NCBI RefSeq assembly: GCF_001007875.1
Contig: NZ_CP011412.1
Coordinates: forward strand, 2,542,001-2,606,000
Origin: Sedimenticola thiotaurini
GTDB lineage: Bacteria; Pseudomonadota; Gammaproteobacteria; Chromatiales; Chromatiaceae
Direction of reading: 5' to 3'
DNA length: 64,000 nucleotides
Below are positions 1 through 64,000 of this stretch, piece by piece. How positions within the stretch are numbered: position 1 is the stretch's first letter; each line of letters starts with the position of its first letter. A program made the position numbers and the translations under genes. The notes beneath the pieces are model-generated. The model was not told the DNA's origin and made no database searches. It saw only the letters and a program-made list of their open reading frames with translations.

Positions 1-117
1 CAGGGAGCCGAAGTAATACCAGAAGTTGAAATTCTTGGGCGCATAGTACTCCGCCAGGTGCTCATTCCACACCTTGGTAGCCGGGAAGCGCTCATCTATC
101 CAGGACATTAAGCTCAT
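1..117 (-). CDS. petB: Cytochrome b of the bc1 complex, N-terminal fragment
   Basis: Only the first 39 codons lie in the window and the gene continues beyond its left edge. The translation begins [20 protein letters not shown] and continues to a YYAPKNFNFWYYFGSL stretch, which is typical of the amino end of bacterial cytochrome b, the quinone-oxidising membrane subunit of complex III. Its ATG overlaps the petA stop codon by one base (TGATG), so the two genes are translationally coupled as in the usual petABC operon. The haem-binding histidines are outside the window. Confidence 0.9.
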   Translation of the reverse strand, partial: MSLMSWIDERFPATKVWNEHLAEYYAPKNFNFWYYFGSL

Positions 118-701
118 CAGGCAGCTCCTCCATCTTCACCCACCAATATCCGGGTATCGGACAGGAACATATAGGGGGGGATTTCGAGATTCTTCGGGGC
201 GGGCACACCGCTGTAGACACGGCCGGCCAGGTCAAAGCGCGAACCGTGACAGGGGCAGAAGAAGCCGCCTACCCAGTCCGCGCCCAGGTCATGCGGCGCC
301 ACTTCAGGCCGGTAGGTTGGCGAGCAACCCAGGTGAGTGCAGATACCGACCGCCACCAGGTACTTGGGTTTACGGGAGCGGTAGGGGTTCTGACAATATT
401 CCGGCTGCTGAGGATCGACGGAATCAGGATCGAGCAGCACGCTGGTCAATCCCTCCATATCCTTCAGGTTCTTCTCTGTGCGATGGACCACCCAGACCGG
501 TTTTCCGCGCCATTTGACACGCATCATCTGGCCCGGCTCAAGCTTGCTGATGTCGGCTTCCACCGGTGCACCTGCTGCCTTTGCCTTTTCACTGGGATTC
601 CAGGACTTCAGAAAAGGTACTGCGACAAAGCCGGCGCCCACGGCACCGACCACACTGGTTGCAGCAGTGAGAAACCGCCGCTTTTTTAGATCCACACTCA
701 T
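117..701 (-). CDS. petA: Ubiquinol-cytochrome c reductase, Rieske iron-sulfur subunit
   Basis: This 194-residue protein carries the [2Fe-2S] cluster of the bc1 complex and moves electrons from ubiquinol to cytochrome c1 on the periplasmic side of the inner membrane. The N-terminus has a basic KKRRFL segment followed by one hydrophobic helix (about residues 12-31), consistent with a Tat-exported, uncleaved anchor. The two cluster boxes are complete: C121-T-H123-L-G-C126 and C149-P-C151-H152; C121, H123, C149 and H152 bind iron and C126/C151 form the disulfide. The ATG at 701 was chosen over an upstream in-frame start because the Tat segment starts there and a GGGAG element precedes it. petB follows directly. 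Confidence 0.97.
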
Positions 702-773
702 TGGTATAAGACTCCCGGAGTAGGCCGGACGCTGAATTCCCCGGCCGAATCTTAACAAAATTGGCGCAGGAAA

Positions 774-789
774 ATCAGTATATGCTGAT
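774..789. promoter_or_regulatory. 16-bp inverted repeat upstream of petA
   Basis: ATCAG-TATATG-CTGAT forms a perfect 5-bp inverted repeat around a 6-bp AT-rich centre, about 75 bp upstream of the petA start. The size and placement suit a dimeric regulator site near the petABC promoter, but no known consensus was recognised and no convincing -35/-10 pair was identified beside it. Confidence 0.3.
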
Positions 790-900
790 ATTTACCCCAA
801 AAATAGACGGCGCATTCTCTAACATGTACCGCAGAAGGTCAAGAATGGTCTGCCGTTCACCCCGACTGATCGGGCTTAAAAATGCCTTTCAGCGACCCAA

Positions 901-1647
901 TCAGGCCGGATTATCGTCATCGATAAACAGGTAATCCAACGAGAATTTTTCCGCCAGATGCCGTCCCAGCGCCTGTACCCCGTAGCGCTCCGTGGCGTGG
1001 TGACCCGCCGCAAAATAGTGAATCCCCAGCTCCCGCGCCAGATGGGTGGTGGCTTCCGATACCTCGCCACTGATGAAGGCATCCAACCCGGCGGCGGCGG
1101 CCTCCACAATCGCCCCCTGGGCAGCGCCGGTACACCAGCCGATGCGCCGTATGGGGCGATCACCGCCCGGGATCAACAGAGGGGTACGACCCAGCAAGCG
1201 GGTCATCCGTCCGGCCAGGTCGCTGGGCGACTCAGCCGCCAGTTCCCCCTGCCAGACCAACCCGCTACCCAGCGGTTGAGCCTGACCGATCTCCAGCAGA
1301 TCCCCCAGCGCCCGATTGTTACCCAGTTCAGGGTGGGCGTCCAAGGGCAGGTGGTAAGCCATCATGCTGATCCCGGCGCTCATCAGTGAACGCACTCGCC
1401 GCCCCTTGACACCGGTCAGTGGGGCCGCTTCACCACGCCAGAAATAGCCGTGATGAACCAGCAGCAGATCCGCTTCAGCCCGCGCTGCCGCCTCTATCAC
1501 CGCCTGGCTGGCGGTAACCCCGGTGGCCAGACGCTGAATTTCCGGCCGGCCGGCATCCAGCTGCAGGCCATTGGGACAGTAGTCCTCAAAACTGCCCGCA
1601 TCGAGCAGTCTGTTGCAGTAGGTTTCCAGTTCAACTAGTCCGATCAT
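901..1647 (-). CDS. Nif3-like dinuclear metal centre protein (YbgI family)
   Basis: This 248-residue protein belongs to the Nif3/YbgI (DUF34) family, which forms hexameric toroids with a two-metal site. The biochemical role of the family is still not well settled. The expected metal-site residues are visible: a paired HH in LLVHHGYFW (about residues 64-65), YHLPLDAHPELGNN in the middle, and a GHHATERYG segment near the C-terminus. The ATG at 1647 follows a GAGAGGG ribosome site and gives the usual MIGLVELETY start. The gene diverges from algW, a neighbour it also has in Pseudomonas. Confidence 0.9.
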   Translation of the reverse strand: MIGLVELETYCNRLLDAGSFEDYCPNGLQLDAGRPEIQRLATGVTASQAVIEAAARAEADLLLVHHGYFWRGEAAPLTGVKGRRVRSLMSAGISMMAYHLPLDAHPELGNNRALGDLLEIGQAQPLGSGLVWQGELAAESPSDLAGRMTRLLGRTPLLIPGGDRPIRRIGWCTGAAQGAIVEAAAAGLDAFISGEVSEATTHLARELGIHYFAAGHHATERYGVQALGRHLAEKFSLDYLFIDDDNPA

Positions 1648-1735
1648 TGATCCCTCTCGTCCCGGCAGGCCGCGGTCCATGCCGCCCATCGGGTGGGTTA
1701 AATACCTGACTGACTCCCCCGTCCCGGTATTGGGA

Positions 1736-1741
1736 TATAAT
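1736..1741 (+). promoter_or_regulatory. -10 element upstream of the algW-like gene
   Basis: A perfect TATAAT lies 44 bp before the protease start codon in the 137-bp divergent spacer. No good -35 hexamer is found 16-18 bp upstream, so either an activator helps or the match is fortuitous. Confidence 0.4.
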
Positions 1742-1784
1742 ACGCCATCCGTTTTCCAATACCCCAGTGTAACCCGACTCCACC

Positions 1785-2945
1785 ATGAAAAGAGCCTTTG
1801 CCTATATCGCCACTTCTGCCGCCGCCGGCATGGCGGCCGCCTACCTCGCTGTCTCCCTGTTCAGCACACCGTCTCAACCGGAACTGCTCAGCCCCAATCC
1901 GATGCCGGCACCGGCCCCCGTCACCATGCCGACGGTCAGTCAGGGACCCTACTCCTACGCCAATGCGGTGCAACTGGCGGCCCCGGCGGTGGTCAATATC
2001 TTTACTGCGAAGGTCACGGTGCAACGCAGCAACAGCCTGTTTGACGACCCGTTTTTCCAGCGTTTTTTCGGTAATCGCTTCCAGTCACCACCACGAAAGA
2101 AACTGCAGACCAGTCTTGGCTCCGGGGTCATCATCAGCCAGGACGGCTACATTCTCACCAACAATCATGTGATCGAAGATGCCGACCAGATCCGGGTGGT
2201 ACTCTCCACCGGCCGGACCCTGGACGCCCAGGTCACCGGGGTCGACCCGGACACCGACCTGGCGGTCCTGAAGACCGACGCGACCGATCTCCCCACCATC
2301 ACCGTGGGCGATTCCCGGGTGCTGCAGGTGGGTGACGTGGTCCTGGCCATCGGGAACCCGTTCGGGGTCGGTCAGACCGTCACCATGGGTATTGTCAGCG
2401 CCACCGGGCGAAACCAGCTGGGAATCAATACTTTCGAAAACTTCATCCAGACCGACGCCGCCATCAATCCCGGCAACTCCGGTGGCGCACTGATCAACGC
2501 CCACGGTCAGCTGGTGGGGATCAACACCGCTATTTTCTCCAAAAGTGGCGGATCCCAGGGGATCGGCTTCGCCATTCCGGTGGCGTTGGCCAAAGGGGTC
2601 CTGGAGCAGATTCTGAAACAGGGTCGTGTCGTACGGGGCTGGCTGGGCATAGCCGGCCAGGACATCACGCCGGCCCTGGCCGAGTCGTTTGACCTGAAAG
2701 CGGGCAGCGGCGTGTTGATCTCCGGGGTGCTGGAAGACGGCCCCGCCGACCGGGCCGGGTTAGTGCCGGGCGACGTGATCACCACCATCAATGAGCAGCC
2801 CCTGACCACTGCCCACGACATCCTCTACCTGATTGCTGCGGTGCCACCGGGGGAGAAAGTACGGGTGCAGGGCTGGCGCGGAGACAAACCGTTCGATATC
2901 CAGGTTGAAGTGAGCGAACGTCCGCGCATCGATCCACGCCAGTAA
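1785..2945 (+). CDS. algW: Membrane-anchored HtrA-type serine protease, AlgW/DegS-like
   Basis: This 386-residue protease has an N-terminal membrane anchor (about residues 5-27), a trypsin-like domain and a single C-terminal PDZ domain (about 290-375). The triad is H128 (TNNHVIED), D158 (DTDLAVL) and S232 (NPGNSGGAL). One PDZ domain, an uncleaved anchor and this length match DegS/AlgW, which cleave the anti-sigma factor RseA/MucA in the envelope stress response, rather than DegP with two PDZ domains. In Pseudomonas algW also sits beside the hisD-hisG-murA cluster and a nif3 gene, which supports the assignment. The ribosome site is weak. The gene converges on hisD. Confidence 0.88.
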   Translation: MKRAFAYIATSAAAGMAAAYLAVSLFSTPSQPELLSPNPMPAPAPVTMPTVSQGPYSYANAVQLAAPAVVNIFTAKVTVQRSNSLFDDPFFQRFFGNRFQSPPRKKLQTSLGSGVIISQDGYILTNNHVIEDADQIRVVLSTGRTLDAQVTGVDPDTDLAVLKTDATDLPTITVGDSRVLQVGDVVLAIGNPFGVGQTVTMGIVSATGRNQLGINTFENFIQTDAAINPGNSGGALINAHGQLVGINTAIFSKSGGSQGIGFAIPVALAKGVLEQILKQGRVVRGWLGIAGQDITPALAESFDLKAGSGVLISGVLEDGPADRAGLVPGDVITTINEQPLTTAHDILYLIAAVPPGEKVRVQGWRGDKPFDIQVEVSERPRIDPRQ

Positions 2946-2958
2946 GTGATCCGGCGCC

Positions 2959-3035
2959 GTCTGCTGCGTAGCAGACAGAATCAGTTCAACCCGCCTACCC
3001 GATCAATCTTCAAAACTGATAGGGAGGCGGGTTTA
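2959..3035. terminator. Double hairpin between convergent algW and hisD
   Basis: Two stem-loops fill the convergent gap. The first is GTCTGCT-gcgt-AGCAGAC (2959-2976). The second pairs AACCCGCCT (2988-2996) with AGGCGGGTT (3025-3033), with further pairing inside the long loop. T- and A-rich flanks are short, so it may work in both directions with modest strength. Confidence 0.6.
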
Positions 3036-3049
3036 TCCAGCCAGTCACT

Positions 3050-4348
3050 CTATTTCAAGCGGTACTCTGCTGAACGGGCGTGGGCGGTGAGCCCCTCACC
3101 CCGGGCCAGTACGGACGCAGTCCGGCCCAACTGATCCGCACCCGCCTCGGACACCATGATCAGGCTGGACCGCTTCTGGAAGTCGTAAACCCCCAGGGGG
3201 GATGAGAAGCGGGCGGTCCGGGATGTGGGCAGCACGTGATTCGGTCCTGCGCAGTAGTCGCCCAGCGGCTCCGAACTGTAGCGCCCCATGAAGATGGCAC
3301 CGGCGTGCTGAATCTGCTCCACCACTACCAGTGGATCGGCCACCGACAGCTCCAGATGCTCCGGAGCGATGTAGTTGGCCACCCGGCAGGCCTCGTCCAT
3401 GTCCTGACAGACAATCAGGGCACCACGCTCCTTCAGGGCGGTGGCGATAATAGGCTCCCGCTCCATGGTCGGCAGCAGACGGTCGATACTCTGTTTCACC
3501 CGTGCGACAAAATCGGCGTCCGGCGAGATCAGGATCGACTGGGCATCCTCGTCGTGCTCCGCCTGGGAGAACAGATCCATAGCCACCCAGTCGGGATCGG
3601 TCTGGCCATCACACACCACCAGGATCTCCGAAGGCCCGGCCACCATGTCGATACCCACCTGACCAAACACCGCCCGCTTGGCGGTTGCCACGTAGATATT
3701 GCCCGGCCCCACCACCTTGTCCACGGGAGGAATCAGCTCCGTACCATAGGCCAAAGCTGCCACCGCCTGGGCGCCGCCGACAGCGAACACCCGATCGACG
3801 CCACAGATGTGGGCGGCAGCCAACACCAGTTCATTCAGCTCCCCACCCGGGGTCGGCACCACCATGATCAGTTCGCTGACACCGGCCACCTTGGCCGGCA
3901 GAGCGTTCATCAGCACCGATGAGGGGTAGGCCGCTTTGCCGCCCGGCACGTAGAGTCCGACCCGCTCCAGCGGCGTCACTTTCTGGCCCAGCAGGGTGCC
4001 ATCCTCCTCCCGGTAGCTCCAGGACTCACCCTTCTGCCGCTCATGGTAGACCCGCACCCGTTCTGCAGCGTGATTAAGCGCCTCTTGCTGGGCCACCGGA
4101 ATGGTGTTCCAGGCCTGTTCCAGACGCGCCAACGGCACTTCCAGGTCGGCCGCGCTCTTGGCGTTCCAACCATCAAAACGGTTGGTGTACTCCAACAGCG
4201 CCGCATCGCCGCGTTGGCGGATATTGGCAATAATGTCGTTGACGGTGGTGTTGACCGCGTCATCAGAAACCGACTCCCAGGCCAGCAGCTGATCCAGTTG
4301 CTGCTGAAAATCGCTATCGGAGGTGGCGAGTTGACGTATTTCAGACAT
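3050..4348 (-). CDS. hisD: Histidinol dehydrogenase
   Basis: HisD carries out the last two steps of histidine synthesis, oxidising L-histidinol to L-histidine with NAD+ and a bound zinc. The 432-residue length is normal. Family signatures are present: [34 protein letters not shown] and the C-terminal [19 protein letters not shown] region. The ATG at 4348 is preferred over an upstream TTG because an AGGA element lies eight bases before it. The gene follows hisG on the same strand after 56 bp. hisC, which often comes next in Pseudomonas, is absent here. Confidence 0.97.
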
Positions 4349-4404
4349 GGGCAATCCTAAACTCCAAAAGATTCAGGGCGTGACACAAGCGGCTGCGGAG
4401 CCAA

Positions 4405-5055
4405 TCAGGCGGCTTTGGCTATGGCCTCCTGCAGGGCCGCCAGCAGTTGCATGATGGTGGCGTGTTTCATTTTCCAGGCGGCCTTATTGACCACCAACCG
4501 GGAGCTGATGTCGGTGATATGCTCCAGTGGCACCAGGCCATTGGCCTTCAGGGTATTGCCACTCTCCACCAGATCGACAATCAGGTCAGAGAGTCCAACC
4601 AGCGGCGCCAGCTCCATGGAACCATACAGCTTGATGATCTCCACCTGCTGCCCCCGGGCGGCAAAATAACGCCTGGCCGACTCCACGTACTTGGTGGCGA
4701 TACGCAGACGGTTGCCTTCCAGATTGGCATCGGGCGCACCCGCCACCATCAGCCGACAGCGGGCGATCTTCAGATCCAGGGGTTCGTAGAGCCCTTCACC
4801 GCCGTGCTCCAGCAGTACATCCTTGCCGGCCACACCCAGATCAGCGGCTCCCCACTGCACATAGGTGGGAACATCGGTGGCACGAATAATCACCAGCTTC
4901 ACCTGCGGGTGATTGGTATCCATGATCAGCTTGCGGCTGGTCTCCGGATCATCGGTCGGCACAATACCGGCATGGGCCAGCAGCGGCAGCGCCTGTTGAA
5001 AAATCCGCCCCTTGGAGAGGGCGATGGTTATCGGGGTATCAAAATTCATCTGCAT
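4405..5055 (-). CDS. hisG: ATP phosphoribosyltransferase, short form
   Basis: HisG catalyses the first, feedback-controlled step of histidine synthesis, joining PRPP and ATP. At 216 residues it is the short form, which lacks the C-terminal regulatory domain of the roughly 300-residue E. coli type. Short HisG enzymes work in a complex with HisZ, a histidyl-tRNA-synthetase-like subunit; no hisZ lies in this window, so it should be elsewhere in the genome. Motifs include [11 protein letters not shown] at the start and [20 protein letters not shown]. An alternative ATG lies two codons in. The gene is 30 bp downstream of murA. Confidence 0.96.
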
Positions 5056-5085
5056 ATTCCGGTCAATCGTGCCACGCCTGCCAGG

Positions 5086-6345
<1,260 letters not shown>

Positions 6346-6479
6346 CTAAAAACCATTTTCCGGGCGCCAACGGCACACCATACAGGGGGAATACAAGCCC
6401 AAAGGGCCGGCCATTCTATGAGAAAAAACGTTCTACCGAAAGGCACGGAGCGCGGCCACCGACCCAACCGGTAATCTGT

Positions 6480-6788
6480 TCAGCCTTCCGCCAGCAGCAG
6501 TTTTTCCACATTGCTGAGACGCGCTATCCCCAGCAGGGATTCGGGCAGCGAGCGGATGCGCAGGGGTACACCGTGGTGTCGGGCACGTTCCAGCACCTCC
6601 AGCAGCAGTGCCAGGCCGGCACTGTCCACGTCTTCAACCCCGGACAGATCGATCACCAGCGGACTCTTTTCAGCGCCATCGAGCAGGGGCTCGATCTGAC
6701 CCAGCACCCGGGTCACACTGGCAAACACCAGGTCACCGGATAACTGGATGACGCCCTGATCGTCCATTGCGGCCCGTGCGGAGTTCAT
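6480..6788 (-). CDS. mlaB: STAS-domain subunit of the Mla phospholipid transporter
   Basis: This 102-residue protein is a single STAS domain. It has the core strand VIDLSGVEDVDSAGLALLL, whose DSAG segment is the conserved loop. MlaB binds the MlaF ATPase on the cytoplasmic face and is needed for assembly and activity of the MlaFEDB complex, which moves phospholipids between the inner and outer membranes. Its ATG directly follows the mlaC stop (TGAATG), so the two are translationally coupled. Confidence 0.9.
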   Translation of the reverse strand: MNSARAAMDDQGVIQLSGDLVFASVTRVLGQIEPLLDGAEKSPLVIDLSGVEDVDSAGLALLLEVLERARHHGVPLRIRSLPESLLGIARLSNVEKLLLAEG

Positions 6789-7406
6789 TCAGTTTTTCTG
6801 CGCATTGCGCTGTTCAAGCTTCTGGATCAGCCCCGACAATTTGTGACGCCGGATCTGGGAAGCGAATGAGGAACGGTAGTTGGAGACCAGGCTGATTCCG
6901 TCGATGGAGACATCAAACACCTTCCAGTCGTCCCCATCCCGGTAGAGGCGGTAGTCGATCGGAATGGGTAGGGCGCCGGTTGACTGGACCTGGGTATTTA
7001 CAGTCACCTCGTCGCTGTCCGCCTTGCGCTGAACAGGCAGGTAGACAATCTCCTGGCCGGAATAGTTGAGCAGCGCGGTAGCGTAGGTGCGTACCAGCAA
7101 CTCCTGGAAGGCGTTGACAAAGGCACCCTTCTCGCTCTCGCTGGCCCGTGGCCAGTATTTGCCCAGCACCAGGCGGGACATGCGCTGAAAGTCGAACCGG
7201 GGCAGTACAATATGCTCCACCAGGTCATAAATCTTGCCCGGCGACGCCTGCAGTTCCTGCTTGCGATCGGTCAGCTCGGCCAACATCTGGTCGGATGTCT
7301 GGCGCACAATATCTTCCGGCATGGACGCTGACGCCACCACAGGCGTGGTCAGCAACAGCAGCACCAGCCAAAAACCGGCTACCAAGTGTCTATTCAAGTT
7401 TGCCAC
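6789..7406 (-). CDS. mlaC: Periplasmic phospholipid-binding protein of the Mla system
   Basis: MlaC shuttles phospholipid across the periplasm between the outer-membrane MlaA complex and the inner-membrane MlaFEDB complex. The 205-residue product has a Sec signal peptide (hydrophobic LVLLLLTTPVVASAS, cleavage near residue 27) and the MlaC fold, with RFDFQRMSRLVLGKYW and the C-terminal SFASQIRRHKLSGLI segment. The start is non-ATG: GTG at 7406, or TTG at 7397 with AGAGGG at better spacing. Both overlap the end of mlaD. Confidence 0.93.
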   Translation of the reverse strand: MANLNRHLVAGFWLVLLLLTTPVVASASMPEDIVRQTSDQMLAELTDRKQELQASPGKIYDLVEHIVLPRFDFQRMSRLVLGKYWPRASESEKGAFVNAFQELLVRTYATALLNYSGQEIVYLPVQRKADSDEVTVNTQVQSTGALPIPIDYRLYRDGDDWKVFDVSIDGISLVSNYRSSFASQIRRHKLSGLIQKLEQRNAQKN

Positions 7407-7866
7407 CCTCTTCTGCCTTGCTAAACAGGAACTGGCCGATAATCTCCTCCAGCACCAGTGCGGACTGGGTCAGGGAGATTTCGGAACCTTGCTGCAGATA
7501 CTTCTCGCTACCCCCCGGATCCAGGCCGATATACTGCTCGCCCAGCAGTCCCGCGGTAAAAATCTTGGCGAAGCTGTCGTCCGGAATCACATCATACCGG
7601 GACTCGATACGCAGCGTTACCACCGCCTCGTAGGTCTCCCGGTCAAAATCGATCCCGCTGACCCGGCCAATACGCACCCCGGCCATGGTGACCGGCGAAC
7701 GCACCTTGAGGCTGCCGATATTATCAAACCGGGCGATCACATCGTAACCTTCCCCGTTACCGGAGTTGCTCAGATTGCTCACCTGCATCGCCAGGAAGAA
7801 GAACGCGACCAGACCCGCGGCCATGAAGGCACCGACCAGAATCTCTATCGTCCTGCTGTGTATCAT
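7390..7866 (-). CDS. mlaD: MCE-domain substrate-binding subunit of the Mla transporter
   Basis: MlaD is anchored in the inner membrane by one N-terminal helix (about residues 6-27, ILVGAFMAAGLVAFFFLAM). It presents an MCE domain (about 38-115) to the periplasm, where a hexameric ring exchanges lipid with MlaC. The motif VTMAGVRIGRVSGIDFD is the MCE signature. The ATG at 7866 has GGGGAA upstream. The gene starts just after the mlaE stop and overlaps mlaC at its end. About 158 residues is normal for the gammaproteobacterial protein. Confidence 0.95.
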   Translation of the reverse strand: MIHSRTIEILVGAFMAAGLVAFFFLAMQVSNLSNSGNGEGYDVIARFDNIGSLKVRSPVTMAGVRIGRVSGIDFDRETYEAVVTLRIESRYDVIPDDSFAKIFTAGLLGEQYIGLDPGGSEKYLQQGSEISLTQSALVLEEIIGQFLFSKAEEGGKLE

Positions 7867-7869
7867 CAA

Positions 7870-8649
7870 TCATTCCCCAAACATCAGTGCCGTTAATATG
7901 AAATCCAGTCCCAATACCGCCAGCGAGGAGTGCACCACCGTCCGGGTGGTCGCCCGGCTGACCCCTTCTGAAGTCGGCACGGCATCGAACCCCTGAAACA
8001 GGGCGATCCAGGTGCAAACCAGACCGAATACCACGCTCTTGATCGCACCGTTGAGTACATCTTCGTGCAGATCGATCTTGGCCTGCATCTGGGCCCAGAA
8101 CGCGCCGTCATCCACACCCAACAGCCCTACACCAACGAAATAGCCACCCAGCACGCCCAATGCGCTGAACAGTGCCGCCAGCAGTGGCATGGAGATCATC
8201 CCGGCAAAAAACCGCGGAGTCAGTACCCGTCGCACCGGATCCACCGCCATCATCTCCAGACCGGACAGCTGCTCGGTCGCTTTCATCAGGCCGATCTCGG
8301 CGGTGAGCGCCGAACCGGCCCGGCCGGCAAACAGCAGCGCCGCCACCACCGGCCCCAGCTCCCGCACCAGGGAAGCCGCCACCATCACACCCAGCGTCTG
8401 CTCAGCGCCGAACTGGGAGAGAATATAGTAGCCCTGCAGACCCAGCACCATGCCCACAAACAGACCGGAGACGCAGATAATCAATATAGACAACACGCCG
8501 ACGGAATAGATCTGCCGCACCAGCAGACCAAGTCGCGGCAGCAGATCCGGCAAGCCGCGCAGAATGCCCAGCAGCAGCAGATGGCCGCGTCCCAGGCGCT
8601 CCAGTACACCGATGCCAACCCGACCCAGTTCAGCCAGTTTGTTCAGCAT
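7870..8649 (-). CDS. mlaE: Permease subunit of the Mla phospholipid ABC transporter
   Basis: This 259-residue integral membrane protein is the MlaE/YrbE permease, with about five hydrophobic helices. It carries the family signature [28 protein letters not shown] and the following [19 protein letters not shown]. Two copies combine with MlaF, MlaB and the MlaD hexamer. The start overlaps the end of mlaF by seven bases and the stop abuts mlaD. Confidence 0.96.
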
Positions 8650-9464
8650 GACGCCCCCAGCAGATCCTCGGCCAGTTCGGCGGCCGGGTAGTGGAACGGG
8701 ACCGGTCCGTCAGGCAGGCCCTGCATGAACTGACGGGTCCACTCCAGCTTGGAGTTGAGAATCTCCTGGGGCTTGCCGGACTCGATCACTTTGCCATTGG
8801 AGATGACATAGATGAGGTCGGCGATGGCCGATGTCTCCTGCACATCGTGGGAGACAATAATACTGCTCAGGCGGCTGGCATCATTCAGGGCCCGGATCAA
8901 CCCCACCAGCACCCCCATGGAGATCGGATCCTGCCCGGTAAAGGGTTCATCATACATGATCATCATCGGATCCATCACCATGGCCCGCGCCAGGGCCACG
9001 CGCCGGGCCATGCCACCGGACAGCTCGCTGGGCATCAGCTCCCGGGCGCCGCGCAGGCCCACCGCCTCCAGCTTCAGCAACACCAGTTTGCGAATCATCG
9101 AAGGGGACAGATCGGTGTGTTCACGCAGCGGGTAGGCCACGTTATCAAACACATTGATATCGGTGAGCAGGGCGCCGCTCTGGAACAGCATGCCCATGCG
9201 CATACGCAATCGATAGAGATCCCGGTTGCCCAGCCGATGGATATCCTGCCCATCCACCAGGATGGTGCCGGCTGACGGACGCAGCTGCCCGCCGATCAGT
9301 TTCAACAGGGTGGTCTTGCCGGTGCCGCTCGGCCCCATGATGGCGGTCACCTTGCCCCGAGGGATATCGATATCCACGCCATCGAAAATCACCCGGCTGC
9401 CACGGGAAAACCGCAATCCCCGGATACTGACCAACGGCTCCTGACTCTCTACCGAATCCACCAT
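8643..9464 (-). CDS. mlaF: ATPase subunit of the Mla phospholipid ABC transporter
   Basis: MlaF is the nucleotide-binding subunit that powers MlaFEDB. Walker A is [13 protein letters not shown], the signature is [14 protein letters not shown], Walker B is [14 protein letters not shown], and the H-loop is IIVSHDV. The ATG at 9464 (273 residues) was chosen over a longer reading because GGAG lies about 12 bases upstream and the ABC fold starts soon after. It is the first gene of the leftward run mlaFEDCB-murA-hisG-hisD. Confidence 0.96.
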
Positions 9465-9570
9465 GTCTGACCCACGCTCCAACAAACCACCCCGTTGATA
9501 TTTTTCGCCCGCCAATGCGGGCAAAAGGCGCATTCTCCCCCCTGTGAAACAACAGCGTCAACCCCGGAGA

Positions 9571-10206
9571 CTAACCCTGGGACTGCAAACCACCCAGCAG
9601 TTGCCACAAAACCGTCGCATCCCCCATCTGTTTAATTGCCGGCGGCCGTCCGGAGAAAAACAGCATCGGCACTGTTTCATCCCGCAACCGGCCGGACAGC
9701 TGCTCCAACACACTGCGCAGCCACTTCAGATCCTGCCCGGTGTGGTCCGTTACCAGAGCACAGCATACCCCCCCGTCTTCCGCCACCCGGACAGACGCCG
9801 GCAGCCCCGGCAGCGGCACCGGTTCGGCCAGAAAGCGGGCATCGCCCAGTACGCTGCGCAATGCCCTGCGTCCATCCGGGCCCGGCGGAGACCAGCAGAC
9901 AGCCCCCGCCAAAGTTGTTCCCAGGGCTGACTGGCAGTCGCGTAACTGCGCCAGAATCCCCTGATCACCAGGGTCTGCGTCGGTCACATCCAGAACAAAG
10001 CGAAAACGCTCCGGCACATCTTCACGCCAGTCAGCAAACTGCGCCCGGCTCGCCGCACGCCAGACAGCGGATGGCACCAGCAGCAGTGGAAACTCATTCC
10101 CATAGTAGGTGAGTCGCCACTCCGGCGGCAGATCATCCGGATAGAACGCCCCATCCCAGCCGGGATGCTCCCATCCCTCTGCACCGACCAACAACCCGGC
10201 TCCCAT
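9571..10206 (-). CDS. Short DUF72-like protein
   Basis: This 211-residue protein opens with VGAEGWEHPGWDGAFYPDDLPPEW, resembling the start of DUF72 (YecE-like) proteins, which form a TIM-barrel-like fold of unknown function. It is shorter than usual for that family (about 240-300 residues) and the C-terminal half is hard to match, so this is a divergent member or only distantly related. The ATG at 10206 is set by a strong AGGAGGG site, ten bases after the ampG stop, so it is co-transcribed and probably coupled with ampG. No function can be given. Confidence 0.65.
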   Translation of the reverse strand: MGAGLLVGAEGWEHPGWDGAFYPDDLPPEWRLTYYGNEFPLLLVPSAVWRAASRAQFADWREDVPERFRFVLDVTDADPGDQGILAQLRDCQSALGTTLAGAVCWSPPGPDGRRALRSVLGDARFLAEPVPLPGLPASVRVAEDGGVCCALVTDHTGQDLKWLRSVLEQLSGRLRDETVPMLFFSGRPPAIKQMGDATVLWQLLGGLQSQG

Positions 10207-10216
10207 CAACCCTCCT

Positions 10217-11755
10217 TCACTGCGCACTGGCATAGCGATTGGCCAGATAGATCAACAACAGCACCGGCAGTCCCAGCAGTGCGGTCAGCAGGAAAAAGCG
10301 CTCATAACCCATACTGTCCACCAGACTCCCGGAGTAACCGCCGAGCAGCTTGGGTGCCAGGGTCATCAGGGAGCTGAACATGGCATACTGGAAGGCGGTA
10401 AACGCCACCTGGGTCAGCCCCGAAAGATAGGCCACGAAGGCCGCACCGGCCAGCCCGGCACTGAGATTATCGGCTGTGATCACCAGGATCAGCAAGGGGA
10501 CATCGGCCCCGACTTGGGCCAGTAACATAAACAGCAGGTTGGTACCCGCCGAGAGCAGCGCCCCGATGAACAGGATACGCATCACCCCATAACGCAGCGT
10601 CAGCATGCCACCCAGAAATCCCCCCGCTATAGTCATCACCAGACCGAAGGTTTTGGTGATGTCGGCGATCTGGTCCTTGCTGAACCCCATATCCTGGTAG
10701 AACACGTTGGAAATGACCCCCAGCACGATATCCGATACCCGGTACAGGCCGACCAGCGCCAGCACCAAAAACGCCACCCGGTTATAACGGCGGAAAAAAT
10801 CCGCCACCGGTTCCAGGTAGGTCTCCCGCAACACCGCCGCCCGCACCAGACCAAGCGCGACCCCGAAACGGGCCGCCAGACCGGCCAGCAGCAGAGCCAG
10901 CAGCAGCCGTCCCGCTTCGATCCCGAAACCGATCAGCATGGCGTCCTGCGGCAGTGCCGCCACCCAGTCAGCCCGGGCGGTTGCCACCAGGTTACCGCCC
11001 AGGAAAAAGCTGCCTGCGAAGACCGCTACTACCAGCAGAAACAGCGCCAGGAAGCGCAGGTAGTCAAAGGCGTCGTGAAACAGTCCGGAACGATCCGCCT
11101 CCACTTCCGGCTCCGACACCAGCAGGGTGGTGATCACCCCCACCGACATGACTGCCGCCATGCATAGGTAGGTCCATTGCCAGGCGCTGTAGTGATAGCC
11201 CCCCTCGGCGCCAAACCAGCTGGCCAGTTTCAGGGAACCGGCCCCCGCCACCAGCATACCCACCCGGTAACCGGCGATATACATGGAGGCCATCAGCGCC
11301 TGCAGCTCCCGCTCGGCAGACTCGATCCGATAGGCGTCGATGACGATATCCTGGGTGGCGCCGGAGAAACCCAACAGTACCGCGGCAAAGGCCATCAGAT
11401 GGAGGTTCTCCGCCGGATCGGTAAAAGCCATCCAGGTGATCGCCCCGATCACCGACAGTTGCGCCGCCAGCAACCAGCTGCGCCGCCGCCCCAGCCAACG
11501 GGTCAGCCCGGGCAGCGGCAGTCGATCCACCAGCGGTGCCCAGATGAACTTGAACGAGTAACCCAGTGCCGCCCAACTGAAATAGGTCACCGTGGAGCGA
11601 TCCACGCTCGCTTCGCGCAACCAGAGTGACAGGGTGGAGAAAATCAGCAACAGGGGCAGACCGGCAGAGAAGCCGAAAAACAGCATCACCAGCACTTTCG
11701 GCTGTCGGTAGGCCCGCAGGGTATCCCGCCATCCCGCGCGCTCCCGGGCCATCAT
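10217..11755 (-). CDS. ampG: AmpG-family muropeptide permease (MFS)
   Basis: AmpG imports GlcNAc-anhydromuropeptides across the inner membrane for cell-wall recycling. The roughly 512-residue protein has the family N-terminus, PKVLVMLFFGFSAGLPLLL, and about 12-14 hydrophobic helices spread over its length. The motif SGATQDIVIDAYRIE in helix 4 and GLAGAAFVAYLSGL near the C-terminus are typical. The start is ATG at 11755 or 11752; an upstream TTG is less likely. It is divergent from pyrE and leads a two-gene unit with the DUF72-like gene. Substrate is inferred from the family. Confidence 0.87.
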   Translation of the reverse strand: MMARERAGWRDTLRAYRQPKVLVMLFFGFSAGLPLLLIFSTLSLWLREASVDRSTVTYFSWAALGYSFKFIWAPLVDRLPLPGLTRWLGRRRSWLLAAQLSVIGAITWMAFTDPAENLHLMAFAAVLLGFSGATQDIVIDAYRIESAERELQALMASMYIAGYRVGMLVAGAGSLKLASWFGAEGGYHYSAWQWTYLCMAAVMSVGVITTLLVSEPEVEADRSGLFHDAFDYLRFLALFLLVVAVFAGSFFLGGNLVATARADWVAALPQDAMLIGFGIEAGRLLLALLLAGLAARFGVALGLVRAAVLRETYLEPVADFFRRYNRVAFLVLALVGLYRVSDIVLGVISNVFYQDMGFSKDQIADITKTFGLVMTIAGGFLGGMLTLRYGVMRILFIGALLSAGTNLLFMLLAQVGADVPLLILVITADNLSAGLAGAAFVAYLSGLTQVAFTAFQYAMFSSLMTLAPKLLGGYSGSLVDSMGYERFFLLTALLGLPVLLLIYLANRYASAQ

Positions 11756-11953
11756 AATTGCCAACACCCCAGCCAACAGTCTTTTCCGATCCTGTCATCC
11801 ATCCCTTGAGAAACCCCCGCTGTTTGCCCCGAGTCCCGGCACAGTGCGCAGCGATTGTACCCGATTCCGCACCCTATGCCGCACTCCCCCTTCGCCCCTT
11901 GCATCCTGGCGACGGGAAACCGACAATTTACCATCCCGTACCTGGAGTCAACT

Positions 11954-12595
11954 ATGCAAAACTATCAACGAGAGTTTCTGGATTTCGCCCTCGACGTGGG
12001 CGTGTTACGTTTCGGTCAGTTCACCCTCAAATCGGGGCGGGTCAGCCCTTACTTTTTTAACGCCGGTCTGTTCAATCGCGGCTCCAGCCTGGCCCGGCTG
12101 GGCGGTTTCTACGCCCAGGCCATTGTCGACTCGGGTATCCAGTTCGATGTGCTCTACGGCCCCGCCTACAAGGGGATCCCACTGGCGGCGGTCACCGCTG
12201 CGGCGCTCTATGACCGGCATGGCGTGGATGTACCCTACGCCTTCAATCGCAAAGAGGCCAAGGATCATGGCGAAGGCGGAAATATCGTCGGCCATCCGCT
12301 GGAAGGTCGCATCCTGATTATTGACGATGTGATCACCGCTGGCACCGCCATCCGGGAATCGATGGACGTGATCCAGGCCCAGGGCGCCACGCCGGCCGGC
12401 GTGGTGATCGCCCTGGACCGCCAGGAGCGGGGCAGCGGCGCCCGCTCAGCCATCCAGGAGGTGGAGAACGACTACAACATGCCGGTGGCGGCCATCGTCC
12501 GGTTACAGCACCTGGTGGAGTACCTGGCGGAAAAACCGGACGCTGAAGAGGAGTTGCAACTGATCCGCGCCTACCGCGAAGAGTACGGCGTGTGA
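11954..12595 (+). CDS. pyrE: Orotate phosphoribosyltransferase
   Basis: PyrE converts orotate and PRPP to orotidine 5'-phosphate in pyrimidine synthesis. The PRPP loop is [16 protein letters not shown], and substrate residues lie in [13 protein letters not shown] and [11 protein letters not shown]. Choosing the ATG at 11954, after CCTGGAG, gives 213 residues, equal to E. coli PyrE. It belongs to the pyrE-slmA-dut-coaBC neighbourhood conserved in gammaproteobacteria, although here a DUF4124 gene separates it from slmA. Confidence 0.97.
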
Positions 12596-12683
12596 CCGGG
12601 TGGACTTTACATAGCCGCCAATCTGTCTGATAGTTGGTTAACTTGCAATCAGCCCCATTGAGTCACAGCAAAACTGAACCCAA

Positions 12684-13712
12684 ATGAGCAGAAGAGCCTA
12701 CAAACTTCCCATCGGATTAGTCGCCACCGCCCTGCTTGTCGCCTCTCCTCTTGAGGCAGCCAAGATCTATCGTTGGGTGGACGCGGAGGGAAATGTACAC
12801 CTCTCTGACCGTGTTCCCGCGGAACACGTCGGCAATGCCCGCAGTGAATTGAGCGAGTCAGGACGGGAACTGAAACGGGTTCAGGCAGCCAAAACCCCGG
12901 AAGAGATCGCCCGGGAGAAGGAGCTGGAGAAACTGCGGGCGGAACAGCAACGGCTGATCGAGATTCAACGGGCCAAGGATCAGGTACTGCTACGCACATT
13001 CCGCACCGAGGATGATCTGCTCATGGCCCGCAACGGCAAGCTGGCGGCGATCGACTCCAATATCAATGTAATCCGAAGCAATATCCGGCGCATGAAAAAC
13101 CGCCTGGCCGAGATGCAGCAGAGCGCCGCTGCCCGGGAACGCCAGGGCCAGCCGCTATCGCAGAATCTGCTCAAGGATATCGAGAACACCCGTTCCCAGC
13201 TGCGGGACAGCTACACCACTATCATCCAGAAAGAGCAGGAGAAGGAGTCGATCCGGAACAAGGCCTCCAGGGATCTGGCCCGCTTCCGCAACCTGAAAAA
13301 CCTGCGCGAAGAGAATACCGACCCACAACTTGATGAGACAGGCGGCCCATCCCTGCTGGATACGGTGGTGGTATGCGCGGATGATCGCGCCTGTGACCAG
13401 GCCTGGATCAAGGTGGAGGAGTATGTACGCCAACACGCCACCACGCGCCTGCAGATGCTGAGTGACAGCATCATCATGTCCGCCGCCCCACTCAAGGATG
13501 ACGACATCAGCCTGACCGCCTCACGCATCAGGCACAAGGACAAGCCCGGTGCGGAGCTGTTCATGGATCTGCAGTGCAAGCCCTCGCCGCTTGGCCAGGA
13601 GCTGTGTAAAACGGAAGCGGTGGAGAAGATCCGTCTCGGCTTCCGCGACTACATCAGCGGCGGCCAAGCTCAACCCGACCCCACCCCACCCCGGGAGATG
13701 GAGAGCGAATAG
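12684..13712 (+). CDS. Exported DUF4124 coiled-coil protein
   Basis: This 342-residue protein has a Sec signal peptide (residues 1-25, ending LEAA), then a DUF4124 domain seen as IYRWVDAEGNVHLSDRVP. A long charged helical region (about 60-210) is probably coiled coil, rich in Glu, Arg and Gln. The C-terminal part has four cysteines (CADDRAC, and later LQCKPSP and LCKTEA), which may form disulfides in the periplasm. DUF4124 proteins are common in sulfur-oxidising and other gammaproteobacteria; their role is unknown. It converges on slmA. A second, shorter DUF4124 protein lies at 55.4 kb. Confidence 0.8.
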   Translation: MSRRAYKLPIGLVATALLVASPLEAAKIYRWVDAEGNVHLSDRVPAEHVGNARSELSESGRELKRVQAAKTPEEIAREKELEKLRAEQQRLIEIQRAKDQVLLRTFRTEDDLLMARNGKLAAIDSNINVIRSNIRRMKNRLAEMQQSAAARERQGQPLSQNLLKDIENTRSQLRDSYTTIIQKEQEKESIRNKASRDLARFRNLKNLREENTDPQLDETGGPSLLDTVVVCADDRACDQAWIKVEEYVRQHATTRLQMLSDSIIMSAAPLKDDDISLTASRIRHKDKPGAELFMDLQCKPSPLGQELCKTEAVEKIRLGFRDYISGGQAQPDPTPPREMESE

Positions 13713-13725
13713 GGTCAATCCCGTC

Positions 13726-13741
13726 GCACCTGTACAGGTGC
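13726..13741. repeat. Perfect 16-bp palindrome in a convergent gap
   Basis: GCACCTGTACAGGTGC lies in the 48-bp gap between the DUF4124 gene and slmA. It could form a short hairpin, but the loop would be only two bases and no T-run follows, so it is not a typical terminator. A dimeric protein site is equally possible. Confidence 0.4.
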
Positions 13742-13760
13742 TCAAATCCCTCCGGGTGGC

Positions 13761-14372
13761 CTACACCAGCGGCTCAACAGGCGCATCATCCACGCGGAAC
13801 ATGGCCCGTTCCAGGATCATCCACTGGGACTCCCACCCTGTCGCCGGCGATACCTTGAAGCGGGTGCGCAGAAACTGGTGCATGCGCCCCTCAATCAGCG
13901 ATAACAGGAGCGCCGCTCCGCTTTCGGCATCCACACACAGATCGTCATCACGCATGCGTGACTCCCGCAGCACCTGGCGCAGTTGGGTCTCCAGTCGGGA
14001 AAAAAACTGCTCTACCCGCTGATGCAGCCGCTCAGTCTCACCCACCAGGGCATCCCCCAGCAACACCCGGGTGATACCGGGATTACGCTCGGAAAAGGCC
14101 AGCAGCAGATAGAGTATCCGGGCACAACGAACACGGGTCTCCTTTTCACTGTCGAGAATCTGGTTGATGCGGGCGAATACCGACTCCTCGGCAAAGCCGA
14201 TCAATCCTTCAAACATCTTCGCTTTGCTGGCGAAGTGCCGGTACAGGGCCGCTTCGGAGACGCCGACCGAGCGGGCCAGTACTGCGGTGGTGATACGCTC
14301 CCCCGGACTGCGTTCCAGCTCCGCGGCCAGTGATTCCAGGATCTGCTGTTTACGGGACACTTTCTGATTCAT
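13761..14372 (-). CDS. slmA: Nucleoid occlusion factor SlmA (TetR family)
   Basis: SlmA binds chromosomal sites and blocks FtsZ ring formation over the nucleoid. The 203-residue protein has the TetR-type helix-turn-helix at the N-terminus (ITTAVLARSVGVSEAALYRHFASKA without a break, about residues 28-52) followed by the SlmA-type helical domain with MFEGLIGFAEESVFARINQI. The gene starts ten bases after argB stops, on the same strand. Family context (pyrE, dut, coaBC nearby) supports SlmA over a generic TetR repressor. Confidence 0.93.
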   Translation of the reverse strand: MNQKVSRKQQILESLAAELERSPGERITTAVLARSVGVSEAALYRHFASKAKMFEGLIGFAEESVFARINQILDSEKETRVRCARILYLLLAFSERNPGITRVLLGDALVGETERLHQRVEQFFSRLETQLRQVLRESRMRDDDLCVDAESGAALLLSLIEGRMHQFLRTRFKVSPATGWESQWMILERAMFRVDDAPVEPLV

Positions 14373-14382
14373 ACGACTGTGC

Positions 14383-15291
<909 letters not shown>

Positions 15292-15378
15292 TCATTATCA
15301 AATAACAGAGAGGCCGGCGGCCTGACGCCAAACCGGCCCGAGGGTGGCCACTGCCCGCAACCGTCGTCACGCGCCCCG

Positions 15379-17892
15379 TCAGAAAGGCAGTTTCAGCCCG
15401 GGCTCCACGCGTAACAGCCAGTCCCGGAACTGCTGCTGGATGCGCTCCAACGCCGGCTCGCTATCCGCTTCAAAACGGAACACCACCGATGGGGTGGTGT
15501 TGGAGGGCCGCACCAATCCCCAGCCATCCTCGAACTCGACCCGCAGTCCATCGATGGCCGTTATCTTGGCGTCGGCAAAATCGGCCTGCCCCTTCAAGCG
15601 CTCCAGCAACGCAAAGTTTGCTCCTTCCTGCTGGAACTGCAGATTCAGTTCAGGGGTGGAAACGCTTTCCGGCAGGCTGTCGAACACCTCACTTACCGTG
15701 ATCGGCTCGCTGGATAACAGCTCCAGCAACCTGGCGCAGGAGTATAACCCATCGTCGAAGCCGTACCAGCGCTCCTGAATGAAGATATGGCCACTCATCT
15801 CACCCGCCAGCAGCGCCCCGGTTTCGCGCATCTTGGCCTTAATCAGGGAGTGTCCGGTCTTCCACATGATCGGGCGACCACCATAGGAGAGAATCTCATC
15901 GGCCAGGTGGCGACTCGACTTCACATCGTAAATCACATCGCCGCCGGGATTACGGCTCAACACATCCCGCGCCAGCAGCATCAACAGGCGATCCGGCCAG
16001 ATCACCTTGCCGCTGCCGTCCACCACACCGAGCCGGTCCCCATCACCATCAAAGGCCACACCCAGATCCGCCTTGTGCTCCCGCACGGCAGCGATCAGAT
16101 CGACCAGATTTTCCGGTTTGCCCGGATCAGGGTGGTGATTGGGGAAATCTCCGTCCACGTTGCAGTAGAGCGGCACCACCTCGCAACCAAGTGCCTGAAA
16201 CAGGGCAGGTGCCACCACGCCGGCCACCCCGTTGCCGCAATCCACCACCAGTTTCAGGGGACGACTCAGCTGCACATCACCCAGCACCCGATCGATATAA
16301 TCGGGCAACAGATCCTGCTCCTGCTGTGAGCCCTGGCCGGATTGATAATTCCCCTGCTCAATACGCTGCTTCAAAGCCCCAATCGCATCGCCGGACAGGG
16401 CCGTACCGTTGATCACAATCTTTAAGCCGTTGTAGTTTGACGGGTTGTGGCTACCGGTAATCATGACGCCGGTACGACTGCCCAGGAAGTGAGTGGCAAA
16501 ATAGAGCACCGGCGTCGGCACCATGCCGATATCCAGTACATCCCGACCAACGGCCATCAGTCCCGTACGCAGCGCTTCACTGAAAGCGCCCCCGGAGTGG
16601 CGACCGTCACGGGCGATTATGACTGTCTGTTCACCCTGCTCGTACGCCTCGCTGCCGATGGCGCGGCCCAGTTCATAGACAATCTGTTCAGTCAGGGTAT
16701 CACCCACCACGCCCCGGATATCGTAGGCGCGAAATATGGAATCGGGCAGCGACTCCAGCGCCCCTCCATACCGGCTGGCGGGCTCATCCAGCCCGGCATC
16801 GAACGCCTCCAGATCAGGCACCGCCGGCACCTCTTCCGGGACGCTTTCCGCCGGCTCGGCACCGGACGACCGTCTGCCTCCCTGCAGCCAGATCTGCCGG
16901 ATCAACGCAAATACGTGGCCGAACTCTTCCAGTCGTGGCTCATTGACCCGTCCGATGGCGCCGTTCTTCAGCACCTCCACCAGATGGAACATGGAATCCA
17001 GGTCGTGACTTAACGCCTGCCTGAAGTGGCGCGCCTGGTACCAGAGCGCTGCCGCAATCAGCAGGGCAGCAGCCAGCAGGACCCCGAGCAGTTGATACTG
17101 TCCGGCATCACCCAGCAAGCCGATGGACGGATGGGCATAAGCGACCTGCCAGATCGTGCCATCGATACCCTTGCTACCCGCCGGCACCCCATCCGCCATA
17201 CCTGCACCGGCAAGCGTTACCGCGGCCCCTTTGACCACTTGCTGTAACTCGATACGCCCGCTCAAGCCAGCCATTCCACTCACTGTCGTCGCCAACGTGT
17301 CGAATGGATAGGCCACATGCAGTACCCCAACCAGCGGCCCCCCATCCGATGAGAACACCGGCACAGCCATCGCCACATGCTGTTGTGACTTGCCAAACAG
17401 ATGCACCTCAGCCAATGACGGCTTGCCACTGCGCGCCACACCCCGCACGATATCCAGCGAGGCATAACTGAAAGGGGGCACCGCATCCGGGTCCAGCTCC
17501 TCCCAACCCTTGGGTAGCAGACGCACCCGCAGTGTTTCCGGTAACAGCCGCTGGAGTCGGCGCTCCTGCTGGCGCAGCCCGATGACATCTTCGTTCAGCA
17601 ACGGTTCCCGGATCGCCGGGTTTTGAGCCAGTGCCATCAACAGGTTGCGTCGCTGCGCTTCCCTTTCGGACACCTGCCGGGCGAGGCTGTCACTGACCTG
17701 TTGCAGCTGGACCAGTGCCAACTGTTGATCCCGCTGCACCTGCAGAAACAGCAGCACCGCCGCTGCTACGGCGATAACGATCAGTGATACCAGTATGGCG
17801 GTATTGAAATATCGACCAGCGCTTCCTCCCCCTGTCACCACTTTGGCGTTGGCGCTTTCCCCTGTCGCGTTATTTTTTTTTCGTTTCAGCAT
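15379..17892 (-). CDS. algC: Phosphomannomutase/phosphoglucomutase with N-terminal membrane sensor-like region
   Basis: This 837-residue protein has two parts. Residues 30-52 and 266-286 are transmembrane helices enclosing a periplasmic region of about 210 residues that resembles a Cache-type sensor. A linker follows, and from about residue 385 there is a complete phosphohexomutase. The catalytic phosphoserine is S481 (MITGSHNPSNYNG), followed by the metal loop DGDGDRLG, the sugar loop GEMSGH and the phosphate loop RPSNTTP. The enzyme interconverts mannose 6-P/1-P and glucose 6-P/1-P for LPS and exopolysaccharide precursors. Long AlgC forms also exist in Pseudomonas. It lies between dut and argB, all leftward. 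Confidence 0.93.
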   Translation of the reverse strand: MLKRKKNNATGESANAKVVTGGGSAGRYFNTAILVSLIVIAVAAAVLLFLQVQRDQQLALVQLQQVSDSLARQVSEREAQRRNLLMALAQNPAIREPLLNEDVIGLRQQERRLQRLLPETLRVRLLPKGWEELDPDAVPPFSYASLDIVRGVARSGKPSLAEVHLFGKSQQHVAMAVPVFSSDGGPLVGVLHVAYPFDTLATTVSGMAGLSGRIELQQVVKGAAVTLAGAGMADGVPAGSKGIDGTIWQVAYAHPSIGLLGDAGQYQLLGVLLAAALLIAAALWYQARHFRQALSHDLDSMFHLVEVLKNGAIGRVNEPRLEEFGHVFALIRQIWLQGGRRSSGAEPAESVPEEVPAVPDLEAFDAGLDEPASRYGGALESLPDSIFRAYDIRGVVGDTLTEQIVYELGRAIGSEAYEQGEQTVIIARDGRHSGGAFSEALRTGLMAVGRDVLDIGMVPTPVLYFATHFLGSRTGVMITGSHNPSNYNGLKIVINGTALSGDAIGALKQRIEQGNYQSGQGSQQEQDLLPDYIDRVLGDVQLSRPLKLVVDCGNGVAGVVAPALFQALGCEVVPLYCNVDGDFPNHHPDPGKPENLVDLIAAVREHKADLGVAFDGDGDRLGVVDGSGKVIWPDRLLMLLARDVLSRNPGGDVIYDVKSSRHLADEILSYGGRPIMWKTGHSLIKAKMRETGALLAGEMSGHIFIQERWYGFDDGLYSCARLLELLSSEPITVSEVFDSLPESVSTPELNLQFQQEGANFALLERLKGQADFADAKITAIDGLRVEFEDGWGLVRPSNTTPSVVFRFEADSEPALERIQQQFRDWLLRVEPGLKLPF

Positions 17893-18024
17893 AAACAGAT
17901 CCCTGAACTTCCCTCATCTTTAACGCTTAATGACTGTCTCGTCTGGCAGTCACGCGATGCCTGTTGATTCACTCCATGACAATATTGCTATTCTATCAGG
18001 CAATACCGGATCGGCAGATCCGGT

Positions 18025-18483
18025 TTACTGTCGGCCCGAGTGGCCAAAACCACCCGCGCCCCGGTCAGACTGCCGAAATTCATCCACTATCTCAAACTCT
18101 GCCCGTACCACCGGTATAACCACCAGCTGAGCGATACGCTCACCCACCTCGATCAGGAAACTGTCGCTGCCCCGGTTCCAGCAGGAGACAAACAGCTGTC
18201 CCTGATAGTCCGAATCAATCAGCCCGACCAGATTCCCCAGCACAATGCCATGCTTGTGGCCCAATCCGGAGCGCGGCAGGATCACCGCCGCCAGCTTGGG
18301 ATCCTCCACGTGGATCGCCATACCGGTCGGGATCAGGTGCGTCTCACTCGGCGCAATCTCCAGCGGCTCCTCCAGCATGGCGCGCAAATCCATACCGGCG
18401 GACCCCGGCGTGGCATAGGCCGGTAACGGGAATGTATCGCCCAGGCGTGGATCGAGTATTTTAAGCTGAATCTCTTTTTTCAT
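18025..18483 (-). CDS. dut: dUTP diphosphatase
   Basis: Dut hydrolyses dUTP to dUMP and PPi, keeping uracil out of DNA and supplying dTMP synthesis. The 152-residue trimeric enzyme shows the conserved motifs: [40 protein letters not shown] and the C-terminal [10 protein letters not shown]. Its start overlaps the end of coaBC by 23 bp, matching the coaBC-dut pair found across gammaproteobacteria. Confidence 0.97.
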
Positions 18484-19669
18484 AATGTCCCGCTATCAGT
18501 GATACCAACTGCTTCGCCAGTCGACTCTTGTCCGCCATGGGCAGCCGCTCCCGACCCCCGTCCCAGAGCAGTGTCAGCGCGTTTTCATCCCGCTCGAAGC
18601 CCCCCTGTTCGGCACCCACCAGGTTCGCCGCAATCATGTCTACCCGCTTGGCAACCCGTTTCTTCTCCGCATACCCTTCCGGATCCTGGGTCTCGGCTGC
18701 AAACCCTACCGTAAAGGGCGCCTCGGGCAGGCCGGCCACACTGGCCAGAATATCCGCATTGCGCACCAGCCGGATCTCCATCCGGTCCTGGCTTTTCTTG
18801 ATCTTCTGATCGGCCACCACATCGGGACGATAATCGGCCACCGCAGCACAGCCAACAAAAATATCGCAATCCGCCACCCGGTCCATTACCGCCTGCTCCA
18901 TCTCGGCGGCCGTCTCCACATCCACCCGTCGTACTCCGGATGGCGTTTCCAGGGCAACCGGGCCGGCAACCAGTTCGACCTGGGCGCCAGCCTGGACGAA
19001 GGCGTTGGCCAGTGCAAAACCCATCTTGCCGGAACTGCGATTGCCGATGAACCGCACCGGGTCAAGCGGCTCACGGGTCGGCCCCGCTGTCAGCAGCACA
19101 CGCACCCCGGCCAGCGGCCCCTGTCTGAACCGATCCGCCACCCGTTCCATCAATGCGGCCGGCTCCAGCATCCGACCCGGCCCCACTTCACCACAGGCCT
19201 GATCCCCGGAGTCAGGGCCCCACAACTCGATCCCCCGCTGCTCCAGCAGCGACACATTGTAACGGGTAGCCGGGTTTTGCCACATCTGCTGATTCATGGC
19301 CGGGGCCAGCGCGATCGGTGCCGCCGTTGCCAGGCAGAGGGTCGACAGCAGATTATCGGCAAAACCATGGGCCAGCCGGGCAAGGAAACTGGCACTGGCC
19401 GGTGCGATCAGCACCAGATCCGCCCAGCGCGCCAGTTCAATATGCCCCATGGCCGCCTCGTGGGCCGGATCAAACAGCTCCTGGCGAACCGGACGACCGG
19501 AAACCGCCTGCAGCGTCATGGGGGTAACAAACTGGCTGGCCGCGCCGCTCAGCACCACCTGCACCTCGGCGGCGGACTTGCGCAACAGACGCACCAGCTC
19601 GACCGATTTATAGGCCGCAATCCCCCCGGTTATCCCCAGTAACAGTTTCTTTCCCGCCAGTTCATTCAT
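18461..19669 (-). CDS. coaBC: Bifunctional phosphopantothenoylcysteine decarboxylase/synthetase
   Basis: CoaBC performs two steps of coenzyme A synthesis: CTP-dependent joining of cysteine to 4'-phosphopantothenate, then flavin-dependent decarboxylation. The N-terminal flavoprotein domain (about 1-185) has [16 protein letters not shown], the [14 protein letters not shown] segment and PAMNQQMW. The C-terminal CoaB domain (about 190-400) has [20 protein letters not shown] with SSGKMG. The ATG at 19669 aligns with the family start; a GTG five codons upstream is possible. It diverges from radC, as in E. coli. Confidence 0.96.
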
Positions 19670-19798
19670 ACTAAGGAGACCCACCTCAACCCGTTCAAGC
19701 AGTTAGCCAGCGCCAAGATTAACTGAATGACACTCCATCTGGAACCCGCAACCTATCCTTGTTACCCTGTTCGCCGCCTGAATTACATGGAGGTAAGC

Positions 19799-20473
19799 AT
19801 GGCGATAACGGACTGGCCGGCAGATGAACGGCCACGGGAGAAACTGCTGCAACGGGGACCCGGCGCCCTGTCGGATGCGGAGCTGCTGGCCATTTTTCTA
19901 CGTACCGGTGTACCGGGTAAGAGCGCAGTAGACCTAGCCCGGGAACTACTCGATCAACACAAAGGGCTGGCCAACCTGCTGGCTGCTGACCAGGCGACAT
20001 TCTGCCGCAGCAACGGTCTGGGCAGCGCAAAATATGCCCAGTTGCAGGCGGTACTGGAGATGGGTCGCCGCTACCTGCGCGAACAACTGCATCGTTCCGA
20101 TGTGCTGACCAGCCCGCAACAGACCCGGGATTATCTGCGTGCCCGCCTGGCCGGCTACCCCTATGAAGTGTTTGCCTGCCTGTTCCTGGATAACCGGCAC
20201 CGGGTAATCGAATACGAGGAGCTGTTCCGGGGTACCATCGACGGCGCCAGCGTACACCCCCGGGAGGTGGTGCGACGCTCCCTGAGCCATAACGCTGCCG
20301 CCCTGATCCTGGCCCACAACCACCCGTCCGGTGTGGCGGAGCCAAGCCAGGCCGACCGGGCCATCACCCGCCGGCTGAAAGCCGCCCTCGAGTTGGTGGA
20401 TATCCGGTTACTCGACCATTTGATTGTTGGCAGTGGTGAAATCAGCTCCCTGGCGGAGCTGGGGGATATCTAG
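19799..20473 (+). CDS. radC: RadC-family JAB domain protein
   Basis: The 224-residue protein begins [20 protein letters not shown], with a helix-hairpin-helix-like N-terminal region and a C-terminal JAB/MPN domain. The metal motif is complete: an upstream Glu in [10 protein letters not shown] and [18 protein letters not shown]. Despite its name, the family's role in DNA repair is unproven. The ATG at 19799 has a strong GGAGG site. It is divergent from coaBC and upstream of rpmB, the standard arrangement. Confidence 0.95.
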
Positions 20474-20568
20474 TCAAAAAGACTCCAAGCAACTGAATTG
20501 TAATGGAATACAACGGAGTAACAGCCAGCTTGACCGGCCTGCCCCGTAAAAAACAGGCAAAGAAAAAC

Positions 20569-20597
20569 TTGTCACCCAAAATTCTTTTTGCTATAAA
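20569..20597 (+). promoter_or_regulatory. Sigma-70-type promoter of rpmB-rpmG
   Basis: TTGTCA (20569-20574) and TATAAA (20592-20597) are each one mismatch from consensus and are separated by the ideal 17 bp, about 90 bp before the rpmB start. Strong promoters are expected for ribosomal protein genes. Confidence 0.8.
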
Positions 20598-20685
20598 TCC
20601 GCCTCTTCGCCCCAAGGGGGTGTATCAGATTTCACCGCGTCCTGCATATTGGGGGCGCAAAAAACCAGGTTTCGAGGATTTAACC

Positions 20686-20922
20686 ATGTCCAGAGTGTGT
20701 CAGGTTACGGGCAAGCGTCCTGTGACAGGGAACAATGTTTCCCACGCCCACAACAAGACCCGTCGCCGCTTCTTGCCCAATCTGCATCAGCACCGTTTCT
20801 GGGTTGAGAGCGAGAACCGCTGGGTGCGCCTGCGCGTCTCCGCCAGCGGCATGCGTATTATCGACAAAAAAGGCATTGACGCTGTTCTGGCCGATATGCG
20901 CGCCCGTGGCGAAAAGGTCTAA
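20686..20922 (+). CDS. rpmB: 50S ribosomal protein L28
   Basis: L28 is a small basic protein of the large ribosomal subunit. The 78-residue sequence has the family start [20 protein letters not shown] followed by [11 protein letters not shown]. The ATG at 20686 was chosen over a much longer in-frame reading because it follows GAGGATTT and matches the family length exactly. rpmG follows after 11 bp. Confidence 0.98.
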
Positions 20923-20933
20923 GGAGAGCACTC

Positions 20934-21089
20934 ATGCGTGACAAAATCAAACTCGTATCCAGTGCTGGTACCGGGCACTTCTACACCACCACCAAGAACA
21001 AGCGCACCATGCCGGGCAAGATGGAGATCAAGAAATTTGATCCCAAAATCCGCAAGCATGTGATGTACAAGGAAGCCAAGATCAAATAA
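20934..21089 (+). CDS. rpmG: 50S ribosomal protein L33
   Basis: This 51-residue gene starts at an ATG after the AAGGAGAGC site that follows rpmB. The translation starts [20 protein letters not shown] and ends [11 protein letters not shown], the standard L33 sequence. It lacks the zinc-binding cysteine pairs found in the C+ form of L33, so it is the zinc-independent form. It is co-transcribed with rpmB and followed by a terminator. Confidence 0.98.
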
Positions 21090-21144
21090 TCCGGCTTCCA
21101 GGCGCGCCCGGGCCAGACTGCCCAGGTCAGACGTCAACAAAGAA

Positions 21145-21168
21145 CCCGCCCCTGTCGGCGGGTTTTTT
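21145..21168 (+). terminator. Rho-independent terminator after rpmBG
   Basis: CCCGCC (21145-21150) pairs with GGCGGG (21157-21162) over a six-base loop and is followed by six Ts. It lies 56 bp after the rpmG stop, and an A-containing left flank may also give weak termination for the opposing zinc-ribbon gene. Confidence 0.9.
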
Positions 21169-21239
21169 GTCCCTGAAACAGTTAACCAATGATCATGGCC
21201 ACTGACAGGAATCTTATTGGGATACAATCCCGGCAGCTG

Positions 21240-21770
21240 TCAGTCCGCCTTGCTTGAACCGCGATGGTAGGTGGTACCGTGGCACTTGGCGCAGGGCGGG
21301 ATACGTCCCGCCTTGTGGAAATGGAGCTCCTTACCGCACTGATCACAGACCAGCGTGCCGGGCCCGGTAATCTCACCGGTGCGGTAGACGGCCGCCTCAC
21401 TGGCCTGAGTGGCGAAACGCTCCAGCTCCAGTCGGGTTCGATCGGCCACTGATGCGAACAGCTCCATCAGACGCCCCTCGATCAACTGCACATCGAACTT
21501 GAACCAATCCCTGAACTCATCGCCGGTCTCAGTCAGATAGTGGGCCGCGTCTTTCATATCCCGCTCCACATAGGCGGCAATCTTCTCCGCCTCTTCCCGG
21601 GTCAGCTCATTCAGCTCCACCGCCTTTTCCCGGGCCGTCTCCAGGCTCTTTTTCAGGGTAGGCAGCGTTGTCTTTTCCGCCTTGCTGATCACCTCGTCTA
21701 CATACTCCAGCATACGCTCGTAGGCGTCCACCATACGCTCTACCGGATCTTTCTCTTCTTTATCACTCAT
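21240..21770 (-). CDS. Zinc-ribbon protein, YbeL-like (DUF1451)
   Basis: This 176-residue protein has a long, highly charged helical N-terminal region (about 1-125) and a C-terminal zinc ribbon with two Cys pairs: CDQCGKELHFHKAG and CAKCHGTTYHRG. Both features and the length match the DUF1451/YbeL family, of unknown function. In E. coli ybeL also lies beside leuS-lptE-holA, as here, where it diverges from leuS over a 275-bp spacer. Confidence 0.88.
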   Translation of the reverse strand: MSDKEEKDPVERMVDAYERMLEYVDEVISKAEKTTLPTLKKSLETAREKAVELNELTREEAEKIAAYVERDMKDAAHYLTETGDEFRDWFKFDVQLIEGRLMELFASVADRTRLELERFATQASEAAVYRTGEITGPGTLVCDQCGKELHFHKAGRIPPCAKCHGTTYHRGSSKAD

Positions 21771-22012
21771 AACCGATCCTTACCTCTGTTTTACTTATCG
21801 GATCCGGGACCCTGCCCCATATCCTTCTATCCGGACATCTCTTCACTTATCTTTGTACACCAAGTACACCAGAACACAAGATGGCTGACCATTTTTGCCC
21901 ACTAAACCCTGATCCAGGTAAAAATACCGGCAGAGACGCCACCGCCACCCGGAAACCGGGCGACGATATACCTTCATGTCTACCCTGCCGTAGGGTATCC
22001 TTGTCGGTTTAA

Positions 22013-24646
<2,634 letters not shown>

Positions 24647-24689
24647 ACGTCAAGGGAGCAGACCGCGTCTACAGAACCGGGAGAGATTC

Positions 24690-25190
24690 ATGGTCGGCAA
24701 AAAGATTTATCAATGGGTCCTGCCGCTGCTGGCGCTGGCCCTGTTGCAGGGCTGCGGCTTCCAGCTCCGGGGCGCAATTGCCCTCCCCAGTCACATCGCC
24801 CCGGTCTATATCCAGGGCCTGGGCGAATACGATGACCTGCGCCTGGAACTGACCCAGATATTCAGTTTCAGCGACATCCAGGTGGTCACCGATCCCCAGG
24901 CTGCCGCCAGTACGCTGAAGATCAGCAACCGCTCCAGCGACCGACGGGTGCTGTCAGTGGATGGGAACGGCAACGTGGCCGAGTATGAGCTGCACGAGGG
25001 TGCGCGCTTCAGCCTGGTGGCAACCGATGGCACCGTGCTGGTGGAAGCCCAGCCGGTAAATACCATTACCACCTATCTGAATTCGGAGACTGAAGTGCTG
25101 GGCAAACAGCAGGAAGAGGGCAGTCTGCGCAGGGACCTGCGGCGCGACCTGGCATCCCAGATCATGCGGCGCCTGCAGGCACAGCTGTAA
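24690..25190 (+). CDS. lptE: LPS-assembly lipoprotein LptE
   Basis: LptE is an outer-membrane lipoprotein that plugs the LptD barrel and helps insert lipopolysaccharide. The 166-residue protein has a lipoprotein signal with lipobox LLQGC (Cys at about residue 22), then GFQLRG, the normal start of the mature protein. The ATG at 24690 follows GGGAGAG, 43 bp after leuS. The leuS-lptE-holA order is strongly conserved. Confidence 0.95.
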   Translation: MVGKKIYQWVLPLLALALLQGCGFQLRGAIALPSHIAPVYIQGLGEYDDLRLELTQIFSFSDIQVVTDPQAAASTLKISNRSSDRRVLSVDGNGNVAEYELHEGARFSLVATDGTVLVEAQPVNTITTYLNSETEVLGKQQEEGSLRRDLRRDLASQIMRRLQAQL

Positions 25191-25208
25191 ACGAAGACCA
25201 CCGAACCG

Positions 25209-26234
25209 ATGCGCGTCCGCCCCCACGAACTGGCCAGCCATATCGAGCGCAAGGGTATCGCCCCGATCTACCTGATCAGCGGCGATGAACCACTGCAGAT
25301 GAATGAAACAGCTGACGCGGTGCGATCCGCGGCACGGGCCCAGGGCTTCAGTGGCCGGGACATTCTGGATGCCGGCAGCCGCTTCGACTGGAATGAGTTA
25401 ACCGCCGAGGCGAACAGCCTGTCGCTGTTTGCCGAAAAACGGATTATCGATCTGCGTATCCCCTCCGGTAAACCGGGCCGGGAGGGCGGCAAGGCGTTGA
25501 CCGAATACGCCGCCCGGCCACCTGAAGACACCCTGCTGCTGATCACCCTGCCGAAACTGGACAAGGGCCAGGTGAGCAGTAAATGGCTGAAGTCACTGGA
25601 GAGCCGGGGCGTGTTTGTGCAGATCTGGCCGATCGAAGGCAGCCGTCTGTACCCCTGGATTGAACAGCGCATGCGACAGGTCGGTCTGACGCCCGGTCCC
25701 GAGGTGGTAACCATGCTGGGGGAACGGATTGAGGGTAACCTGCTGGCGGCCGCCCAGGAGATCGACAAACTCCTGCTGCTGCACGGCAGCGGCGTGATCA
25801 CTCTGGAGCATCTTCAGGAGTCAGTTGCGGACAGTGCCCGTTACGATGTCTACGGTCTGGTGGACGCCGCCCTGGAGGGCAGCCTGGGACGTGTGGTGCG
25901 CATGCTCAACGGCCTGAAGGCAGAAGGCACACCGGCACCGGTAGTGCTCTGGGCCCTGACCCGGGAGATCCGGATGCTCTGCTCGCTGGCCCAGCAGGTG
26001 GGACAGGGTCGTTCGCCGCACCAGGTCGTAGCCGCTGCCCGGGAGGTCTGGGACAAACGCAAGCCACTGGTCAGCAAGGGTCTGCAACGGCTGACCCTGG
26101 GGCAGTGGCGCCACCTGTTGCAGCTGTGCGGCCTGACCGACCGGGCCATCAAGGGCCAGGACAAGCAGGACCCATGGCTGCTGCTGCAACGCATCTGCAG
26201 CGGTATGGCCGGCGCCCCGCTGTTCGACGTATAA
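25209..26234 (+). CDS. holA: DNA polymerase III delta subunit
   Basis: The delta subunit is the wrench of the clamp loader that opens the beta sliding clamp. The 341-residue product has the family N-terminus (RVRPHELASHIERKGIAPIYLISGDEPLQ, shown here in two halves: RVRPHELASHIERKG and IAPIYLISGDEPLQ) and the three-domain helical layout. It starts 18 bp after lptE. Confidence 0.96.
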   Translation: MRVRPHELASHIERKGIAPIYLISGDEPLQMNETADAVRSAARAQGFSGRDILDAGSRFDWNELTAEANSLSLFAEKRIIDLRIPSGKPGREGGKALTEYAARPPEDTLLLITLPKLDKGQVSSKWLKSLESRGVFVQIWPIEGSRLYPWIEQRMRQVGLTPGPEVVTMLGERIEGNLLAAAQEIDKLLLLHGSGVITLEHLQESVADSARYDVYGLVDAALEGSLGRVVRMLNGLKAEGTPAPVVLWALTREIRMLCSLAQQVGQGRSPHQVVAAAREVWDKRKPLVSKGLQRLTLGQWRHLLQLCGLTDRAIKGQDKQDPWLLLQRICSGMAGAPLFDV

Positions 26235-26318
26235 ACCCGGGACAGATTGCTCACCCAACCCGGACACAATTTGCTAGACTGCACCCATTTCCAGCGAATA
26301 CCAATCAGCGTGAACCCC

Positions 26319-27590
26319 ATGTCCAGCGATATCAAAGACATTACCGCCTATATGACCGATCTCGGGCGCCGCGCCCGGGCCGCATCGCGCCACCTGGCAG
26401 CCGCCCCCACCGGCCTTAAAAATACCGCCTTGCAGGCTATTGCCGATGACCTGCAGGCCAACCGCGAAACCCTGATGCAGGAGAACCGGCGCGACCTGGA
26501 GGCCGGCGCAGCCAAGGGTCTGGACAGCGCCCTGCTGGATCGGCTGGAACTCACTCCGGCGCGCATCGACAGCATGATCGAAGGCATCGAGCAGATCATC
26601 GCCCTGCCCGATCCCATTGGTGAGATCTTTGACCTGAACTACCGTCCCAGTGGTATCCAGGTGGGCCGTATGCGGGTGCCTCTGGGCGTGGTCGGTATCA
26701 TCTACGAGTCCAGACCCAACGTCACCGCCGATGCGGCGGCGCTGTGCCTGAAATCGGGCAATGCCACGGTACTGCGCGGCGGCTCGGAGGCGTTTCACTC
26801 CAACCAGGCGATCGCCGCCAGCATCCAGCGCGGCCTGCAGCAGGCCGGCCTGCCCGGCGATGCGGTACAGGTGATCGCCACCACCGACCGGGCAGCGGTC
26901 GGCGCCATGATCACCATGCCGGAGGCGATCGACGTGATCATCCCCCGGGGCGGCAAGGGGCTGATCGAGCGTATTTCCAACGACGCCCGGGTACCGGTCA
27001 TCAAACACCTGGACGGCATCTGCCACGTCTATATCGACGACCAGGCCGACCCCGCAAAGGCGTTCGATATCGCCGTCAATGCCAAGACCCAGCGCTATGG
27101 CACCTGCAACACCATGGAGACCCTGCTGGTGGCCGAGGCGATCGCCGAACAGATACTGCCGACCCTGGCGGCGGCTTATGCCGAGCACGGCGTCGAACTG
27201 CGCGGCTGCGCGCGCTGCCGGGAGATTTTGCCCGACTGCCGGCAAGCCACCGACAGCGACTGGGATACCGAATACCTGGGGCCGATCCTGTCGATCCGGG
27301 TAGTTGAAGGACTGGACCAGGCGATTGACCACATCAGCAGTCACAGCTCCGGCCATACCGAGTCCATTGTGACCGAGAACTACAGCCGGGCGCGTCGCTT
27401 CCTCACCGAGGTGGACTCCAGCTCCGTGATGGTCAACGCCTCGACCCGCTTTGCCGATGGTTTCGAGTATGGTCTGGGGGCGGAGATCGGTATCTCCACC
27501 GACAAGTTCCACGCCCGTGGCCCGGTGGGGCTGGAGGGTCTCACCTCGGTTAAATATATTGTCCTTGGCGATGGCCACATTCGCACCTGA
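26319..27590 (+). CDS. proA: Gamma-glutamyl phosphate reductase
   Basis: ProA reduces gamma-glutamyl phosphate to glutamate semialdehyde with NADPH, the second step of proline synthesis. The 423-residue protein has the aldehyde-dehydrogenase fold. The catalytic Cys lies in [12 protein letters not shown], and [21 protein letters not shown] and [17 protein letters not shown] are family signatures. The ATG at 26319 gives [12 protein letters not shown]. It starts 85 bp after holA and abuts nadD. Confidence 0.97.
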
Positions 27591-27629
27591 ATGCAGCCGC
27601 CCCGGAACCGGGACGCTGCGGGTACAGCC

Positions 27630-28244
27630 ATGATCGGGGTACTCGGCGGCACCTTCGACCCGGTTCACTACGGTCACCTGCGCACGGCACTGGATGTGCA
27701 GCAGCTGCTGGGACTGGAGCAGGTCCGCCTGATTCCCCTGCGCGACCCACCGCACCGGCCACAACCGGCCCTGGCACCCGCCGACCGGCTGGCCCTGTTG
27801 CACGCCGCCGTGGATGACAATCCCCGGTTCCGCATCGATCCCCGGGAACTGGAGCGAAGCGGCAAATCCTATACCCTGGACACGCTGCAATCACTCCGGG
27901 CCGAACAACCCCACACCACCTTCTGTCTGTTGCTGGGTGGGGACGCCTTCCACGGCTTCCCCCACTGGCACCGGCCGGATGATATTCTGGAGCTGGCCCA
28001 TCTGGTGGTGATGCAACGCCCCGGTGAACCGGACCCTCAGCATTATCCTGACCGTATCACCCACGACCCGGCGGCCCTGAAACGGCAGACAGCGGGCCTG
28101 ATCCTGCCCCTGCCGGTCACCCAGCTGGAGATCTCCGCAACCCGGATCCGGGAGTTGCTGCGCCAGGGTCACTCCCCGCGTTACCTGCTGCCGGACGCCG
28201 CGCTGGAACTGATCCAACAGCGCCGATACTACCAGGCCGGGTAA
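27630..28244 (+). CDS. nadD: Nicotinate-mononucleotide adenylyltransferase
   Basis: NadD adenylates nicotinate mononucleotide to form deamido-NAD in NAD synthesis. The nucleotide-binding motif GGTFDPVHYGH opens the protein and ISATRIRELLRQG lies near the C-terminus. The ATG at 27630 fits the family start (204 residues). Another in-frame ATG at 27591, immediately after the proA stop, would add 13 residues and translational coupling. The proA-nadD-rsfS order is common in gammaproteobacteria. Confidence 0.95.
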   Translation: MIGVLGGTFDPVHYGHLRTALDVQQLLGLEQVRLIPLRDPPHRPQPALAPADRLALLHAAVDDNPRFRIDPRELERSGKSYTLDTLQSLRAEQPHTTFCLLLGGDAFHGFPHWHRPDDILELAHLVVMQRPGEPDPQHYPDRITHDPAALKRQTAGLILPLPVTQLEISATRIRELLRQGHSPRYLLPDAALELIQQRRYYQAG

Positions 28245-28318
28245 ATACCGGTGGCGGCCACCGTTTTAATATAAAATTGACTGAACACCATTCACGACCA
28301 ACCACAGCGCAGAGAGAT

Positions 28319-28678
28319 ATGCAGATAGACGAACTTCGCGACCTGATACTGAAAATTCTCGACGACATGAAGGCACTTGATGTAAAAGTACTGGATGTCC
28401 GGGGCAGGACCAGCATCACCGACCTGATGATTATTGCCAGCGGCACCTCCAACCGGCACGTCACATCCATCGCTGAAACCATCGCCTTCCAGGCCAAGGA
28501 GGCGGGCGAGCCCCCCCTGGGCGTCGAAGGATTGAAAGAGGGCGAATGGGTACTGGTGGATCTCAACGGTGTGGTGGTGCACATCATGCAGACCAAGGTC
28601 AGGGACTTCTACCAGCTGGAGCGGCTCTGGGACCTGGATACCCCCGCGGACAGCGAGCAGGGCGTGACCCGTCACTGA
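28319..28678 (+). CDS. rsfS: Ribosomal silencing factor RsfS
   Basis: RsfS binds L14 on the large ribosomal subunit and blocks subunit joining when nutrients are scarce. The 119-residue protein has the family core IADLMIIASG-like segment (ITDLMIIASGTSNRHV), GVEGLKEGEWVLVDL and VVHIMQTKVRDFYQLERLW. The ATG at 28319 follows AGAGAG. It is downstream of nadD; rlmH, normally the next gene, is separated here by a regulator and a small membrane protein. Confidence 0.95.
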   Translation: MQIDELRDLILKILDDMKALDVKVLDVRGRTSITDLMIIASGTSNRHVTSIAETIAFQAKEAGEPPLGVEGLKEGEWVLVDLNGVVVHIMQTKVRDFYQLERLWDLDTPADSEQGVTRH

Positions 28679-28707
28679 CGCCCCGGCCTGTTCAGTAAAA
28701 CCAGCCA

Positions 28708-29679
28708 ATGGATCGTTTCGATCGCATCTTTGATCTGCACAAACTACTCAGTAACGCCCGTTACCCGGTACCCCGTCAGCGCATCGAGCAGGAGCTGGAG
28801 TGCTCCCGCGCCACCGCCAAGCGGATCATTGAGGCGATGCGGCTCTATCTCAATGCGCCGATCAGGTACAACCGGGAACTGAACGGCTACTACTATGACC
28901 CGGACGACGGGGAGATGTATGAGCTGCCCGGCGTCTGGTTCAACAGCAGCGAACTACACGCCCTGCTGAGCGCCCAGCAGTTGCTGCAGAATGTCCAGCC
29001 GGGCCTGCTGGAACAGCAGCTGGCACCACTCAAAAGTCGCATCGAGTCACTGCTCAGTGCCCAGGGCATGGGAGCCAGATCCCTGTCCCAGCGGGTGCGC
29101 ATCCTGCGGGCGGCCTCCCGTCCGGCGGGGGAACAGTTCCAGACCATCAGTACCGCCCTGGCACAGGAGCGCCAACTCCGGATCAGCTATTATCAGCGCA
29201 ACAGTGACCAGACCAGCCAGAGAACAGTGTCGCCCCAGCGTCTCACCTACTACCGGGACAACTGGTATCTGGATGCCTGGTGCCATCTCCGGGAAGGGCT
29301 GCGCACCTTCGCCCTGGACGCAATCGAAAACGCTCGCCTGCTGCCGGACACAGCCACCCGGATCGATGAGGCGACCCTGGACCAGCACTTCAACGCCAGC
29401 TACGGCATCTTCTCCGGTGAAGCGGAACAGACCGCCCACTTGCGCTTTCATCCGCTCCGGGCGCGCTGGGTGGCCCGGGAGACCTGGCACCCTCAGCAAC
29501 AGGGCCGATTCACCGACACCGGTCACTACGAGCTCAAATTCCCCTACGGCAAGGAGCAGGAGCTGCTGATGGACATCCTCAAGTATGGCGCCGACGTGGA
29601 GGTGCTGGCCCCCCACTCCCTGCGTCAACAAGTCCAGCAACAACTCACCAAGGCGCTGCACCAGTACAGGAAAAAATAG
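28708..29679 (+). CDS. WYL-domain transcriptional regulator
   Basis: This 323-residue protein has an N-terminal winged helix-turn-helix of the DeoR/HTH_11 type (about residues 1-60, IFDLHKLLSNARYPVPRQRI and SRATAKRIIEAM). A WYL domain (about 140-215) contains RQLRISYYQRN-like and RLTYYRDNWYLDAWCH segments, and a C-terminal WCX-type extension (about 240-320) follows. WYL domains bind ligands, in some cases nucleic acids, and control diverse genes including DNA-damage and phage-defence genes. No defence genes are nearby. It lies between rsfS and rlmH, with its target unknown; autoregulation or control of the next small gene is possible. Confidence 0.85.
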   Translation: MDRFDRIFDLHKLLSNARYPVPRQRIEQELECSRATAKRIIEAMRLYLNAPIRYNRELNGYYYDPDDGEMYELPGVWFNSSELHALLSAQQLLQNVQPGLLEQQLAPLKSRIESLLSAQGMGARSLSQRVRILRAASRPAGEQFQTISTALAQERQLRISYYQRNSDQTSQRTVSPQRLTYYRDNWYLDAWCHLREGLRTFALDAIENARLLPDTATRIDEATLDQHFNASYGIFSGEAEQTAHLRFHPLRARWVARETWHPQQQGRFTDTGHYELKFPYGKEQELLMDILKYGADVEVLAPHSLRQQVQQQLTKALHQYRKK

Positions 29680-29783
29680 ACTACACTTTCCGAACCCGGT
29701 TCTCTATAATGAACGGGATTCCCCTTAATGGAGAATGGTCCCGACCTCCGGGCCTGATAAGACGACTTGCATGGAATGCCACT

Positions 29784-30011
29784 ATGTCGACTGCGGAAAA
29801 CCGTTCCAAGCTGATACAGGGACTCAGCCTGCTGTTCGTGCTCTGGTTGTGTCTCTGGCTGATTCTTCTCGGCCTGCTGCCCCGTAACTACTACACCACC
29901 AGCTTCTTCCTGCTGGGTATCCTGCCCGTAGTGGGCTGGTTCGCCATCCAGCCACGGCGTATCACCTGGTTCCTGGCAATCCTGTTCGGCGTCAATCGAC
30001 TGGGGGATTGA
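29784..30011 (+). CDS. Small two-helix membrane protein of unknown function
   Basis: This 75-residue product has two hydrophobic helices: about residues 13-33 (LSLLFVLWLCLWLILLGLL) and 38-56, with further hydrophobic residues at about 61-70. The ATG at 29784 is chosen because the hydrophobic segment follows soon after; an in-frame ATG at 29709 would add 25 poorly conserved-looking residues. No family was recognised. It sits between the WYL regulator and rlmH on the same strand. Confidence 0.6.
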   Translation: MSTAENRSKLIQGLSLLFVLWLCLWLILLGLLPRNYYTTSFFLLGILPVVGWFAIQPRRITWFLAILFGVNRLGD

Positions 30012-30106
30012 TCCGGCATTCGCTGCCCGGCGGTCAACCCACGCCCCGTTCCCTGTTACAATACGCCCGGCCACCCCGTCCATAACAACCCTGGCAAGAC
30101 CAATCC

Positions 30107-30577
30107 GTGATCATTCACCTCATCTCCGTCGGAAACAAAATGCCCCGCTGGGTGCAGGAAGGTTATTCAGAATACGCCAAACGCCTGCCATCGGAATGCA
30201 GCCTCAACCTGCTGGAAATCGCACCCGGCCACCGGGGCAAGAGCGCCGACGTGAAACGTACCGTGCGGGATGAGGGTGAACGGATGTTAAAAGCCATTCC
30301 CAAGGGGTGTCGTACGATCGCCCTGGACGTCACCGGCAAGGCCTGGAGTACCGAACAGCTATCAGGCCGGATCGGCCAGTGGATGGCGGCGGGACCGGAC
30401 ATCGCGCTCCTGATTGGTGGCCCGGAGGGACTGGCCGACGCTTGCCTGCAACAGGCCGAACTACGCTGGTCCCTGTCGCCACTCACCCTCCCCCACCCCT
30501 TGGTGCGGGTGGTCGTGGCAGAACAGTTGTATCGCGCCTGGAGCCTGTTACGCAATCATCCCTACCATCGCGCCTGA
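30107..30577 (+). CDS. rlmH: 23S rRNA pseudouridine-1915 N3-methyltransferase
   Basis: RlmH methylates pseudouridine 1915 in helix 69 of 23S rRNA using S-adenosylmethionine and has a trefoil-knot SPOUT fold. The 156-residue length is normal. Motifs are GNKMPRWVQEGYSEYAKRL at the start, LLIGGPEGL for AdoMet binding, and the C-terminal YRAWSLLRNHPYHR substrate region. The final residue is Ala rather than the usual Glu/Gly variants. Confidence 0.97.
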   Translation: MIIHLISVGNKMPRWVQEGYSEYAKRLPSECSLNLLEIAPGHRGKSADVKRTVRDEGERMLKAIPKGCRTIALDVTGKAWSTEQLSGRIGQWMAAGPDIALLIGGPEGLADACLQQAELRWSLSPLTLPHPLVRVVVAEQLYRAWSLLRNHPYHRA

Positions 30578-30776
30578 AACGCGAACCGCCTCCCAGCCCG
30601 CGGCACCACGGGGGATTCTGTACTGTCTTTCAATCCCGCTCTGGTGTAGGGTTAACGGTCGAGGCCACTGAAATCCCCCGGCAAGGCCGGAGTGTAAATC
30701 GGGACTCGATAATAATTCAAAAACGCGCTGTTAAAATAACGACCGGTTTATCCAGCAGCAAAGACACGGGCTTAGC

Positions 30777-31361
30777 ATGCAGCCGCTGATTTATCTCGCC
30801 TCTCAATCACCACGCCGGCGTGAACTCCTGTTGCAGATCGGGGTCCACCACACTGTGGTCGGCACGAATATCGACGAGACGCCGTTACCGAATGAAGCGC
30901 CCGCAGAGTATGTCATCCGCATGGCACTGGAGAAGGCGCGGGCAGGCCGTCAGGCCACCGGGCAAAAGGCACCGTTGCCCATACTTGGGGCCGACACAGC
31001 GGTGGTGGTGAACCAGCGTATCCTGGGTAAACCACGCCATCGGGAAGATGCCCTGGCGATGCTGGAACAGCTCTCCAACACCACACACAAGGTGCTTACC
31101 GGTGTCGCCCTGATCGGTCAGCGGGAAGAGACACGTCTGAGTGTCAGCAAGGTCAGTTTCCGACCCATCAGCCCCCCGGAGGCCGCCGCCTACTGGGACA
31201 GCGGCGAGCCCCGGGACAAGGCGGGCAGCTATGCTATTCAGGGTATTGGAGCACTGTTCATCTCCCGGCTGGAGGGAAGTTTTTCAGGCGTCATGGGGCT
31301 CCCGCTGTTCGAAACCGGCGAACTGTTGCAGCGGGTAGGGATCACTCCCCTACAATACTGA
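30777..31361 (+). CDS. maf: Maf-family nucleotide pyrophosphatase
   Basis: This 194-residue Maf protein hydrolyses non-canonical or dTTP/UTP nucleotides, a house-cleaning activity. It has [10 protein letters not shown] near the N-terminus, the catalytic Asp in [10 protein letters not shown], and [15 protein letters not shown]. The sequence resembles the YhdE subgroup (dTTP/UTP pyrophosphatase), which in E. coli and Pseudomonas is also upstream of rng. It is 14 bp before rng. Confidence 0.93.
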
Positions 31362-31374
31362 TTAAGGACACTCC

Positions 31375-32829
31375 ATGAGCGAAGAGATACTGGTCAATGT
31401 AACACCACCCGAAACCCGGGTCGCGGTGATTGAAAACGGCGTGGTGCAGGAGATCATCATCGAGCGCACCCAGCGTAAAGGGCTGGTGGGTAATATCTAC
31501 AAAGGCAAGGTGTGCCGGGTACTGCCGGGTATGCAGGCAGCCTTTGTGGATATTGGCCTGGAGCGCGCCGCCTTTCTGCACGCCTCGGATATCAGCAACG
31601 GTGATTCGCTCAACAGCGACAGTGACATTAACACCCTGGTCCGGGAGGGTGCTGAAGTGATCGTCCAGGTGGTAAAGGATCCCCTGGGCACCAAGGGCGC
31701 CCGCCTCACCACCCATATATCCATCCCCTCCCGTTATCTGGTTTTCATGCCGGAGCTGGCCAATATCGGCGTATCCCAGAAAATCGAGGACGAAACCGAG
31801 CGCAACCGGCTGCGCGACATCGTCACCGGATTTGTTGGCGACCTCTCCCTGAGTGGAAACTTCATCATTCGCACCGCCGCCGAAGGGGTGGACGAGGAGA
31901 CGCTCAAATCGGACATCCGCTTCCTCACCCGGCTCTGGCACGCCATCCAGGACCGGCTGCAGACTTCGCCGGTACGTCAACTGATCCACGAAGACCTGCC
32001 CCTCTACCTGCGCTCTCTGCGGGACCTGATCACCGCCGATGTGGAGCGGCTGCGGATCGACTCCCGGGAGAGCTGGCAGAAGCTGACCCAGTTTGCCGAA
32101 AAACTGATTCCCGACAGCCCGGTAAAGATCGAATACTACCCCGGTGAACGCCCCATATTCGACCTGTACGGGGTGGAGGACGAGATCCAGAAAGCCCTGG
32201 AACGGAAGGTGGTACTGAAATCCGGCGGATACCTGATTATCGACCAGACCGAGGCGATGACCACCATCGACGTCAATACCGGCGCCTTTGTCGGGCACCG
32301 TAACCAGGAAGAGACCATCTTCAAGACCAATATGGAGGCGGCCCAGGCGATCTGTCGGCAACTGCGCCTGCGTAACCTCGGTGGCATCATCATTATTGAC
32401 TTCATCGACATGGTGGAGGAGGAGCATAAACGCCAGGTCCTACGGGCGCTGGAAAAGTGTCTGGCCCACGATCATGTCAAGACCCACATCACCGAAGTCT
32501 CTTCACTGGGCCTGGTGGAGATGACCCGCAAACGGACCCGGGAGTCACTGGAACATATCCTCTGCGAACCCTGCCCCTGTTGCGGCGGTCGCGGCTCTCT
32601 GAAAACCGCCGAAACCACCTGTTACGAAATCTTCCGGGAGATTCTACGGGAAGCGCGCCAGTTTGATGTGGAATCCCTGCTGGTGCTGGCCTCCCAGGAG
32701 GTGGTGGACCGGCTGCTGGACGAGGAGTCAGCTGCACTGGCCGAGCTGGGCAGTTTTATCGGCAAGAACATACGGCTGCAGGCGGAATCACTGTACAGCC
32801 AGGAACACTATGATGTGGTGCTGATCTAG
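31375..32829 (+). CDS. rng: Ribonuclease G
   Basis: RNase G is an endonuclease of the RNase E/G family that matures the 5' end of 16S rRNA and cuts some mRNAs. The 484-residue length matches RNase G and excludes the long RNase E C-terminal scaffold. It has an S1 domain (about 38-128), catalytic aspartates in TTIDVNTGAFVGH and IIIIDFIDM, and the zinc-link CPCCGGRG. An AAGGA site precedes the ATG. Confidence 0.96.
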   Translation: MSEEILVNVTPPETRVAVIENGVVQEIIIERTQRKGLVGNIYKGKVCRVLPGMQAAFVDIGLERAAFLHASDISNGDSLNSDSDINTLVREGAEVIVQVVKDPLGTKGARLTTHISIPSRYLVFMPELANIGVSQKIEDETERNRLRDIVTGFVGDLSLSGNFIIRTAAEGVDEETLKSDIRFLTRLWHAIQDRLQTSPVRQLIHEDLPLYLRSLRDLITADVERLRIDSRESWQKLTQFAEKLIPDSPVKIEYYPGERPIFDLYGVEDEIQKALERKVVLKSGGYLIIDQTEAMTTIDVNTGAFVGHRNQEETIFKTNMEAAQAICRQLRLRNLGGIIIIDFIDMVEEEHKRQVLRALEKCLAHDHVKTHITEVSSLGLVEMTRKRTRESLEHILCEPCPCCGGRGSLKTAETTCYEIFREILREARQFDVESLLVLASQEVVDRLLDEESAALAELGSFIGKNIRLQAESLYSQEHYDVVLI

Positions 32830-33040
32830 GAACGAAAGACACCATGCTGATATCCCTCGACGGAGGCCATTTTTTGTTCTTCGCAGCTTCGCAACAACGC
32901 CGCAGAACCGCTCCCGGCGACCTATCCCGGGTGGCCACCAGAAAGCCGGGGCGCCGCCCGAAAAATGTAGCGCCGCCCTGTCCAAGCAGGATCACACCAT
33001 GCCGGGCCATGCCTCCCCAGGTTGCTGACGGGCCCTGAGC

Positions 33041-36000
33041 ATGAAGCGTCTCTACCACTTCTCGCTCAGAACCGCCCGGCGGTTACTGATTCTTTCTATT
33101 CTGCTGGTCGCCCTGCTGGTGATCACCGGTCGCCTGCTGGCCCCGCTGGCGGCCCAGTATCGCGCCGATGTAGCTACCTGGGCCAGCGAGCTTCTGGGTC
33201 AGCCGGTGGAAGTGGGCAGACTACAGGGCTCCTGGCGGGGGCTGGGTCCGGTACTGATACTCTACGATCTGCAACTGATCAACCCGGAGAACCAGCAACC
33301 GACCCTGTACCTGGACGAGGTGCGGGTCAGTTTTGGTCTGCTGGACTCCCTGCGACAACTCTATCCGGCTGTGCGCAAGGTCTCGTTCATAGCACCCGAA
33401 CTGCGGGTAACACGACGGCCAAATGGCGCTATCACCATCGGCAGCCTGGATGAACTCAATGAACTCGCTCCGGGAGACGGTAGTTCAGCATTTCTGTTAC
33501 CGACCCACCTGAGCCTGGAACAGGGCAAGGTGATCTGGGAAGACCAGATGGTGAATGTGGCCCCACTGAGCCTGGTTGATGTAAACCTGGACCTGCGCAA
33601 CAGCGGCACCCGCCACCAGCTCAACGGCAGTGTCACCCTGCCGGGTGAACGACCCGGCCAGATAACACTGGCCATCGATCTGCAGGGACAACTGGACAGG
33701 ATCGACAGCTGGAGCGCCCGCAGTTATACCCGGAGCAGCGGCATCGACCTGGCTTTCCTGCTCAACCGCCGGGTGGCACAGCAGTACCGTTTCAGCAACC
33801 GGGAAGCGGAGATGGAACTGTGGGGCGAATGGGACCATAACGGCCTGATCAGCATGGAAGGAACCACCCGCTGGGAACAGCTGGCAATTACACGCCAGGC
33901 CAGCACGGCAGGACAATCCAGCAGCACCCTGGAACTGGACAACGCCTCGGGCGCCGTGCGTCTTCAGCGGCTGGACAGTGGCTGGCGACTGGATCTGGCA
34001 AACCTGCAGATCGAACGCAATGGCCGGAAATGGCCGGAGTCCCGGCTGGGGGCGATTGCCCAACAGGATGACCAGGGTCGTTGGCGGATTCGCGCCGGCA
34101 GCAGTCGCCTGCGGGTAGAAGATATACACGCCATCAGCACCCTGTTCCCCCTACCCGACCATGGCATTAAACAGATGCTGGAACGGGTGGAGGCGAACGG
34201 CAGCCTGAATAACCTGCGGCTCGATTTCCAACAACAACCGGAGGGCGATCACTGGTCAGCCAGGGGCGAGGTGACAGAATTCTCCAGCCGACCGTGGCAG
34301 GGAGTACCCGGAGTAAACAACCTGGACCTGGCCTTCTGGATGGATACCCAACAGGGTACAGTCACCCTCAATGCCGCCAACGTCACAGTGGACTTTGCCG
34401 ATCTGTTCAGAGATCCACTGCAACTGAAACGGCTGCAGGGCAACCTGAACTGGCAACTGAACCCGGACGGTGACCTGATCATCACCACCGATAAGCTACT
34501 GGCGGAAAATGATGACATCCACACACTGAACCGGATGCGCCTGACCCTGCCCGACGACGACCAGGCATCCCCATTTCTGGACTTGCAGAGCGATTTCTGG
34601 AATGGCGACGCCAGCACCACACACCGCTACCTGCCGGCCGGCATCATGGGCGACAGTGTGGTCGCCTGGGTGGACCGCAGTATCGGCAGTGGCCGGGTGA
34701 CCGAAGGCAGCGCACTGGTACGGGGTCCGCTGGCGGACTTTCCCTTTGAACAGACCTCCAGCGGGCGTTTCGAGGTGTTCTTTAATGCGGAGGATCTGCA
34801 ACTCGACTACTGGCCCGAATGGCCGCCACTGAAAAATCTGAACGCCCAGGTGCGCTTCCTGAACAACAGCTTTGACGCCTGGGCCAGCAGCGGGCAGATC
34901 CTGGACAGCCAGCTCACCACCACCCATGCCCGCATCGACCACCTGGCGCACACCTCGCCACTGAAACTGACCGGCACGGTGGCGGGACCGCTCAACGACC
35001 ACCTGCGCCTGCTGACCGAATCCCCCCTGAAGCAGGACTTCGCTGCCCTGGTCAAAGACCTGAAGGGTGAAGGTTCGAGCCAATTGGAGCTCGCCTTCAG
35101 CCTGCCCATCGACGACGGCTCCGATTTCCAGCTGGATGGCCGCCTCAGCTTCCTCGACTCCACACTCCGGCTGGAGCAGTGGCAGCTGGATTTGAGCGAG
35201 ATCCGGGGCGACCTGCAGTTCGATCAGGACCATATCTTTGCCAGCGGCATCAGCGGCAAAGTACTTAATCAGCCGATCCGGGTAGATGTCACCACTCCCG
35301 AAAACAGCCGCAACAGCACCCGTATTAGCGCCACCGGCAAGATTCCGGTCAGTACATTACAGAAACAGCTTCCGGCACTGGATTTGGCAGCGTTCGCCTC
35401 AGGCAGCAGCCAATGGCAACTGGACGTGGACATTCCCCATTTCGCGGCCGGCCCGAATGCCCCGGTACCGGTGCGGGCCCGTACGGATCTGGTGGGCATC
35501 CGCATCGATCAACCGATGCCCCTGGGTAAAACGGCGGAGGCAGTACGGCCCCTGCTGCTGGAGACCCGGATCGATCATAAACCGCTACAGCAATTACATA
35601 TCCGTTATGACAACCGCATCGACATGGCCCTGGCCATCGATCGCCGCCGCGCCGATCAACCGCAACTCGAACGGGGCAGCATTGTGCTCGGGGGGGAGCG
35701 GGCCAGTCTGCCGGATCGCGCCGGACTGGAGCTGTCGGGACGACTGGAAACACTCCAATTATCGCCCTGGCTGGAGCGACTCGGCAGCGCGGGTTCAACC
35801 AGCCAGTTGCCGCCCATCAATCGCCTGGCGCTGGAGATCGGCAAACTGGAGATCGCCACACAACAGACCGGGCCGGTACGCCTCTCCCTGCAACGGGGCG
35901 ACAGCCACTGGGAAGGCGACATTGTCAGCGACTGGGCAGAGGGCGCCATCCTGTTACCACTGGACTGGTCCCATTCAAGCACCCTGACTGGCAAACTGAA

Positions 36001-37405
36001 ACGGCTGCAGCTGGATCCCTGGCTGAGTCTGCTGGAGAGCCAGACAGGTACGGATGAGAGCCAAGCCACATTGCCCCAGCGCCTCATGCTGACCGTCGAC
36101 CAGTTGCAGTATAAAAAGGCGAAGATCACCGATTTCAGTCTCGAGCTGAACCAGGATTCACAGGCCTGGCAGGCAGATTTCAACAGCAGCCACTTCAGTG
36201 GTGATGCCCGGGTACCCCTTGACCCGCTGCAGGCCCCCATCACCCTGACCCTGGATTACCTGAATCTGGATATGGACGAGGCGCTGTTCGACAGACCCGA
36301 GCAGCCCCTGGAGAAGGCCCAGGAACAGCTGAACCCGGAGCGGATTCCCACTATCCGGGTACAGGTGGACAAATTCAATATCAACCAAAAACCGTTTGGC
36401 ACCCTGCAACTGATCACCCGGCGGGTGGATAACGGCCTGAGCCTGGAAAGCCTGGCCATCGACTCGGAACGGTTGCAACTGAACCTCACCGGTGACTGGC
36501 TGCTGACCCACCCCCCGGCCTCCACCAGCCGTATCAACCTGACACTCACCAGCCCGGATCTGGGTGGTGTATTCCAGGATATACGCCTGTCAGACAACCT
36601 GGATGATGCACCGGTACAGATCAACAGCCATATCAACTGGCCGGGATCCCCGTTCGACTTCAGCACACGGCTGATCAGTGGTGAGCTGTCGATGCAGATC
36701 GGCAAAGGCCGCTTCCTCCAGGTCGATCCAGGTGTTGGGCGGTTGTTCGGACTGTTCAACCTGGGTGCGCTGAAGCGCCGTCTGAGCTTCGATTTCAGTG
36801 ACATTTTCAAAAAGGGCTTCACCTTCGACAGCATTGATGGCAATTTCCTGCTGGATACGGGTGATGCGTTCACCAACGACTTCCGTATGCTGGGGCCATC
36901 GGCCGATATCGAACTGTCGGGGCGGATCGGCCTGGGCGATGAGGATGTGGATGCCCTGGTGATCATTACGCCCAAGATCTCCTCCAGCATCCCCCTGGCC
37001 GGCGCCATTGCCGGCGGTCCGGCGGTCGGTGCTGCGCTGTTTCTGGCCCAACAGCTGATGGGCGACTCCATTGACCGGGCCACCCGGCTGGAATATATGG
37101 CCACCGGATCCTGGGACGATCCGCTACTGACCCCCCAGAGCAGAGACAACCGGGAAGAGAACAAACCGGCAGCAGAGGAGGCGACCCCGGACCGATCAAC
37201 GGCAGGCAGCACGCAGGCCGGCAGTGCCACAGTCGGGCCTGCCCCCGCCACACCCTCCGACACCACCCCGGCAGAGGCAACCGCGCCGGACCAAACCGGG
37301 ACCGAAGCGCCGTCGGAAAAGCCGCCCGGTTTTTTCTCCCGTCTGCTGAAGAAGATCAAACCCAGCGCCCCCACCTACCAGGAGAACGCACCGGGTGCAC
37401 AGTAG
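33041..37405 (+). CDS. yhdP: YhdP-family AsmA-like envelope protein
   Basis: This 1454-residue protein has one N-terminal membrane helix (about 12-36, LLILSILLVALLVITGRLL) and a very long beta-rich periplasmic region of the AsmA/DUF3971 type. It ends with GDEDVDALVIITPKISSSIPLAGAIAGGPAVGAA, split here as VIITPKISSSIPLAG and AIAGGPAVGAA. YhdP is one of the bridge-like proteins that move phospholipid to the outer membrane. It is longer than E. coli YhdP (1266) mainly because of a Pro/Ala/Thr-rich tail (about 1370-1454). The rng-yhdP-nit-tldD order supports the call. Confidence 0.92.
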   Translation: MKRLYHFSLRTARRLLILSILLVALLVITGRLLAPLAAQYRADVATWASELLGQPVEVGRLQGSWRGLGPVLILYDLQLINPENQQPTLYLDEVRVSFGLLDSLRQLYPAVRKVSFIAPELRVTRRPNGAITIGSLDELNELAPGDGSSAFLLPTHLSLEQGKVIWEDQMVNVAPLSLVDVNLDLRNSGTRHQLNGSVTLPGERPGQITLAIDLQGQLDRIDSWSARSYTRSSGIDLAFLLNRRVAQQYRFSNREAEMELWGEWDHNGLISMEGTTRWEQLAITRQASTAGQSSSTLELDNASGAVRLQRLDSGWRLDLANLQIERNGRKWPESRLGAIAQQDDQGRWRIRAGSSRLRVEDIHAISTLFPLPDHGIKQMLERVEANGSLNNLRLDFQQQPEGDHWSARGEVTEFSSRPWQGVPGVNNLDLAFWMDTQQGTVTLNAANVTVDFADLFRDPLQLKRLQGNLNWQLNPDGDLIITTDKLLAENDDIHTLNRMRLTLPDDDQASPFLDLQSDFWNGDASTTHRYLPAGIMGDSVVAWVDRSIGSGRVTEGSALVRGPLADFPFEQTSSGRFEVFFNAEDLQLDYWPEWPPLKNLNAQVRFLNNSFDAWASSGQILDSQLTTTHARIDHLAHTSPLKLTGTVAGPLNDHLRLLTESPLKQDFAALVKDLKGEGSSQLELAFSLPIDDGSDFQLDGRLSFLDSTLRLEQWQLDLSEIRGDLQFDQDHIFASGISGKVLNQPIRVDVTTPENSRNSTRISATGKIPVSTLQKQLPALDLAAFASGSSQWQLDVDIPHFAAGPNAPVPVRARTDLVGIRIDQPMPLGKTAEAVRPLLLETRIDHKPLQQLHIRYDNRIDMALAIDRRRADQPQLERGSIVLGGERASLPDRAGLELSGRLETLQLSPWLERLGSAGSTSQLPPINRLALEIGKLEIATQQTGPVRLSLQRGDSHWEGDIVSDWAEGAILLPLDWSHSSTLTGKLKRLQLDPWLSLLESQTGTDESQATLPQRLMLTVDQLQYKKAKITDFSLELNQDSQAWQADFNSSHFSGDARVPLDPLQAPITLTLDYLNLDMDEALFDRPEQPLEKAQEQLNPERIPTIRVQVDKFNINQKPFGTLQLITRRVDNGLSLESLAIDSERLQLNLTGDWLLTHPPASTSRINLTLTSPDLGGVFQDIRLSDNLDDAPVQINSHINWPGSPFDFSTRLISGELSMQIGKGRFLQVDPGVGRLFGLFNLGALKRRLSFDFSDIFKKGFTFDSIDGNFLLDTGDAFTNDFRMLGPSADIELSGRIGLGDEDVDALVIITPKISSSIPLAGAIAGGPAVGAALFLAQQLMGDSIDRATRLEYMATGSWDDPLLTPQSRDNREENKPAAEEATPDRSTAGSTQAGSATVGPAPATPSDTTPAEATAPDQTGTEAPSEKPPGFFSRLLKKIKPSAPTYQENAPGAQ

Positions 37406-37585
37406 GCTGCGGCTTGCCAATAACACCATCCTGACAGCCATCCGGGATAGCACTCCCATCACGGCAGCAGAGCCCGTCGCTAGTACGGCGCCCCCATTTG
37501 GTCACAAGTCAGGGTTAATGCTATGCTCCGGCAGACCGCAGACGGATCATAATATTTAGAACCTTAGGGAACACACGCGCCCAGC

Positions 37586-38407
37586 ATGAGCATAGAAAAG
37601 AACAAAGTTTGCGCCATTCAGATGGCGACCGGACCCAATGTCAGCGCCAATCTGCTCGAGGTGGAGCGGCTGGTCACCGAGGCGGTGGAGAATGGTGCCG
37701 GACTGGTGGTGTTGCCGGAGAACTTCGCCTTTATGGGCAAACGGGACAAGGATCTCTGTGCACTGCGGGAGGTGGACCAGGATGGCCCGCTGCAGGAGTT
37801 TCTCAGCCAGTTGGCCAAACGTCATGAGATCTGGATTGTGGGCGGTACCATCCCGCTGGAGGCGCACGACAACAGCAAGGTGCGCGCCGCCTGTATCGTT
37901 TACGATGCCCAGGGCAAGCGGGTTGGCCGCTACGACAAGATCCACCGCTTCGACGTCAACCTGGTCGAAGCCAACGAACGTTACGCCGAGTCGGAAACCA
38001 TCGAGGCGGGTGACCAGGTAGTGGTGCTCGACTCACCGTTCGGCAAGCTGGGAATCGCGGTCTGTTACGACCTACGGTTTCCGGAGCTGTTCCGTAAACT
38101 GCTGGACAAGGGCATGGAGGTGGCCTGCATGCCGTCCGCTTTCACCGCCATCACCGGCAAGGCCCATTGGGATACCCTGGTACGGGCCCGGGCGATTGAA
38201 AACCTCTCCTATGTGGTCGCCGCAGCCCAGGGCGGCTTTCATATCAACGGCCGCGAGACCCACGGCCACAGCATGATCGTGGACCCCTGGGGTAATATCC
38301 TGGCACGGGTTCCGCGGGGCACCGGATCGGTCAGTTGCAAACTCGACCTGGGCTACCTCGCCTCACTGCGGCGAAACTTCCCGACCATCAGCCACCGTAA
38401 ACTCTAG
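37586..38407 (+). CDS. Nit1-type carbon-nitrogen hydrolase
   Basis: This 273-residue nitrilase-superfamily enzyme has the full triad: E45 (VVLPENFAFMG), K118 (RYDKIHRFDV) and C160 (AVCYDLRFPELFR). The KIHRFDV and CYDLRFPE sequences are typical of Nit1/YbeM-type amidases, which hydrolyse deaminated glutathione, a repair reaction. In Pseudomonas a similar gene also lies between yhdP and tldD. The exact substrate is inferred from the family only. Confidence 0.9.
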   Translation: MSIEKNKVCAIQMATGPNVSANLLEVERLVTEAVENGAGLVVLPENFAFMGKRDKDLCALREVDQDGPLQEFLSQLAKRHEIWIVGGTIPLEAHDNSKVRAACIVYDAQGKRVGRYDKIHRFDVNLVEANERYAESETIEAGDQVVVLDSPFGKLGIAVCYDLRFPELFRKLLDKGMEVACMPSAFTAITGKAHWDTLVRARAIENLSYVVAAAQGGFHINGRETHGHSMIVDPWGNILARVPRGTGSVSCKLDLGYLASLRRNFPTISHRKL

Positions 38408-38447
38408 CGACCTGGCGCTGTCTACCATAACAGACAGCGCCAGTCGC
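38407..38447 (+). terminator. Long perfect hairpin after the Nit1-type gene
   Basis: CTGGCGCTGTCT (38412-38423) pairs perfectly with AGACAGCGCCAG (38432-38443) across an eight-base loop, and GCGA/TCGC extend the stem. It starts at the stop codon of the hydrolase gene. No T-run follows, so intrinsic termination is doubtful. It may stabilise the mRNA end or act with Rho. Confidence 0.5.
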
Positions 38448-38539
38448 CGCCTGGAGAGCCTTGGCGGGTTTTCTGGGCTATAGTCAGTGATTCAACCCTA
38501 AACCAGATTCAGCAACCGCAGGATTCAGCAAACACCAGC

Positions 38540-39982
38540 ATGTCAGACGCCATTGAAATCGCACAAAACACCCTCCTCACCCCCGCCTCACTGAGCGACA
38601 GTGACCTTGACCGGGTAATGGACCAACTGCTCACCTCCCAGATCGACGCCGCCGACATCTACTTCCAGGCCAGCCGCCTGGAGTCCTGGGTGCTGGAGGA
38701 CGGTATCATCCGGGACGGCAACTACAATATCGAACAGGGAGTGGGGGTTCGCGCCATCAGTGGTGAAAAAACCGGCTTTGCCTACACCGACGAGATCGCC
38801 CTGCCGAGCCTGCTGGAGGCGGGCCGGACCGCCCGGGCCATCGCCCGCGCCGGCAGCCAGGGCCGTACCCGGTTGAACCGCACCGCCCCGGGCCAACAGC
38901 TGTATACCCCACTCAATCCGCTGGACACCATGACCGAGGATGAGAAAGTCGGTCTGTTACGCAAGCTGGATGCCGAGGCGCGACGCCAGGATCCGAGGGT
39001 ACAACAGGTCATCGCCAGCCTGGTGGCAGCCCATGACGTGGTCATGGTGGCGGCCAGCGATGGCACCCTGAGCGGCGATGTGCGTCCACTGGTGCGCTGC
39101 AATGTACACGTTATTGTGGAGGCCGACGGTCGCCGTGAACAGGGTTCCAGTGGTGGTGGTGCCCGACAGAGCTTCCAGTTCTTCATCGACGAGGAGCGCG
39201 CCCTGGGTTATGCCCGGGAGGCGGTGCGCCAGGCACTGGTCAACCTGGAGGCGGAAGATGCACCGGCCGGCGGCATGACCGTGGTACTGGGCCCGGGCTG
39301 GCCGGGTATCCTGCTGCACGAGGCGATCGGCCACGGGCTGGAAGGGGACTTTAACCGCAAAGGCACTTCCGCTTTCTCCGGTCGTATCGGCGAGAAGGTG
39401 GCCGCCGAGGGGTGTACCGTGGTGGATGACGGCACCCTGCCCGGTCGGCGTGGCTCACTCAACATGGATGATGAAGGCACCCCCTCCCAGTGCACCGTTC
39501 TGATCGAAAACGGTCGCCTGAAGGGCTATATGCAGGACAAGCATAACGCCCACCTGATGGGGGGCCACTCCACCGGTAACGGCCGGCGCGAGTCCTATGC
39601 CCATCTGCCCATGCCGCGCATGACCAACACCTACATGCTGCCCGGCCAGCACGACCCGGGGGAGATCATCGCGTCGGTCAAACAGGGGCTCTACGCAGCC
39701 AACTTCGGCGGTGGACAGGTGGATATCACCTCCGGCAAGTTTGTCTTCTCCGCCAGCGAGGCCTATCTGATCGAGAATGGCAAGGTGACCCGTCCGGTGC
39801 GGGGGGCCACCCTGATCGGCAGTGGCCCCGAAGTACTCACCCGGGTCAGCATGATCGGCAACGACCTGGAACTGGATGCCGGGGTCGGCACCTGTGGCAA
39901 GGATGGCCAGAGTGTTCCGGTCGGTGTCGGCCAGCCCACCCTGAAAATAGACAATCTCACCGTCGGCGGCACCAGCGCCTGA
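38540..39982 (+). CDS. tldD: Metalloprotease TldD
   Basis: TldD is the catalytic subunit of the TldD/TldE (PmbA) protease, which degrades unfolded peptides and matures microcin-type peptides. The 480-residue protein contains the zinc motif [11 protein letters not shown] (His-Glu-x-x-x-His) near the middle and the downstream Cys in [18 protein letters not shown]. Partner pmbA follows after 23 bp on the same strand. Confidence 0.97.
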
Positions 39983-40005
39983 ACCCCTTGCAGCGAGACA
40001 GATCA

Positions 40006-41349
40006 ATGAGTGAGCAGTACCCGATAGCAGCACGTCAGGCGCAACTTGAACAGATGGTGGACGACCTGTTGAAAGAGGCCCACAAACAGGGCGCCAGCGC
40101 CGCCGAAGCGGCCGTTTCCAGTGACAGTGGCCTCTCCATCAGCGTGCGCAAGGGGGAGGTGGAGACCATCGAGCATACCCGCGACCAGGGGTTGGGGGTG
40201 ACTGTCTACTTCGGTCAGCGCAAAGGTACCGCCAGCACCTCGGACTTCAAACCGGAAGCGATCCGCGACACGGTACGGGCGGCCTGTAACATCGCCCGCT
40301 TTACCAACGAAGACCCCTACAGCGGTCTGGCCGATGCCGACCTGATGGCCAGGGACCTGCCGGAGCTGGATCTCTACCATCCCTGGGATATCACGCCGGA
40401 AGCGGCCATCGAACTGGGAGTGCGCTGTGAACGGGCCGCACTGGAGCTGGATCCTCGCATCAGCAATACCGAGGGCGCCAGTGTCAACAGCCACAACGGA
40501 CTGCATGTGTACGGTAACAGCCACGGATTTATCGGCGGTTACCCGAGCAGCCGCCACAGCCTCAGCTGCTCGGTGATCGGCCAGCAGGATGACAGCATGC
40601 AACGGGACTACTGGTATACCGTGAGCCGCCGTGCCGAGGATCTGGAATCGGAACTGGAGGTGGGCAGAAAAGCCGCTGAACGGACCCTGGCCCGCCTGGG
40701 AGCACGCAAAATCGGCACCCGGCAGGCACCGGTCATTTTCCGCGCCGACGTGGCTGGCAGCCTGCTGCGCAGCCTGATCAGCGCCATCAGCGGTTCCAGC
40801 CTCTACCGCAAGGCCAGCTTCCTGCTCGATCACCTGGGCAAACCGATCTTTCCGGCCCACATCCAGATCCAGGAGAGTCCGCGCATTCCACGGGGCCTGG
40901 GCAGCGCCGCATTCGACAGTGAAGGGGTCGCCACCTACGATAAACAGATTATTGCCGACGGCATCCTGCAGACCTACCTGCTCAGCAGCTATTCAGCCCG
41001 TAAGCTGGGCATGCAGACCACCGCCAACGCCGGGGGGGTGCATAACCTGAGCATCACGCCGGGGGAACAGGATCTGGAGGAGATGCTGCAGGAGATGGGC
41101 ACCGGTCTGCTGGTCACGGAAATGATGGGACAGGGGGTCAACATGGTCACGGGAGACTACTCCCGGGGCGCCGCCGGCTTCTGGGTGGAGCAGGGAGAGA
41201 TCCAGTACCCGGTGGAAGAGATCACCATCGCCGGCAACCTGAAACAGATGTTCGCCCAGTTACGGGCAGTGGGCAGTGACGAAGAGCGGCGCAGCAGTAT
41301 CCGCACCGGTTCCCTGCTGATCGAACAGATGACCATCGCGGGGGAATAG
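40006..41349 (+). CDS. pmbA: TldE/PmbA subunit of the TldD protease
   Basis: This 447-residue protein is the partner of TldD. It lacks the HExxxH motif, as expected for the non-catalytic subunit. Family features include GLSISVRKGEVETIEHTRDQ, split here as SISVRKGEVETIEHTR, and the C-terminal GRAAGFW-like segment SRGAAGFWVEQGEIQYPVEE. The ATG at 40006 (MSEQYPIAAR) was taken over an upstream TTG. It ends the rng-yhdP-nit-tldD-pmbA run. Confidence 0.95.
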   Translation: MSEQYPIAARQAQLEQMVDDLLKEAHKQGASAAEAAVSSDSGLSISVRKGEVETIEHTRDQGLGVTVYFGQRKGTASTSDFKPEAIRDTVRAACNIARFTNEDPYSGLADADLMARDLPELDLYHPWDITPEAAIELGVRCERAALELDPRISNTEGASVNSHNGLHVYGNSHGFIGGYPSSRHSLSCSVIGQQDDSMQRDYWYTVSRRAEDLESELEVGRKAAERTLARLGARKIGTRQAPVIFRADVAGSLLRSLISAISGSSLYRKASFLLDHLGKPIFPAHIQIQESPRIPRGLGSAAFDSEGVATYDKQIIADGILQTYLLSSYSARKLGMQTTANAGGVHNLSITPGEQDLEEMLQEMGTGLLVTEMMGQGVNMVTGDYSRGAAGFWVEQGEIQYPVEEITIAGNLKQMFAQLRAVGSDEERRSSIRTGSLLIEQMTIAGE

Positions 41350-41377
41350 GGGCGGTTGGGGAAGATTTTCCGGGTGC

Positions 41378-41585
41378 CAAAAAAAGAAACGGGACCGACA
41401 GGTCCCAATTAACACTCCTCCAGGCTTTATATGTAGATACGTCCAGGACGTTCTTCTTTTTGTTTGCCTGCTTGTTGTCAGACCGTACCACTCTATTAGT
41501 ATTTAATGGTGGCTTGAGTCTGTACGGCGCCTTAACGGCTGCGGTCCAACAGGACCGGTCCCCCTCCTACTATTCTTATTCTGCT
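41378..41585 (-). ncRNA. Candidate small RNA on the leftward strand
   Basis: A leftward promoter and terminator enclose about 205 bp without a protein gene. In between, the leftward transcript could form CGGTCC-TGTT-GGACCG (41542-41557) and a two-part stem, with CAGAC/GTCTG outside (41518-41522 with 41479-41483) and CCAC/GTGG inside. It also contains ACGTC-CAG-GACGT (41439-41451) and several GGA triplets, some in single-stranded positions. No match to 6S, tmRNA, SRP RNA or RNase P RNA was recognised. The assignment rests on the signals and structure alone. Confidence 0.55.
41379..41406 (-). terminator. Leftward Rho-independent terminator
   Basis: Read on the minus strand, GGGACC-TGTC-GGTCCC (41406-41391) is followed by GTTTC and seven Ts. 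On the plus strand the hairpin is preceded by the A-run and followed by AATTAAC, so it acts leftward. All annotated genes for several kilobases on both sides are rightward, so it must serve an unannotated leftward transcript. Confidence 0.75.
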
Positions 41586-41591
41586 GGCTTA

Positions 41592-41620
41592 AACATAACC
41601 TGTCGCCAGGCTTTTATCAA
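41592..41620 (-). promoter_or_regulatory. Leftward sigma-70-type promoter
   Basis: On the minus strand TTGATA (41620-41615) and TATGTT (41597-41592) are separated by 17 bp; they match five and four of six consensus bases. The predicted start near 41585 is about 180 bp upstream of the leftward terminator hairpin. Confidence 0.5.
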
Positions 41621-41835
41621 CAGCTAATTTATTGATATTAAAAAGCAAATCAGCCTTGCTCCAAGCCATATCCGATCTGGCTGGAACGAAAAACGTTCGC
41701 TACAGTAAACGGTTCATTTGTATCAAGTCAATAGGTAAAGTATCCGCCGCGTGGAATTAAGCACCACTGGGCAAGGACAACCGGAATAGGTTATCCTTAT
41801 GTATCGTTAACAAGGCATAAGATAAATATATAGCT

Positions 41836-42180
41836 ATGCAAACCATTCCTGATATTACCGATAACGAAACCTGGATCATCCGCACCACCCTGCGGGAGCG
41901 TTACAACCAGGAAGTTGAGTTGCAACTGGCCGACTCTGAAATACGGCTGCGCCCCTCCGACCGGGAGTTGAGCGCCTGCCCGGTCTGGTACTGGCAGTGG
42001 GACGGCTGCCATTTTGTCATTTTCAAGACCGGCGACAGAAACTACCGCTGTCAGTTCTTCTACAAGCCCTACCAGCAGTACGGCACCGGCGTCTACGAAT
42101 ACACCGATATCACCGAATGCGCAGTCTCACTGTTACAGGCGCAGGCTGATCACGAAGCCAAGGAGCGGGGTGATATCTGA
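41836..42180 (+). CDS. Unrecognised 114-residue protein
   Basis: No family was recognised. The soluble, acidic product contains many aromatic residues in a central segment (PVWYWQWDGCHFVIFKTG, then YRCQFFYKPYQQYGTGVYEY) and three cysteines. It has no signal peptide or membrane helix. Codon use looks like that of neighbouring genes, which supports a real gene, but the ribosome site is poor. It is 108 bp upstream of the PPi-phosphofructokinase gene and could be co-transcribed with it. Confidence 0.6.
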   Translation: MQTIPDITDNETWIIRTTLRERYNQEVELQLADSEIRLRPSDRELSACPVWYWQWDGCHFVIFKTGDRNYRCQFFYKPYQQYGTGVYEYTDITECAVSLLQAQADHEAKERGDI

Positions 42181-42288
42181 CGGGCCGGAGCAAATTATCC
42201 AGTCCCAGGGTTTGTTACCCGCCGCCCGATGTGACCCGATATCGAAAAGCATTTAATACTAAAACCTACTGAGAGGAAGAGTGAAGGC

Positions 42289-43545
42289 ATGACCAAGAAA
42301 AACGCTTTCTATGCACAATCGGGCGGTGTGACCGCCGTTATCAACAGCTCCGCCTGCGGCGTTATCGAAACCGCCCGCAAGCACGCGGATCAGATCGGCA
42401 CCGTGTACGCGGGTCGCAACGGCATTATCGGCGCCCTCACCGAGGAGCTGATCGATACCAGCCTGGAATCCGACCAGGCGATCGCCGCTCTGCGTAGCAC
42501 ACCATCCGGTGCCTTCGGCTCTTGCCGTTTCAAACTGAAAAGTCTGGAAGAGAACCGGCGCGAATACGAGCGCCTGATCGAGGTATTCAAGGCCCACAAT
42601 ATCGGTTACTTCTTCTACAACGGCGGCGGTGACTCCGCTGACACCTGCTACAAGGTCTCCCAGTTGTCAGAAAAGATGGGCTTCCCGGTCCAGGCGATCC
42701 ATGTCCCCAAGACCGTGGACAACGACCTGCCGATCACCGACAACTGCCCCGGTTTCGGCTCAGTCGCCAAATACATTGCGGTCTCCACCCTCGAGGCCAG
42801 CTACGATGTGCGCTCCATGGCTGCAACGTCCACCAAGATATTCGTTATCGAAGTGATGGGTCGTCACGCCGGCTGGATCGCCGCCGCCGGCGCACTGGTG
42901 GAGGATTACGGTATCCCGGTAGTCACCCTGTTCCCAGAGGTGGAGTTTAACCAGGAGAAGTTCCTGGCGGCGGTTGACGCCAAGGTCAAGGAGCACGGTT
43001 ACTGCTCGATCGTAGTCTCCGAGGGTTGCCACTGGCCGGACGGCAAGTTCCTGGCCGAACAGGGCACCCGGGACTCCTTTGGTCACGCCCAGCTGGGCGG
43101 CGCAGCGCCGGTGGTGGCCAACATCATCAAGGATGCACTGGGTTACAAATACCACTGGGCGGTGGCCGATTACCTGCAGCGGGCCGCCCGACACCTGGCA
43201 TCCGCTTCCGACGTGGAACAGGCCTATGCCCTGGGTGCCGCAGCGGTGGAAAAGGCCCTGGAAGGTAAGAACTCCATCATGCCGACCGTGGTGCGTGACT
43301 CATCTTCGCCCTACCAGTGGCATATCGGCGAGGCCCCCCTGAGCGAGGTCGCCAACGTGGAGAAGATGATGCCGATGGATTTCATCAGCGACGATGGCTA
43401 CGGCATCACCGACAAATGCAAAGAGTACCTCTACCCGCTGATCAAGGGTGAGGCGTACCCGGAGTATGACGATAACGGCATGCCCCGCTACGTAACCCTG
43501 AAAAGTGGCATCGTGGAGAAGAAGTTGCCGCCATTCGAGCTCTGA
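42289..43545 (+). CDS. Pyrophosphate-dependent 6-phosphofructokinase
   Basis: This 418-residue enzyme phosphorylates fructose 6-phosphate with PPi, a reversible reaction serving glycolysis or gluconeogenesis. PPi specificity is read from two positions. The loop GGGDSADT has Asp (D115) where ATP enzymes have Gly, and PKTVDND has Lys (K141) where ATP enzymes have Gly (PGTIDND). MGRHAGW, the substrate motif, is present. In some autotrophic gammaproteobacteria related enzymes also act on Calvin-cycle sugars; that is not shown here. A GTGAAGG element precedes the ATG. An inorganic pyrophosphatase gene follows. Confidence 0.93.
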   Translation: MTKKNAFYAQSGGVTAVINSSACGVIETARKHADQIGTVYAGRNGIIGALTEELIDTSLESDQAIAALRSTPSGAFGSCRFKLKSLEENRREYERLIEVFKAHNIGYFFYNGGGDSADTCYKVSQLSEKMGFPVQAIHVPKTVDNDLPITDNCPGFGSVAKYIAVSTLEASYDVRSMAATSTKIFVIEVMGRHAGWIAAAGALVEDYGIPVVTLFPEVEFNQEKFLAAVDAKVKEHGYCSIVVSEGCHWPDGKFLAEQGTRDSFGHAQLGGAAPVVANIIKDALGYKYHWAVADYLQRAARHLASASDVEQAYALGAAAVEKALEGKNSIMPTVVRDSSSPYQWHIGEAPLSEVANVEKMMPMDFISDDGYGITDKCKEYLYPLIKGEAYPEYDDNGMPRYVTLKSGIVEKKLPPFEL

Positions 43546-43576
43546 TCCAGGCCGCGTTTGTCAAGGCTGACGCCAG

Positions 43577-43607
43577 GGGCCGGCCCGGTTCAAGCCGGCG
43601 CCGGCCC
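43577..43607 (+). terminator. GC-rich hairpin after the phosphofructokinase gene
   Basis: GGGCCGGC (43577-43584) pairs with GCCGGCCC (43600-43607), and CCGG/CCGG pair inside around TTCAAG. It lies 32 bp after the stop codon. There is no T-run behind it, so it is a possible Rho-assisted or stabilising element rather than a standard terminator. Confidence 0.45.
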
Positions 43608-43753
43608 TTGGCCGTTACAAAGAAACCCGCCCCACTTGGAGCCACTCTACCCGGCTCCGGGCCCGGGGAAGCCTCAAACGGCTCAGAGAAGCGTCAAATG
43701 GCCTGTATCCATCAAACAACTTATAGGAATATCATCTAGAATTATAAGATGTT

Positions 43754-43782
43754 TTGAAAAAAAGCCCTGGGTCGGTTCTAAT
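43754..43782 (+). promoter_or_regulatory. Sigma-70-type promoter of ppa
   Basis: TTGAAA (43754-43759) and TCTAAT (43777-43782) each differ from consensus at one position and are spaced by 17 bp, 41 bp before the ppa start codon. It implies that ppa is transcribed separately from the phosphofructokinase gene. Confidence 0.7.
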
Positions 43783-43822
43783 AGGCGGCTCATTTTCACT
43801 TAATTTTGCACGGCGAGAACCC

Positions 43823-44371
43823 ATGAATCTGGATAGAGTAAGTTCGGGTAGTGATGTACCCAACGAGATCAACGTCATTATTGAAATTCCAGCCCAGTCC
43901 GATCCGGTGAAATATGAGCTGGACAAGGAGACCGGCGCCATGTTTGTGGATCGTTTCATGTCCACCTCCATGCGTTATCCATGCAATTATGGCTACGTCC
44001 CCCATACCCTGTCCGCTGACGGCGACCCGGTTGATGTGCTGGTGGTGACCCGCTACCCGCTGATCCCCGGATCGGTCATCCAGTGCCGTCCTATCGGGGT
44101 ACTGAAGATGGCCGACGAGGCCGGTGATGACGCCAAGGTACTGGCCGTGCCGATCGACAAGCTCTCCAAACGCTACCGCAAAATGGAGAGTTTCCGGGAC
44201 ATCAGCGAAGACACCCTGAACCAGATCTCCCACTTCTTCGAGCACTACAAGGATCTCGACGAAGGCAAATGGGTCCGGGTACAGGGCTGGGGCGGCGTTG
44301 ACGAGGCCAAAAAAGAGATCGAGGCCAGCATCGCCATGTATAACGACGCACCGGAAAAACCCAACTTCTAA
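43823..44371 (+). CDS. ppa: Soluble inorganic pyrophosphatase
   Basis: This 182-residue family I pyrophosphatase hydrolyses PPi to phosphate, pulling biosynthetic reactions forward. It matches E. coli Ppa across [21 protein letters not shown] and the metal-binding signature DGDPVDVLV, and ends with [17 protein letters not shown]. The ATG at 43823 follows GGCGAGA and aligns with the family start. It has its own promoter although it lies just downstream of a PPi-using phosphofructokinase. Confidence 0.97.
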
Positions 44372-44487
44372 CCCATCGGGAGCCGTCGGGCTCTTGCAGG
44401 ACGGGATCGACATTACAGACCGTTGAGCTGACGCTGCCCCTGGGGGCGGCGTCTTCGTCTCAGTCATCAGATCCCGACGGGAACCCC

Positions 44488-45021
44488 ATGAAAATCTGTA
44501 TTCTTTCCGACAGTCACGATCATATACCACTGCTGGATTACGCCGTCGCCGAGGCCCGTGAGCGGGGTGCCGAAGCGGTTGTCCACTGCGGCGATGTGGT
44601 GGCCCCCAGCACATTGAAATGTCTCAAAAAACACCAGTTGCCAACGCACGTGATTCACGGCAACAACACCGGTGACCTGTTCACCCTGGGACAACTGGCC
44701 AATGATCCGGAAAATACCATCCGCTACTACGGTATGGATGCCAGTCTGGAATTGAGCGGCAAGAAGATTTTCCTGGTCCATTATCCCCACTACGCCCGGG
44801 CCATGGCCGCGACTGGCGATTGGGACCTGGTCTGCTGCGGCCACAGCCACAAGGTGGCGGCCCAGGAGATACCCAATATTCGCGGTGGAGTCACCCTGCT
44901 GATCAATCCCGGCACTGTCGGGGGTGTCGGCGGCTCTCCCGCCACCTATGTCATGGCCGATCTGGATACCATGAACTTCCAATTCCACGAAATCCCCAAG
45001 AGCATTGAGCATCAATCATGA
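44488..45021 (+). CDS. YfcE/MJ0936-type metallophosphoesterase
   Basis: This 177-residue protein has the compact calcineurin-like phosphoesterase fold. Metal ligands are visible in order: DSHDH (residues 8-12), HCGDV, GNNTGD, VHYPHY, CCGHSHK and NPGTVGG. Small enzymes of this type hydrolyse phosphodiesters in vitro; the natural substrate is unknown. Its stop overlaps the moaC start by four bases (ATGA), so the two are translationally coupled. Confidence 0.9.
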
Positions 45022-45500
45022 GCAAACTGACGCACTTCAACCAATCCGGTGAAGCCCACATGGTGGATGTGGGTGAGAAGCAGGAGACCCAACGCACCGC
45101 CGTCACGGAAGGTCGTATCGTGATGGCGCCGGAAACACTGCAACTGATCCTGCAGGGCGATCATAAAAAGGGGGACGTCCTGGGTATCGCCCGGGTAGCC
45201 GGCATCATGGCCGCCAAACGGACCGCCGATCTGGTACCACTCTGCCATCCCCTGGCCCTGACCCACGTGAATATTGATCTCACTCCGGAGCCTGAACAGT
45301 CCGCCGTCCATTGCCTCACCACGGTCAAAACCCGGGGCCAGACCGGCGTGGAGATGGAGGCACTGTGCGCCACCCAGGTGGCGCTGTTGACGATTTACGA
45401 CATGTGCAAGGCGGTTGACCGGGGCATGTCGATCGAACAGGTGCGTCTGCTGGAGAAAGCGGGGGGAAAATCGGGTCACTGGAGAAGATCTGCCGATTAA
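45018..45500 (+). CDS. moaC: Cyclic pyranopterin monophosphate synthase
   Basis: MoaC acts after MoaA in molybdenum cofactor synthesis and forms cyclic pyranopterin monophosphate. The 160-residue protein has [19 protein letters not shown] at the start, the active-site stretch [13 protein letters not shown] and [24 protein letters not shown], quoted in parts. No other moa gene lies nearby. Confidence 0.97.
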
Positions 45501-45639
45501 TAACAGCGGTTTTCCTGACATCTATCAATACAACCCCCATTACTGACACCCGCCATCACTCCCGTTCCGGAGCTAATATCCGTAAAATATGCTTGGGTTG
45601 GCATGGCGTTAAAGCCCCTTGTTTATTCGGGAGCAATCA

Positions 45640-46104
45640 ATGAAAAACTTCATCGAATGGAATGAAGAGTTGAGTGTTGGCATCGAGGAGATTGATGAAC
45701 AGCACAAAGTACTCGTCGGACTGATCAACCGGATGCACGACGCGATACATCAGCGTCATGGCAGTGACGTAGTGGAAGGGATCCTTGCAGAGCTGGCCGA
45801 ATATACCCGCATCCATTTTGCCGTTGAAGAGAGCCTGATGCGTCTGCTCAATTTTCCTGGTTATGAAGAGCACCGGGATCTGCACGAAGAACTGATCGAC
45901 CAGATGGTGGATTTGCAGCAGAAAATTGCCGAGGGTAAGCACTCAATTGGCTTCGAACTGATGCATTTCCTCAAGGTCTGGCTGGCTAAACACATCATGG
46001 AAGAGGATATGCAGTACAGCGGCTTCTTCCTGGCTGCGGGAGCCAATCCGAAACTGACCAACCGCTCCTGGGTGAAGCGGCTTTGGTCGAATATCATCCA
46101 CTAG
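45640..46104 (+). CDS. Bacteriohemerythrin
   Basis: This 154-residue protein is a single hemerythrin domain, which binds O2 at a non-haem di-iron site. All seven ligands are present at the usual spacing: H22, H59, E63, H78, H82, H118 and D123. The last 25 residues form a short extra tail. Such stand-alone proteins are proposed to store, sense or deliver oxygen to oxidases in microaerobic bacteria. The ATG at 45640 follows CGGGAG. It is flanked by moaC and engB without an obvious operon link. Confidence 0.95.
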
Positions 46105-46174
46105 GCAGGCAAATTGCTGGCGATGTGACGCTGATTGGGGTAAGTTCGCAGGCTTTGCAACCAAGACCAGCGCA

Positions 46175-46792
46175 ATGAACAGCTTCTACCACCAGGCAAG
46201 ATTCCTCACCAGCGCCGCAAAACTTGAACAGTCCCCGCCCGACACTGGCGCCGAAGTCGCCTTTGCCGGGCGTTCCAATGCCGGCAAATCCAGCGCCATC
46301 AACGCCCTGTGCCAGCAAAAGAGCCTGGCCCGAACCAGCAAAACCCCCGGTCGCACCCAACTGCTCAATTTCTTTGCCCTGGACCCGGAACACCGGCTGG
46401 TGGATCTGCCGGGGTATGGCTACGCCAAGGTGGCAGAGCAGATCAAACGGCAGTGGCAGGCGGAACTGGCCGCCTACCTGGAGCAACGCACATCGCTGCG
46501 GGGGGTGATCCTGCTGGCCGATGCGCGCCATCCCCTGAAGGAGTTTGACCTGCAGATGCTGGAGTGGAGTGGCCAGATCCAGCTACCGGTACACCTGTTG
46601 CTCACCAAGGCAGACAAGCTGAAACGGGGCGCCGCGGCGAAAAGTCTGCAGCAGGTAAAGCAGGCCCTGAAGCAGATCAACGGCATGCACAGCGTACAAC
46701 TCTTTTCCGCCCTCAAACGTCAGGGTATTGATGAAGTCCACGCCGTGCTGGACAAGTGGCTGGAGGTATCGGCCCCAGCCGCCCCGGACTGA
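46175..46792 (+). CDS. engB: Ribosome-biogenesis GTPase EngB (YihA/YsxC)
   Basis: EngB is an essential small GTPase in large-subunit assembly. The 205-residue protein has G1 [10 protein letters not shown]2 within [10 protein letters not shown]3 [10 protein letters not shown] and G4 TKADKLKRG. It converges on polA, the arrangement seen in E. coli, where the small RNA gene spf lies between them. Confidence 0.96.
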
Positions 46793-46913
46793 ACAAAACG
46801 GCCCGGGGGCACAACCCGACCGATCCGCCTCTCGCCTCCGCTCCCCAATCCGCTGTCATCTGCCGGAGCATACTTCCCGGCGGCTGCCGCTTTACGCACC
46901 TGATCCTGGGGAC

Positions 46914-46960
46914 AAAAAAAGACCCTGTCACCCAAGGGGAGTCAAGGTGATCAGGGTCTT
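46914..46960 (-). terminator. Strong leftward terminator after polA/candidate sRNA
   Basis: On the minus strand AAGACCCTG (46960-46952) pairs with CAGGGTCTT (46927-46919), and TCACC pairs with GGTGA inside, leaving a 13-base loop that contains CTCCCC. The stem runs into a T-run that ends at 46914. No T-run exists for the plus strand, so it acts leftward. Confidence 0.9.
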
Positions 46961-47030
46961 AGCGCCCGACTTGGGGTCGTCGGGGACAGGTCACTTGGGG
47001 AGAAGTGACCGCGCCAGCTGGCGCTACTTA
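46914..47030 (-). ncRNA. Candidate small RNA between polA and engB with C-rich loops
   Basis: Downstream of polA on its own strand, four consecutive hairpins occur. The first is GCGCC-AGCT-GGCGC (47024-47011). The second is GGTCACTT-CTCCCC-AAGTGACC (47010-46989), a perfect 8-bp stem. The third is CCCGAC-GACCCCAA-GTCGGG (46984-46965). The fourth is the terminator. Loops two to four all expose CCCC preceded by A or U, which could pair with Shine-Dalgarno sequences. The E. coli sRNA Spot 42 and Pseudomonas ErsA are encoded at this same polA-engB position. No primary sequence match to them is claimed. A separate promoter is weak (TTGAAC at 47060-47055, TATCTC at 47038-47033), so the RNA may instead be cut from the polA mRNA. 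Confidence 0.55.
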
Positions 47031-47079
47031 ATGAGATAGCAGAAATCACCAATAGTTCAATGCCGACAGAAATTTCCGC

Positions 47080-49797
47080 TCAATGCGCTTCATCCCAGTT
47101 ATCCCCGACGCCGATGTCCACCAACAGCGGGACCTCCAGGCTGGCGGCCGACTCCATATAGCCACGAATCCGTTCACAAACCGGCTCCAGTTCCGCCTCC
47201 GCCACTTCGAAAACCAGCTCGTCATGCACCTGCATCACCATTTTCACCGGCGGACGCTCTTTCTCTATCCACCCATCCACCGCCAGCATGGCACGCTTGA
47301 TGATATCTGAAGCGGTACCCTGCATCGGCGCATTGATCGCGGTGCGTTCCGCCGCCGCCTGACGCATCTTGTTCCGGGCATTGATCTCCGGCAGATGCAG
47401 CCGGCGGCCAAACACCGTCTCCACGAACCCCTTGGCATGGGCCTCCTCCCGCATCCGGTCCATGTAGGCCCGCACCCCGGGATAGCGGTCAAAATAGAGA
47501 TCCACGTACTGCTGGGCCGCGGCCCGCTCGATGCCCAGCTGTTTGGCCAGGCCGAATGCGGACATACCGTAGATCAGACCGAAATTGATCGCCTTGGCAG
47601 AGCGCCGCTGATCCGCCGTCACCTGCTCCACACTGTCGACCCCAAATACCTCTGCGGCGGTCGCCTGGTGGATATCCACCCCGGCGGCAAACGCTTTCAG
47701 CAAACCCGCATCACCGGACAAGTGGGCCATGATCCGCAGTTCGATCTGGGAGTAGTCGGCCGCCACGATACGACACCCCGCGTCGGCAATGAATGCCTGG
47801 CGAATACGCCGTCCCTGGTCGCTGCGCACCGGGATGTTCTGCAGATTGGGATCGGACGAACTGAGACGCCCGGTGGCGGCCACCGCCTGATGATAGGAGG
47901 TGTGCACCCGCCCGGTCTCCGGATTAACCATCTGGGGCAGCTTGTCTGTGTAGGTCGACTTCAACTTGGCGCAACCCCGGTGTTCCAGGATCAGGGCCGG
48001 CAGCTCATAGCCCTGCTCGGCCAGCTCCTGCAATACCGACTCCGCCGTGGACGGAGCACCCTTAGGGGTCTTGGCCACCACTGGCAGCTCCAGCTCTTCA
48101 AAAAATATCTGCCCGATCTGCTTGGGGGAACTGAGGTTGAAGCTGCGCCCGGCCACCGCATAGGCCTGCTGCTCGAGCTCATGCATCCGCTTGGCCAGCT
48201 CCTGACTCTGCTGATGCAGCAGCTTCGAATCGATACGTACACCACAACGCTCCATACGGGACAGCACCGGCACCAGGGGAATCTCCAGGCTCTGCAGCAG
48301 ACCGGCCAATTCGCCCTCTGCCTGCAGGGCCGGCCAGAGCGCCTGATGCAGCCGCAGGGTGATCTCCGCATCCTCCGCCGCATAGGGTACCGCTTTCTCC
48401 AACGGCACCTGATCAAAGCGGAGCTGCTTGGCCCCCTTGCCTGCCACATCCTCGTACTTGATAGTCTTCACTCCCAGGTACTTTTGTGCCAACGAATCCA
48501 TATCATGGCGGGTGGCGGTGGAGTCCAGCACGTAGGATTCCAGCATGGTGTCGAAGGCGACTCCCCGCAGGGTAATACCGTAACGGGCCAGCACACTCAT
48601 ATCGTACTTCAGGTTCTGACCGATCTTGCGGCAGTGAGGATCCTCCAGCAGGGGTTTAAGCTGTTCCAGCACCCAGTCCCGCTCCAGCTGTTCAGGCGCA
48701 CCGGGATAACAGTGGGCCACCGGCACATAGGCCGCCTCTCCCGGCTGCAGGGCGAATGAGACGCCGACCAGCTCCGCCTGCATGTAGTCAAGACTGGTGG
48801 TCTCGGTATCGAAGGCGAACTCACCCGCTGCACGTAACCGCTCCAGCCAGGCACTGAAGACCTCCCGGTCTAGCACCTGTTCATAATTTTGCTCCAGGTC
48901 GTCAGCGCTGTTGGATACGGACTCCCCGACGGCCTCCCCGCTCTCCTGCTCCAGCGTGTCCAACAGCCGGCGTGCCTCGATCCGGCTGTACCATTCACGC
49001 AGCGCCGCCAGGTCCGGCTGGGTAGGCTGCAGGTCATCCGGCCCCTGGGCCAGCTCAATATCCAGTTTGATCGTAGTCAGACGACGGGAGAGATCCAGCT
49101 GTTCCAGGTGCTCCCGCAGGTACTCCCCGACTTTGCCCTTGATCTCGTCGGCGTGCGCCTTGATCCCCTCGATGGAACCGTAGGCAGAAAGCCATTTGAC
49201 CGCCGTTTTCGGACCGCATTTGGGGATCCCCGGAATATTGTCCGAGGTGTCACCCACCAGGGCGAGATAATCGATAATCTGCTCCGGCTTAACGCCGAAC
49301 TTGTCCACCACACCCTGGCGATCCAGCCGGCTATCGGTCATGGTGTTGATCAGGGTGACGTGGCCATCCACCAGCTGGGCCAGATCCTTGTCACCGGTGG
49401 AGATCAGGGTCTGCATGCCGGCCCGGGATGCCTGGGTGGCCAGAGTACCGATGACATCATCCGCCTCCACTCCCGGCACGACCAACAGTGGCAATCCCAT
49501 CGCCTCCACGATGCGGTGCAGCGGTTCAATCTGCTCCCGCAGCTCATCCGGCATGGGCGGACGGTTGGCCTTGTACTGGTCATACATCTCGTTTCTGAAG
49601 CTTCCCCCAGGGGCATCGAACACCACCGCCATATGGGTTGGCTGGTACTCAATCATCAGCTTGCGCAGCATATTCACCACCCCGACGATGGCACCGGTTG
49701 CCTCACCACGGGAGTTGGTCAGTGGTGGCAGCGCATGGTAGGCACGGAACAGGTATGAGGAGCCATCGACCAGGATAAACGGGCTTTCTGCAGTCAT
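47080..49797 (-). CDS. polA: DNA polymerase I
   Basis: PolA fills gaps and removes RNA primers during replication and repair. The 905-residue enzyme has three domains: a 5'-3' nuclease (about 1-290, with VEADDVIGTLA and GDKDLAQLV), a proofreading 3'-5' exonuclease (about 320-515, active motif FDTETTSLD) and the polymerase (about 520-905). Polymerase motifs A, B and C are AADYSQIELRI, RRSAKAINFGLIYG and VHDELVFEV. The ATG at 49797 gives the standard start MTAESPFILVDGSSYLFRAY; a longer in-frame reading has no support. It is divergent from the HAD hydrolase gene. Confidence 0.97.
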   Translation of the reverse strand: MTAESPFILVDGSSYLFRAYHALPPLTNSRGEATGAIVGVVNMLRKLMIEYQPTHMAVVFDAPGGSFRNEMYDQYKANRPPMPDELREQIEPLHRIVEAMGLPLLVVPGVEADDVIGTLATQASRAGMQTLISTGDKDLAQLVDGHVTLINTMTDSRLDRQGVVDKFGVKPEQIIDYLALVGDTSDNIPGIPKCGPKTAVKWLSAYGSIEGIKAHADEIKGKVGEYLREHLEQLDLSRRLTTIKLDIELAQGPDDLQPTQPDLAALREWYSRIEARRLLDTLEQESGEAVGESVSNSADDLEQNYEQVLDREVFSAWLERLRAAGEFAFDTETTSLDYMQAELVGVSFALQPGEAAYVPVAHCYPGAPEQLERDWVLEQLKPLLEDPHCRKIGQNLKYDMSVLARYGITLRGVAFDTMLESYVLDSTATRHDMDSLAQKYLGVKTIKYEDVAGKGAKQLRFDQVPLEKAVPYAAEDAEITLRLHQALWPALQAEGELAGLLQSLEIPLVPVLSRMERCGVRIDSKLLHQQSQELAKRMHELEQQAYAVAGRSFNLSSPKQIGQIFFEELELPVVAKTPKGAPSTAESVLQELAEQGYELPALILEHRGCAKLKSTYTDKLPQMVNPETGRVHTSYHQAVAATGRLSSSDPNLQNIPVRSDQGRRIRQAFIADAGCRIVAADYSQIELRIMAHLSGDAGLLKAFAAGVDIHQATAAEVFGVDSVEQVTADQRRSAKAINFGLIYGMSAFGLAKQLGIERAAAQQYVDLYFDRYPGVRAYMDRMREEAHAKGFVETVFGRRLHLPEINARNKMRQAAAERTAINAPMQGTASDIIKRAMLAVDGWIEKERPPVKMVMQVHDELVFEVAEAELEPVCERIRGYMESAASLEVPLLVDIGVGDNWDEAH

Positions 49798-50076
49798 CTT
49801 TTCTCTTCTATTACGGGTCACGACAGTGAAGCCGCAGGATACCCCATCGGGCCCCTGCCCTGATACCCGGAAGCTGTGCAATTCACACCGTCGCAGGACA
49901 TACCGACAGCCAATGGATAAAAAATCACCCATTCCCGGGACAAACCCTATACTTACTTGACACTTGATCCGCCTGCGGGTTTGCCAGATAGTGGCAGTAA
50001 GCGCCTAAGAATAAAAGCTATATAACCATGCTAACCCTGCGTTAATACAGGATCGATAATGAGACAGGGAGGCCGT

Positions 50077-50760
50077 ATGCAACTGACCTTTGCGTTTGAC
50101 ATCTATGGGACCCTGATCGATACCTCAGGCATCACCCAGAATCTGCGCCGCCTGGTGGGGGACCAGGCCGAGCTGTTTTCCAGCCGCTGGCGCGAAAAGC
50201 AGCTGGAGTACTCGTTCCGTCGCGGACTGATGGGGGATTACGTGGATTTCTCTGTCTGTACGCGGCAGGCATTGGCCTATACATCGGCGCAACTGGAACT
50301 GCCGATCAGTGACAGCGCCACGGAGGAGTTGCTGGAAGCGTACCGCCACCTGCCGGCGTTTCCCGAAGTGCCGCTGGCCCTGGCGAAACTCCGGGATAGC
50401 GGCCATCGACTCTACGCCTTCTCCAACGGCGTACCGGCTGACCTGGAGATATTGCTCAGCTCCGCAGGCATCCGCGATAACTTCATCGACCTGGTCAGTG
50501 TGGATGAAATCCACACCTTCAAGCCGGATCCGGCCACTTACCGCCATTTTCTGGCCCGGTCCGGCGTCCCCCCGGACCGCTGTTTTCTGGTTTCCAGCAA
50601 CCCTTTCGATCTGCTGGGCGCCATGGCCGTCTCCCTGCGTAGCGCGTGGATCCGGCGCAGTGATGCAAACCATTTTGACCCCTGGGGGAAGCAGCCAGAA
50701 CTCACTTTCACTTCGCTAACCGACCTGCAGCAGGCGTTTGATTCACCCAGAGGGACCTGA
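50077..50760 (+). CDS. Haloacid dehalogenase type II hydrolase
   Basis: This 227-residue HAD-superfamily protein has the nucleophile motif FDIYGTLID (D8), then YAFSNG (motif II), KPDPATYRHF (motif III Lys) and SSNPFDLLGA (in place of motif IV). The FDxYGT and SNG/SNPFD pattern is characteristic of L-2-haloacid dehalogenases, which use Asp to displace a halide, but substrate cannot be read from sequence. The ATG at 50077 is set by a GGGAGG site. Only two bases separate its stop from the start of the next gene, so both are one transcript. Confidence 0.88.
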   Translation: MQLTFAFDIYGTLIDTSGITQNLRRLVGDQAELFSSRWREKQLEYSFRRGLMGDYVDFSVCTRQALAYTSAQLELPISDSATEELLEAYRHLPAFPEVPLALAKLRDSGHRLYAFSNGVPADLEILLSSAGIRDNFIDLVSVDEIHTFKPDPATYRHFLARSGVPPDRCFLVSSNPFDLLGAMAVSLRSAWIRRSDANHFDPWGKQPELTFTSLTDLQQAFDSPRGT

Positions 50761-50762
50761 GG

Positions 50763-53420
50763 ATGGATACGGTCAGCAAAGGCATCACCCAGGATCAGGA
50801 TGGGCAGCGGAAACTGCCCGTTCCCCCCTGGTTGATCTACGGCATACTCTACTTTATTGCAGCCCAGATCAGCCTGTTGTTCGCCGCCGGAGAGAGCACC
50901 GTGTCGCCGATCTGGTTCGCCTCCGGGGTGGCCATTGGCGGGTTGCTTCTGCACGGTTACAGGGTACTCCCGGGCATCCTCCTTGCCGCCCTGGCAAACA
51001 CTTTTCTGCAGCACCAAAACTGGCTGATAAGCGGCGGCCTGACCGCTGGCATCCTGCTGGAAACCACTATCGGTTACTGGCTGGTCACTGAATTCACCAA
51101 CCTACGCAAACTGCTCATCAAGCCCGGACACTTTGCCCGCTTCCTGCTGTTCTGTGTCATTTTTGCCCCCCTGTTCAGCTCCGTGATCGGTGGCTTCGTA
51201 TTGTGGTACGTCGGTACCATTCCCACCTCCGACCTGGTCAGCTTGATCGAGACCTGGTGGGTTGGTAACTCCCTCGGCATCCTGATCCTGGCGCCCTTGT
51301 TGCTGGCGTGGGGCAGGCCGGTGACGCTGGGCAGCAGACGGGCTCTGGTGGAGGTACTGCTGCTGATAATGGCCAGCCTGCTGGTCAGCGGGTTGCTGTT
51401 CGGCGGTTATCTGCCGGAAAACCTGCAGCACTCGCCTATCACTTTTCTGGTGGCCCCGTTGGTGGCCTGGTGTATGTTGCGATTCAATCTCCGCACCACC
51501 ACGCTATTCAATCTGTTTCTGACTATCACGGCCCTGACAGGGACGCTGCTGGGTAACGGTCCGTTCGCCTCCTCGGACGGGCCTGTGCCGCTGCTGTTCC
51601 TACAGCTCTACTTCGGCACCATCTGCGCCACGGCGCTGATCGGCAAGGTGATCCTGGATGAGCGTCAACTCAACCGTCGCGAACTGACACTGGCAGCCAA
51701 TGTGATCAAGCACTCGCCGGACGCCATTGTGGTTACGGACGACGCCGGGCGTATCGTATCGGCCAACCCGGCGTTCATAAAAAACACCGGATTTTCTGCC
51801 GCTGAGCTACTGGGAAAGAATATCAGCATGCTGGATTCAGGCTACCATGACCGACGCTTCTTTGCCGAGATGTGGGAACAACTCAAAGAGCGGGGCGAGT
51901 GGTCAGGCGAAATATGGAACAGAAGCAAGAGTGGCACCATCCTGCCGGAGTGGCTCAATGTCATCGCCCTGGAGAGTGGCCGTGGCACCCCCCGTTACTA
52001 CCTGGGCATCTACTCCGACATCGCCCGTCAACAGCAGGTGATGGACAGGATTCATCGACTCGCCTATTACGATAATCTGACCAAGCTGCCAAACCGGCAG
52101 CTGTTCAATGACCGGCTCAGTCAGGCCCTCAAATATGCCGATCGCAACAACCAGTTGCTCGGGCTGCTGTTCATCGACCTGGATCGTTTCAAGAACATCA
52201 ACGACACCCTGGGCCATGCCAGTGGCGACAAGGCCCTCACCCTGGCTGCCCGACGCATGCAGGAGTGTGTCCGCCAGACCGACACCCTGGCCAGGCTGGG
52301 CGGCGATGAGTTCACCGTGATCCTGCAGGACGTCAATGAGGAGTTTGACACGGTGCTGGTGGCAGAGAAGATTCTGAAGGTGTTCAAGACCCCCATCGAG
52401 CTGGATCAGCATGAGCTCTACCTCACTCCCAGTATCGGCATCGCTCTGTTCCCGGACAACGGCTCTACAGCGGATGACCTGATCAAGTTTGCCGATACCG
52501 CCATGTACCGCGCCAAGGAGCTGGGGGGCAACAACTACCAGCTGTTTGATTCCAACATGAGCGAACCCTTCCACTGGAACCTGGAAGTGGAGACTGCCCT
52601 GCGCCGGGCGATTGAAACGAACGCCCTGAAACTGCTCTACCAACCCCAGTTCGACCTGCATACCGGCGCCATTGTGGGCCTGGAGGGGCTGGCGCGCTGG
52701 AGTAATCCGGAGCTGGGCGTGATCTCACCCGGCACCTTTATCCGGGTGGCGGAGAATACCGGCCTGATCCATCAACTCGGGGAGCAGGTGCTGAGCATGG
52801 CCACTGAGCAGGCGCTCCAGTGGAGCAGCAAGGGCATTACCGGTCTGCGCATCGCGGTCAACGTCTCCACCCTGCAACTGAAACAGCAGGGCTTTGTGGA
52901 ACGGGTCAGGAAGATAACCGAGCGTTGTCGGGGCAGCGGCAACAGTATCGAGCTGGAGATCACCGAAACCAGCCTGATGGAGAATGCGGAGTTTATGGAA
53001 GATGTGTTGGCCAGACTGGCCGAAATCGGACTGGAGGTGGCAGTGGATGACTTCGGCACCGGTTACTCCTCGCTGAGCTACCTGAAACGGCTGCCGATCG
53101 ACCTGCTGAAAATCGATCAATCGTTCGTGCAGGACCTGCCCAGCAACAGCAACGACACGGCCATCTGCCGGGCCATTATCGCCATGGCCCACAGCCTCAA
53201 CCTGCGTGTCCTGGCCGAGGGCGTGGAGACCGAACAGCAGATGCAGTTCCTGCGCAAGGAGAACTGCGACGAAATGCAGGGCTTCCTCTACAGCAAGCCG
53301 ATATCCGCCGATGAAATCTCTGAAATGATCCGCCAGGGCTTCTGGCATACCAGCGAGATGGGAGGCACCGCTCCGCCAGCACGACAGAAAGACCAATGTG
53401 ATATCCAGGCCAAATCCTGA
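50763..53420 (+). CDS. MASE1-PAS-GGDEF-EAL cyclic-di-GMP protein
   Basis: This 885-residue membrane protein has an N-terminal MASE1-type sensor of about eight helices (about 20-310), a PAS domain (about 320-430), a diguanylate cyclase domain (about 450-605) and a phosphodiesterase domain (about 615-870). The cyclase motif is intact (RLGGDEFTVIL). The EAL motif reads EGL (VGLEGLARW), keeping the metal-binding Glu. Other EAL catalytic residues remain: NVS, ELEITETSLM, VDDFGTGYSSLSYLK, LKIDQSFV and AEGVET. It may therefore make and break cyclic di-GMP. It is coupled to the upstream HAD gene. Confidence 0.94.
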   Translation: MDTVSKGITQDQDGQRKLPVPPWLIYGILYFIAAQISLLFAAGESTVSPIWFASGVAIGGLLLHGYRVLPGILLAALANTFLQHQNWLISGGLTAGILLETTIGYWLVTEFTNLRKLLIKPGHFARFLLFCVIFAPLFSSVIGGFVLWYVGTIPTSDLVSLIETWWVGNSLGILILAPLLLAWGRPVTLGSRRALVEVLLLIMASLLVSGLLFGGYLPENLQHSPITFLVAPLVAWCMLRFNLRTTTLFNLFLTITALTGTLLGNGPFASSDGPVPLLFLQLYFGTICATALIGKVILDERQLNRRELTLAANVIKHSPDAIVVTDDAGRIVSANPAFIKNTGFSAAELLGKNISMLDSGYHDRRFFAEMWEQLKERGEWSGEIWNRSKSGTILPEWLNVIALESGRGTPRYYLGIYSDIARQQQVMDRIHRLAYYDNLTKLPNRQLFNDRLSQALKYADRNNQLLGLLFIDLDRFKNINDTLGHASGDKALTLAARRMQECVRQTDTLARLGGDEFTVILQDVNEEFDTVLVAEKILKVFKTPIELDQHELYLTPSIGIALFPDNGSTADDLIKFADTAMYRAKELGGNNYQLFDSNMSEPFHWNLEVETALRRAIETNALKLLYQPQFDLHTGAIVGLEGLARWSNPELGVISPGTFIRVAENTGLIHQLGEQVLSMATEQALQWSSKGITGLRIAVNVSTLQLKQQGFVERVRKITERCRGSGNSIELEITETSLMENAEFMEDVLARLAEIGLEVAVDDFGTGYSSLSYLKRLPIDLLKIDQSFVQDLPSNSNDTAICRAIIAMAHSLNLRVLAEGVETEQQMQFLRKENCDEMQGFLYSKPISADEISEMIRQGFWHTSEMGGTAPPARQKDQCDIQAKS

Positions 53421-53442
53421 CCGGACAGATAGCCGGTGAGCC

Positions 53443-55332
53443 CTACTCCTCGAAGTAGGTATAACCGCGCAGGCCCGCTTCCAGTTCGCTGAACAGGGAT
53501 TCGGTCTCCTCGCTGCCAAGCCCCTCGGCGGCCATCTTCTCCCGGTACTTCTCCAGCATCACCTCGGGAGAGAAGTGGACATAGCGCAGCAGTTCATCCA
53601 CCGAATCACCCTGCTCCGGCTGGGTCAGTTGATACCCTCCCCGTCCGTCCAGCTCCAGGTTTACCGCATCGGTATCGCCGAACAGGTTGTGCATATCGCC
53701 GAGAATCTCCTGGTAAGCCCCGACCAGAAAAATACCCAACAGATAGGGCTCACTGGGAATCAGGTGATGCACCGGCAGGGTGCTCTCCACCCCATCCTGA
53801 TCCACGTAGTTCTCGATACACCCATCCGAATCACAGGTGAGATCATGCAGAACGGCGCTGCGCTTGGGCTCTTCATTGAGACGGTGCAGCGGCATCACCG
53901 GAAACACCTGGTCGATAGCCCACACATCCGGCAGGGACTGAAACAGGGAGAAGTTACAGAACAGCCGGTCCGACAACTGCTCCCTCAGCTGGTCCAGCAA
54001 CTCACGGTGACGGCGGGAATTGCTGCTCAGACGGGGCATCAACTGGCTGCAGATCGTGTTGTATATCTCCTCCGCCAACGCCCGCTGGCGCAGATCCAGC
54101 ACTCCCCTTTCAAACATGTCATGGGCCTCTTCCAGCCCGTGGCGCGCCTCCTGGTAAAGCTCCGACACCGAGTACTCATCCAGGCCCAGCAGTTCTGCCA
54201 GGGAGCAGAGCACTTCCGGTGCATCTTCCGGCAGATCGATCCGATCCAGCGTCTCTGGCGCCGGATCACTCTCAATCACATTCACCATCAACATGGCGTG
54301 ATGAGCGGTCATGGCCCGGCCCGATTCACTGAAAATCTTCGGATGGGGCAGCGCCTGTTCGGTGCAGATGCGGGCAATCGCTTTGACCACCTCCCGCGCA
54401 TAACTATCCATGCTGTAGTTCATGGAACAGTCGTGACGAGAACTGGTCCCTTCGTAGTCGACACCCAATCCACCACCCACATCCACGATCCGGATCGCTG
54501 CCCCCAGGCTATGCAACTCGGCGAAAAAGCGCGCCACCTCACCCATACCACGCCGAATATCCCGCAGGTTCGGTATCTGCGAACCGATGTGGGAGTGCAG
54601 CAGTTGCAAGCGGTCCAGCTTACCCACTGAATCAAGCCGCTGAACCAGCTTCAGTACTTGGGTGGCAGTCAGGCCAAACTTGGATTTCTGGCCACCGGAA
54701 TCCTGCCAGTAACCGGTACCGGAAGAGGAGAGGCGCACCCGCACACCCAACAACGGCTCCACCCCCAGATCCTCCGCTGCCGTCAAAACCAGCTCCAGTT
54801 CGGACGGCTTCTCGATCACGATATAGACCCGGTGGCCCAGCTTCAGGCCGATCAGCGCCAGGCGGATATATTCGCTGTCCTTGTAGCCATTACAGACAAT
54901 CACGCCGTTCTGCGGCGCGTGGGCCAGCACCGCTGACAGCTCCGGTTTGCTACCTGCCTCCAGTCCCACGCTGCCCACTTCCTTGGCCAGCAGCTCCTCA
55001 ATCACACTACGCTGCTGGTTGACCTTGATCGGGTAGATGGCCATATAGCTGCCGGTAAACTCAAACTCATCCATGGCGGTGGCGAAGGCGCCACACAGAG
55101 CCGAGACCCGCTCATGCAGAATATCGGTAAAACGCACCAGCACCGGCCAGGCCAATCCCGTCTGCTTCACCTCGTGCGCCAGACGGTAGAGATCGATCTC
55201 CACGTCCCCGGAGCGGATCGGTCGGGCCACCACATGCCCCTGCTCATTGATGCCGAAGAATCCATCACCCCAGCGGTGGATACCATAGTCCTGGGGCACG
55301 ATGTGTAATTTCTGTTTCATAGTGGATTGCAT
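53443..55332 (-). CDS. speA: Biosynthetic arginine decarboxylase
   Basis: SpeA makes agmatine from arginine, the first step of putrescine synthesis from arginine. The 629-residue PLP enzyme has the lysine motif YPIKVNQQRSVIEEL, LHSHIGSQI, the cofactor-binding GGGLGVDYEG and the C-terminal GDMHNLFGDTDAVNL, which are typical. Either of two close ATGs (55332 or 55320) could be the start. The stop is only 22 bp from the convergent GGDEF-EAL gene. Confidence 0.96.
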   Translation of the reverse strand: MQSTMKQKLHIVPQDYGIHRWGDGFFGINEQGHVVARPIRSGDVEIDLYRLAHEVKQTGLAWPVLVRFTDILHERVSALCGAFATAMDEFEFTGSYMAIYPIKVNQQRSVIEELLAKEVGSVGLEAGSKPELSAVLAHAPQNGVIVCNGYKDSEYIRLALIGLKLGHRVYIVIEKPSELELVLTAAEDLGVEPLLGVRVRLSSSGTGYWQDSGGQKSKFGLTATQVLKLVQRLDSVGKLDRLQLLHSHIGSQIPNLRDIRRGMGEVARFFAELHSLGAAIRIVDVGGGLGVDYEGTSSRHDCSMNYSMDSYAREVVKAIARICTEQALPHPKIFSESGRAMTAHHAMLMVNVIESDPAPETLDRIDLPEDAPEVLCSLAELLGLDEYSVSELYQEARHGLEEAHDMFERGVLDLRQRALAEEIYNTICSQLMPRLSSNSRRHRELLDQLREQLSDRLFCNFSLFQSLPDVWAIDQVFPVMPLHRLNEEPKRSAVLHDLTCDSDGCIENYVDQDGVESTLPVHHLIPSEPYLLGIFLVGAYQEILGDMHNLFGDTDAVNLELDGRGGYQLTQPEQGDSVDELLRYVHFSPEVMLEKYREKMAAEGLGSEETESLFSELEAGLRGYTYFEE

Positions 55333-55440
55333 GACGGAGAAATGGAGCGCGTATGATAACCGATCAGGCCGGCTGACATAGAGTGATCATTGAGCCGAGG
55401 GACAAAAAACTTTGTCTTTCCGAACCGGCATAAAGGCTGT

Positions 55441-55920
55441 TCAGCCACCCGAACGACAATACTGCTTTACCCGCTCCCGGGTCTTGCGCAGAACCGCCTG
55501 GTACTCCTGGTCCGACAGGTAGCGGCGCGACCCGTCCGGCTGTAATTTGTACAGTGCCCCGGCCGCCTCAAAACTGCGCAGTTGGTCTTTCGCCTGGGTA
55601 CAGGCCCGTTTGCGCTTCGCCTCCTGGGCCGCCTTCTTCTCCCGCGCCTGCTGCTTCGCTTCACGCTCATCCCGGTAGGCATCCAGCATCCGTTGCTGCA
55701 ACTCCCGCCGCTGCTCGGCATTCGCGGGAGCGTCGGTCCCATCTGAGCCCGGTGTCGGCCGACTCTTGATTTGGAGCTCCTCCGCCGACCGCCCCGCCGG
55801 GGGGCGATCACCGAACTGGGTGCGTCCGTTCTCATCAACCCAGCGATACACCGCCCCATCTGCTAAACCCCACCAGACACCGCCCAGTGACAACAGCAGG
55901 CAGATCACCTTGCGTAACAT
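55441..55920 (-). CDS. Exported DUF4124 protein
   Basis: This 159-residue protein starts with a Sec signal peptide (about 1-22, hydrophobic ICLLLSLGGVWWGLADGA) followed by the DUF4124 domain YRWVDENGRTQFGDRPP. A charged helical region (about 75-115, many Arg, Lys, Glu, Gln) follows, and the C-terminal part is again basic with two cysteines. The ATG at 55920 is set by GGGAGCGGA. Function is unknown; it is shorter than the DUF4124 protein at 12.7 kb. The gene follows the GGDEF gene on the same strand after 27 bp. Confidence 0.8.
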   Translation of the reverse strand: MLRKVICLLLSLGGVWWGLADGAVYRWVDENGRTQFGDRPPAGRSAEELQIKSRPTPGSDGTDAPANAEQRRELQQRMLDAYRDEREAKQQAREKKAAQEAKRKRACTQAKDQLRSFEAAGALYKLQPDGSRRYLSDQEYQAVLRKTRERVKQYCRSGG

Positions 55921-55947
55921 TCCGCTCCCACTTACCATAATCTGTTC

Positions 55948-56631
55948 TCAACCCCCCGGCGAATCCAACCCGTAGAGCGCAGCCTTCTCATCTGCACTCA
56001 CCTGTCCGGCCGGCCGCATGGTTTCAAGATCGGGATGCACCACCCGGTTGCGGCCCTGGGACTTGGCTGCGTAGAGCAACTCATCCACCTGCCTTACAAA
56101 CGCCTCGGCTGAGAGGTTGCTGCTACGTTGGTAAACACTCACCCCCATGCTGGCGGTGACGTACAGTGGCTTCTCTGACACCATCACCGGGGTCTCCTTG
56201 ATGGCGGTCCGCAGACGCCGGGCGGCATTGATCGCCCGGGGCAGCGGTGTCCCCGGCAGAATCAGGGCAAACTCCTCTCCGCCGTAGCGGCAAGGTATAT
56301 CGATTTTACGCAGCAGGGTAAGCATCAGCCCGGCCACATGACAAAGTACCTGATTACCTACGTCGTGCCCCCAGGTATCATTGACCCGTTTGAAATGATC
56401 GAGATCGAGCATGATCAGCGCCGTTGGCTGGGCCGTGCGGTGGGTCCGCTCCAGCTCCTGTTCCAGTGCCTGGGAGAAGTGTCGGAAGTTGAACAGCCGG
56501 GTCAACGGGTCGGTCAACACCAGCTCCTTTAACGATATGACTTCATCCTGCAGCGCGAGCAGATTATCGATGTGCTCGCAACTGGGCGCGTCAACGGGAC
56601 ACCGCGGTTTTTTGTTCTCTTGTTCGCGCAT
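55948..56631 (-). CDS. Soluble diguanylate cyclase (GGDEF domain)
   Basis: This 227-residue cytoplasmic protein has a short N-terminal region containing two cysteines (RCPVDAPSCEH), a coiled-coil-like linker and one GGDEF domain (about 50-205). The active motif is RYGGEEFALIL and an inhibitory RxxD site (RKID) lies the expected five residues before it, so it should be active and product-inhibited. DPLTRLFNFRHF opens the domain. The ATG at 56631 follows TAGGATT. The input signal is not evident. Confidence 0.93.
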   Translation of the reverse strand: MREQENKKPRCPVDAPSCEHIDNLLALQDEVISLKELVLTDPLTRLFNFRHFSQALEQELERTHRTAQPTALIMLDLDHFKRVNDTWGHDVGNQVLCHVAGLMLTLLRKIDIPCRYGGEEFALILPGTPLPRAINAARRLRTAIKETPVMVSEKPLYVTASMGVSVYQRSSNLSAEAFVRQVDELLYAAKSQGRNRVVHPDLETMRPAGQVSADEKAALYGLDSPGG

Positions 56632-56773
56632 GCGAATCCTACCCGTGGATCTTTCAATGGTTCCGATTCTACGGACATGAAAGCAAAGTTTCAGCAACTA
56701 AGCACCGATTCACTCCCACTCCAGCCACTTTCCACCCCCGGTGGCCAGCCACCATCCCTTTCCGACCGGAAAC

Positions 56774-56868
56774 AAGCCGCTCCCGGCCTTCCCTGGCCTC
56801 GGCTCTGGCATCCTGCTTCACTCTACCTCCCCCATCCCTGGAGTCGTCCGCGGCATAAGTCCATCCCT
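56774..56868. repeat. 95-bp direct repeat, copy 1
   Basis: This and the next copy start exactly 100 bp apart and differ at two positions (56820 and 56831). Each copy holds two CCATCCC motifs 29 bp apart, and part of it (AGCCG...CGGCT with GGCC/GGCC inside) could fold. Another CCATCCC at 56753 precedes copy 1. It lies in the 390-bp gap between the GGDEF gene and amtB. Confidence 0.9.
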
Positions 56869-56873
56869 TCCCA

Positions 56874-56968
56874 AAGCCGCTCCCGGCCTTCCCTGGCCTC
56901 GGCTCTGGCATCCTGCTTCGCTCTACCTCCTCCATCCCTGGAGTCGTCCGCGGCATAAGTCCATCCCT
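56874..56968. repeat. 95-bp direct repeat, copy 2
   Basis: Near-identical second copy, ending four bases before the T-run of the amtB terminator. Short leftward reading frames across both copies have low-complexity translations and no start signal, so they are not treated as genes. Confidence 0.9.
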
Positions 56969-56972
56969 GGAC

Positions 56973-57001
56973 AAAAAAAAGGGGCGCCACCAGGGCGCCC
57001 C
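56973..57001 (-). terminator. Rho-independent terminator of glnK-amtB
   Basis: On the minus strand GGGGCGCC (57001-56994) pairs with GGCGCCCC (56988-56981) over a five-base loop and is followed by eight Ts (56980-56973), 21 bp after the amtB stop codon. Confidence 0.95.
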
Positions 57002-57021
57002 TCGGGTTGGTTAAGTATCGA

Positions 57022-58299
57022 TCAGATACCGGAACCACGTGATCCGACAAACTCGGGGTAGGCTTCCAGCCCACACTCGCTCAGATCAACACCGTTGTAC
57101 TCATCCTCTTCGGAGACCCGGATACCCATGGTCACCTTGATCAGCAGCCAGACCACAAAGCTGGCGACGAAGGTCCAGGCGAAGATCACGGCCAGGCCGG
57201 TGAGCTGTGCGCCGAAGGTTGCACCGTCGTTGGAGAACGGTACGGCCAACAGACCCCACATACCGACCACACCATGCACCGAAATGGCACCGACAGGATC
57301 ATCAATCTTCATCTTGTCCAGTGACAGGATGGCAAACACCACCAGCACACCACCAACCGCGCCGACAACCGTCGCCCAGAGGGGGGTTGGGGCCAGCGGT
57401 TCAGCCGTAATCGCCACCAGGCCCGCCAGTGCGCCGTTAAGGGTCATGGTCAGATCAGCCTTGCCGAAAATAGCCCGGGCGGTCAGCAATGCAGCTACCA
57501 CACCACCGGCTGCGGCTGCGTTGGTATTGACAAATACAGCGGCGACGGCGTTGGCCTCACCCACATTGGAGAGGATCAGCTCTGAACCACCGTTGAATCC
57601 AAACCAGCCCAACCAGAGGATAAAGGTACCCAGGGTCGCCATCGGCATGTTGGAACCGGGGATCGCGCGGATCTCACCACCGGGGCCGTACTTACCCTTA
57701 CGGGCACCCAGCAACAGGACACCGGCCAACGCAGCTGAGGCACCTGCCAGATGGACCACACCGGAACCCGCGAAATCCTGGAATCCGAGGCCATCAAGGA
57801 AACCACCGCCCCACTTCCAGTAACCCTGCATGGGATAGATGAAACCGGTCATGGCCACAGCAAACAGCAGGAAGCTCCACAGTTTCATACGCTCGGCCAC
57901 CGCACCGGAGACGATGGACATGGAGGTAGCCACAAACACCACCTGGAAGAAGAAGTCGGACATACCGGAGTAGTAATCACCGTCATACCAGCCCGCCGGA
58001 TCCTGTTTCAGGACCGCGCCCGGATCGTTGTCGCCGCCAAACATGAACGACAGATCAAACGACGGGATCACGCCGTTACCCGCTTCCGGGTACATAATGC
58101 CGTAACCCATCAGCATGTACATGATGCTGGCGATGGCGAACAGCGCCACATTCTTGGTCAGGATTTCGGCGGTATTCTTGGCCCGTACCAGCCCCGCCTC
58201 CAACATGGCGAAACCTGCCGCCATCCACATCACCAACGCGCCCGATACCAGGAAGTAGAAGGTATCGAGGGCGTAGCGAAGATTGAGTATCTCTTCCAT
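57022..58299 (-). CDS. amtB: Ammonium transporter
   Basis: This 425-residue Amt protein conducts ammonium across the inner membrane. It has about eleven hydrophobic helices and the family segments FAMLEAGLVRAKN, DFAGSGVVHLAGASAALAG and WFGFNGGSEL, plus a C-terminal cytoplasmic tail (VSEEDEYNGVDLSECGLEAY) that binds PII protein. The twin pore histidines are in GVVHLAG and ISVHGVVGMWG. The ATG at 58299 follows AGAGG with good spacing. It is 40 bp downstream of glnK, the standard pairing. Confidence 0.97.
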   Translation of the reverse strand: MEEILNLRYALDTFYFLVSGALVMWMAAGFAMLEAGLVRAKNTAEILTKNVALFAIASIMYMLMGYGIMYPEAGNGVIPSFDLSFMFGGDNDPGAVLKQDPAGWYDGDYYSGMSDFFFQVVFVATSMSIVSGAVAERMKLWSFLLFAVAMTGFIYPMQGYWKWGGGFLDGLGFQDFAGSGVVHLAGASAALAGVLLLGARKGKYGPGGEIRAIPGSNMPMATLGTFILWLGWFGFNGGSELILSNVGEANAVAAVFVNTNAAAAGGVVAALLTARAIFGKADLTMTLNGALAGLVAITAEPLAPTPLWATVVGAVGGVLVVFAILSLDKMKIDDPVGAISVHGVVGMWGLLAVPFSNDGATFGAQLTGLAVIFAWTFVASFVVWLLIKVTMGIRVSEEDEYNGVDLSECGLEAYPEFVGSRGSGI

Positions 58300-58339
58300 T
58301 GCATTCACCTCTTTAATTTAGAAACGTGTTCTTCAGGAA

Positions 58340-58678
58340 TCAGAGCGCATCGGGACCGGTTTCGCCGGTGCGTATCCGCACCACCTGTTCCAGGTTGGTG
58401 ACGAAAATCTTGCCGTCACCGATCTTGCCGGTTTTGGCCGCTTCGCTGATCGCCTCGATCACCTGATCCAGCTTGTCTGCGGCAACAGCCACGTCGACCC
58501 GGATTTTGGGTAGAAAATCGACCACGTATTCAGCACCGCGATAGAGCTCAGTATGGCCTTTCTGTCGGCCGAAACCCTTAACCTCGACGACGGTAATACC
58601 TGACACGCCAATCTCAGATAGCGCTTCACGTACGTCATCCAGCTTGAAGGGCTTGATGATTGCAGAAACCAGTTTCAT
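58340..58678 (-). CDS. glnK: Nitrogen regulatory PII protein, GlnK-type
   Basis: PII proteins sense glutamine and 2-oxoglutarate/ATP; GlnK blocks AmtB when nitrogen is plentiful. The 112-residue protein has the T-loop [15 protein letters not shown], whose Tyr (Y51) is the uridylylation site, and the C-terminal nucleotide region [11 protein letters not shown]. Pairing with amtB and a nitrogen-type promoter favour GlnK over GlnB. A typical ribosome site (GGAGAACAAGCA) precedes the ATG. Confidence 0.95.
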
Positions 58679-58764
58679 TGCTTGTTCTCCTGCTGTTTAA
58701 ATTTAAGTTGTTCAGCCATTCCCACTTATGGACCAGAAGTTCCGGCCCGGCTTGACATCACATC

Positions 58765-58780
58765 AGCAGATCCCGTGCCA
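58765..58780 (-). promoter_or_regulatory. Sigma-54 promoter of glnK-amtB
   Basis: On the minus strand TGGCACG-GGAT-CTGCT matches the -24/-12 consensus TGGCACG-N4-TTGCW with one mismatch, at the first base of the -12 element. It lies about 86-102 bp upstream of the glnK start. Sigma-54 control by NtrC is the usual arrangement for this operon. Confidence 0.85.
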
Positions 58781-58874
58781 ACAGCTATTTTTCCTTTCAA
58801 CACAGGAAGTTATACAGATACCCATAAAATGGCGAAAAAAAAACATGCACCAAGAAGAGGCTCTATACAGCCTT

Positions 58875-58891
58875 CGCACCATTATAGTGCA
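58875..58891. promoter_or_regulatory. NtrC binding site upstream of glnK
   Basis: The 17-bp sequence TGCACTA-TAA-TGGTGCG (minus strand) closely matches the NtrC enhancer TGCACCA-N3-TGGTGCA, differing at one base in each half. It lies roughly 120-140 bp upstream of the predicted transcription start, a normal enhancer distance. A half site TGCACCA occurs at 58846-58852. Confidence 0.8.
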
Positions 58892-58969
58892 CTTAAACCA
58901 GGGCAATTTTGCTGCGCTGCATGATCCGCAGGACTGGACAACCGCCTTCGCCCCCGTTATCTTGCGCCC

Positions 58970-59227
58970 ATGATTGATTCCAAGCTTTTAGATGACCTCG
59001 CCAAACGGGTGGCCGGCAGCGTTCCAAGCGGCCTGCAACTGCTCCAGGAAGACCTGCAGAAAAACCTGCGTTCAGCACTGGAGACAGGGCTTAACCACCT
59101 GGAACTGGTGACCCGGGAGGAGTTCGAAGTTCAGCGTGCTGTGCTGTTGCGCACCCGGGAAAAGCTGGAGCAGCTGGAGCAGCGTGTCGCCGAACTGGAA
59201 GCCGGTAAACAGCCAGCATCCGAGTGA
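58970..59227 (+). CDS. ubiK: Ubiquinone biosynthesis accessory factor UbiK (BMFP family)
   Basis: This 85-residue protein has an amphipathic N-terminal helix and a C-terminal coiled coil (about 48-80, EEFEVQRAVLLRTREKLEQL and further heptads). Family members such as E. coli YqiC/UbiK trimerise and assist UbiJ in aerobic ubiquinone synthesis. The length and the VTREEFEVQRAVLLRTREKL signature fit. It diverges from glnK, and comM follows 64 bp downstream. Confidence 0.88.
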   Translation: MIDSKLLDDLAKRVAGSVPSGLQLLQEDLQKNLRSALETGLNHLELVTREEFEVQRAVLLRTREKLEQLEQRVAELEAGKQPASE

Positions 59228-59291
59228 CCGCCTGATATCAGATAACATCGATCAGTGACGATCAGCCCGACACACACCATGGAAGGTGAAT

Positions 59292-60803
59292 ATGTCTCTC
59301 GCCACACTGCACAGCCGTGCCCGCAGCGGTATACAGGCACCCCTGGTCACCATTGAGGTACACCTGGCCAATGGCCTGCCGGCGCTCTCAATCGTTGGCC
59401 TGCCGGAAATGGCGGTCAAGGAGAGCAAGGATCGGGTCCGGGGCGCCCTGCTCAACTCCGGTTTCGAATTTCCACCCCGCCGCATCACCATCAACCTGGC
59501 CCCGGCCGATCTGCCTAAAGAGGGCGGGCGGTTTGACCTGGCTATCGCCCTGGGCATCCTGGCCGCCTCGGGACAGATCCCGAGCCAGTCTCTCCATCAG
59601 TATGAATTCATCGGCGAACTGGCCCTGTCCGGGGCGCTCCGGCCGGTCAAGGGAGTACTGCCGGTGGCCCTGGCGGCCCGGGATGCCGGTCGCGGTCTGA
59701 TCCTGCCCCAGGAGTGCGCCGGTGAAGCGGCACTGGTCAGCCAGATCCCGCTGTTTCCGGCCAACCACCTGCTGAGTGTCTGCGACCTGCTGATCAAGGG
59801 TGATGAAGTTGCTCCCCACCCAACAGCTCCCGAGCCGCCCGCTCCGGCACAGCAGCCGGATCTGGCCGATGTGCGGGGTCAACAGCACGCCAAGCGTGCG
59901 CTGGAGATCGCCGCCGCCGGTGCCCACAGTCTGCTGATGATCGGTCCGCCCGGCACCGGCAAGTCGATGCTCGCCTCCCGCCTGCCCGGTATCCTGCCGG
60001 GCATGACCGAACAGGAGGCACTGGAGACCGCCGCTATCCGCTCCATCAGCAACCTGGGCTTCTCCGCCGCAGACTGGCGCCAACGGCCGTTTCGCGCCCC
60101 ACACCACACCGCCTCCGGGGTCGCTTTGGTGGGCGGCGGCAGTAACCCGCGCCCCGGCGAGATATCCCTGGCCCATAACGGGGTGATGTTCCTCGATGAA
60201 CTGCCGGAGTTCGACCGGCGCGTGCTGGAGGTACTGCGCGAACCCCTGGAGAGTGGTCAGGTGACCATCTCCCGGGCCGCCCGGCAGGAGCAGTTCCCGG
60301 CCCGCTTCCAGTTGGTGGCCGCCATGAACCCCTGCCCCTGCGGTTATCTGGGGGATAACAGCGGCCAGTTGTGTCGCTGCAGCAGCGACCAGGTAGCCCG
60401 TTACCGCAATCGAATCTCCGGTCCCTTGCTGGATCGCATCGACATGACCATCGAAGTGCCCCGTCTGCCGGCACAGGATCTGAACAGTCAACCCGCGTCA
60501 CCGGCCGAACCCAGCCGCCAGGTACAGGCCCGGGTGGAACAGTGCCGCCAACAGCAGATGACGCGCAACGGCTGCCCCAACAGCCAGCTGGCCGGGCGCC
60601 AGCTGGAGGCGGTCTGTCAACTCAGCGACGAATCACGCCAACTGATCACCCGTGCCATGGATCAGCTGGGCCTGTCGGCGCGGGCCTATCACCGCATTCT
60701 GCGTCTGGCCCGCACCATTGCCGATCTGTCCCGGTCCGATACCATCACCCCGGCTCACCTGGGTGAGGCGATTGGCTACCGTCGGCTGGACAGACAGGCG
60801 TAA
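59292..60803 (+). CDS. comM: ComM/YifB-family AAA+ helicase-like ATPase
   Basis: ComM helps extend DNA branches during natural transformation in several gammaproteobacteria. The 503-residue protein has an N-terminal Lon-like domain (about 20-160), then an AAA+ core with Walker A GPPGTGKS and the Walker B region MFLDELPEFDRRVLEVLREP. A zinc-type segment with four cysteines (CPCGYLGDNSGQLCRC) and the C-terminal RAYHRILRLARTIADL complete it. The ATG at 59292 follows GGAAGG; a GTG two codons upstream is less likely. Competence itself cannot be inferred. Confidence 0.93.
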   Translation: MSLATLHSRARSGIQAPLVTIEVHLANGLPALSIVGLPEMAVKESKDRVRGALLNSGFEFPPRRITINLAPADLPKEGGRFDLAIALGILAASGQIPSQSLHQYEFIGELALSGALRPVKGVLPVALAARDAGRGLILPQECAGEAALVSQIPLFPANHLLSVCDLLIKGDEVAPHPTAPEPPAPAQQPDLADVRGQQHAKRALEIAAAGAHSLLMIGPPGTGKSMLASRLPGILPGMTEQEALETAAIRSISNLGFSAADWRQRPFRAPHHTASGVALVGGGSNPRPGEISLAHNGVMFLDELPEFDRRVLEVLREPLESGQVTISRAARQEQFPARFQLVAAMNPCPCGYLGDNSGQLCRCSSDQVARYRNRISGPLLDRIDMTIEVPRLPAQDLNSQPASPAEPSRQVQARVEQCRQQQMTRNGCPNSQLAGRQLEAVCQLSDESRQLITRAMDQLGLSARAYHRILRLARTIADLSRSDTITPAHLGEAIGYRRLDRQA

Positions 60804-60890
60804 ACCGGGCGAGCTCGAACCCGCTGCCGGGCGGCGTTGACTGGATGGGCATCAGGTGCCATGGTTGCCTCCCTAACTCTGGAAACCACC

Positions 60891-62648
60891 ATGTCATCAG
60901 CCAATACCGACGCCGCGCTGTCATCAACCTACCACTGGCAGCTGGACCCCGAACTGCAGTTTCTGGCGCCTGTCGAAACGGGCTTCTTCAGCGGCGCCGT
61001 TTCCAACGGACAGCGCCTGGACAGCGCCCTGATCGACGCCGGTGAGCGCCAGCAGGCCATCCAGGTGCATCGTGCCGCGCTGCAGGGTACAGCAGGCACC
61101 TATGAAGCCAGCCGTCGCAACCGAACCTACCTGGTGGTGGTAGAGCCCAACCCCGGCACAGCCGGTTGCCATGCCGTGGCAGTGGATATCACCCCCTACA
61201 AGCAGCAGCAGGGCAATCAACGGGCGCTGCAACGCCATATCGAATCCATACTCGATGCGGCCGGCGAAGGCATTTACGGACTGGACCTGGAGGGTCGGGC
61301 CACTTTTGTGAATCCCGCCGCCATCGAGATGACCGGCTGGAGTGCCGGGGAAACCATCGGCCACAACATCCACTATAAACACCATCACAGCCATGCGGAT
61401 GGCACGCCCTATCCACATACAGAGTGCCCCATCTACGCAGCCATCAATGACGGTGAAGTTCACGAAGTGGATGACGAGTGTTTCTGGCGCAAGGACGGCA
61501 GCAGTTTCCCGGTCGATTACACCAGCACCCCCATTTATGATGGCGACCGACTCTCTGGCGCAGTGGTGGTGTTTAAGGACATCAGCGAACGCAAAAAAGC
61601 TGAACAGCAACTGCTGGAAGCCTTTCGGGAGGTGGAGCACCTCAAAGAGCAGTTACAGGAGTACAACGCCTATCTCCAGGAAGAGATCCGGGAAGAGCAC
61701 AATTTCGGCCAGATCATCGGCAACTCGGACGCCCTGAAACAGGTGATGCAACTGGTACGCCACGTCTCCCGTACCGACGCAACGGTTTTGATCACCGGGG
61801 AGAGCGGCACTGGAAAAGAGCTCATCGCCCGTTCGATACACGATCAGAGCAAGCGCAACCAGCAGGCACTGATCAAGGTGAACTGCGGAGCAATCGCGGA
61901 AGGCCTGGTGGAGAGCGAGTTGTTCGGCCACGAAAAAGGCGCCTTTACCCACGCACAAAGCACCCGCAAGGGACGTTTTGAACTGGCCCACAATGGCACC
62001 CTGTTTCTGGACGAAATCGGCGAACTGCCACCCAATGCCCAGGTCAAGCTGCTGCGTATACTGCAGGACCAGGAGGTGATGCGGGTTGGAGGAACCTCAC
62101 CGGTCACGGTGAATGTGCGGATTATCGCCGCCACCAACCGGAATCTGCCGCAGATGGTAGAGAAGGGGCAGTTTCGCGAAGACCTGTTTTACCGGCTCAA
62201 CCTATTTCCCATCGAAATGCCTGCATTGCGGGAGCGGCCGGAGGACATAACCATACTGGCACGCCATTTCCTCGCCCAGGCCGGGCGCAAATTTGGCAAA
62301 AACATGCAGCGCATCGACCCGGAGTCGCTGATCAAGCTGACCCACCACAGCTGGCCTGGCAATATCCGAGAGCTGCAGAACATGATCGAGCGTGGCGTCA
62401 TCATGGCCGACGGGCCGGAACTCAATCTGTCCGATTTCATGCCCACACCCATGACGACCGTGGCGGGCAAAATCCCCACACTGGCGGATATGGAGCGCCG
62501 GCATATTCAACAGGCCCTGGCATTCACCTCCGGGGTGATTGCCGGATCACGTGGCGCCGCCAGCCTGCTCGATATCCATCCCAACACGCTGCGCTCCCGG
62601 ATGAAAAAGCTGGGCATCGAACCCCATGAAACCATATTTCGTGACTGA
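60891..62648 (+). CDS. PAS-AAA+-Fis regulator of the sigma-54 activator type
   Basis: This 585-residue protein has an N-terminal region of unknown type (1-115), a PAS domain (about 120-240, ILDAAGEGIYGLDLEGRATF quoted as its start), a short coiled coil and an AAA+ domain (about 280-510). A Fis-type helix-turn-helix ends it (SRGAASLLDIHPNTLRSRMK). Walker A is GESGTGKE and Walker B GTLFLDEIGE. The loop that contacts sigma-54 reads GAFTHA instead of the canonical GAFTGA, so activator ability needs testing. There is no receiver domain. The ATG at 60891 has GGAAA upstream; one earlier in-frame ATG exists. Confidence 0.9.
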   Translation: MSSANTDAALSSTYHWQLDPELQFLAPVETGFFSGAVSNGQRLDSALIDAGERQQAIQVHRAALQGTAGTYEASRRNRTYLVVVEPNPGTAGCHAVAVDITPYKQQQGNQRALQRHIESILDAAGEGIYGLDLEGRATFVNPAAIEMTGWSAGETIGHNIHYKHHHSHADGTPYPHTECPIYAAINDGEVHEVDDECFWRKDGSSFPVDYTSTPIYDGDRLSGAVVVFKDISERKKAEQQLLEAFREVEHLKEQLQEYNAYLQEEIREEHNFGQIIGNSDALKQVMQLVRHVSRTDATVLITGESGTGKELIARSIHDQSKRNQQALIKVNCGAIAEGLVESELFGHEKGAFTHAQSTRKGRFELAHNGTLFLDEIGELPPNAQVKLLRILQDQEVMRVGGTSPVTVNVRIIAATNRNLPQMVEKGQFREDLFYRLNLFPIEMPALRERPEDITILARHFLAQAGRKFGKNMQRIDPESLIKLTHHSWPGNIRELQNMIERGVIMADGPELNLSDFMPTPMTTVAGKIPTLADMERRHIQQALAFTSGVIAGSRGAASLLDIHPNTLRSRMKKLGIEPHETIFRD

Positions 62649-62800
62649 TACGAGATATCGTCAACCCCGTCCGGATAACCGGCCCAACCCGGCCTGGATA
62701 ACCAATTGATTCAATAGGCATTTGGCCATGCATTACAGGGTGGCATGGCTTTTGATACAGCACCGGGTACTCATCCACTTCCGGAGCTGGTTTTTTGAAT

Positions 62801-64000
62801 ATGCCAACGACCCTAACCCCACAACCAGAAATCAAGGCCGGGCACGGCCTGCCCGTTTATGCCGGGAACGGCAAGATTTACCCGAAACGCATGCCGGGAC
62901 GTTTTCGCCGCCTGAAACACTGGACCGCCTCCTTCTGGCTGCTGTTCTTTTTCGGCCCTTACCTGCAGTGGGAGGGACACCAGGCCGTACTGCTGGATAT
63001 TCCCCACCGGCGTTTCCAGTTTTTCGACCTGACTGTTATGCCCGAGGACATCTGGTTACTGACCTTTGTACTGCTGTTCCTGGCCATGCTGCTCTTCGTA
63101 GTCACGGTTGTAGCCGGCCGGGCATTCTGCGGGTACGTCTGCTTCCAGACCGTCTGGACGGATCTTTACACCTGGATAGAGACGCTAATCGAGGGACCAC
63201 CGCGCGCCCGGCAACAGCTGGACCGGGCTCCCTGGGGGATGCATAAGCTGCTTACCAAGTCGGCCAAGCACCTGCTGTGGTTGCTGATCGCCGCACTTAC
63301 CGGGGTCAGCTTTGCCGCCTGGTTTACCGATGCCCGTCAGCTGTGGGTTGACTACTTCGCACTCGACGCTCACCCGGCGGCCTGGATTATTCTCGCCATG
63401 TTCACTGCCGGAACCTACCTGTTTGCCGGTTTTATGCGCGAACAGGTCTGTTTCTGGCTCTGCCCCTATGCACGCATCCAGGGCGTCATGTATGGCGACC
63501 AGACCATCCTGCCTACCTACAACTATCTGCGCGGCGAACCGCGCCAGCATCGCTCCACCAAACAGGCCAACCAGGCGGGAGACTGCATCGACTGCGGTCT
63601 CTGTGTCGCGGTCTGCCCTACCGGTATCGATATTCGCGATGGACAGCAGATCGGTTGTATCACCTGCGGTCTCTGTATTGACGCCTGCGATCACGTCATG
63701 ACCCGTATCGATCGCCCCACCGGCCTGATCCGTTACAGCTCACTGGCAAGCCTGGCATCCGGCAATAAGGGGCCTTCAATACCGATCCTGCGGGTCACGG
63801 TCTCCCTGGCTATCCTGGCCAGTTGCCTGCTGATCATCATCCTGGGTATTAACAACATTGGTGACACCAACCTCAACATCTACCACTACCGGCAGCCCCT
63901 CTTCATCACCATGAGCAGCGGTGATATCCGCAACCGCTACCGGATCAAGATCCAGAACAGAAGCCAAGTCCCGGCCCACTATCAAATCCTAGTCAGCGGG
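62801..64000 (+). CDS. ccoG: Cytochrome c oxidase accessory protein CcoG (FixG/RdxA), truncated by the window edge
   Basis: The first 400 codons are present without a stop; the gene runs past the right edge. CcoG is a polyferredoxin-like membrane protein that reduces copper for assembly of cbb3-type cytochrome oxidase. Visible are several membrane helices (from about residue 43, FWLLFFFGPYLQW), the YVCFQTVW segment, CFWLCPYARIQGVMYG and two four-cysteine [4Fe-4S] motifs (CIDCGLCVAVCPTGID and CITCGLCIDACDHVM). The last part in the window begins the Ig-like periplasmic domain. A GGAG lies 12-15 bases before the ATG. It implies a cbb3 oxidase and hence microaerobic respiration. Confidence 0.95.
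   Translation, partial: MPTTLTPQPEIKAGHGLPVYAGNGKIYPKRMPGRFRRLKHWTASFWLLFFFGPYLQWEGHQAVLLDIPHRRFQFFDLTVMPEDIWLLTFVLLFLAMLLFVVTVVAGRAFCGYVCFQTVWTDLYTWIETLIEGPPRARQQLDRAPWGMHKLLTKSAKHLLWLLIAALTGVSFAAWFTDARQLWVDYFALDAHPAAWIILAMFTAGTYLFAGFMREQVCFWLCPYARIQGVMYGDQTILPTYNYLRGEPRQHRSTKQANQAGDCIDCGLCVAVCPTGIDIRDGQQIGCITCGLCIDACDHVMTRIDRPTGLIRYSSLASLASGNKGPSIPILRVTVSLAILASCLLIIILGINNIGDTNLNIYHYRQPLFITMSSGDIRNRYRIKIQNRSQVPAHYQILVSG

Follow-up and report, generated by a model that had tools for sequence, protein, structure and literature searches.

The gap between polA and engB almost certainly encodes, on the strand of polA, a small regulatory RNA that carries three C-rich loops, although there is no direct proof of a discrete transcript. 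Judged from sequence comparison, this RNA, sX13, ErsA and anti-hemB look like members of a single, very widespread family that usually stands behind an envelope-stress promoter. The reading that we consider probable as a whole is that of an independent small-RNA gene of ~115 nt, distantly homologous to ErsA and sX13, driven by RpoE and acting as a repressor through its C-loops; its transcription, its sigma-E dependence and its targets are inferred. The observations behind it are the structure, its conservation and compensatory changes, a promoter-like motif at a fixed distance, covariance-model kinship and the presence of rpoE and hfq in the genome. The following features lie in the window, i.e. 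the whole stretch of 64,000 nucleotides that was analysed.

46175 to 46792, plus strand: engB/yihA/ysxC (ribosome-biogenesis GTPase), the convergent neighbour; open reading frame, found by tblastn at the same place in relatives
46914 to 47029, minus strand: predicted small RNA of ~113-116 nt; start at ~47029-47025 inferred from the promoter
46914 to 46960, minus strand: stem-loop 3 and intrinsic terminator, loop UGACUCCCCUU (46944-46934); fold and terminator scan, 10 of 14 pairs changed on both sides in relatives
46965 to 46984, minus strand: stem-loop 2, 6-bp stem, loop GACCCCAA (46978-46971); fold, 4 of 6 pairs changed on both sides
46989 to 47010, minus strand: stem-loop 1, 8-bp stem, loop CUCCCC (47002-46997); fold, 8 of 8 pairs changed on both sides
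47011 to 47024, minus strand: hairpin 0, GCGCC-AGCU-GGCGC; fold, 5 of 5 pairs changed on both sides in relatives
47032 to 47037, minus strand: -10 element ATCTCA, spacer of 15; sequence, ATCTGA in one congener
47053 to 47058, minus strand: -35 element GAACTA of sigma-E (RpoE/AlgU) type; sequence and conservation
47080 to 49932, minus strand: polA (DNA polymerase I), the upstream neighbour on the strand of the small RNA; open reading frame, PolA C-terminus found in relatives

The hairpins follow the polA stop codon (47082-47080, minus strand) in the direction of polA. The initial annotation had described four consecutive hairpins leftward of this stop, the last of them a strong terminator, and two perfect stems of 6-8 bp. 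All four are present on the minus strand in sequence and fold, the two stems measure 8 and 6 bp, and the scan recovers an intrinsic terminator whose long stem is followed by a run of seven T (46920-46914). Its description of the loops as C-rich also stands, but the last one counts 11 nt in the fold instead of the 13 bases proposed. The fold of 132 nt reaches -57.2 kcal/mol (z -6.2); dinucleotide shuffles give -35.5 +/- 3.5 kcal/mol, and none of 200 is as low. Among 4258 sliding stretches of 132 nt on both strands, this is the sole place in the window with at least two stems of 5 bp or more that carry CCCC loops, and the RNA stretch is single-copy in the 3.96-Mb genome.

From promoter to terminator, a stretch of 153-164 nt is 90-93% identical in five congeners, and a sixth also carries it, truncated by a contig end. 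Beyond the genus, BLASTN returned only fragments above noise, so that DNA similarity alone was insufficient for the comparison. In 87 of the 96 genomes of the bacterial family the C-terminus of PolA was found, and the DNA behind it was compared. Intact gaps display the same order of elements (GAACTT-N15-GTCATA, a short GACGUC-like hairpin, a CUCCCC stem, an ACCCCA stem and a terminator stem with CUCCCCUU) with quite different stem sequences. Thirty-one family members were aligned by ordinary, unguided MAFFT (alignment A1), and RNAalifold yielded 13 consensus pairs, 11 of which are changed on both sides; stem-loop 1 is paired in 86.7% of the cells of the family alignment. The structure of the window scored a covariation of 0.404 on A1, versus 0.224 +/- 0.011 with shuffled partners and at most 0.176 with slid partners. 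Kinship among the sequences inflates such counts, yet the slid controls retain this kinship and fail.

The loops behave differently from the stems. CCCC or CUCCC occurs in loops 1, 2 and 3 of 84, 68 and 80 of 95 members, respectively, against ~7 expected from composition, and G is nearly absent from them. Conserved loops on freely changing stems are the pattern expected of a loop-based antisense RNA, which is an inference from the comparison.

The hairpins lie 28-32 nt behind a sigma-E-type promoter, GAACTA-N15-ATCTCA, that is conserved in the genus. Its -35 element is kept as TGAACTA in congeners and as [TG]GAACT[TA] across the wider family. Upstream of rpoE, the genome itself carries GAACTT-N15-GTCAAC and the bacterial family GAACT[TA]-N15-GTCAAT, which serves as an internal yardstick for the motif; the spacer of 15 is common to the window promoter, to the GTCATA of relatives and to the GTCAAT of rpoE. 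Against our preferred explanation, we count that the promoter of the window is off consensus in both elements (GAACTA, ATCTCA). A standard sigma-70 promoter scan found nothing. RpoE is encoded in the same genome (317 bits for a cut-off of 236), as is hfq. As to a sigma-22/AlgU(RpoE)-dependent promoter like that of ErsA, the motif is present with correct spacing and is conserved, and rpoE is there; the dependence itself is only inferred.

This promoter bears on a rival view of the locus, in which the hairpins would merely terminate or stabilise the polA mRNA, or be processed from its 3' end into a small RNA without a promoter of its own. The RNA does run in the direction of polA, starts 50 nt past the stop codon and ends at an intrinsic terminator, and a polA transcript would read through it. 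However, a single hairpin would be enough for termination, and a promoter-like motif recurs at a fixed distance before the first hairpin. Among 69 matches of the covariance model R1 (described below) that lie outside its training alignment A1, 53 are preceded by GAAC[TC]N-N14-16-[GAT]TC, where dinucleotide shuffles gave 1.9 on average and never more than 9, and the distance from motif to model start is mostly 28-32 nt in these independent matches. In several genomes, insertions of 1-5 kb part the RNA from polA and the motif travels along with the RNA; tandem copies also mostly have their own motif. Displaced RNAs and tandem copies with the motif speak against a mere polA terminator, which we regard as quite unlikely. 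An RNA gene with its own promoter is the reading retained here.

The model R1 was built from A1 alone, without any Pseudomonas or Xanthomonas sequence. It matches the window at 47030-46914 with 100 bits and has one match in the genome; since the window belongs to the training set, this score arises by construction, but the covariation does not. Match and compensatory stem changes together place the window RNA in the polA-locus C-loop RNA family that R1 describes. At E <= 0.01, R1 finds this family in 180 of 370 gammaproteobacterial genomes (145 of 273 genera), with polA and/or engB within 1.5 kb in 24 of the 30 best loci. In a set of 80 polA loci of GTDB species (480 kb), gathered by an alignment scan for the PolA C-terminus, in which a Sedimenticola sp. 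MAG was the nearest named relative by PolA, it gave 25 matches at E < 0.01; every one of them follows polA directly and shares its strand. These comprise 11 of 11 ErsA and 3 of 3 sX13 loci that pass the Rfam cut-offs, and none of the Spot 42 loci called by Rfam. Because a model trained without Pseudomonas and Xanthomonas finds ErsA and sX13, the window RNA is a distant homologue of both and not a mere neighbour. The initial annotation had read it as the positional counterpart, with a different sequence and several C-rich loops, of the small RNAs established in this gap (Spot 42, ErsA); a counterpart of ErsA is borne out by conserved stems, loops and promoter, whereas the difference in sequence does not hold in this form, since R1 recognises ErsA and sX13.

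Conversely, at least 16 of 23 sub-threshold matches of the ErsA model in the class coincide with R1 matches, as do matches of the anti-hemB model (RF02837), two of them above its threshold. A broader second model of 95 sequences, R2, recovers 8 of 8 over-threshold anti-hemB loci tested, which come from groups missed by R1 and lie outside the R2 training set; several of them adjoin polA or engB. Intermediates also exist, such as a locus (L159) that reaches 49.5 bits with RF02232 and a tandem array (in genome G252) whose copies match either RF02232 or RF01719. It could still be argued that C-loop RNAs arose repeatedly in the same gap and that R1 merely sees three C-looped hairpins and a terminator. 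C-rich loop RNAs are indeed found in unrelated bacteria (RNAIII, Helicobacter, alphaproteobacterial RNAs; PMC3771888), and RF02837 has sub-threshold matches in distant control genomes too. Such convergence seems unlikely to us: it would have to account for the coincidence of synteny, strand, the order in which the four hairpins stand and their spacing from a sigma-E-type promoter, together with an unbroken series of intermediates, and R1 has no significant match away from polA in 480 kb. Common descent remains the reading that we favour.

Several loci carry the RNA as tandem arrays of two to four copies (four in L160, G252 C33, and in L165, G345 C8; also L137, L168 and L210), and the copies mostly have their own GAACT...GTCTGA motif.

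How the window RNA might act can be proposed from this architecture. The most likely course is that, upon envelope stress, RpoE would initiate at the promoter of the RNA, which lies between the end of polA and hairpin 0, and the transcript would end at its own terminator. The stable stems would hold out the three C-rich loops, which may pair with G-rich stretches near translation starts and repress several mRNAs. This last step, and with it the binding to Shine-Dalgarno regions proposed in the initial annotation and the direction of regulation, is inferred from sX13. That RNA represses mRNAs that carry a G-rich motif close to the start codon, with no need for Hfq, and hfq mRNA via GGGG just inside the coding region (PMC3771888). 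In the genome studied here, the start of hfq reads AUGUCUAAGGGGCAA, with AAGGGG at codons 3-4, and its predicted duplex with loop 3 is the second best (-16.2 kcal/mol) in a ranking that covers 51 translation starts only. As GGGG is present in 16 of these 51 starts, C-loop pairing by itself says little about which mRNAs are targets; hfq is a likely target of the window RNA, as a prediction only. We do not claim rpoE as a target: it has GGGGGA right after AUG, ranks 18 of 51, and the motif is inconstant in congeners. The rpoE leaders of many relatives (L316, L317, L325, L327, L332 and others) display GGGGG at or near the ribosome-binding site. The GGGGG and GGGGGA of rpoE are a possible feedback target of C-loops that the duplex ranking does not support.

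No Rfam family matches the window at gathering thresholds. Under relaxed conditions, RF02232 (sX13) is the best, with a full-length match (47025-46915) of 27.3 bits, where 50 is required for gathering; its E value is 0.0021 in 371 bases, and in genome-wide searches the locus is the best RF02232 match in its own genome and in three congeners (E 0.002-0.005). RF01719 (ErsA) follows with 16.7 bits for a gathering score of 50 (E 0.68). Since the gathering scores are not met, the window RNA cannot be filed under either family. Extra RF02232 matches in congeners (L013, L014) were set aside as noise without R1 support. Elsewhere, the alphaproteobacterial ar14 model gave sub-threshold matches at L101:159-269 and L131:1514-1630 (43.7 and 35.9 bits for a gathering score of 58.8), a possible link to C-rich alphaproteobacterial RNAs.

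Spot 42 (spf; RF00021) occupies the same gap in the same direction in enterics and vibrios; it is CRP-controlled and Hfq-dependent and is not known to have a set of C-looped stems. Shared position might suggest that the window RNA is a diverged Spot 42 with the same CRP-linked role in carbon regulation. R2 gives some weight to this idea through weak matches (E 0.03-0.04) behind polA in Edwardsiella (L234:3606-3704, overlapping the Rfam Spot 42) and Klebsiella (L289:3610-3710, at the corresponding distance). On the other hand, the window has no covariance match to Spot 42 even at E 10 and R1 misses every Spot 42 locus. The promoter type differs as well, since spf is repressed by CRP-cAMP (reference cited in PMC3771888). 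We hold this reading to be highly improbable and keep to kinship with ErsA and sX13; a more remote kinship with Spot 42 rests on the two weak R2 matches only.

In the open-access literature, we found no work that unites ErsA, sX13, anti-hemB and Spot 42. On a broader and merely tentative view, which we would not yet count as likely, ErsA, sX13, anti-hemB and the window RNA are one ancient gammaproteobacterial gene (Burkholderiales included). Under RpoE control, it would serve the envelope stress response as a core arm that targets ribosome-binding sites through C-loops; roughly half of the class would have it, with local amplification in tandem, and in enterics and vibrios it would have been reprogrammed into Spot 42. 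As it stands, the family, usually behind a sigma-E-type promoter, is found in at least 145 of the 273 sampled genera of the class, and it would link a virulence RNA of plant pathogens, a biofilm RNA of Pseudomonas and an unexplained RNA of Burkholderia to the response to envelope stress. A further prediction is that sX13 and anti-hemB are under sigma-E control, of which we found no description in the literature.

The anti-hemB RNA (Burkholderia RNA 7, RF02837; ncS04 of B. cenocepacia) shares C-looped hairpins and a terminator with the window RNA, and many over-threshold RF02837 loci in the class adjoin polA or engB. It differs in that its model, which takes its name from a neighbour, covers only ~81 positions; the literature consulted gives it no function. 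In L128, L134 and many loci across the class, RF02837 apparently represents part of this polA/engB RNA family, and the name probably comes from a Burkholderia neighbour.

ErsA (Pseudomon-1, RF01719) resembles the window RNA by the polA-engB gap, the direction of polA and the sigma-E-type promoter, and differs by a longer 5' portion that precedes the R1 match. In the Pseudomonas loci that fit the pattern, the motif lies 67-70 nt upstream, in agreement with the longer 5' part of ErsA and its known sigma-22 dependence (PMC5819304). ErsA reportedly binds through an unstructured region and needs Hfq for several targets; given this mode of binding, members of the family may differ in mechanism.

The RNA sX13, reported by its authors from Xanthomonadaceae only, lies downstream of polA in Xanthomonas and forms three stems with C-rich loops (PMC3771888). 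The window RNA has in common with it the position behind polA, a length of ~115 nt (predicted here), three stable C-loop stems and a terminator. A counterpart of hairpin 0 appears as well when the sX13 locus is folded, and it spans the annotated 5' end. At the sX13 loci L156-L158, L268 and L306, this annotated end falls inside the loop of a hairpin with perfect pairing, for example CGACAAGC-GCAAU-GCUUGUCG, and from species to species the two arms change in concert; the primary transcript of sX13 may start ~10-15 nt further upstream, and what is described as its "unstructured" 5' part may represent one half of hairpin 0. The two RNAs have different stem sequences, the promoter in xanthomonads has diverged further (CGAACC...), and the targets of sX13 are proven, whereas none is for the window RNA. 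Within a family that spans RF02232 and RF01719, the window RNA is a new variant, and the sigma-E-type promoter belongs to it.
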